Virus record (IMG/VR): IMGVR_UViG_3300028417_000016
Span: 1 to 28,114 of that record
Origin: a virus
Direction: 5' to 3' (one strand)
DNA: 28,114 nucleotides
Program-made: the position numbers and the translations under genes
Shown: piece by piece, positions 1 through 28,114 of the stretch
How positions within the stretch are numbered: the first letter of the stretch is position 1
How the letters are laid out: each line of letters begins with the position of its first letter
The notes under the pieces: generated by a model
Database searches by the model: none
Seen by the model: the letters and a program-made list of their open reading frames with translations, nothing else
Told to the model about the DNA's origin: nothing

Positions 1-2175
1 ACCACTCCCACTAGATAAAGTTTTGCTTTTTGCAAATACCGTAATTTCTACATCTTCTCCAGATATTCTCTTTGCACTTACTTTATATGGTGGTAATGGT
101 TTTTTAGCTTTAAACTTAGGTTCTACATAAATAGCTTGAGCATCTTCTAAACTTCCTGAAATATTTCCATACATAGGGACTACTTTAACATAAAATGGAG
201 TAGTATAAGGAATAAATAGAATGTTATCATCTGTTACATAAGTAATAAAGATTAAATCTCCTGTATTCCAAGATTGTTCTTGAGTCCAATTGAGTCCTCG
301 TACAATTCCACTTAAATGTACTTCAGTAGGCTGAGAATTATCCACTATTTCAAAGTTTTGAAAAGCAATTAATTCTTCTTTATCATATGTAGGAGGAACT
401 AAAACTGCTACTCTATTAGTTTTAAATAAATCGTCTCTTGGGATATTTGGATAAGCTATAAGATAATCTACTGCAGGAGTATAATATATTCCTATTTCAT
501 CGTCAATATCTTTAGTTATAGGATAATCTTTAGTTAAAGTTCCTACAGTTCCAAATCCTCGACTAGTAGTAAATAATTCATAATTTTCTCCATCTAAACT
601 AGTATAAACAGCATAACCTGTTATATATCCTGCTTGCTTAGGTACAAAAAGCACATATGCTAAAGCATCTTTAGTGTAATTATTATAATCTAATTCATAC
701 AAATACACATACTTAAATGGGTCTAAAGTTATAGAAATTCCAGAATTTAAACTTTCTCCAGAAGATATATAGTAGGAATCAAATATTTTTTCACTATGTT
801 GTATTAAAGATAAAGATAGTTCTGTGTCTCCTGGCTTAGGTTCTTCTATTTCGACTACTCTAAAATCTCCATTGAGTCCTATTTTGTTATTTATAATAGT
901 AACCACATCTCCTATAGATAAAAAAGCATATTTAAGAGGAACTTTCACTTGTAAAGTACTTTTTGGGTAGCTTAACTTTTTCATTATTTTTGTTAATAAT
1001 TTATAGGCTAAATTTCTATTAGATATAGCTGTTAAATCATAATCTTGAGTTATTCTTTCTCTTGAATATTGCAATGCTGCAGGATTTTCTAAAACAATTG
1101 TTCTTACTACTCCATCTTCTACAAAATTAGCTCTAAAAGTGTTTGTTAAAGTAGCCCATCCTTCTCTACTTAAATTAAATTCGCTAAAATTGTCTTCTAT
1201 AGTAGTAACAGCTGTATCTGTATTTTTTAGTATTCTTAAAATTATTTTTCCAGATTCATCATAATCTAAAATTGTTTCTGTTAATTTACAAATTTGTTCT
1301 ATAACATCTTGAATTTTTTGAGTAGAAGAAAAGACATAATTTAAACCTATTTGTTCACTATTAAAGTAATTAGCTGCATCTACAAAACTATCCCAATTAA
1401 TGTCTATAGGGTTTATTTGAGCAAAATTAACTAATAAATCATAGATAATAGCCGCAGGGTTGTTTCCTAAGTAGTTTCCATCAGAATCATATACATCTTC
1501 ATTTGGTAGTCCTGTTTCTAAAACCCTTCTAACAGTATAATATACTGCAGGAATAGATGTAACATTTTCTCCACAAAGGAATCGTTTAAAAAATATATGA
1601 GTTACTCCATATAACTTAGGATAATAAGGTAATGATATTAATTGAGATAAGGAAGAAGTATAACTGTAAGTTGTAGAAATAGGAACTTGAATTTGTTCAT
1701 CCCAAATATCTTGAGTTCCATCACTCCATACATAAAAACTACAGGAAATTTGCTTTGATTTATCATCAGATAGGTAAATTTCTTCAATAACTGCTTTACC
1801 CATACAAAGTGCTTGCCACATATCAATATAGTACTTATACCCAGTTAAAACCTTTTTAGTATGATGAAATACAAATAAGGATGTATAGTGAATAGATTTA
1901 GTAACTTCTTCTGTCTCTAAATTACCATACCAAATTATATTACCTAATAATTTAACTCTACCATATATAACAGGAATAGGTTGTCCTTCATTTGCTTGAG
2001 TAATACTGAAATCTGCAAGAGATGCTGGTTTTAATTTTTTAGTAGAAGGAACTGAACTTGATAACTCATAAGTTAAAGCAGCTAATCCACCTATTACAAT
2101 AGCAGCAAGTAAGGAAGCTCCCTCTAAGTAAGCACTACCTGCAGTTATTAAACCTACTATTAAAGCCTCTGCCAT
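1..2175 (-). CDS. Tail-tip / host-specificity protein, J-like (partial, C-terminus outside window)
   Basis: Open for 725 codons from ATG at 2175 to the left edge with no stop, so the C-terminal part is missing. The start follows a good SD (GAGGAG) that lies in the last codons of the NlpC/P60 gene. The N-terminus has a hydrophobic Ala/Gly-rich stretch (about residues 4-38), followed by a segment around residues 55-80 reading NEGQPIPVIYGRVKL. That 'pre-existing interface' style start is typical of lambda J / GTA tail-tip proteins. The middle resembles the hub domains of such baseplate proteins, and the last visible part looks like fibronectin-like beta domains (PLPPYKVSAKRI around 695-710). It is the last gene visible in the tail cluster, directly behind BR0599-like and NlpC/P60 genes, the order seen for the GTA megatron. 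It would sit at the tail tip and contact the host surface. Assigned by position and N-terminal pattern; the exact family is inferred. Confidence 0.75.
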   Translation of the reverse strand, partial: MAEALIVGLITAGSAYLEGASLLAAIVIGGLAALTYELSSSVPSTKKLKPASLADFSITQANEGQPIPVIYGRVKLLGNIIWYGNLETEEVTKSIHYTSLFVFHHTKKVLTGYKYYIDMWQALCMGKAVIEEIYLSDDKSKQISCSFYVWSDGTQDIWDEQIQVPISTTYSYTSSLSQLISLPYYPKLYGVTHIFFKRFLCGENVTSIPAVYYTVRRVLETGLPNEDVYDSDGNYLGNNPAAIIYDLLVNFAQINPIDINWDSFVDAANYFNSEQIGLNYVFSSTQKIQDVIEQICKLTETILDYDESGKIILRILKNTDTAVTTIEDNFSEFNLSREGWATLTNTFRANFVEDGVVRTIVLENPAALQYSRERITQDYDLTAISNRNLAYKLLTKIMKKLSYPKSTLQVKVPLKYAFLSIGDVVTIINNKIGLNGDFRVVEIEEPKPGDTELSLSLIQHSEKIFDSYYISSGESLNSGISITLDPFKYVYLYELDYNNYTKDALAYVLFVPKQAGYITGYAVYTSLDGENYELFTTSRGFGTVGTLTKDYPITKDIDDEIGIYYTPAVDYLIAYPNIPRDDLFKTNRVAVLVPPTYDKEELIAFQNFEIVDNSQPTEVHLSGIVRGLNWTQEQSWNTGDLIFITYVTDDNILFIPYTTPFYVKVVPMYGNISGSLEDAQAIYVEPKFKAKKPLPPYKVSAKRISGEDVEITVFAKSKTLSSGSG

Positions 2176-2178
2176 GTA

Positions 2179-2673
2179 TTACTCCTCAACTTTTTCACAC
2201 AATCTTAAAGTAAATTTTAAATATTTATTCCACTTGTTATTAAGATTTGATATTTTAACTCCATACTTACCACAATGAATAAACTTATCATTTGCTATAT
2301 AAATTCCTAAATGGTCAACTAACCCTCTTTTTGAAAAAATGTTAAAACACAAAAAATCCCCTAAAAGTAATTCTTTATTAATTATCTTTTTTAAAAAATA
2401 CTTAGAATAATTAGTTATGTGATAATACAATAAATCTAGTATTAAACTTTTTTTATAAGTATAATACCAAGTAGGGCTATAATAAGGAATGTTTATTTTA
2501 GAAATAATGTTACATTTTTTCATTGCTATTGCTATAAAAGTTCCACAATCAGTTCCTACTAAAGGAGAATTTCCCATATGTTTATATGGAACTCTTAACC
2601 ATTTTACTAACTCTTTTATGAAATTGTCTCTTAAATTAATATTATATTTAAATACTTCTATATAATTAGGCAA
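2179..2673 (-). CDS. NlpC/P60-family tail peptidoglycan hydrolase
   Basis: 164 residues. The NlpC/P60 papain-like fold is visible: TDCGTF with candidate nucleophile Cys43, then VDHLGIYI with His121, and FIHCGKYGV with His133 as likely third residue. The N-terminal helix before the Cys (FIKELVKWLRVPYKHMG) is the usual 'W.GtPY' substrate entry region. Such proteins cleave peptide stems of the cell wall at the phage tail tip during DNA entry. The reading frame begins with TTG at 2673-2671, one base after the stop of the upstream BR0599-like gene, with no good SD, so translation is probably coupled. The next ATG is at residue 33 and would remove part of the domain. It lies between the BR0599-like and J-like genes, matching GTA orfg13-14-15 order. 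Confidence 0.85.
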   Translation of the reverse strand: MPNYIEVFKYNINLRDNFIKELVKWLRVPYKHMGNSPLVGTDCGTFIAIAMKKCNIISKINIPYYSPTWYYTYKKSLILDLLYYHITNYSKYFLKKIINKELLLGDFLCFNIFSKRGLVDHLGIYIANDKFIHCGKYGVKISNLNNKWNKYLKFTLRLCEKVEE

Positions 2674-2674
2674 A

Positions 2675-3478
2675 TTACCATCCCCACATAACAGGATTTT
2701 TGGTAGGAATGTAAGGAAATCCTAAATAGTTATCTAAATTATTAAATCTATTTTTACAAGTTTCTGGAGTTTTATCACATCCAGGATATACTAAAATAGT
2801 TTTTCCCTGTATATCTTCATCAAATGGAGCATGTAAGTAAATATATCCATTAGTACTATCTTGATTTGTTATCAATCGATAATCGTTTTCATAATTAACA
2901 TATCCATTAACAAAGTAAGTAGAATCACTCGTTTTAAATGCATCTGCATACAAAATTTGTGGGTTTCCATTTACATAGGATGCTGTAACACTTACTCTAT
3001 AAGTTATAGGATTTACTTTACATCCTAAATCAAATAAACTATGATTACAGTATGCACTATAAATGTATGGTGGAAATAATGATTTATTTAAAGATAGTAT
3101 ATCATTTACTTTCAATGTTATAATATTGTTACTTACTCCAATTACATTTCCATCTCCAACAAAAAGAACTTTTACAAAGGAATCTTCTAAAAAGTATCGT
3201 CTGATAATAACCCTGATTTTAGGGACAGTAACATCAAATAAATTATATTTAATTTCTTCTGTAATAGCAATAGATAAAGTTATGTTTCTATCTCCATAAT
3301 TTTGTTTAGATATAGTACTTCTAGTTATAGCAGAAGGAACATAAGTATTGGAATTATACTCTATTTTAGAATGGTATGTAGTTAAATAAAAAGTTTTGCT
3401 TGGGAAAGAAATATCGTATAAATCTACAAAAAAAGGAAGTTCTATATTATTTAATTCAGTTTGATAATCTGTTGCCAT
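2675..3478 (-). CDS. BR0599 / DUF2163-family distal tail protein
   Basis: 267 residues, ATG at 3478 behind AAAGGAG. The C-terminal half carries the family's four cysteines: YCNHSLFDLGC (Cys144, Cys153) and PGCDKTPETC (Cys234, Cys241), followed by the hallmark KNRFNNLDNYLGFPYIPTK and a C-terminal MWGW. In the gene transfer agent homologue (orfg13 protein) an equivalent Cys set binds an iron-sulfur cluster in the tail hub; that this protein does so is inference from the conserved spacing. The N-terminal half (residues 1-130) describes beta-rich tail protein (YHSKIEYNSNTYVPS, typical of 'coverage' style DUF2163 starts). It would be part of the baseplate hub between tail tube and J-like tip. Confidence 0.85.
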   Translation of the reverse strand: MATDYQTELNNIELPFFVDLYDISFPSKTFYLTTYHSKIEYNSNTYVPSAITRSTISKQNYGDRNITLSIAITEEIKYNLFDVTVPKIRVIIRRYFLEDSFVKVLFVGDGNVIGVSNNIITLKVNDILSLNKSLFPPYIYSAYCNHSLFDLGCKVNPITYRVSVTASYVNGNPQILYADAFKTSDSTYFVNGYVNYENDYRLITNQDSTNGYIYLHAPFDEDIQGKTILVYPGCDKTPETCKNRFNNLDNYLGFPYIPTKNPVMWGW

Positions 3479-3491
3479 ATTTAAGTCTCCT

Positions 3492-4178
3492 TTAACTTAT
3501 TGCAGGAAATAAAATATCATATTCAGTAGGAATCTCTATAAATGAGCAAGAAACTGTAGCTAAAATTTTATCATTTTTAGTAAAATGCCAATTTATAGAT
3601 ATAGAACTGTCTAAAAATCTAGCTACAAGTAATTTGCTAAAAACTTTTACTGAATTTATGTTTATTGATATTGGCATACTTGTATATAAAGTAATTTCTT
3701 CTTCTCCTGTTGCAGTTGAAGTTATATTAGAAACTCTTCTTGTTATAAAAGTTCCAAATTCCCAGTTTAAAGAACTATCTCCACTAGATTCACTTGTGGG
3801 AATAAATAAAAAAAGTGTTAAGTAGGATGCTAAGTTATATCTTAAATGAACATCTTTTATGTAAATAACAGTATCATTAATTATTACATTTCTTGTTAAA
3901 GTAAAATCTTTTTGCCAACAAGGTAAGTAAAAAGTTTTATAACTTCCTTTACAGTTTTCAAAAAATTGTAAAAATGCTTTTAGTGAAGTTCTTGAAGTAA
4001 AAGTAAAAGAACAATTAATTTTATAAAAGTTTTTTGTAGTATTTGCTAAAGCTCTTTCAACTGCAGGAAGTAAAGAAATATATTCTCCACTATTTATTAA
4101 CTCTACAGTATAATCGTTAGCATTAGGAATCCAAGCACATATAGGAATATTACTGTCTAAATTATCTGTATAAATCAT
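3492..4178 (-). CDS. Distal tail / hub protein, DUF2460-like position
   Basis: 228 residues of beta-rich sequence without membrane segments. The stretch around residues 68-92 (AFLQFFENCKGSYKTFYLPC) resembles the 'F.ff...kG.y..FylP.w..D' motif of phage distal tail proteins. It lies immediately before the BR0599-like gene, the place where DUF2460 (GTA orfg12) usually sits, which supports a role as the ring joining tail tube and hub. The start at 4178 has only a weak SD (TAGGT). The 24-base gap upstream contains an AAGAATTT motif also seen before four other genes in this window. No enzymatic motif. Exact family not certain. Confidence 0.6.
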   Translation of the reverse strand: MIYTDNLDSNIPICAWIPNANDYTVELINSGEYISLLPAVERALANTTKNFYKINCSFTFTSRTSLKAFLQFFENCKGSYKTFYLPCWQKDFTLTRNVIINDTVIYIKDVHLRYNLASYLTLFLFIPTSESSGDSSLNWEFGTFITRRVSNITSTATGEEEITLYTSMPISININSVKVFSKLLVARFLDSSISINWHFTKNDKILATVSCSFIEIPTEYDILFPAIS

Positions 4179-4194
4179 ACCTATTAAATTCTTG
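4179..4194 (-). promoter_or_regulatory. AAGAATTT motif before distal tail gene
   Basis: Minus strand CAAGAATTTAATAGGT directly before ATG 4178; only a weak SD (AGGT). Confidence 0.3.
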
Positions 4195-4202
4195 ATATAA
4201 TT

Positions 4203-5258
4203 TTATAAATTAGTATTAGCTTCTTCTAGTTCAATAGAATATTTTGAATACTTAGAACCATAGGATTGAAATTTAAAAGATTTAAACTTACATATTAGCA
4301 TAGGAAAAATGTAAGTACTTCCTTTATAAAAATCTTCTCTTACAGGAGTAGTAATCTCTATGTATTTTTCTTCTGCATTTATATAGCTTACAGTATAAGC
4401 TCCAATATGCTTAGTTTTTTTATCATACATCAAAATATAATTAGTTTTATATAAGTAGTAATAATCTGAAACATCCTCTTTAAAAGGAATATCTAACAAA
4501 TTTATAGCATTGTCTGTATTTAAACTTAAAGCTTCTGGAGTATAAGGAACTCCAACAAAAACTCCAGAAGCTTTCTCTAAATTTTGCTTAATCCAGTTAG
4601 CTCCTTCATCATCTATAAAAATTTCTCCACTTATTTTTACAAACAATTTATCTGATAATAAACTACGCTGTTCAGAATAATTTAAGTCTTTAAATATTCC
4701 TACTAAGTATTTATGTTCAACAGTTAAATTATCTGAAATGAAATCTATAAAAGGAAGTAAAATAACTCTAATTCCAGTAAGCTTAATATAATAAGTTCCT
4801 ATATCTGTAACAATTTCTATATTACCATTTACTATAATTTCTCCTTCTTTATCTACTTCTATAGTGGCAGAAATACTTTGTGTAGGATTAATTGTAGTTA
4901 AAATACTTGGGATTATTTGAACATTAGATAAGTCAATATAGTTGACAGCAGTAATAGTTGCAGTTTTATTTAAATAAGCATTCCAAATTGTTAAAGGAAC
5001 TTCTACAGTATTTACTATAAAGTTTAATTCATATTTTTCTTGAGTAATCCAAATATTGTTGTACAAAAGATTAAAGTAATCTGAAGGAATTAAAAGATTT
5101 TGTGTTAAAGGATGAGAAGGGAAATTTGTAATATTAATATTTCCTAAAAATGTTGGAGATGAAAATACAAAAGATACAGTTTCTAAGCTATATACAGTTC
5201 TAGCAGATAGATTAGGATTTGCTAATGGAATAGCTGAAGTAGGAATTATCCAAGCCAT
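4203..5258 (-). CDS. Minor tail protein, unknown family
   Basis: 351 residues, almost entirely predicted beta-strand character, no signal peptide or membrane segment. The upstream gene's stop and this ATG overlap as TAATG, with GAGGT as SD, so translation is coupled. I do not recognise a family. Its place between two structural proteins and the distal tail genes makes a tail or baseplate part likely. There is one GVFVGVPYTPEALSL segment in the middle that looks like a surface loop region, but nothing diagnostic. Confidence 0.6.
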   Translation of the reverse strand: MAWIIPTSAIPLANPNLSARTVYSLETVSFVFSSPTFLGNINITNFPSHPLTQNLLIPSDYFNLLYNNIWITQEKYELNFIVNTVEVPLTIWNAYLNKTATITAVNYIDLSNVQIIPSILTTINPTQSISATIEVDKEGEIIVNGNIEIVTDIGTYYIKLTGIRVILLPFIDFISDNLTVEHKYLVGIFKDLNYSEQRSLLSDKLFVKISGEIFIDDEGANWIKQNLEKASGVFVGVPYTPEALSLNTDNAINLLDIPFKEDVSDYYYLYKTNYILMYDKKTKHIGAYTVSYINAEEKYIEITTPVREDFYKGSTYIFPMLICKFKSFKFQSYGSKYSKYSIELEEANTNL

Positions 5259-6322
5259 TAGTTTACCTCAATCATTACTCCATAGTTACAATCATAGTAT
5301 AATAAAGGCATTGCTATAAATTTGCGAGTTCCATAATATATTTCTTGTCCTGCTATAAAATAAGGATTATGAACACTTAAATAATAAGGAAGTTCTCCTA
5401 TAGGGAAGAAATAATTATACCCAGCAATAGTATGTTTAATAGAAATTATAGGTTTAAGTAAAACAGCTTTATTAGTATAAGAATTAAAAGTTAAAGCTTT
5501 ATCATAATTAAATCCATAATAAGTATTAGGGGGATAATAGTCCCCTCCTTTAAAAGCTGATTTATAAGAACCTAAAACATATGCATAACATGTAGAAGAT
5601 AATCCAAGTAGTTTAGTATAATATCCACTAAATTTTGTTTCGTTTAAATAATATATACTAAACACAAATTTAAATGAATCAGTTGCTAATGTGTAATATG
5701 GGGATGACATAGGATTTCCACCTAATCCTGAAGTATAATAAACATTATTATTAACATTAAATGTTTGTCCAGAAATAATATGTAAATTCCCAAAGGTTTC
5801 ACTGTTTCCTAAATAAGAATCAATACTACCAATAACAATATGATTTATAATTCTTTGAGAGGAAAATGTAGTAGAAGTTATTGTAGTAAAAAGATTAGCA
5901 AATAAAGTATAATCAGAAAAAACCATTAAACAAGAAGAGTTAACAAATATATACTGTTTATTTACTGGAAATTGAATAGGTTGCATCTTAACTGGAGTAT
6001 TATACGAAGATATTGATGACCATACCCCAGGTTGGTTATTTACTGTTAATGAAGAATCAAAACCAAGATTGGAATATAATCTTATATCATAAAGATTACT
6101 TCCATTTACCACATAGCTATTGTTTCCTGCATAAACCCATTGAAAAGAATAGTATAGCTTTTGATTACCGTTTCCTAGAGAATGTAAATATAGCTCTCCC
6201 TCATCTCCAGAAACATACTTATCAATAGTCCATCCATTAAGATTTGCTACAGAAACTAGGTTATCAAAAAATTGAGAAGGGGATTGTATGTTAGAAAAAG
6301 TATAATAATTAAATGTTGCCAT
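5258..6322 (-). CDS. Virion structural protein (tail fibre / minor tail), aromatic-rich
   Basis: 354 residues, unusually rich in Tyr, Phe, Ser and Asn. The first 100 residues contain GWTIDKY, then YLHSLGNGNQKLYYSFQW and YDIRLYSNLGFD. These are patterns found in phage structural proteins that begin with 'F..ll...a..nGWt'. SD AAGGAG before ATG at 6322. It shares this general style (GWT/DW start, FxGS, YYS repeats) with the next upstream gene (6333-7496), so the two may be distant paralogues. Composition suggests an exposed beta-structured adhesin or fibre. Function inferred only from position and composition. Confidence 0.6.
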   Translation of the reverse strand: MATFNYYTFSNIQSPSQFFDNLVSVANLNGWTIDKYVSGDEGELYLHSLGNGNQKLYYSFQWVYAGNNSYVVNGSNLYDIRLYSNLGFDSSLTVNNQPGVWSSISSYNTPVKMQPIQFPVNKQYIFVNSSCLMVFSDYTLFANLFTTITSTTFSSQRIINHIVIGSIDSYLGNSETFGNLHIISGQTFNVNNNVYYTSGLGGNPMSSPYYTLATDSFKFVFSIYYLNETKFSGYYTKLLGLSSTCYAYVLGSYKSAFKGGDYYPPNTYYGFNYDKALTFNSYTNKAVLLKPIISIKHTIAGYNYFFPIGELPYYLSVHNPYFIAGQEIYYGTRKFIAMPLLYYDCNYGVMIEVN

Positions 6323-6332
6323 AATTTACTCC

Positions 6333-7496
6333 TTATTCACATTTTATAGCCATATAACTATCATATGTATTTCTAAAACAGTCTTGAAATACTATATAAG
6401 TATCTGTACCAATAGTAATAATACTCTCTGTAGTAATTCCTACATAAGGCGTAAAATAACAACTTTCAAATTCTCCTAAAACTTGGTTGTTGTAAGTAAT
6501 ATAAATAGGAAAAATTACTGGAGAATACCCAGAAATATAATCTATAGTTAACCAATGAGCTGTATTATTCGTTGTAGGAGATAAAGTAGCATTTCTTATC
6601 CAAGAACCATCTACATTAATTAGTTGATTATTATAATATCCTATGGTTCCAAAATAAGCTTTTGCTATAAAATGTCTATTAGTATCTGTAGAATCATACC
6701 ATTTAATATAAGTATTTGCTACATTACTATAACAGATATTTAAATCTCCTATGCAAGTATATGGATAAGGATATTCTGCAGGACTGCCAAAAGGAAAAAA
6801 CTTTCCTATATAAGCAAAAGAATAATAAGTATCACTTCTAACTACTATAATAATTCTTTGTTTACTTGAAAAAATCCACATATCCATATATCCATTCCAC
6901 ATCCCAAAAGCTGATTGAAAAGTTCCATCACTAGTTACATTGTTAGGATTTCCTACAGTGGTATCAAAAAAGTTAGTATATCCTGGGATAAACATTTTAT
7001 AAGTTTTTAATAATACATTAGCTTTTCCATAACCAGCACTACACAATAACATTCCAACATTTATTGATTCTGTACCTGAAATTCCCGTATTATTTAATAC
7101 AATTTGAACTCTTCTAAAATTTACTGAATAAGTTACTACTGTTCCTGTAGTAGTATTAAGTAAACTAGAAATAGTGTTTATTCCACTTAAAAACTTAACT
7201 CTCCCTAATAACCAATCTACTTGATAATCTACTCCTTCTGTTAAAGAAATAGTTCCTACACTAAAATTATAGTCTGTAATACACCCTACAGGCAAGTCAT
7301 ACCAAGTATCTAAAGCATATATTGTTATACTTCCTGAAAAAGTTATATAATCAAAATTTGTATCTTGTGTATCTACTTCAGAATGTACAATTTGCCAGTC
7401 TCTTCCAGGAGTAGTAGAATCTCCTGTAACAAATCTTAATATTTCTGTAAATGCTTGTGCAAATCCTGTTACTGATATTTTCCCACTATATGCCAT
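6333..7496 (-). CDS. Virion structural protein (tail), aromatic-rich
   Basis: 387 residues, ATG at 7496 behind AAGGAG. N-terminus FAQAFTEILRFVTGD...DWQIVHSE, then beta-rich sequence. A central segment (about residues 200-255) with MWNGYMDMWIFSSKQRIIIV and FPFGSPAEYPYPYTCIGD resembles a recurring domain of large-phage virion proteins in which a W.f....Rii.v core is followed by a YPYP turn. That resemblance is from memory and not searched. It follows the tape measure gene directly, the usual place of distal tail or tail-fibre genes. No catalytic motif. Confidence 0.6.
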   Translation of the reverse strand: MAYSGKISVTGFAQAFTEILRFVTGDSTTPGRDWQIVHSEVDTQDTNFDYITFSGSITIYALDTWYDLPVGCITDYNFSVGTISLTEGVDYQVDWLLGRVKFLSGINTISSLLNTTTGTVVTYSVNFRRVQIVLNNTGISGTESINVGMLLCSAGYGKANVLLKTYKMFIPGYTNFFDTTVGNPNNVTSDGTFQSAFGMWNGYMDMWIFSSKQRIIIVVRSDTYYSFAYIGKFFPFGSPAEYPYPYTCIGDLNICYSNVANTYIKWYDSTDTNRHFIAKAYFGTIGYYNNQLINVDGSWIRNATLSPTTNNTAHWLTIDYISGYSPVIFPIYITYNNQVLGEFESCYFTPYVGITTESIITIGTDTYIVFQDCFRNTYDSYMAIKCE

Positions 7497-7506
7497 AGTT
7501 TACTCC

Positions 7507-10500
7507 TTAAGTTGCTGTTAATAAAATCTTACGCACTTTATCTGCTTGTAATCCTATAACATTTAGTACAGTTTTTTGTCCTTCTGGAGTACTTAAGTAT
7601 TGAGCTATTAGTTTAGGGTCTAAAACATTAACTATGTTAACATGTGTAGGAGAAGATTGTGCAGGAGAACTTTGTTGATTTTTATCCCCTACAAATTTTA
7701 CAGGAATTGCTTTCCCATCAGGTAAAGGTACAACTGCTTCAGGATTTTTTCCTTCCCCTATAATACCTATAGTAGGTCTATTTACAACTCCACCATATGC
7801 AAATTGCTGAACAGGAATAAATTCTCCTGGGAATATAGCACCTTTAGCAGCCATTGCTGCAGAAATTCCAGCTTTAGCTAATGCCTTGTATATGGCAATT
7901 TTAACTAAAGTGTTTACTATAATTTGCATTATAGATTGAGTAAAATTAGCAATAAAATCTTTGAATTTTTTAAATTTCTTTGTCATTAAATCCATAATTA
8001 AATTACTAATAGTAGAAGCTGTTACATTTACGATTTGAGAAATAGCAGAAACAACCATTTTTGAGGTAGTTCCCACTTGCTTCATCCAATCTGCTAAACC
8101 CGCTTTTAAATATTGAATAGTTATTCCAAATTTTCCTAACTTTTGATTTAATTCGTCTATACTTTGTTGTCCGTATGTACCTAATAAAGAAAATAAAGAG
8201 TTAAAAGTAACATAACTCATTTTACCTTCTATAACTAATTGTATAAACTTTTCTTTAATTGCATTTAAAGAGTTAACAATTCTATCATAATTTAATTTAG
8301 CAGTAATGTCTCCTTGAGTTTTCCACTTTTCATTTAACTCATCTAAAATAATTCCTAAATTTTTTCCTTGTGATTGTAAAAACTCTATGTATTGTGAAGT
8401 TTTATATAAAGAAATTTTAGATTCTATAGGTAATTTTTCTAATAATTGAGTAAATTCTTGTAAATTTAAGTTTCCTTGTGAAAATTCTTCACTAATTTTT
8501 TGCCCAGCAGATTTAAACTTTTGTTCTACATTAATTCCATGTTTCTTTAAAACTTCTAATTTATCATTTAATACTGTTAAAATTTTATCGAAAGTATCAA
8601 AATTTTTAGCACTTTCTATGCTTTTATCTAAATTTATAGATAAGTAATGTAATGCTTGAGCAGAACTATATCCTAATTTTTCTAATTTCTTTAAATTATC
8701 TATAGCTACATTTAAATTACTTGCAGGACTTAAAATTAAAGATTCTTTTAACTTATTTCTAAGTTCTTGTGGAAGTGAATATAAAATCTTTTTCAATGTA
8801 GAAGCTTTTAACAATCCTGCATTCCATAATTGAAGTGTTTTTTGTAATACAACTTCATAAGCTTTTGCAGGAGAAATATTAAGTACATCTTTCAAGAATC
8901 CTTTATAAGTACTAATATCTTTTATTACCTTTAATAATTGTTTACCATTAGTAATTTCTTGATTAATATAATTAATAAAAGATTTTTCCATAGATTTTGA
9001 AACTACCGAAGCAGAAATACCTGCTTTTTCAAAAGCTAATTTCAATTGAATTAATTGCTTAATTGATAAAGAATTATTTTTTAAAAAGCTATCAGTAACA
9101 TTTACTAGTTCTTTATATTTTTTATTTAATTGAGCTAATGCAATAGCTTCTTGAATACTACTATCTAAACCTTTTCCCTTACTTTGATTTAATTTTTGGA
9201 CAGTAGATTCTAATTGTTTATAAGTTCGTAATAAAGCTTTAATATCATTTATATTAGATATAGGATATTCAGTAAGATATTTCCATTGTTGATTTAAAGT
9301 TTCAATTTTGTCAGATAAATTTTTAATAGAGGCAGCTACAGATTCAAAAGATTTATTTTCTTCTTGAATTTTTCCTTTTTCTTTAAGAATAGTTCCACCT
9401 AGGTTTTTATATGCTTTTTCAAGATGATTAATTTCTTCCTTTAACTGATATAAAAGTTTAACTTGTCTAACAAAATGTTGAGAAGTGGGAGACAAATGGG
9501 AAAAAGTTTTCTCTAAATTTTCTCTAACAGATTTACTTAAATCTGCTGATTTTGCTTCAATTTCTGCAAAAGCAGCTAGTTGTTTAACTTTATACTTTCC
9601 ATAAAATTGTTCATATTTTGAGCTAAAGTCATTTATTAAAGTATTTATCTCTTCATCAATATTTTTCTTTACAGCACTAAACACATTGTCTAAATTATTA
9701 AGTAATACCTTTTGTAAAGCTTTAGCATTTTCTGTAGAAGGTAAGCTTAACAATTTTGTTACTGCATCTTTATATTCTTGATAAACTTTTTCTCCGCCAT
9801 ATTGTCTAATTAAGTTTCCTATTTTTTCAAATGAAGATTTATATAAAGGAACAGATTGAGCTAAACTTTGAGCAGGTAATTGCAGTATTTCCCCAAATTT
9901 AATAAGAGTTTTTAAATTATCTTGAATCCAAGCTGGAATCATTTGCTTTTGTCTTTTAATTATACTTTCTACAAAAGAAAAAGCACTTCCTAAAGTTAAT
10001 AAAATTCCTATTACAGGACGAGTTTTTATTAATAAAAGACCTATAGATGCTGTAAAAATTTCTATAGCTTGACTAGCTTGCAGAACATGGGTTTTTAAAG
10101 CTATAATAGTTCCTAAAAATGTACTTAAAACTGCAATAACTGTACCTGCTTTAGTTGCTAAAGATGCAAAACTTAAAGTTCTTATAGCGATTCCTAATTC
10201 TTGAACACCATTCCTAAATGCTACTAGAATAGGTAATGCTACTTCTAAATTACTAGTAATAGTTCTTATATTTCTAGCTAAAAGAAGCATTCCAGCAGTC
10301 ATCAATCCTGCTTGACCAAAAGTACTTCTTAAAAATCCTGAAAATATTTTAAATGAGTTAGAAAGACCACCAATTAAGTCTAAAAATAGTGGTTTAGCAA
10401 AATCTCTTAACTCTGCAAAAGTACTTCTAATTTCATTTCTAAACAATTTAAATTGAGCATCTATAGATTGGGTATAGTTTCGTATCATTTGATACAAATC

Positions 10501-11559
10501 ATCTCCAGATATTGTTTCAGCTAAATCTTCAGCTTGTGCTTTAAGAGTATCATATCTTTGAATTAATAATGCTAATGCACCAGCAACCCTAGTCCCCATT
10601 AAGCGTAATACATCAAACGCTGTAACTCCCTTTTCTTTTAGTTTTCCTATAACTTCTACTAAACTATGAGTTTGTAAATTTAAGTCTTCAAAATCCTTTT
10701 TAGTAAAATGCAAGTTTTTAATTAGATATTGTTTAAAAGCAGGACTCATATGAACTAAAGCTCTATAAATTTGTCTAATAGCAGTACCTAAAGTAGAAGC
10801 TGTATAATTTCCCTTATCCCTTAAGACCATCATTATAGCCAAAACATCTTTAAGACTATCTTTTGTAGTAGCTAAAGAACCTGCTACATATTTCCAAGCA
10901 TCTGCAACATCAGATAAATCTAATTTACTTTTATTAAGAGCTACAGCTAACATTTGAGTTACTTTATTAGCATCAGAAGCGTATAAGTTATAAGTTCCTA
11001 AAATACTAATAATTAATTTTCCAACAGTATCTAAATTTTCTCCAGTTACCATTGCCATTTGAGCAATAGGTTTAAGTACCATTGCTACTTGAGAACCACT
11101 CAATCCAGCCCTTGCAAGAACTGTTGCGAGTTGTCCTATTTCTCCTATAGAAAATGTAGTGCTTCTTGTAGTATCTATTATAGCCTGTTTAAGAAGGAGC
11201 ATATCTGTCTGAGTTGCTAATGCTTGAGCTTTTACCATAGAAAGAGCTTTATCATAATCTAAAATAGCTCCTATAGTATCACGAAACATATCTTCAAGAG
11301 TTCTGATTATCTGAAATCCTGCAATCCATCTAAATTCTGCTTTCAATAAACGAACAAAATCGCTAGTTTCTTTACGGAACTTTTTAAATCCTATTCCTAA
11401 AGTTTCTAAATCTTTTTGTGTAAGACCTAATACTTTAGCAAAATCATATATACTTTCTTCAACTTTGCGTAATTGCTGAACAGCTTCACGGACACCCTCT
11501 AAGACTAACTGAATTTCTATTTTTCCAGCACCAGAATCTATTCCTAAATCGATTGCCAT
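7507..11559 (-). CDS. Tail tape measure protein, TP901 family
   Basis: 1350 residues, the longest gene apart from the intein-inflated TerL gap. Residues about 95-290 form the TP901 tape-measure core (ILDYDKALSMVKAQALATQT, then FSIGEIGQLATVLARAGLSG and NYTASTLGTAIRQIYRAL). Several hydrophobic segments between about 415 and 530 are probable membrane-inserting regions used at DNA entry. Long helical or coiled-coil sequence fills about 590-1200. Near 1253 comes the typical C-terminal signature FAYGGVVNRPTIGIIGEG followed by NPEAVVPLP. At the usual ~0.15 nm per residue this predicts a tail of about 200 nm. It starts behind GGAGA, 10 bases after the end of the frameshifted chaperone, the conserved context for tape measure genes. 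Confidence 0.95.
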   Translation of the reverse strand: MAIDLGIDSGAGKIEIQLVLEGVREAVQQLRKVEESIYDFAKVLGLTQKDLETLGIGFKKFRKETSDFVRLLKAEFRWIAGFQIIRTLEDMFRDTIGAILDYDKALSMVKAQALATQTDMLLLKQAIIDTTRSTTFSIGEIGQLATVLARAGLSGSQVAMVLKPIAQMAMVTGENLDTVGKLIISILGTYNLYASDANKVTQMLAVALNKSKLDLSDVADAWKYVAGSLATTKDSLKDVLAIMMVLRDKGNYTASTLGTAIRQIYRALVHMSPAFKQYLIKNLHFTKKDFEDLNLQTHSLVEVIGKLKEKGVTAFDVLRLMGTRVAGALALLIQRYDTLKAQAEDLAETISGDDLYQMIRNYTQSIDAQFKLFRNEIRSTFAELRDFAKPLFLDLIGGLSNSFKIFSGFLRSTFGQAGLMTAGMLLLARNIRTITSNLEVALPILVAFRNGVQELGIAIRTLSFASLATKAGTVIAVLSTFLGTIIALKTHVLQASQAIEIFTASIGLLLIKTRPVIGILLTLGSAFSFVESIIKRQKQMIPAWIQDNLKTLIKFGEILQLPAQSLAQSVPLYKSSFEKIGNLIRQYGGEKVYQEYKDAVTKLLSLPSTENAKALQKVLLNNLDNVFSAVKKNIDEEINTLINDFSSKYEQFYGKYKVKQLAAFAEIEAKSADLSKSVRENLEKTFSHLSPTSQHFVRQVKLLYQLKEEINHLEKAYKNLGGTILKEKGKIQEENKSFESVAASIKNLSDKIETLNQQWKYLTEYPISNINDIKALLRTYKQLESTVQKLNQSKGKGLDSSIQEAIALAQLNKKYKELVNVTDSFLKNNSLSIKQLIQLKLAFEKAGISASVVSKSMEKSFINYINQEITNGKQLLKVIKDISTYKGFLKDVLNISPAKAYEVVLQKTLQLWNAGLLKASTLKKILYSLPQELRNKLKESLILSPASNLNVAIDNLKKLEKLGYSSAQALHYLSINLDKSIESAKNFDTFDKILTVLNDKLEVLKKHGINVEQKFKSAGQKISEEFSQGNLNLQEFTQLLEKLPIESKISLYKTSQYIEFLQSQGKNLGIILDELNEKWKTQGDITAKLNYDRIVNSLNAIKEKFIQLVIEGKMSYVTFNSLFSLLGTYGQQSIDELNQKLGKFGITIQYLKAGLADWMKQVGTTSKMVVSAISQIVNVTASTISNLIMDLMTKKFKKFKDFIANFTQSIMQIIVNTLVKIAIYKALAKAGISAAMAAKGAIFPGEFIPVQQFAYGGVVNRPTIGIIGEGKNPEAVVPLPDGKAIPVKFVGDKNQQSSPAQSSPTHVNIVNVLDPKLIAQYLSTPEGQKTVLNVIGLQADKVRKILLTAT

Positions 11560-11568
11560 TTACTTCTC

Positions 11569-12284
11569 CTACTTTTTCTTCTTAGTTATCTTATATATAC
11601 CTAAAGTCATTAATTCTACTTCAGCTTTTTTATCTTTTCCTACTTTTAAAATTCTTGAATTATCTGCTTGATTTGTAGAAGAATTCTTATACGCTTCAGC
11701 TTCTTTTTTCTTTCTGTAAAGAATAGCTTTAAATAAGTAATCTATTTCATCTTTAGTTAAAGATAAAATATAATCTAAAGTCCACCCATATTCAAAAGCT
11801 AATAAATCTATTACTTGAGCAATAGGATATTCTGGTAAAGTTTCTTCACTTACTTCTGTTGATTCTGTAGAAGTACTCGAATTTTCTCTTGAAAGATTTT
11901 TCTCAATCTGATTATAATATCTGATAAAAAAGGGGTTACTATCTCCATAATGTCTTCTAAAACTAATTCATTTTCAATCTTTTCCCTATCCATTTCAGTA
12001 ATAATTTGTACTAATTCAGTTAACAAATCAGGAGCTTGTTTTAAAATAACAGAAAATAGTTTTGTAGTAGATAAATTTTCACTTAAAGAGATTTCTTCTC
12101 CTACACCTATTAAATTAATCTCTTCATTAAATGCTTCTACAAAATCTCCAAGAATTTTTAGAAATTGAAGTTCTTTTTTCCAAGATAATGGGGAAACAGT
12201 AATAGTTTCCCCATTATGAAGTGAAATTTTAATAGGTTCTCTTATAAAAGTGGATACTTCTTTTTTAGTTTTTTCATCAAGCAT
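11569..12284 (-). CDS. Tail assembly chaperone, frameshifted long form (G-T-like)
   Basis: Predicted -1 frameshift product of 238 residues: 120 codons from ATG 12284 to the TTA of the heptamer, then 118 codons in the -1 frame to a TAG at 11571-11569. The -1 frame is open from 11967 and has no ATG, GTG or TTG until close to its end, so it can hardly be translated independently. The extension reads NSSTSTESTEVSEETLPEYP, then AFEYGWTLDYILSLTKDEID, the 'G.....y.ls..e...l...i..r...e' pattern of tail chaperone T domains, and ends in a Lys-rich tail. It fills the otherwise empty 290 bases before the tape measure gene. In known phages the G-T form recruits tube protein to the tape measure. Confidence 0.88.
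11850..12284 (-). CDS. Tail assembly chaperone, short form (G-like)
   Basis: 144 residues, acidic and helical, beginning MLDEKTKKEVSTFI, with IRLRKIFQEK near the end. No recognisable family, but the place between tail tube and tape measure, the size, and the overlap with a second open frame reached by a -1 slip identify it as the lambda gpG equivalent, which wraps the tape measure before tube polymerisation. SD GGAGGTG before ATG at 12284. At codon 119 the message holds the slippery heptamer T TTT TTA (11931-11925); ribosomes that do not slip end at 11850. Confidence 0.85.
   Translation of the reverse strand: MLDEKTKKEVSTFIREPIKISLHNGETITVSPLSWKKELQFLKILGDFVEAFNEEINLIGVGEEISLSENLSTTKLFSVILKQAPDLLTELVQIITEMDREKIENELVLEDIMEIVTPFLSDIIIRLRKIFQEKIRVLLQNQQK
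11925..11931 (-). other. Programmed -1 frameshift slippery site (T TTT TTA)
   Basis: On the minus strand the bases CCCC are followed by six T and one A. In the chaperone frame this reads CCT TTT TTA, an exact X XXY YYZ heptamer (U UUU UUA), the same heptamer as in HIV-1 gag-pol. A slip of -1 moves into the frame that is open to 11569. Downstream (about 11880-11850) a short CTTCT/AGAAG pairing is possible, but I see no strong stimulatory structure. Confidence 0.85.
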
Positions 12285-12340
12285 AAGAAAGCACCTCCAC
12301 TTGGGCGTCTAAGTTTAAATTTTAATTATTTATAATAAAT

Positions 12341-12354
12341 AGCCCTATAGGGCT
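12341..12354 (-). terminator. Weak hairpin after tail tube gene
   Basis: AGCCCTATAGGGCT, a perfect 14-base palindrome that begins within the stop codon of the tail tube gene. As RNA it folds into a 5-bp stem with a UAUA loop and is followed by ATTTATTAT. It could act as a weak terminator or as an mRNA 3'-end stabiliser; the U-tract is poor, so full termination is unlikely. Confidence 0.4.
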
Positions 12355-13154
12355 TATGCACTTATTCTTTCAATTTCAATCATACTAGCTGTCTGAGAAA
12401 GTTCTCCGTAATAAGCATAATCTACTGTAATAGTAGTATCACTTAAACTAGTAAAAGAGATTGCTCCAGTATCATAGGCTATAGTTCCTACACTATTTCC
12501 TGCACTATCCACTAAAGTTCCACTTCCATTATCAGTAACAGTTCCTATACTACAGGTAATTTTCACAGAATAAGCTAAAACATTTCCATTAGCAAGATTT
12601 CCTGTAAATCCTGAAGTTGCAGTATTGCTTACAGATTCTCCATATACATCTATCCATCCATAAAAAGACTTGAGAACTCTAAAATTCATTTCAAACTGGT
12701 GAACATCATCATTTCCAAAGTTTACTTCCATTGCTCCTGTTGGATTGGCTTTCCACATTTTTATCTTAATAATATCTCCATTAGGCATCTCGTGAACAAA
12801 CATTAAACTAAAAACATCAAGTTCCATACTTCCACCAAAACGCAACTTATTTAAAGTAGCATCATATTCTCCACCACCTAATGCTCTCTGAATGTTTTCT
12901 AAGTTCCATTCGATAGAAGGGATAGAAAATTCGATGGTTTCACTTTTAACAAAAGATTTCACAATAAGGTCAGGAGTTCCTTGAACAACATCTAAAATAT
13001 CTCTATTAATTCTGAGAACAGACCCTGGCTTGACAGCTCCAACATCTATATGAGGATACATAGGTTTGTCATTTGTAGTATCGTAAGGGGCTACATATAA
13101 AATTCCAGAACCAAAACTGAAATTCTTTGTATCATACTTAGGGACATTAGCCAT
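12354..13154 (-). CDS. Major tail tube protein
   Basis: 266 residues, ATG at 13154 behind a perfect AAGGAGGT, in keeping with high expression. The first ~160 residues have tail-tube character (FGSGILYVAPYDTTN, then ETIEFSIPSIEWNLENIQRALG, and MEVNFGNDDVHQFEMNFRVL), with alternating strands and one helix. The last ~85 residues (ATSGFTGNLANGNVLAYSVK, then IAYDTGAISFTS) look like a separate 'GTIDYTTG'-type beta domain often appended to phage structural proteins, which would project from the tube. Followed by the G/G-T chaperones and tape measure, the conserved order. Confidence 0.85.
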   Translation of the reverse strand: MANVPKYDTKNFSFGSGILYVAPYDTTNDKPMYPHIDVGAVKPGSVLRINRDILDVVQGTPDLIVKSFVKSETIEFSIPSIEWNLENIQRALGGGEYDATLNKLRFGGSMELDVFSLMFVHEMPNGDIIKIKMWKANPTGAMEVNFGNDDVHQFEMNFRVLKSFYGWIDVYGESVSNTATSGFTGNLANGNVLAYSVKITCSIGTVTDNGSGTLVDSAGNSVGTIAYDTGAISFTSLSDTTITVDYAYYGELSQTASMIEIERISA

Positions 13155-13178
13155 AGTTGGTTACCTCCTTAATTTACT

Positions 13179-13370
13179 TTAAAGCCTTATTTTATGTAAT
13201 TCTATTTTGTTAACTTTACCACACTTTCTACAAATAATTTCTAACTTTCCAAAACACTTCATAAACAAATCTTTATATTTTATTCTATAACAATTTTCTT
13301 CTACATCATATAAAGCTAAAAGGTTATTACAATCTTCACATCTAACTTCTTTAATGTGCTTTCTTAACAT
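13179..13370 (-). CDS. Com-like zinc-finger protein
   Basis: 63 residues with two CxxC pairs: RCEDCNNLLAL (Cys11, Cys14) and ICRKCGKVNKI (Cys47, Cys50), plus Cys27 and Cys39. The first pair with 'NLL' and the second pair behind a beta strand match the layout of Mu Com, a zinc-binding mRNA-binding activator of mom translation, and of its many phage relatives often placed among late genes. Here the loop between the pairs is longer than in Com, as far as I recall. No SD: ATG at 13370 is preceded directly by TAAGAATTTAACAA. A role as zinc-stabilised nucleic-acid-binding regulator is inferred; no mom-like gene is in the window. Confidence 0.6.
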   Translation of the reverse strand: MLRKHIKEVRCEDCNNLLALYDVEENCYRIKYKDLFMKCFGKLEIICRKCGKVNKIELHKIRL

Positions 13371-13384
13371 TTGTTAAATTCTTA
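13371..13384 (-). promoter_or_regulatory. AAGAATTT motif before Com-like gene
   Basis: Minus strand TAAGAATTTAACAA abutting ATG 13370; the gene has no SD. Confidence 0.35.
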
Positions 13385-13388
13385 CAGT

Positions 13389-13802
13389 TTATAATGTAGT
13401 TAATCTTATTTTCCAAGAAGAAACTATAGTGATAATTTGACTATCGTAATCAATAGCTTCAGAATACCCACCAAAGAACTCTGCTTTATATCCCACATTA
13501 TAAGTAGTATTAGTACTTTGATAACAGTTAAAGTTTTTTATTAATATATCAAATAAAGATAAAGCTGTACTTAATTTTTCCTTGCAAAATATAGAAAATA
13601 AAGCTATTAAGTCGTAATAGCCATAATAATTATTTCCATAAAATAAAGGGTCAATTTTAACAACATCTATCAATAAAGCAGGAAATTTTGGGTCTCGTCT
13701 TTGCAAAGTGTATATATCTGCAAAGTTATTAGCAATATCAGGAATACTTTTTAAATCTTGTACTAAAGCTGCTAAAAAGTTTTGTAATAAAGTATTAGCC
13801 AT
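13389..13802 (-). CDS. Tail terminator / tail completion protein
   Basis: 137 residues: helical N-terminus (LLQNFLAALVQDLKSIPDI), a FPALLIDVVKIDP strand typical of tail-terminator proteins ('P.l.i....'), then a YYDLIALFSIFCKEK strand-helix and a C-terminal ...TIVSSWKIRLTTL strand. Size and place, after the gp10-like gene and before the tube gene, fit the lambda gpU / SPP1 gp17 fold that caps the tube. It starts one base from the stop of the neighbouring gp10-like gene. No clear SD; upstream bases read TAAGAACATAAA. Confidence 0.65.
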   Translation of the reverse strand: MANTLLQNFLAALVQDLKSIPDIANNFADIYTLQRRDPKFPALLIDVVKIDPLFYGNNYYGYYDLIALFSIFCKEKLSTALSLFDILIKNFNCYQSTNTTYNVGYKAEFFGGYSEAIDYDSQIITIVSSWKIRLTTL

Positions 13803-13803
13803 T

Positions 13804-14355
13804 TTATGTTCTTACTTCTTTCTTTAATTTATTCTTATACTTTCTCATATAGTATCGTATCTTCCTATTAAAATACTTTTCAATTTCTTCTTTATGAATT
13901 ATACAATAAAGTAAATGTAAAGGTCTAGGAATCATTTTATTTGTTCCAAAAAATACATACTCAGCGTGAGGACATTTTTGAGTATCTAGGTAAATTTTAG
14001 TAATAGCTTTATTTCCCGTATATTGTATTGTATCGTCATATTTTACACTTCTAGCTAACAATCCTGTTTGTCTATTAATCTCATCTAATCTTACTCCACT
14101 AAACTTTAAAGCAGCTAAAGCTGCAACAATAGCTCTTAAATTAGAAGAAGCAAAAGCTCTTATTTGATAATGTCTTTTTGCATAAGGATGGTCTAAATAT
14201 CTTAATTCTTGTAAGCTTAATATTCCACTTAAATATTCTTTAATAAAAGATTTTCTCATATATTGAGTTGTACTTTTAAGAGATTTTTCTATAGATTCTT
14301 TAGCCCACTTATCCAAATCAGTAATTTCTATCTTAGTTTTCATTTTAAATTTCAT
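13804..14355 (-). CDS. HK97 gp10-like head-tail connector protein
   Basis: 183 residues, basic and helical. The diagnostic piece is AEYVFFGTNKMIPRP at about residues 133-147, the 'YV.fGT.kM.PRPf' motif of HK97 gp10-like / minor tail proteins; it is preceded by a GLLARSVKYDDTIQ strand ('G.L..sI') and by an unusual longer helical N-terminus. C-terminus is Arg/Lys-rich. Start ATG 14355 (a second ATG follows four codons later); the SD is a weak AAGGG in the last codons of the upstream gene. Confidence 0.8.
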   Translation of the reverse strand: MKFKMKTKIEITDLDKWAKESIEKSLKSTTQYMRKSFIKEYLSGILSLQELRYLDHPYAKRHYQIRAFASSNLRAIVAALAALKFSGVRLDEINRQTGLLARSVKYDDTIQYTGNKAITKIYLDTQKCPHAEYVFFGTNKMIPRPLHLLYCIIHKEEIEKYFNRKIRYYMRKYKNKLKKEVRT

Positions 14356-14359
14356 TTTA

Positions 14360-14692
14360 TTACCCTTTTAATTCTAATGTTAAAATATTTAAAGAATGCC
14401 TTCCACCTAAATCTATTACAGGTAAAATTTGTTTAATTTGAAAAGTAAGATTATTCCATTCTAACTTATCTTCAGGCGAGACTTCTACATTTGAGGGAAT
14501 AATACATTCATAAACAATATCTTCTATAATACCACCTTTTTCTGTTACAATTTTACTTCTTTTAGCATTAATATATCCCATTACTTCTATTTGAGTTTCT
14601 TCATAATCGTATTCTCCAAATTCATTCTGAACTGGGGTTAGGTGAGTTATTAAGACTTTATGACAAAGACAATTTTTAAACATTTTTAGCAA
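14360..14692 (-). CDS. Head-tail stopper / head closure protein
   Basis: Up to 110 residues. The core reads EFGEYDYEETQIEVMGYINA, then EDKLEWNNLTFQIKQILPVI, the beta-barrel pattern of SPP1 gp16 / HK97 head closure proteins ('G....GD.v...g..y.V..v'). The open frame starts with TTG at 14692; a better start is ATG at 14683 (three codons in), which overlaps the end of the connector gene (stop 14678-14676). Neither has an SD, so coupled translation is likely. Confidence 0.7.
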   Translation of the reverse strand: MLKMFKNCLCHKVLITHLTPVQNEFGEYDYEETQIEVMGYINAKRSKIVTEKGGIIEDIVYECIIPSNVEVSPEDKLEWNNLTFQIKQILPVIDLGGRHSLNILTLELKG

Positions 14693-15521
14693 AAGGTTTT
14701 AAAAGTTCTTTTATTTTATCTAATGTAGAATCACTTAATATAGCATCTACACTTAACATTCTTATTCTATCGTAATTTTGATACTTCATTAAACGATACA
14801 AATATCCAACTAACATTGCTAAAGCAGTATATACTGTTTCTGGAATAGGGTTATACCCTGCAACATAATCTATAATTAAATATTCAATACTAGTAGGAAG
14901 TCTGTATAAAGTTAAAGTAGTAGAAGTATTTAATTCTAAAATTCCTGCTTTACTATCTAAAATAGTATAATCTGTAATAGCATTTCCAAAGTTATCTACA
15001 ATAGACTTAATTTCTAATATAGGAAAGTTTTCTAGGAAAATTTTAGTATCATCTTCAGGAATGTAGTACTTTTCTTGAAAGGATTTAGGTAATAAAATTC
15101 CACCTATGTAATCATTTATCCAATCTCTAGCTGTTAATACTAAACTAGGTAATACACTATAATCAATATTAATATCATCAATAAATTTTGCTATGTAATT
15201 GTAATCTACTAGAAAATCAACTTTTTCTAAAGGTAAAATATCTACAAATACTGTTGACTTTCTAGCAATTCCTAAACTATCTGTACCAGAAGCAATAAAA
15301 TAATAAGTACCATTTAAAGATACATCTGGAGTGTATAAAAGGAAGTATTCTTGTCCTGCGGTATCAAAAGAAATACTTAAATCGGAATCTACTAAAGAAC
15401 CATCTTTACTTGAATAAAGATTAGCTATAGGATTAGTTATATTAGTTAAAATATTACCTTGTTCATCATAAAAAGAGAATACAACTTTTCCTTGCTGTCC
15501 AGCAATTAGTTTTAAAGCCAC
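14676..15521 (-). CDS. Head-tail adaptor (gp6-like) with N-terminal Ig-like domain
   Basis: 281 residues in two parts. Residues about 1-95 form an Ig/beta-sandwich-like segment (GKVVFSFYDEQGNIL, then GTYYFIASGTDSLG), often seen in virion proteins. Residues about 120-281 are the helical adaptor: LTARDWINDYIGG, YYIPEDD, YTILDSKAGILEL, VAGYNPIPETVYTALAMLVG, which match the gp6/gp15-type 'a...ve.y.gr....yt..y......i.ldYtaGy..iP..v..A...lv..ly'. The Ig-like N-terminal extension is not usual for this family. Start is GTG at 15521 with a weak SD. Confidence 0.75.
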   Translation of the reverse strand: MALKLIAGQQGKVVFSFYDEQGNILTNITNPIANLYSSKDGSLVDSDLSISFDTAGQEYFLLYTPDVSLNGTYYFIASGTDSLGIARKSTVFVDILPLEKVDFLVDYNYIAKFIDDINIDYSVLPSLVLTARDWINDYIGGILLPKSFQEKYYIPEDDTKIFLENFPILEIKSIVDNFGNAITDYTILDSKAGILELNTSTTLTLYRLPTSIEYLIIDYVAGYNPIPETVYTALAMLVGYLYRLMKYQNYDRIRMLSVDAILSDSTLDKIKELLKPFAKNV

Positions 15522-15527
15522 TTTTCA

Positions 15528-15722
15528 TTACTCAGAAACTTTTCTTCTTCCCTTTTTATTTTTCTTTTCAATTAGAATAAATCCTTCTTTTAATAACCTT
15601 TCAACAGTTTCTTTTCTTTCAACTTTAGCAATTCCATTTATAACCTTGACATTTTCATAATAAGTAGGTATAACAAAGTACTCAGGAAACTTTTCCATTC
15701 CTACATACTTTAGTTCGTACAT
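15528..15722 (-). CDS. Small head-module protein, unknown
   Basis: 64 residues, ATG at 15722 behind GAGGAG, six bases before the adaptor gene. Reads YFVIPTYYENVKVINGIAKV then KETVERLLKEGFILIEKKNK. The 'v.f.nG.a.v...e...kLl..Gf' pattern recurs in small proteins encoded between capsid and connector genes of many phages. I cannot assign a biochemical role; the Lys/Arg-rich tail could touch DNA or another head protein. Confidence 0.6.
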   Translation of the reverse strand: MYELKYVGMEKFPEYFVIPTYYENVKVINGIAKVERKETVERLLKEGFILIEKKNKKGRRKVSE

Positions 15723-15749
15723 CTTTACTCCTCTTTTTTTGTAAAAATG

Positions 15750-15761
15750 TCCCCTAGGGGA
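15750..15761. repeat. 12-base perfect palindrome TCCCCTAGGGGA
   Basis: The G/C-rich core CCCCTAGGGG stands out in a very AT-rich gap between the small head gene (starts 15722) and the next gene (ends 15785). As RNA the loop would be too small for a good hairpin, although a short T-rich stretch follows on the minus strand. It may be a DNA-binding site or an mRNA processing element. Confidence 0.4.
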
Positions 15762-15784
15762 ATGGATTGTAATTAGGTTGCTCT

Positions 15785-16054
15785 TTAAGAAATAACATAT
15801 ACCGTATAATTAACAACTATATCCTGTGCAGCAGTAGCAGGATTAGATACTCTTACAGCAAACTTGTTCTTTCCGCCATTTATTAAGATAGCTTCACCAA
15901 CATTTGCTACTACTTCAGGAACTCCAACAATAAAATATTTATCTTCCACTTCTATAACAGCATCCTCAGTTCCACCTGCAGGAACTAAAGGAACAGTAAT
16001 AGAACCTTCTATCTTTTTTAATGCAACCAAATCAGGATAATTAGGTCTTGCCAT
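15785..16054 (-). CDS. Small head protein, possible capsid decoration protein
   Basis: 89 residues, all beta in character (EGSITVPLVPAGGTEDAVIE, FAVRVSNPATAAQDIVVNYT). SD AGGAGG before ATG at 16054, and codon use similar to the capsid gene with more G/C than the neighbours, suggesting high expression. It directly follows the capsid gene and its terminator. Size, beta content and position fit a decoration or head-fibre protein bound outside the capsid; the family itself is not recognised. Confidence 0.6.
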   Translation of the reverse strand: MARPNYPDLVALKKIEGSITVPLVPAGGTEDAVIEVEDKYFIVGVPEVVANVGEAILINGGKNKFAVRVSNPATAAQDIVVNYTVYVIS

Positions 16055-16079
16055 TTTATATTCCTCCTGTTATTTACTT

Positions 16080-16122
16080 AAAAAATTAAGGGAGAGCTGG
16101 GTATAAAATTGCTCTCCCTTAA
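16080..16122 (-). terminator. Rho-independent terminator after major capsid gene
   Basis: On the minus strand TTAAGGGAGAGC (16122-16111) and GCTCTCCCTTAA (16097-16086) pair as a perfect 12-bp stem with a 13-base loop, followed at once by TTTTTT (16085-16080). It stands 23 bases after the capsid stop and before the next gene's SD. It probably gives partial termination, lowering expression of connector and tail genes relative to capsid protein. Confidence 0.88.
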
Positions 16123-16144
16123 GGGTATAAAAAGTCAAATATCA

Positions 16145-17128
16145 TTAAGCAGTCTTAATTCCAAAAACTACACAATGCATCTTAGGATTCTTAACAACAG
16201 GAGTAATATACTCCCAAACATCATACTGGGTGTACTGAGAAGATGCAACAGGAAGCTCTTTAGAGCGCAAACTTTCAAGCTCTGCTACAAAAGCATCATT
16301 AAAGTTTAATATAACCATACAAGTAGTATTTCCACCAGAAAGAGCAGAAACATACTTATTTACACCTGCTCCGTCATAATCATATACAAGAGTATCAGGA
16401 ATTGCAGTAGAAGTAAGAATAGGAATTCCTGCATATTCCATAACTCTAAATCCACCACGAATCTCTACAGTATTAATAAATCTCTGCTGTGCCTGCAAGA
16501 GTCCCTGAAGAATTCTACGACCAGTCTTAGAACAAATTATCATAGAAGGATTTGCATGGCACTTATCAATAGCTTCATCTAACTTAGAAAGAGTTAACTC
16601 TCCACCAGTATCATCAGTTCCAAGCAATACAAAATTACCATTTCCATCGTCAACTATCTGCTTTACTAATCCATCTGCAAATTCAGTTCCAGAATACTCA
16701 CCAACATTTCCAGTATAATTTCCCCAAATTAATGCCCACTGTTCCCACTCTTTAAACTCATTAATTCTACTTTCAAGCTCTTCTCTTAAAATGTCAATAT
16801 AGTTCTGTCCAGCAACCTGAGCAAATCTGGTTACCTTTACAGAAGTACCATAAATCTTATAGGGCAAGGAAATTCTGGCATAAGTTCCAGTTGCCTCTGT
16901 AAAAGTACCAGTATCTGCAATAGCTTCTCCATAAGTAGCAGAAGGACTTCTACGGTTAAACTGATAAGCAGTTCCGCTTCCTTTCTTTCTAGGTAAGTTC
17001 TGTCTTAAAGGGTTTTCAGAATAAAATAAATCAGCTATAACTTTATCAACTACTTCCTGAACAAGAGTACCATCTATAGTTGCAGCATCTAAAGCTTTTT
17101 CTAAAAGTTCCTTTGTTACCTTGTCCAT
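16145..17128 (-). CDS. Major capsid protein, HK97 fold
   Basis: 327 residues, ATG at 17128 behind AAGGAGGT. Begins with a short helix (DKVTKELLEKALDAA), then LRQNLPRKKGSGTAYQFNRR, ARISLPYKIYGTSVKVTR (the E-loop/P-domain entry), a long spine helix (NYIDILREELESRINEFKEW) and the late A-domain motif GIPILTSTAIPD followed by NFNDAFVAELESLRSKELP and a terminal strand. This layout is that of HK97-type capsid proteins without a long N-terminal delta domain, so scaffolding must come from elsewhere: the neighbouring protease/scaffold gene. Codon use is less AT-rich than in the tail genes. Confidence 0.93.
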   Translation of the reverse strand: MDKVTKELLEKALDAATIDGTLVQEVVDKVIADLFYSENPLRQNLPRKKGSGTAYQFNRRSPSATYGEAIADTGTFTEATGTYARISLPYKIYGTSVKVTRFAQVAGQNYIDILREELESRINEFKEWEQWALIWGNYTGNVGEYSGTEFADGLVKQIVDDGNGNFVLLGTDDTGGELTLSKLDEAIDKCHANPSMIICSKTGRRILQGLLQAQQRFINTVEIRGGFRVMEYAGIPILTSTAIPDTLVYDYDGAGVNKYVSALSGGNTTCMVILNFNDAFVAELESLRSKELPVASSQYTQYDVWEYITPVVKNPKMHCVVFGIKTA

Positions 17129-17173
17129 GTCTTTATACCTCCTTAAAAGTAAAAATTTAGTTTTCTATTTAAA

Positions 17174-17506
17174 TTACTGTTTTGCCTGCATAAGTACTTT
17201 TAATACATCAAGCTTCTTCTCAAGAGGAGCTTTCTCAAATTCCTCAGAATTTATAAACTTTCTAATGTCAAAGTCCTCTTCTTCTCCTCTTTGAGAATCC
17301 TTTCCTTTAGTAACAGGCTCTTGCTTAACTTCCTCAAGCTCCTTTTTAAGAGAATCAACTTCCTTTTTCAAATCCTCTATAGTCTTAGTAAGAGCCTCTA
17401 TAATCTCTTTATCCTTATTTACTTCTTGAATATCTTCCTTTTTATCCTCTACCTTTTTATCTAAATCTTTCTCAAGAGTTTCATTCTTCTTTACATCTTC
17501 AGCCAT
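17174..17506 (-). CDS. Second nested in-frame start, short coiled-coil scaffold fragment
   Basis: ATG at 17506 (residue 493 of the protease gene, MAEDVKKNETLEKDL) preceded by AGGAGG (17520-17515) with about 8 bases spacing. Product of 110 residues: charged coiled coil with heptads (IEALTKTIEDLKKEVDSLKK) and the C-terminal segment that normally binds capsid protein. AGGAGG arises here from acidic codons (Glu-Glu), so chance is more likely than for the start at 18295. Confidence 0.4.
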   Translation of the reverse strand: MAEDVKKNETLEKDLDKKVEDKKEDIQEVNKDKEIIEALTKTIEDLKKEVDSLKKELEEVKQEPVTKGKDSQRGEEEDFDIRKFINSEEFEKAPLEKKLDVLKVLMQAKQ

Positions 17507-18295
17507 ATCTAAATCCTCCTCAGATTTTTCTAAATTCTTATGTGTTTCTAAGCTTTTTTCTTTGTTTTTGCCTAAAAATTCAGATAAAACTTCACTTACA
17601 ACTTCTCTAACTATTTCTTTTATTTTTTCAAAGAAAGTATTTTCATCTAATTCTATATTATCTTCTTGAGAATCGTTATCATCATTACTATTATCTTCTT
17701 TCTTTTTACCTTTCTCTACTTCTTCTAATTCCTCTGAATCATAAAAAATCCAATCATCTTCTATTATATCTGTTTCATCTATAGACTTTTCTAACAATTC
17801 TTTTGTTAGTAATTGTTCCTCTTCTTGAGAGAGTTCTTTATCATTTAAGTCTTTTTCTATAATAGGAAGAACTTCTTTTAAACTCTTTAATCCTTCAGGC
17901 ATTTCATCATAAATATCCATTTCAATTAATTGTCTAAAATGTTTTCTTAGATGAGATTTTAATTGACTAGCCTGTTCGGAAGTTAGTTTAGGTTTATTTC
18001 TTGCTCCCCTAAATGCCTTGTATGCAGCCATAACTCCTGGATAGGAAAGACGCAACTCATACGAATTCTCTCCAGTACTTACAAGAACATGATGAGGAAA
18101 CTTCCAAGTGCTTCTCTTTTTTACATCAGGAACTACTCCAAAAGCCTCTTTAATAGCAGAAGTGTTTCCACTTTCAGCTAAGATTTGTCCTATTCTAATC
18201 TTATTAACTTGACTCCAGGGTTTAAAATCTACCTTATGTCTGTTAATAGTAATTTTAGGTTTCTTTTTCTCTTCTTTTTTAATATTCTGTGCCAT
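17174..18295 (-). CDS. Nested in-frame product of protease gene, putative scaffold protein
   Basis: In frame with the protease gene, beginning at its residue 230 (MAQNIKKEEKKK), 373 residues. The ATG at 18295 is preceded by a perfect AAGGAGGT (18310-18303) with 7 bases spacing, a site as strong as that of the capsid gene and not needed for the codons it lies in. The product would lack the protease domain and keep the WKFPHH/GVMAAY domain plus the coiled coil, as Nu3 is nested in lambda C. Prediction from sequence only. Confidence 0.6.
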   Translation of the reverse strand: MAQNIKKEEKKKPKITINRHKVDFKPWSQVNKIRIGQILAESGNTSAIKEAFGVVPDVKKRSTWKFPHHVLVSTGENSYELRLSYPGVMAAYKAFRGARNKPKLTSEQASQLKSHLRKHFRQLIEMDIYDEMPEGLKSLKEVLPIIEKDLNDKELSQEEEQLLTKELLEKSIDETDIIEDDWIFYDSEELEEVEKGKKKEDNSNDDNDSQEDNIELDENTFFEKIKEIVREVVSEVLSEFLGKNKEKSLETHKNLEKSEEDLDMAEDVKKNETLEKDLDKKVEDKKEDIQEVNKDKEIIEALTKTIEDLKKEVDSLKKELEEVKQEPVTKGKDSQRGEEEDFDIRKFINSEEFEKAPLEKKLDVLKVLMQAKQ

Positions 18296-18982
18296 CTTAT
18301 TTACCTCCTTCTCTAAAGGTATAATTGCTTCTGGTTTATCTCCTGAAAAAACAGGAGTTGCTTTATTTATTACTGCTCCTTTCTCAGAAGTTGTTTTACC
18401 ATCTTCTTTAACTTTGAGAAATTTAGAAACATAATAATTAAGAGCAACTGCATTAGGATTTGCTGGAATAGAAACTAAAGAACATTCAAAAGGAAATAAA
18501 TCTATAATTTCATAATGGTCAACAACCTTTTCACCATTTTCATTAGTAACATAAACAGGCTCTCTAACTGCAAAAGCTCCAATAGAAAATTTACTTAGAA
18601 CACCTTCCTGTATTTTTTGCCAAATTTCTATTTCAGTTTTAGAAATCAATATTTTTACCCATAATCCTTTAGAACCCCAGGGAGTATCTTTAACTTGAGC
18701 ATCAATAACTCTTCCAATAGCTCTATTTCTATCGTGATTATAAAGAACTGTATTATATTTTTCTTTTAAAATTTGAGCTGCTTTTCTTAGGGCATCTTCT
18801 TTTATAATATCATCTTCAGTATCTTGGTCTGTAGTAGCTATAAATCCTTCAATGTACCAATTTTTTTCTTTAGAATCTTCTTTAGCTTTAGTTTCATAAA
18901 ACTCTTTAATAGTTAACTCAAAATAAAACTTATCTGAGTTTTTGTACTGTTCTAATTCTTTCTCTAAAGTATTAATATCCAT
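17174..18982 (-). CDS. Prohead maturation protease (S78) fused to scaffold region
   Basis: 602 residues, much longer than usual S78 proteases (about 180-250). Residues about 20-185 are the protease: VLYNHDRNRAIGRV with His83, GVLSKFSIGAF with Ser133, and FECSLVSIPANPNAVAL with Glu166 as probable third residue. Residues about 240-355 hold a domain with WKFPHHVLVS, YPGVMAAYKAFRGARNKPKL and LKSHLRKHFRQL, a 'kFPHH...GV.AA..aL.GAR...' module found next to other head proteases and portals. The rest (about 380-590) is very acidic/lysine-rich coiled coil, typical of scaffold removed during maturation. Two internal ATGs with strong SDs (18295 and 17506) suggest shorter scaffold products. ATG 18982 follows GGAGTA. 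Confidence 0.92.
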   Translation of the reverse strand: MDINTLEKELEQYKNSDKFYFELTIKEFYETKAKEDSKEKNWYIEGFIATTDQDTEDDIIKEDALRKAAQILKEKYNTVLYNHDRNRAIGRVIDAQVKDTPWGSKGLWVKILISKTEIEIWQKIQEGVLSKFSIGAFAVREPVYVTNENGEKVVDHYEIIDLFPFECSLVSIPANPNAVALNYYVSKFLKVKEDGKTTSEKGAVINKATPVFSGDKPEAIIPLEKEVNKMAQNIKKEEKKKPKITINRHKVDFKPWSQVNKIRIGQILAESGNTSAIKEAFGVVPDVKKRSTWKFPHHVLVSTGENSYELRLSYPGVMAAYKAFRGARNKPKLTSEQASQLKSHLRKHFRQLIEMDIYDEMPEGLKSLKEVLPIIEKDLNDKELSQEEEQLLTKELLEKSIDETDIIEDDWIFYDSEELEEVEKGKKKEDNSNDDNDSQEDNIELDENTFFEKIKEIVREVVSEVLSEFLGKNKEKSLETHKNLEKSEEDLDMAEDVKKNETLEKDLDKKVEDKKEDIQEVNKDKEIIEALTKTIEDLKKEVDSLKKELEEVKQEPVTKGKDSQRGEEEDFDIRKFINSEEFEKAPLEKKLDVLKVLMQAKQ

Positions 18983-18993
18983 ATTTTTACTCC

Positions 18994-20295
18994 TTATTCC
19001 ATAAATTCTGGCAATCTTTTAGGTTCTCCTGTTGATTCATCATATTCTACTATTTCATTTCCTAACTTTACAAAGCGTTTATTTCCACCTGCAACAGGAA
19101 TAAGTCCTAATATTTCTCTAGCTTCATTAAACGATAGTACTCCTGTGTTTATCAAAGCACTTATTCCACGAGCCTTATCATAAAATTCTTGACTACTAAT
19201 ATCAGGAAGATTTAACAATTTGAACTTTACAGGAAGATTATATTCTTTTAAAAAGATTTCTTTAGTAAAAGCATCTTCAATTAATCTTACTATAGGTTCT
19301 ATTAACCTTGATTGACTTATTTTATATGCTGTTTCACTTCCTGCCCTACTTGTAATTTCTTTTTCAGTTGGAACTTGAAATGCTTTATAAATTATCTGGT
19401 CAACTCTAGCAAGTAAGTAATCTATTTTATTTTCACTAGTTAAACTTCTATCTAGTTTAATCCAATCTACTTCTTGAGGGGAAATGTTTCTAATTACTTT
19501 AATTCTATTTCTAAGTTTAGGGTCTGTAAATTCTTTCTTTAATTTAGCGTAAGCTGCCTCACCTAGTTCTCCCAAAACTAAAATTCCAGGTGGAGTACTA
19601 TCATCAAAGACATTATTTGCAATAAGTTTTGTTGCTAAAATCAAACTAGCAACTTCATCTAAAATTCCTTCTATAATAGGAATTCCATAATCATCAAAAC
19701 TACTAGGATGTAATACTCCATATATAATATCTTCAGGTTTAAACTCTACTTCTTGCCCTTCTACTACTTGTCTAAATGCTACAAATACTCCTTCAGGACT
19801 TTTATCTATTACAAATTGAGATGGGTCTCTTGCATATAACTCAACTAATATTCCTTTTCTATTTCTAACTTTTTCAATACAAAACCTATCAAAAATTAGT
19901 AAGTCTCTAACTATACGATTTATTAAACTTTGTATAGTATCTTTTTTTCTGTTTAGTGAACTAAAAAAATCTTGAGCAAATTTTTCTAAAGCAAGTAAAC
20001 TATTTTGAGATAAGTTCTTTTCTATAGGAATTAAAAGAGCTGTCCTAGAAGAAATTTCTGCAGCTATTCCATCTATACATTCTCTTAAACGAGAAGTTCT
20101 TAGATATAAATACCTTAGTAAATTATCGTTAACCCTTTCAAATTTTCTATATGGAACTAAGTGCTTAACAGTATTATTTAGAAAACTTTCAATTCCATCT
20201 ACTTTTACCTTACTTTCTTTTTCCTTTTCTAAATCAGGAAGATTTAAATTTTCATTATTGTCGTTATTACTTGTAATTATGATATTCTTTTCCAT
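18994..20295 (-). CDS. Portal protein
   Basis: 433 residues, typical for HK97/lambdoid-type portals. Residues about 40-110 hold the start of the clip/wing (RKFERVNDNLLRYLYLRTSR, then IDGIAAEISSR); then LINRIVRDLLIFDRFCIEKV, VELYARDPSQFVIDK, FKPEDIIYGVLHPSSFDDYG (the 'eeIiH.r....d..yG.s.l' motif) and IPTEKEITSRAGSETAYK. It forms the dodecameric DNA channel at the capsid vertex. ATG 20295 has only a poor SD. An AAGAATTT motif lies 20 bases upstream, between RNase HI and this gene. In most phages it follows TerL directly; here a (+)-strand cassette and RNase HI stand between. Confidence 0.92.
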   Translation of the reverse strand: MEKNIIITSNNDNNENLNLPDLEKEKESKVKVDGIESFLNNTVKHLVPYRKFERVNDNLLRYLYLRTSRLRECIDGIAAEISSRTALLIPIEKNLSQNSLLALEKFAQDFFSSLNRKKDTIQSLINRIVRDLLIFDRFCIEKVRNRKGILVELYARDPSQFVIDKSPEGVFVAFRQVVEGQEVEFKPEDIIYGVLHPSSFDDYGIPIIEGILDEVASLILATKLIANNVFDDSTPPGILVLGELGEAAYAKLKKEFTDPKLRNRIKVIRNISPQEVDWIKLDRSLTSENKIDYLLARVDQIIYKAFQVPTEKEITSRAGSETAYKISQSRLIEPIVRLIEDAFTKEIFLKEYNLPVKFKLLNLPDISSQEFYDKARGISALINTGVLSFNEAREILGLIPVAGGNKRFVKLGNEIVEYDESTGEPKRLPEFME

Positions 20296-20314
20296 AATGG
20301 AGTTCTCTCAAAGT

Positions 20315-20328
20315 TTTAGAAATTCTTA
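20315..20328 (-). promoter_or_regulatory. AAGAATTT motif before portal gene
   Basis: Minus strand TAAGAATTTCTAAA in the gap between RNase HI and portal, 20 bases before the portal ATG. Confidence 0.35.
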
Positions 20329-20336
20329 AATAAAAA

Positions 20337-20780
20337 CTATCTTTTTCTTTTATGCTTGCTGTTTCTAGCTATATTAGCTAAAAAGTCTGCTCTTTCATTA
20401 AATTTGTTACCATTATGAGCTTTTACCCAAGCTAACTCTATAATGCAAAATTCTTTACATTTATTTAATACTTTACTAATTTTGTTAATAATATGAATGT
20501 TTTTCTTAGGTTTGTATTTTCCATTTAACACATTGATAGCATATTGACTATCAGAGTAAATAAAAGCCATTTTAGGTTTATGTTTATAAATAAAACAAAG
20601 AGAATAGTAAATGGCTAACAGTTCTCCTTGATTATTTGTATAATTTTTAAATTTTCTAAAATATTCAAAGATTATCTTATGTTTTTTGGGATGAACAACT
20701 ACAAAAGCAATTCCCAAGTCATTTGAGTAAGGAGCTTTAGAGCTATCAGTATAGATGTAAATAGCGTAAGGGATTTTCAT
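20337..20780 (-). CDS. rnhA: Ribonuclease HI
   Basis: 147 residues, about the length of E. coli RNase HI. Complete catalytic set: YIYTDSSK with Asp12, NNQGELLAIYYSL with Glu53, IYSDSQYAINVL with Asp77, and NERADFLA with Asp132; His122 lies in WVKAHNGN. It cleaves RNA in RNA-DNA hybrids, for phages usually in primer removal. The C-terminus is basic. No SD; ATG at 20780 is preceded by TAAGAATTTGCTAA. It is divergent from the (+) cassette, whose promoter lies 27-55 bases from this start. A replication enzyme at the head of the portal/capsid group is unusual. Confidence 0.9.
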   Translation of the reverse strand: MKIPYAIYIYTDSSKAPYSNDLGIAFVVVHPKKHKIIFEYFRKFKNYTNNQGELLAIYYSLCFIYKHKPKMAFIYSDSQYAINVLNGKYKPKKNIHIINKISKVLNKCKEFCIIELAWVKAHNGNKFNERADFLANIARNSKHKRKR

Positions 20781-20783
20781 TAT

Positions 20784-20797
20784 TTAGCAAATTCTTA
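20784..20797 (-). promoter_or_regulatory. AAGAATTT motif before RNase HI
   Basis: Minus strand TAAGAATTTGCTAA ending three bases before ATG 20780; the gene has no SD. Confidence 0.4.
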
Positions 20798-20806
20798 TTT
20801 TTACTA

Positions 20807-20835
20807 TTGACTTAAAAATGTATTTATGGTATAAT
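20807..20835 (+). promoter_or_regulatory. Extended -10 sigma70-type promoter of the (+) cassette
   Basis: TTGACT (20807-20812), exactly 17 bases, TATAAT (20830-20835), with an extended -10 TG two bases before. It stands 29 bases before the ATG at 20865 with SD AAAGGAG. This is one of the best promoter matches in the window and suggests the three-gene cassette is transcribed by host polymerase, independently of the late genes. Confidence 0.85.
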
Positions 20836-20864
20836 ATAATTAAATAAGAGAAAGGAGAAGAAAA

Positions 20865-21788
20865 ATGTTAAGACCTGTAGTGTGGGCAGATAACTTAAAT
20901 AAATTTTTACAAAAAAGGTTATTTCCTAATAATGAACAGGAAGTTTATCTATTCTTAATATTATTTAGAAGAAAATGGTTAATTAATAGATTTCCTGAAC
21001 ACGAAGAATACTTTAGAAAATTGTTTTTAGCTGATGAAATGCTTTTATCTAAGTTTCTTATTAATTATACAGAAGAATCTAATTTAAGTTATGTTATAGC
21101 AAAAATAATAAATAAGTTATCTTTATTCCACGAAGACTTTTCAAAAGTTTATAAATATAAAGATGTTCAATATGCTTCAACTCAACTTTTCCATAATTAT
21201 AGAGATGGTTTATCTTTAATGGTTACATTTAGACCTAGAAGTTTAAAGAAAGGATTTAAAAAATTTTTAAAGGAACTTTTTTATCGTACACTAGATAATC
21301 CTGAGAGTTTAACAGACATTTTTCTAACCAAATTAGAAAAGTTTTACTTAAGTTGTATTCATTCTTGTGGTTCTAATAAAAATCCTTACTTACTTATAGA
21401 TTTTGATGTTGACTGGAATGCAAATAAAATACAGCTTAATGAAGGAACTATAACTATTCCTGTATCTTTTAGTAAAAGATTAGAATATTTAGCAGTATTT
21501 TGTGAAAGGCTAGCAGAAGTATTTAAAACTCTTAATGTAATAGGTAAAGTACAATATGTTTGTTCTACTCCTTCTTTGGGATTACATTGTATTTGTAAGT
21601 TAGATAAAACAACTGGTAAGCTCTTTTTTAAAGGAAGAGAAAAATTTCTTAAAAAAGTAAATGATATTACTAAGAATTCTGTAATATCGTTTAAAGAAAT
21701 TAGTTTTAATTCAAATCAAGTATTAACGCATGTTCCTATAGGAATTAATCCTCAAGTAACAGATTTAACAATGTTTTTTAAGGATTAA
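20865..21788 (+). CDS. Unknown protein with primase-like (AEP) motifs
   Basis: 307 residues, no recognised family. N-terminal ~140 residues are helical. The C-terminal half contains in order NPYLLIDFDVDWN (Asp179, Asp181, Asp183), VQYVCSTPSLGLHCIC (His241) and NQVLTHVPIGINPQVTD (about 285-300). In archaeo-eukaryotic primase/PrimPol folds motif I is hhhDhD, motif II is S/T-x-S-G-G-x-H-like, and a third strand with 'RvP.siN' follows, so order and spacing fit a small, diverged AEP domain. Glycine content of motif II is reduced. First gene of the (+) cassette with a strong promoter and SD, close to RNase HI. Alternative: an unrelated phage protein with chance matches. Confidence 0.45.
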   Translation: MLRPVVWADNLNKFLQKRLFPNNEQEVYLFLILFRRKWLINRFPEHEEYFRKLFLADEMLLSKFLINYTEESNLSYVIAKIINKLSLFHEDFSKVYKYKDVQYASTQLFHNYRDGLSLMVTFRPRSLKKGFKKFLKELFYRTLDNPESLTDIFLTKLEKFYLSCIHSCGSNKNPYLLIDFDVDWNANKIQLNEGTITIPVSFSKRLEYLAVFCERLAEVFKTLNVIGKVQYVCSTPSLGLHCICKLDKTTGKLFFKGREKFLKKVNDITKNSVISFKEISFNSNQVLTHVPIGINPQVTDLTMFFKD

Positions 21789-21792
21789 AGCT

Positions 21793-21996
21793 ATGTCTTC
21801 TTTAATTAAATCTTTACAAAAATTACAGTTACAAATTTCTGTTTATGATGAATTATTTCCCTTATATATGGAAATAGACTTATTAATAAGAGAATTAAAT
21901 AATGCTATGATAAGACAGGATTTAATAGAAAAGGCTTATTGGTTAATAGATTTAGGAGAGAAATTTCTTCTTTATTTCTCTGAACAAGATATATAA
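21793..21996 (+). CDS. Small helical protein, unknown
   Basis: 67 residues, predicted all-helical, with leucine-rich heptad-like spacing (LIKSLQKLQLQISVYDELFP, then IDLLIRELNNAM). ATG at 21793 lies 4 bases after the stop of the primase-like gene, using AAGGAT in its last codons as SD, and is 13 bases before coaE. Same operon as its neighbours. No function can be read; a coiled-coil partner of one of the neighbours is possible. Confidence 0.55.
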   Translation: MSSLIKSLQKLQLQISVYDELFPLYMEIDLLIRELNNAMIRQDLIEKAYWLIDLGEKFLLYFSEQDI

Positions 21997-22009
21997 AGGG
22001 GAGAAAAAA

Positions 22010-22597
22010 ATGACTAAAAAAGTAGCAATAACTGGTGGAATTGCTACTGGAAAAAGCACTTTACTTAAATTAATAAAAGACTTTGGATTCCCTGTTATTT
22101 CTTGTGATGACATAGTAAAGGAGCTTTACTCAAGTGATAAGATTAAACAGCTTATAAAAAATGAATTTGGTAGCCAGGTTTTAAGTCCTGATGGTGAAGT
22201 AGATAAAAAAGCCTTGTTAAATCTGATTCTCAAGTCTAAGGAAAAAAGAAAAAGACTAGAATCCCTGATTCATCCATTAGTTAACAGGGAAATCGAAAAA
22301 TTTTTAGAAATCTCTCAACAAAAAGGGCTTCCGTTAGTTTTCGTAGAAGTTCCTCTGCTATTTGAGTGTGGATGGGAAGACATGTTTGACGAAGTTTGGG
22401 TGATAACCTGTAATGAGGAAACCCAGAGGAAGCGAATTCTCGAACGCTCAATGGGAGAAGCCTTTTTAAAACTTGCTAATATTCAAATGCCTTTAAAAGA
22501 AAAAGAAGCTCTTGCAACAAGAATATTTTCTTCAGAGAAATCTATAGAAGAACTTAAAAAAGAATTAAAAAATGTTTTACAACAAATGTTTCATTAA
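22010..22597 (+). CDS. coaE: Dephospho-CoA kinase
   Basis: 195 residues, the full family length. Phosphorylates the 3'-hydroxyl of the ribose of dephospho-CoA with ATP, the last step of CoA synthesis. Seen: P-loop GGIATGKST (9-17), SCDDIVKELY (Asp33, Asp34, substrate-site region), ESLIHPLV, VEVPLLFE (113-119), VWVITCNEETQRKRILER and QMPLKEKEALA (159-169). All landmarks of CoaE are intact. SD GGGGAG. The middle of the gene (22320-22440) is about 43% G+C by direct count, well above its neighbours (a sample at 21061-21120 is far lower), which suggests fairly recent capture from a host. Last gene of the (+) cassette, ending 28 bases from the convergent TerL stop; no terminator hairpin is visible there. 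Confidence 0.92.
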   Translation: MTKKVAITGGIATGKSTLLKLIKDFGFPVISCDDIVKELYSSDKIKQLIKNEFGSQVLSPDGEVDKKALLNLILKSKEKRKRLESLIHPLVNREIEKFLEISQQKGLPLVFVEVPLLFECGWEDMFDEVWVITCNEETQRKRILERSMGEAFLKLANIQMPLKEKEALATRIFSSEKSIEELKKELKNVLQQMFH

Positions 22598-22625
22598 AAT
22601 AAATTATATACTAAGAAAAATAGAT

Positions 22626-25600
22626 TTACCAACTTTCTACTTCTATATCTTCTTCTAAATACTTCCTATGCTTTCTCCAGTATTCACGAGCAAACCAGCT
22701 AGCCATAACAATATCATCATTTTCTCCAAATGGATACATAGTTAATTCTTCAATCCACTTACACTTACCACATTTACAATCACTTTCGTGTGGCTTTTTC
22801 CCCATAGGAATAATCCATCTTTGTTTTTCAAATTCTAAAGCCATAGCAGGAAGTCCTATTTCAGGGTCGTGTTTATTTCCACCTGTATAATGACTTTCTA
22901 CAGGTAAATCTTGTTTAAACTCTTCTAGCCATTGTTTTAGTGCTTCCTGATACTGGTTACTTTCCACTACAATAACATCTACTTTCCAATCTTTATAAAG
23001 CTTCATAATAGCATTTACTGTTTCAGGGCTAGTCCACTTTCCATATTCAATGTGTAAAGCAACTAGTTTGTAATCTTTTTTCTTAGGTAACAATCCCATA
23101 ATAAAAATAGCTGTATTAGCACTTTTCTTCTTTTGAGAAATAGCTAAATCTACTCCCATAATAATGTAATCACATTTTTTAAGATAATGCTTTGGGTCAT
23201 TATATACTATACAATTTTCAATTTTTTCTTTATCAAAGACAGCATCTTCTCTTGAAATAGGTAAATTACCAAAAGCTCTTGCAAAAGCTCTAAGGGGCAT
23301 TGAGTTATATCTTTCTAATAATTTTTCTTTAGTCCATCTTTCTTCCCAAATAGGTTCTAAAGTATTTAAGTCAATTCTATAGACTTTCTTATACTTCATT
23401 GGCTTTTCATGAAATTCCCAATGCAAATCCATTTGCGTCCAAATAGTTCCTATAAGACACCAACCATAACCATCTGGTTCAAGCAAATTTAACCAGTTAT
23501 TATAAAATGCCTCTTTAACCATAGGAATTAATGCAGGATATTTAATTGTATTATTAAACTCTACAATATCATCAAAAATTATATAATCGCTATTATGTAA
23601 TATAGCCCAAATACTACAAAATGAATGTTCAGTATCAACACTTAAATCATAAACATAACCATTATAATCTTCTTCATAAATAGTCTTGAGTTCAATTTCT
23701 ATATATTGATTTATTTCATTTGGAAAAATTAAACAATAGTTTTTTCTATTTTGTAACAAACATTTACAAGATACCCACTCTTTAATATTTTTTTCTTTAT
23801 TTAATAAATAAATTTTATGCTCTGGAGTTAAAATAATTTTATTATTTTTATTATTTTTAGTTTCAATTACAATAACTTTTCCTTTATAAGGTCTTTTCCA
23901 AGTTTTTATAACCCTTCTAAACTTACCTTCTTTTGTTAAGACTGTATCTTTTGTAGTTATTTCTTCAACAGGTTTTACTCCATTAGAAGTAATAATCAAA
24001 GTTCCTTTTCCTACACATCTCCCCCCTGTAGCTCCTGATAATACACCTAAAGATTCTATTGTTACATCTTTACTCCAAATGTCTCTTTTAATTAAAATTT
24101 TATTAGAAGCCCATACATCTCCAGGTTCAAGATGAGGAAATATTTCCTTTAATTTTTCATTACCTTCAATTGCCTCTTTTATTTGTCTTAAAATATCTGC
24201 TGCTTTTTTATCAGAATGAGATACAAGTTTTATTCTTAAATTAGGATTATGTCCAAGTAGAAATAAAGGACGCATAACAGACATTACTGTAGTATTATGT
24301 GTAATAATTCCATTAGTAATGTGATTATGGTATTTTTCTATTTCTAATCCTATTGTAGGTTTTTTACCTTTATATTCTATTTTAACAATTTTATCCCATC
24401 TAATAGGAGCATTTAAAAGCATTCTTAATTCTGGAATATTTGGAAAAAGTTCTACTAATTTTCTTAATTTGTCATAAGTTATATCATATTTATTATCTAT
24501 CCTTAATCCATAATATTTACGAATAAAATGTGGAGTTAAAGGTAAATATTGTAAAACTAATTGTCTAGGAATAGTAGCATAAGTAGAAGGAGCAGCATTT
24601 TCAACATATTCTAAAATATCTTCTGTTTTTTTATTTAAAACTTCTTTTAAAAATTTTAATTTAAATTCTTTACCGCCAAAGACAGTAATTGTATAATATT
24701 CTCTTGTATAAGATTGTCTTACACAAATATTAGAAGGGATTCCAATATATTCTAATAAAGTTTGAACTTGATATGCTAAATTTTTTGAAGTTGTAGTATA
24801 AGCAATAACTGTATCGTTTTTAAACTTTTGTTTTTTTCTTTTAACTTTACTTATATATCCATCACCAAGCCATAAATATTTAAGAAATAATTTAATATCT
24901 TCTTCAGGAGAATTAAATAGTTCTTTTGGGATTTCTTTTTCATAAGACCTTTTTCCATATAAATTATATTTCTTTAAAAATTCAATTAATTTTTTTCTTC
25001 CTTTAATTTCTTTTGATATATTAGTTATTCTATATTCTATCTCTCTTTTTGTTTGAATTAATTGACATCCAAATTCTAATAATGCTTCATTTAATTTATT
25101 AACTAAAAATTTGTTAGATTTAGTATAAACTAAATTGCCTGAGCTTAAACTACCATCTGCAATTAAACAAGCTAAAATTATAAGTTGATTATCTGTAAAA
25201 TGCTTTTTAGTGTTTATTCTTGGAATATGAAGAGGAACTGCTACTTTTTCTCCAACAGTTAAACCTTCTTCTAAAGACTTCCAACCATCAGCAGTTAAAA
25301 AAGGATGATTAGAAGTTACTTCTATGCTTTTTCCAGAAGCAAGTTTTATTTCATATACATCTTTTATTCCATTATCAACAATTGCTGTAATTTTAGCAGA
25401 AACAAACTTACAATTTTCTACATCATATGCTATAATACTTTCACCTATTTTACAATCTTTTACTTTTTTTAAACTCCCATCTGTCAAAGTAATGACAGTG
25501 TCAAAAATCTGACACTTTGCATGAGAACGGGGAGCAAAGATTACACAAGGAGCACCTTCTTTCATTGCTTTAGTAGCTAAGGCGTGCCATTCTTTATGAA

Positions 25601-25730
25601 TTCTACCTAATTTTAATCCAAATACATATTCACAAAAAGTAGGGAAGTGCTTTCTAGCTTTCTTTAATAGTAAAGTTTTTTCTAAGTTATTTTTAATTGT
25701 TAGTAATTTAGTTAATTCTTTATTATCCAT
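22626..25730 (-). CDS. terL: Terminase large subunit interrupted by two inteins
   Basis: 1034 residues; removing both inteins leaves 485, normal for TerL. ATPase: FAPRSHAK (65-72) joins TTVMS (480-484) to form Walker A; SDYIIFDD (714-721) is Walker B. Inteins are Cys73-Asn479 and Cys572-Asn713. Nuclease (RNase H-like): MGVDLA with Asp861, VIVVESN with Glu923, and GENDDIVMA with Asp1005/1006. A CKCGKC pair (985-990) inside the nuclease domain could bind zinc and is not usual. The protein cuts concatemers and pumps DNA into the head; it should be inactive until both inteins have spliced, since each sits at an ATP-site motif. Starts two bases after the stop of the Hint-like gene, without SD. Confidence 0.95.
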   Translation of the reverse strand: MDNKELTKLLTIKNNLEKTLLLKKARKHFPTFCEYVFGLKLGRIHKEWHALATKAMKEGAPCVIFAPRSHAKCQIFDTVITLTDGSLKKVKDCKIGESIIAYDVENCKFVSAKITAIVDNGIKDVYEIKLASGKSIEVTSNHPFLTADGWKSLEEGLTVGEKVAVPLHIPRINTKKHFTDNQLIILACLIADGSLSSGNLVYTKSNKFLVNKLNEALLEFGCQLIQTKREIEYRITNISKEIKGRKKLIEFLKKYNLYGKRSYEKEIPKELFNSPEEDIKLFLKYLWLGDGYISKVKRKKQKFKNDTVIAYTTTSKNLAYQVQTLLEYIGIPSNICVRQSYTREYYTITVFGGKEFKLKFLKEVLNKKTEDILEYVENAAPSTYATIPRQLVLQYLPLTPHFIRKYYGLRIDNKYDITYDKLRKLVELFPNIPELRMLLNAPIRWDKIVKIEYKGKKPTIGLEIEKYHNHITNGIITHNTTVMSVMRPLFLLGHNPNLRIKLVSHSDKKAADILRQIKEAIEGNEKLKEIFPHLEPGDVWASNKILIKRDIWSKDVTIESLGVLSGATGGRCVGKGTLIITSNGVKPVEEITTKDTVLTKEGKFRRVIKTWKRPYKGKVIVIETKNNKNNKIILTPEHKIYLLNKEKNIKEWVSCKCLLQNRKNYCLIFPNEINQYIEIELKTIYEEDYNGYVYDLSVDTEHSFCSIWAILHNSDYIIFDDIVEFNNTIKYPALIPMVKEAFYNNWLNLLEPDGYGWCLIGTIWTQMDLHWEFHEKPMKYKKVYRIDLNTLEPIWEERWTKEKLLERYNSMPLRAFARAFGNLPISREDAVFDKEKIENCIVYNDPKHYLKKCDYIIMGVDLAISQKKKSANTAIFIMGLLPKKKDYKLVALHIEYGKWTSPETVNAIMKLYKDWKVDVIVVESNQYQEALKQWLEEFKQDLPVESHYTGGNKHDPEIGLPAMALEFEKQRWIIPMGKKPHESDCKCGKCKWIEELTMYPFGENDDIVMASWFAREYWRKHRKYLEEDIEVESW
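23592..24017 (-). other. Mini-intein 2 in TerL (Walker B site), Cys572-Asn713
   Basis: 142 residues, no endonuclease. Block A begins CVGKGTLIITSNGVKPVEEI, block B has LTPEHKI (T..H motif), and block F/G is YVYDLSVDTEHSFC then AILHN, followed by Ser as +1 nucleophile. All residues needed for splicing (Cys1, block B Thr/His, His-Asn end, Ser+1) are present, so it should splice. Insertion is between Arg571 and Ser714, just ahead of YIIFDD. Confidence 0.93.
24294..25514 (-). other. Intein 1 in TerL (Walker A site) with LAGLIDADG endonuclease, Cys73-Asn479
   Basis: 407 residues. Block A CQIFDTVITLTDGSLKKV, block B EVTSNHPFL (Thr139...His142), C-terminal KPTIGLEIEKYHNHITNGII then THN, followed by Thr480 (+1). 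Two LAGLIDADG motifs: LIILACLIADGSL (183-195, Asp192) and LKYLWLGDGYI (283-293, Asp290), so the homing endonuclease looks intact and the intein may still be mobile. It splits Walker A between Lys72 and Thr480. Confidence 0.95.
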
Positions 25731-25732
25731 AG

Positions 25733-26224
25733 CTAGCTGATTAAAAGGACTGCATATTTTATAGCTAAGTTTGGAGATTTCTTAAGTTTTATTTGATATA
25801 AAAAAACTTCTTGAGCGTAATACTTTTCAATCCTTTTTATAGGGAAGTAAACAAATCTTTTATCCTGCTTAAATAAAGGATTAAACCAAGCTCTCTTTCT
25901 AGCATAAGAAGCTGGGAATGCAATTTCAAATTTTTCTGGCATTTTGTAAATAAAATCCATAGTTCTCCATTGTACTACATAATTATCTTCTGTCAATTTA
26001 GTTTTAACTAGAATTTCTTGTTTAGTAGCTACTTGAAAATGAATGATTTCATTTACTTCTATAAAAACTTTATACATATATCCACTATATTCAAAAAAAG
26101 AAAAATTTTCAATTACATCGTATGCTCCTGAATAAGTTAATACTTTATCATCATACTCAAGCAAAGAAATTAATTTTTCTCCATTATTAGTAATTATTTT
26201 ATTATCATAACAAATTCTATTCAT
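25733..26224 (-). CDS. Free-standing Hint (intein-like) protein without splice-junction residues
   Basis: 163 residues, SD AGAGGAAG before ATG 26224. Pattern matches a complete Hint fold: ICYDNKIITNNGEKLISLLE with D-K-V-L-T (block A region, Cys5), VATKQEILV where inteins have T..H (His replaced by Glu), and a C-terminal QEVFLYQIKLKKSPNLAIKY like intein block F. It ends in LLIS instead of HN plus nucleophile, and only four residues precede the Cys. So it cannot splice as inteins do. It lies between TerS and the doubly intein-containing TerL. It may be a domesticated Hint domain or a decayed intein kept as its own gene; its even reading frame and good SD argue for function. Confidence 0.7.
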   Translation of the reverse strand: MNRICYDNKIITNNGEKLISLLEYDDKVLTYSGAYDVIENFSFFEYSGYMYKVFIEVNEIIHFQVATKQEILVKTKLTEDNYVVQWRTMDFIYKMPEKFEIAFPASYARKRAWFNPLFKQDKRFVYFPIKRIEKYYAQEVFLYQIKLKKSPNLAIKYAVLLIS

Positions 26225-26226
26225 AA

Positions 26227-26877
26227 TTAGTCTTCCTCTAGTTCAAGTTCGTCTAAAAAGTTTTTCTTTGACTTTGAAGATTTAGCTAATGATTCTAGTT
26301 CTGCTTCTTCATCTTTATCTTGAATAGATTCTAGTTTTTCCTGTTGTACTTTCTCTTCTATAGCTTTTTTAAGTTCATTATCTTTTGTTATAGGATTAGA
26401 AAATCCCTGTAAAATTTCATTAATTTTTCTTAGTGTTTGTCTTATTTCCTTTTCTTCCATACTAGTAAAGTCTAAGTCAATTTCAGATTTGCTTGTCGCT
26501 CTTCCTAATAACAATCTCTTTTGTTCAAATATCATCTTTAATGTTTCCATAGCTTCTTTCCAAGAAGAAGGTTCTAAGTCTTTTTCTACAATAGCACGGA
26601 TAGTTTTTTCTAAAAGTTTATCTAAAAGCATTAAGTGGGCAACATCATCTTTTAGTAAACTGTCATTTTCTAATTTAGATAAAATAACTTCCCACTTTGC
26701 TAACTTTTCTTGCATTTTTTCAATTCGTTCATCCCACTTATCTTCTTCTTTCCACTTTAATAAAGTAGAATATCCTGGCATTCCAGGAAGTTCAGCCACT
26801 GCTTTTAGTGAACCTAATTTTTTATATAACTGAAATGCTTGTTCTCTTTTAATAAGTTCTAGGTTCATTTTAGCCAT
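26227..26877 (-). CDS. terS: Terminase small subunit
   Basis: 216 residues. N-terminal helix-turn-helix of TerS type (residues about 10-48: AFQLYKKLGSLKAVAELPGM then YSTLLKWKEEDKW), followed by a long helical/coiled-coil part (KMQEKLAKWEVILSKL; MLLDKLLEKTIRAIV) for ring assembly and an acidic C-terminus (ELELEED) of the kind that contacts TerL. Recognises packaging DNA and stimulates TerL. ATG 26877 is five bases after the RHH gene, whose last codons provide an AAGGAT SD; followed two bases later by the Hint-like gene. Confidence 0.85.
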   Translation of the reverse strand: MAKMNLELIKREQAFQLYKKLGSLKAVAELPGMPGYSTLLKWKEEDKWDERIEKMQEKLAKWEVILSKLENDSLLKDDVAHLMLLDKLLEKTIRAIVEKDLEPSSWKEAMETLKMIFEQKRLLLGRATSKSEIDLDFTSMEEKEIRQTLRKINEILQGFSNPITKDNELKKAIEEKVQQEKLESIQDKDEEAELESLAKSSKSKKNFLDELELEED

Positions 26878-26882
26878 ATTGT

Positions 26883-27140
26883 TTATCCTTTAGTAAATTT
26901 TTTAATCGTATTTATTAATGCTTTAATATCTATATCATTATCTATAGAATAAGATATAGGACTACTTTTTTCTATGTAAACTACATTATCAGAATTATCT
27001 AAGTAAGAGGAATACTTTTCTAAAATCAAAAGAATCCCTTCTTTTGCTAAATCGGATTTAGTTCTTCCTAACTTTTTAGCTAACTGTTGTAGTTTAGAAT
27101 CTAGTTCTTGGGAAATGAATATGTGTAGCTGTTTACTCAT
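26883..27140 (-). CDS. Ribbon-helix-helix (CopG/Arc-like) regulator
   Basis: 85 residues from ATG at 27140 (a TTG 21 bases further upstream is in frame, but it would put the inverted repeat into the coding region). SKQLHIFISQELDSKLQQLA then KKLGRTKSDLAKEGILLILE is the complete RHH pattern: a beta strand, helix A, the 'GRTKSDLA' turn, helix B. The C-terminal ~45 residues are acidic and helical, probably an effector or tetramer part. No SD; the AAGAATTT motif precedes the start. Divergent from the sigma-like gene; the inverted repeat at 27155-27171 lies just upstream, so autorepression and control of the divergent gene are plausible. First gene of the TerS-TerL group. Confidence 0.75.
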   Translation of the reverse strand: MSKQLHIFISQELDSKLQQLAKKLGRTKSDLAKEGILLILEKYSSYLDNSDNVVYIEKSSPISYSIDNDIDIKALINTIKKFTKG

Positions 27141-27142
27141 AG

Positions 27143-27156
27143 CTAACAAATTCTTA
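27143..27156 (-). promoter_or_regulatory. AAGAATTT motif before RHH gene
   Basis: Minus strand TAAGAATTTGTTAG, two bases before ATG 27140. Near-identical to the site before RNase HI (TAAGAATTTGCTAA). Candidate late promoter element or non-SD translation signal. Confidence 0.4.
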
Positions 27157-27171
27157 TACAAAAATTGTATA
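27155..27171. promoter_or_regulatory. Inverted repeat, candidate RHH operator
   Basis: TATACAA-AAA-TTGTATA, perfect 7-base arms with a 3-base spacer, 15 bases upstream of the RHH start at 27140. A third half-site TATACAA occurs at 27241-27247, just downstream of the -10 box of the divergent promoter. RHH dimers bind such short arms, so this is a good candidate autoregulatory operator. Inferred. Confidence 0.55.
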
Positions 27172-27210
27172 TATTCTTACTAAATAACAAGAATTTTTAA
27201 AGTAATATTA

Positions 27211-27238
27211 TTGACAAAATATATTTATGAAGTATATT
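27211..27238 (+). promoter_or_regulatory. Sigma70-type promoter of the sigma-like gene
   Basis: TTGACA (27211-27216), 16 bases, TATATT (27233-27238), 31 bases before the ATG at 27270. The stretch resembles the (+) cassette promoter at 20807 (both read TATTGAC...ATTTATG...GTATA). A TATACAA half-site overlaps the likely transcript start. Confidence 0.65.
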
Positions 27239-27269
27239 TATATACAATAACACAATTTAGGAGAAAAGT

Positions 27270-28114
27270 ATGAATAAGGTGCAAAAACTATTTCAAAAAG
27301 ATATAAAGAAAAGACAAATAAAACCTTTACCCGATAAAGAATTACATCAGTTATTAGTTAAGGCAATTAAAAGTGAAGATGAAAAGGAAAGAAAAGAAGC
27401 AAGAAAAAAGATAATAGAACACATCTTACCTATAATAATTAGCAAGTGTAAAAAGTATTTCCCTGAAGATTATCTTATAGAAAATACAGATTTTATCAAT
27501 GAAGTTATTATGTTAATAATGGAAAGGCTATTTAAAAATTTTAGAATTGATGAACAAGAAGAAGGAAGATGTGCATTATTTTTTAAAGCTATGCAATTTT
27601 ACTTTTTATGTGCTTATAATAGTTTAAAGAAGAAGTATTTTGGAACAAGTGATGTTAAGTATAAAGAATTCTTTAACTGGAAAGCTAAAATTAGTGATAA
27701 AGACTATGACATTTATAAAATCCGTATGATAGAAAATTATTTTAATAGTAGTAAAAAAGAAGTGTTAGACATAGATAATTGGGAATACTGGGCTATGGAA
27801 TTAAGTGAAGACATAGGAAGTGATTCTAACTTTGAAGTAGATAAAATAGGGGATAGTGTAAGTGAAGATATGTTATCTACAATGCAGTATGTTCCTGATT
27901 ATGATGAAGAAATAGAAAAGAAAGAAAAGTTTGATTTTTTGGTTAAAAAAGTTTTACATAAATATTCTATATTAGAAAATATATTTTTACACATTGAAAA
28001 TGTTTTGTTTTGTGGTTTTTATATAGAAAAATCTAAAGTAGTGAAAAAGTTAAACATTTCAAAAGATATGTACTCTAAACTAAGAAGACAATTTTTAGAT
28101 AATTTAACAAAGGA
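27270..28114 (+). CDS. Divergent sigma-factor-like protein (partial, runs off window)
   Basis: 281 codons visible from ATG 27270 (SD AGGAG), no stop before the right edge. The N-terminal third reads HQLLVKAIKSEDEKERKEAR, HILPIIISKCKKYFPEDYLI, DFINEVIMLIMERLFKNF, then FFKAMQFYFLCAYNSLKKKY; this follows sigma region 2 ('a...i...lp.i..ia.kY......dDliqe..i.l..a...f.....F..y...w....i...l+kk'). The last visible part, FLVKKVLHKYSILENIFL and KSKVVKKLNISKDMYSKLRR, resembles region 4 with its helix-turn-helix. The linker is acidic. If right, it is a phage-encoded sigma or anti-host transcription factor for late genes. Similarity is faint and not searched. Confidence 0.45.
   Translation, partial: MNKVQKLFQKDIKKRQIKPLPDKELHQLLVKAIKSEDEKERKEARKKIIEHILPIIISKCKKYFPEDYLIENTDFINEVIMLIMERLFKNFRIDEQEEGRCALFFKAMQFYFLCAYNSLKKKYFGTSDVKYKEFFNWKAKISDKDYDIYKIRMIENYFNSSKKEVLDIDNWEYWAMELSEDIGSDSNFEVDKIGDSVSEDMLSTMQYVPDYDEEIEKKEKFDFLVKKVLHKYSILENIFLHIENVLFCGFYIEKSKVVKKLNISKDMYSKLRRQFLDNLTK

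Follow-up and report, generated by a model that had tools for sequence, protein, structure and literature searches.

A free-standing, splicing-dead Hint gene between terS and terL of a virus, through which terL may be translated

The gene that separates terS from terL on the minus strand of a 28,114-base virus record, that of a hot-vent phage, encodes, almost certainly, a free-standing Hint protein that is homologous to mini-inteins and has lost the residues of splicing. The whole record, hereafter the window, is AT-rich and shows the standard order of head-tail genes; terS, the Hint gene and terL are adjoining cistrons in it (Table 1). On balance, and by a modest measure, we favour the reading that this gene is a captured mini-intein turned into a cistron through which terL is translated.

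Table 1. Features of the terS-Hint-terL region of the window
Feature	Position	Strand	Evidence
TerS (terminase small subunit), upstream neighbour	26227..26877	-	phrog_6299, E 6e-9; 59-67% identity to TerS of the related contigs L003-L005
Shine-Dalgarno GAGGA within the last codons of terS, now that of the Hint gene	26234..26238	-	junction sequences, dG
Free-standing Hint protein, predicted to be splicing-dead, 163 aa	25733..26224	-	ORF, coding statistics, homology, fold
Block A-like segment, residues 7-36 (DNKIITNNGEKLISLLEYDDKVLTYSGAYD)	26117..26206	-	hhalign and HMM alignment
Block B-like segment, residues 63-73 (FQVATKQEILV)	26006..26038	-	alignments; His replaced by Gln or Glu
Block F/G-like segment, residues 125-163 (VYFPIKRIEKYYAQEVFLYQIKLKKSPNLAIKYAVLLIS)	25736..25852	-	alignments and end points of the structure alignments
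Stop-start junction TAG-CT-ATG of the Hint gene and terL, 2-nt gap	25728..25735	-	sequence
TerL with two inteins	22626..25730	-	phrog_38, E 4.6e-51; Intein_splicing, E 3.8e-27; LAGLIDADG_3, E 6.8e-16
TerL intein 1, 407 aa, with LAGLIDADG domain	24294..25514	-	
TerL intein 2, 142-aa mini-intein of a family detectably related to the Hint protein	23592..24017	-	

The Hint ORF is a genuine separate gene. Its codon log-odds were 0.25 in frame and did not exceed 0.04 in any of the five remaining frames, which indicates coding, its in-frame codon usage resembles that of the window's other genes, and the probability that its 163 codons remain open by chance is 1e-6 to 1e-9. The ATG is preceded by the Shine-Dalgarno sequence GAGGA (dG -6.0), and the stop-to-stop frame begins just 18 nt upstream of this ATG. 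TerS, Hint and TerL are each encoded in a different reading frame, which rules out a read-through fusion with TerS or TerL. An earlier note, made from the sequence alone, had described a free-standing protein with its own start and strong Shine-Dalgarno, placed exactly between TerS and TerL; the ORF, its strand and its coordinates were found to be exact, and these points hold, with the addition that the Shine-Dalgarno sequence falls within the 3' end of terS. Regarding the surroundings of the gene, an imperfect direct repeat is present at both stop-start junctions (TAATTATGAATA and TAGCTATGGATA), too short to serve as evidence for a mechanism, and a gene for CoaE (dephospho-CoA kinase; window 22010-22597, E 2.7e-38) converges on terL.

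The homology of the Hint protein to mini-inteins exceeds chance. Against a profile of three TerL second inteins it scored 18.4 bits, a value equalled by 0 of 20,000 shuffled sequences; the runner-up ORF of the window had 3.4 bits. With a broader intein profile, aligned over residues 6-159, the score rose to 37.5 bits (best shuffle, 13.3), a value carrying a small bias as one of the six members of this profile had been picked through a search with the Hint protein itself; none of about 20,000 shuffles reached either score. By sequence the protein thus belongs to the HINT superfamily, although the Hint models of Pfam, PHROGs and NCBIfam gave no match to it. A blind tblastn search of 50,697 phage records returned 10 weak matches at E<=10 from two phage types, in both cases on the N-terminal blocks of genuine inteins and in the register of block A; the block A-like segment shows 40% identity over 45 aa to the intein of a Lak phage RecA. 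Identity to the nearest TerL inteins is only 19-23%, and a recent copy of TerL intein 2 of the same genome was rejected at 19% identity.

Candidates for further free-standing Hint proteins were also discarded: the Salicola and Lak matches are inteins inside RecA/UvsX-type proteins, and five other phage matches lie inside larger proteins or adjoin extein sequence. It should be noted that some N-terminal intein parts end in a stop codon (L015/L016:1501-1785 and L026:2501-2818), following a RecA-like protein in Lak-type phages or a methylase-like N-terminus, which suggests split inteins or interrupted genes.

The predicted structure agrees with this assignment. AlphaFold gave an uninformative model from the single sequence (pLDDT 31.6) and, when eight intein rows were aligned with it, a model with a pLDDT of 86.9 and a pTM of 0.81, which supports the homology yet is not independent of it since the input alignment contained inteins. 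In this model the Hint fold, a horseshoe beta fold of about 130-150 residues, covers residues 1-163. Among solved structures, the top Foldseek matches of the model were inteins and a bacterial intein-like (BIL) domain (E 5e-6), with Hint proteins throughout, and VIA gave Z values of 16-17 over 130-147 residues to Hedgehog and inteins (16.8 over 137 residues to Hedgehog 1at0/6tyy). The earlier note had proposed a Hint fold, to be given up if the prediction were anything but a horseshoe, and the prediction came out in its favour.

By contrast with the fold, the catalytic positions are replaced. Structure alignments open at model residue 3 versus intein residue 1 and close at residue 162 versus the terminal intein Asn. 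Arg3 hence stands at the position of Cys1, Leu161-Ile162 stand for His-Asn and Ser163 occupies the +1 position. Cys5 lies two residues away from position 1, and MAFFT pairs it with Cys1 only when a 2-residue gap is opened. In block B the His has given way to Gln69 or, in another register, to Glu70, and in block F the Asp has become Gln. The lost residues (position 1, block B His and His-Asn) are required for splicing (PMC7765530). Because these positions are replaced and the "exteins" would be of only 2 and 1 residues, leaving nothing to splice, the protein is predicted from its sequence to be splicing-dead, unable to splice by the route of any known intein class. The earlier claim of a splicing-dead protein is therefore upheld, with its details corrected: the block A and block F segments do align, but the place of the position 1 nucleophile is taken by Arg3 and not by Cys5, and the block F Asp is lost; the block B His is indeed missing, its replacement being Gln or Glu rather than Glu for certain; and the Ile-Ser reported in place of His-Asn was one residue off.

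Comparison with known systems sets the protein apart from each of them. With class 1 mini-inteins (TerL intein 2 and the mini-inteins of phage UvsX/RecA) it shares the Hint fold, the block order A-B-F-G and homology over most of its length, but it is not embedded in frame in a host protein, has its own start and stop, and has neither Cys, Ser or Thr at position 1 nor a class 2 or class 3 substitute, no Thr-x-x-His, no block F Asp and no His-Asn. BIL domains are likewise Hint domains outside classical inteins, and two of them, 2lwy and 6y75, are similar to the model (Z about 16). BILs auto-cleave inside larger variable proteins, the A-type ending in a C-terminal His-Asn and the B-type having in common with inteins all motifs but that of the C-terminus (PMC7765530); the Hint protein, in contrast, stands alone with its 163 aa and is devoid of the catalytic set. 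A third likeness is to the mob genes of T4, free-standing homing endonuclease genes at gene junctions, selfish-element-related ORFs wedged between essential genes, some with an arrangement suggestive of translational coupling (PMC2988022). No LAGLIDADG, HNH or GIY-YIG endonuclease domain was found in the Hint protein, which gave no Pfam match, and in the present case the gene with an apparent coupling to the insert is the essential one downstream of it.

Profile scans with TerL and TerS found four related contigs (TerL 77-88% identical) and one copy in a metagenome-assembled genome (MAG), this last being a copy of one of the related contigs in a MAG recorded as Thermodesulfobacteriota from the Guaymas Basin. 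In L003, L004 and L005, whose TerL is 77-81% identical to that of the window, terS is followed directly by terL. Both TerL inteins are present in L003, where the TxxH of block B and the HN at the C-terminus are intact; L004 carries intein 2 alone, and L005 a LAGLIDADG-less, 135-aa mini-intein 1 alone. Close Hint orthologues were absent from 2.9 million viral contigs (two scans with different peptides) and from phages, plasmids and the records of the relatives. The 198 relatives of the MAG yielded nothing further, a portal query again returned the L002 contig only, and a capsid query had no match. Orthologues beside TerL in related phages, which the earlier note had hoped for, were thus not found; neither was any frameshifted copy seen that would betray a decaying fragment, the relatives being simply without the gene. 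Gain in the lineage of the window would be the simplest history, with loss in the relatives a possible one, as judged from the three known terS-terL junctions of relatives, among which L004 and L005 are close kin. As the gene is absent from relatives with so similar a TerL, it is dispensable for packaging in this phage group.

TerL inteins turn over rapidly across the window and these three contigs, and at the empty intein-2 site of L005 an Ala takes the place of the Ser or Cys found at occupied sites. Elsewhere in L005 (positions 6681-7880), an ORF that is TnpB-like by eye, with a zinc-finger Cys motif, lies between the genes for portal and protease, with a copy of the portal C-terminus (RRIPDFLS) at the end of its frame.

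A second stand-alone dead Hint protein was met among viral predicted structures, where the top Foldseek match of the model was a 143-aa uncharacterised protein of Lactobacillus phage P1. It is encoded by a free-standing gene, LVP1_g075, annotated "hypothetical protein" (L021:11922-12353, that is phage P1 61821-62252), with Maenadvirus orthologues in phages Maenad and Satyr (L022 and L023:2920-3429). These proteins have Gly at position 1, Gln where block B would have His, and HD instead of HN; block F has lost its Asp, and the terminal Asn is changed to Asp, the penultimate His being kept. The P1 protein is 58.7% identical to the Maenad and Satyr orthologues. Between P1 and Maenad, pN is 0.24 and pS 0.74 (pN/pS 0.32), and dN/dS is about 0.08 with dS saturated. 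Nearly the whole genome of phage P1 was searched and showed no second Hint domain, so that a dead Hint gene can persist with no intein to serve. The literature search, with the terms chosen, found no paper on stand-alone or dead inteins, and the Maenadvirus protein appears to be undescribed.

The window and Maenadvirus proteins each consist of one Hint domain devoid of the position 1 Cys, the block B His, the block F Asp and the terminal Asn. They differ in that the Maenadvirus gene sits in a cluster of small genes and not beside terL, in its retained penultimate His, and in sequence (about 18% identity). The Maenad and window proteins are only distant kin (SW z about 5), and TerL intein 2 (z 13-14) resembles the P1 protein more than the window protein does; judged by these scores, the stand-alone genes probably arose independently.

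The position of the Hint gene bears on the translation of terL. In L004 and L005, the Shine-Dalgarno sequence of terL (dG -3.3) lies in the tail of terS, where that of the window serves the Hint gene. The terL of the window has no Shine-Dalgarno sequence, its dG of +0.9 being the weakest among 26 genes, and starts 2 nt past the Hint stop. Termination-reinitiation is efficient when the gap is very short, and almost none is left once the gap reaches about 20 nt (PMC10666635). We consider it rather probable that translation of terL is coupled to the Hint gene. A former mini-intein domain would have become a stand-alone cistron between terS and terL, losing splicing, and would have taken over the ancestral Shine-Dalgarno sequence of terL at the end of terS; terL would then be translated by termination-reinitiation from the Hint stop. 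A nonsense or frameshift mutation in the Hint frame would cut TerL off, and selection would hold the frame open in cis even if the protein were idle. Because TerL synthesis would pass through it, the frame would stay intact regardless of the function of the protein, which would most likely be a folded domain rich in beta structure, devoid of catalysis and co-produced with TerS and TerL. Several genes with very weak Shine-Dalgarno sequences (window 13389-14692 and 25728) begin directly at the upstream stop or ahead of it, and reinitiation may be common in this phage.

Several points temper the coupled-cistron reading: since further genes of the window have weak Shine-Dalgarno sequences, the absence of one before terL is no proof; no Hint orthologue was found, and the comparison comprises three junctions, two from close kin; and the good fold model leaned on the intein alignment. 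A possible, though distinctly less probable, explanation is that the Hint protein is domesticated and under selection for a role in trans, where it would bind without catalysis, e.g. in packaging or on host proteins, in which case coupling to terS and terL could set its dose. The Maenadvirus family, with its free-standing dead Hint protein conserved between species, makes such a domesticated role, also raised in the earlier note, more plausible, as do the ordinary codon usage and the intact, confidently folding domain of the window gene; the distant relationship of the two proteins, the lack of an orthologue of the window gene and its absence from relatives with a similar TerL weigh against it.

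That the gene is a functionless relic, recently inserted and on its way to loss, open by chance or for lack of time, is improbable. Its sporadic distribution, lost catalytic positions and lack of a database orthologue would fit a relic, but the low identity to the nearest TerL inteins speaks against a recent copy, and all 163 codons have nevertheless stayed open in a genome where about 8-12% of random codons would be stops; moreover, the residues that determine the fold have been retained and the catalytic ones lost, a pattern unlike that of neutral decay. The suggestion of the earlier note that the protein inhibits or helps the two TerL inteins in trans would fit its adjoining the intein-bearing TerL and its belonging to the same Hint group as intein 2. 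We hold this to be very improbable: since L003 carries both inteins, motifs intact, and lacks the gene, the TerL inteins do not need it; inteins come and go in L004 and L005 equally without it, and the Maenadvirus protein is retained in a phage that showed no second Hint domain.

The known activity of Hint domains is autoprocessing, i.e. splicing, cleavage and lipid transfer. We tentatively put forward, as less than probable, that phages repeatedly convert mini-inteins into stand-alone, catalytically dead Hint proteins selected for functions in trans, the Hint fold being used without autoprocessing, and that the window and Maenadvirus provide two independent cases; the Maenadvirus family offers cultivable phages for a direct functional test of a dead Hint protein. 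If a Hint domain has stayed intact here after the loss of its chemistry, the fold itself can be domesticated. If the ribosome-binding site of an essential gene has been captured, as the coupled-cistron reading has it, this would be a further route by which a formerly selfish element becomes hard to delete.
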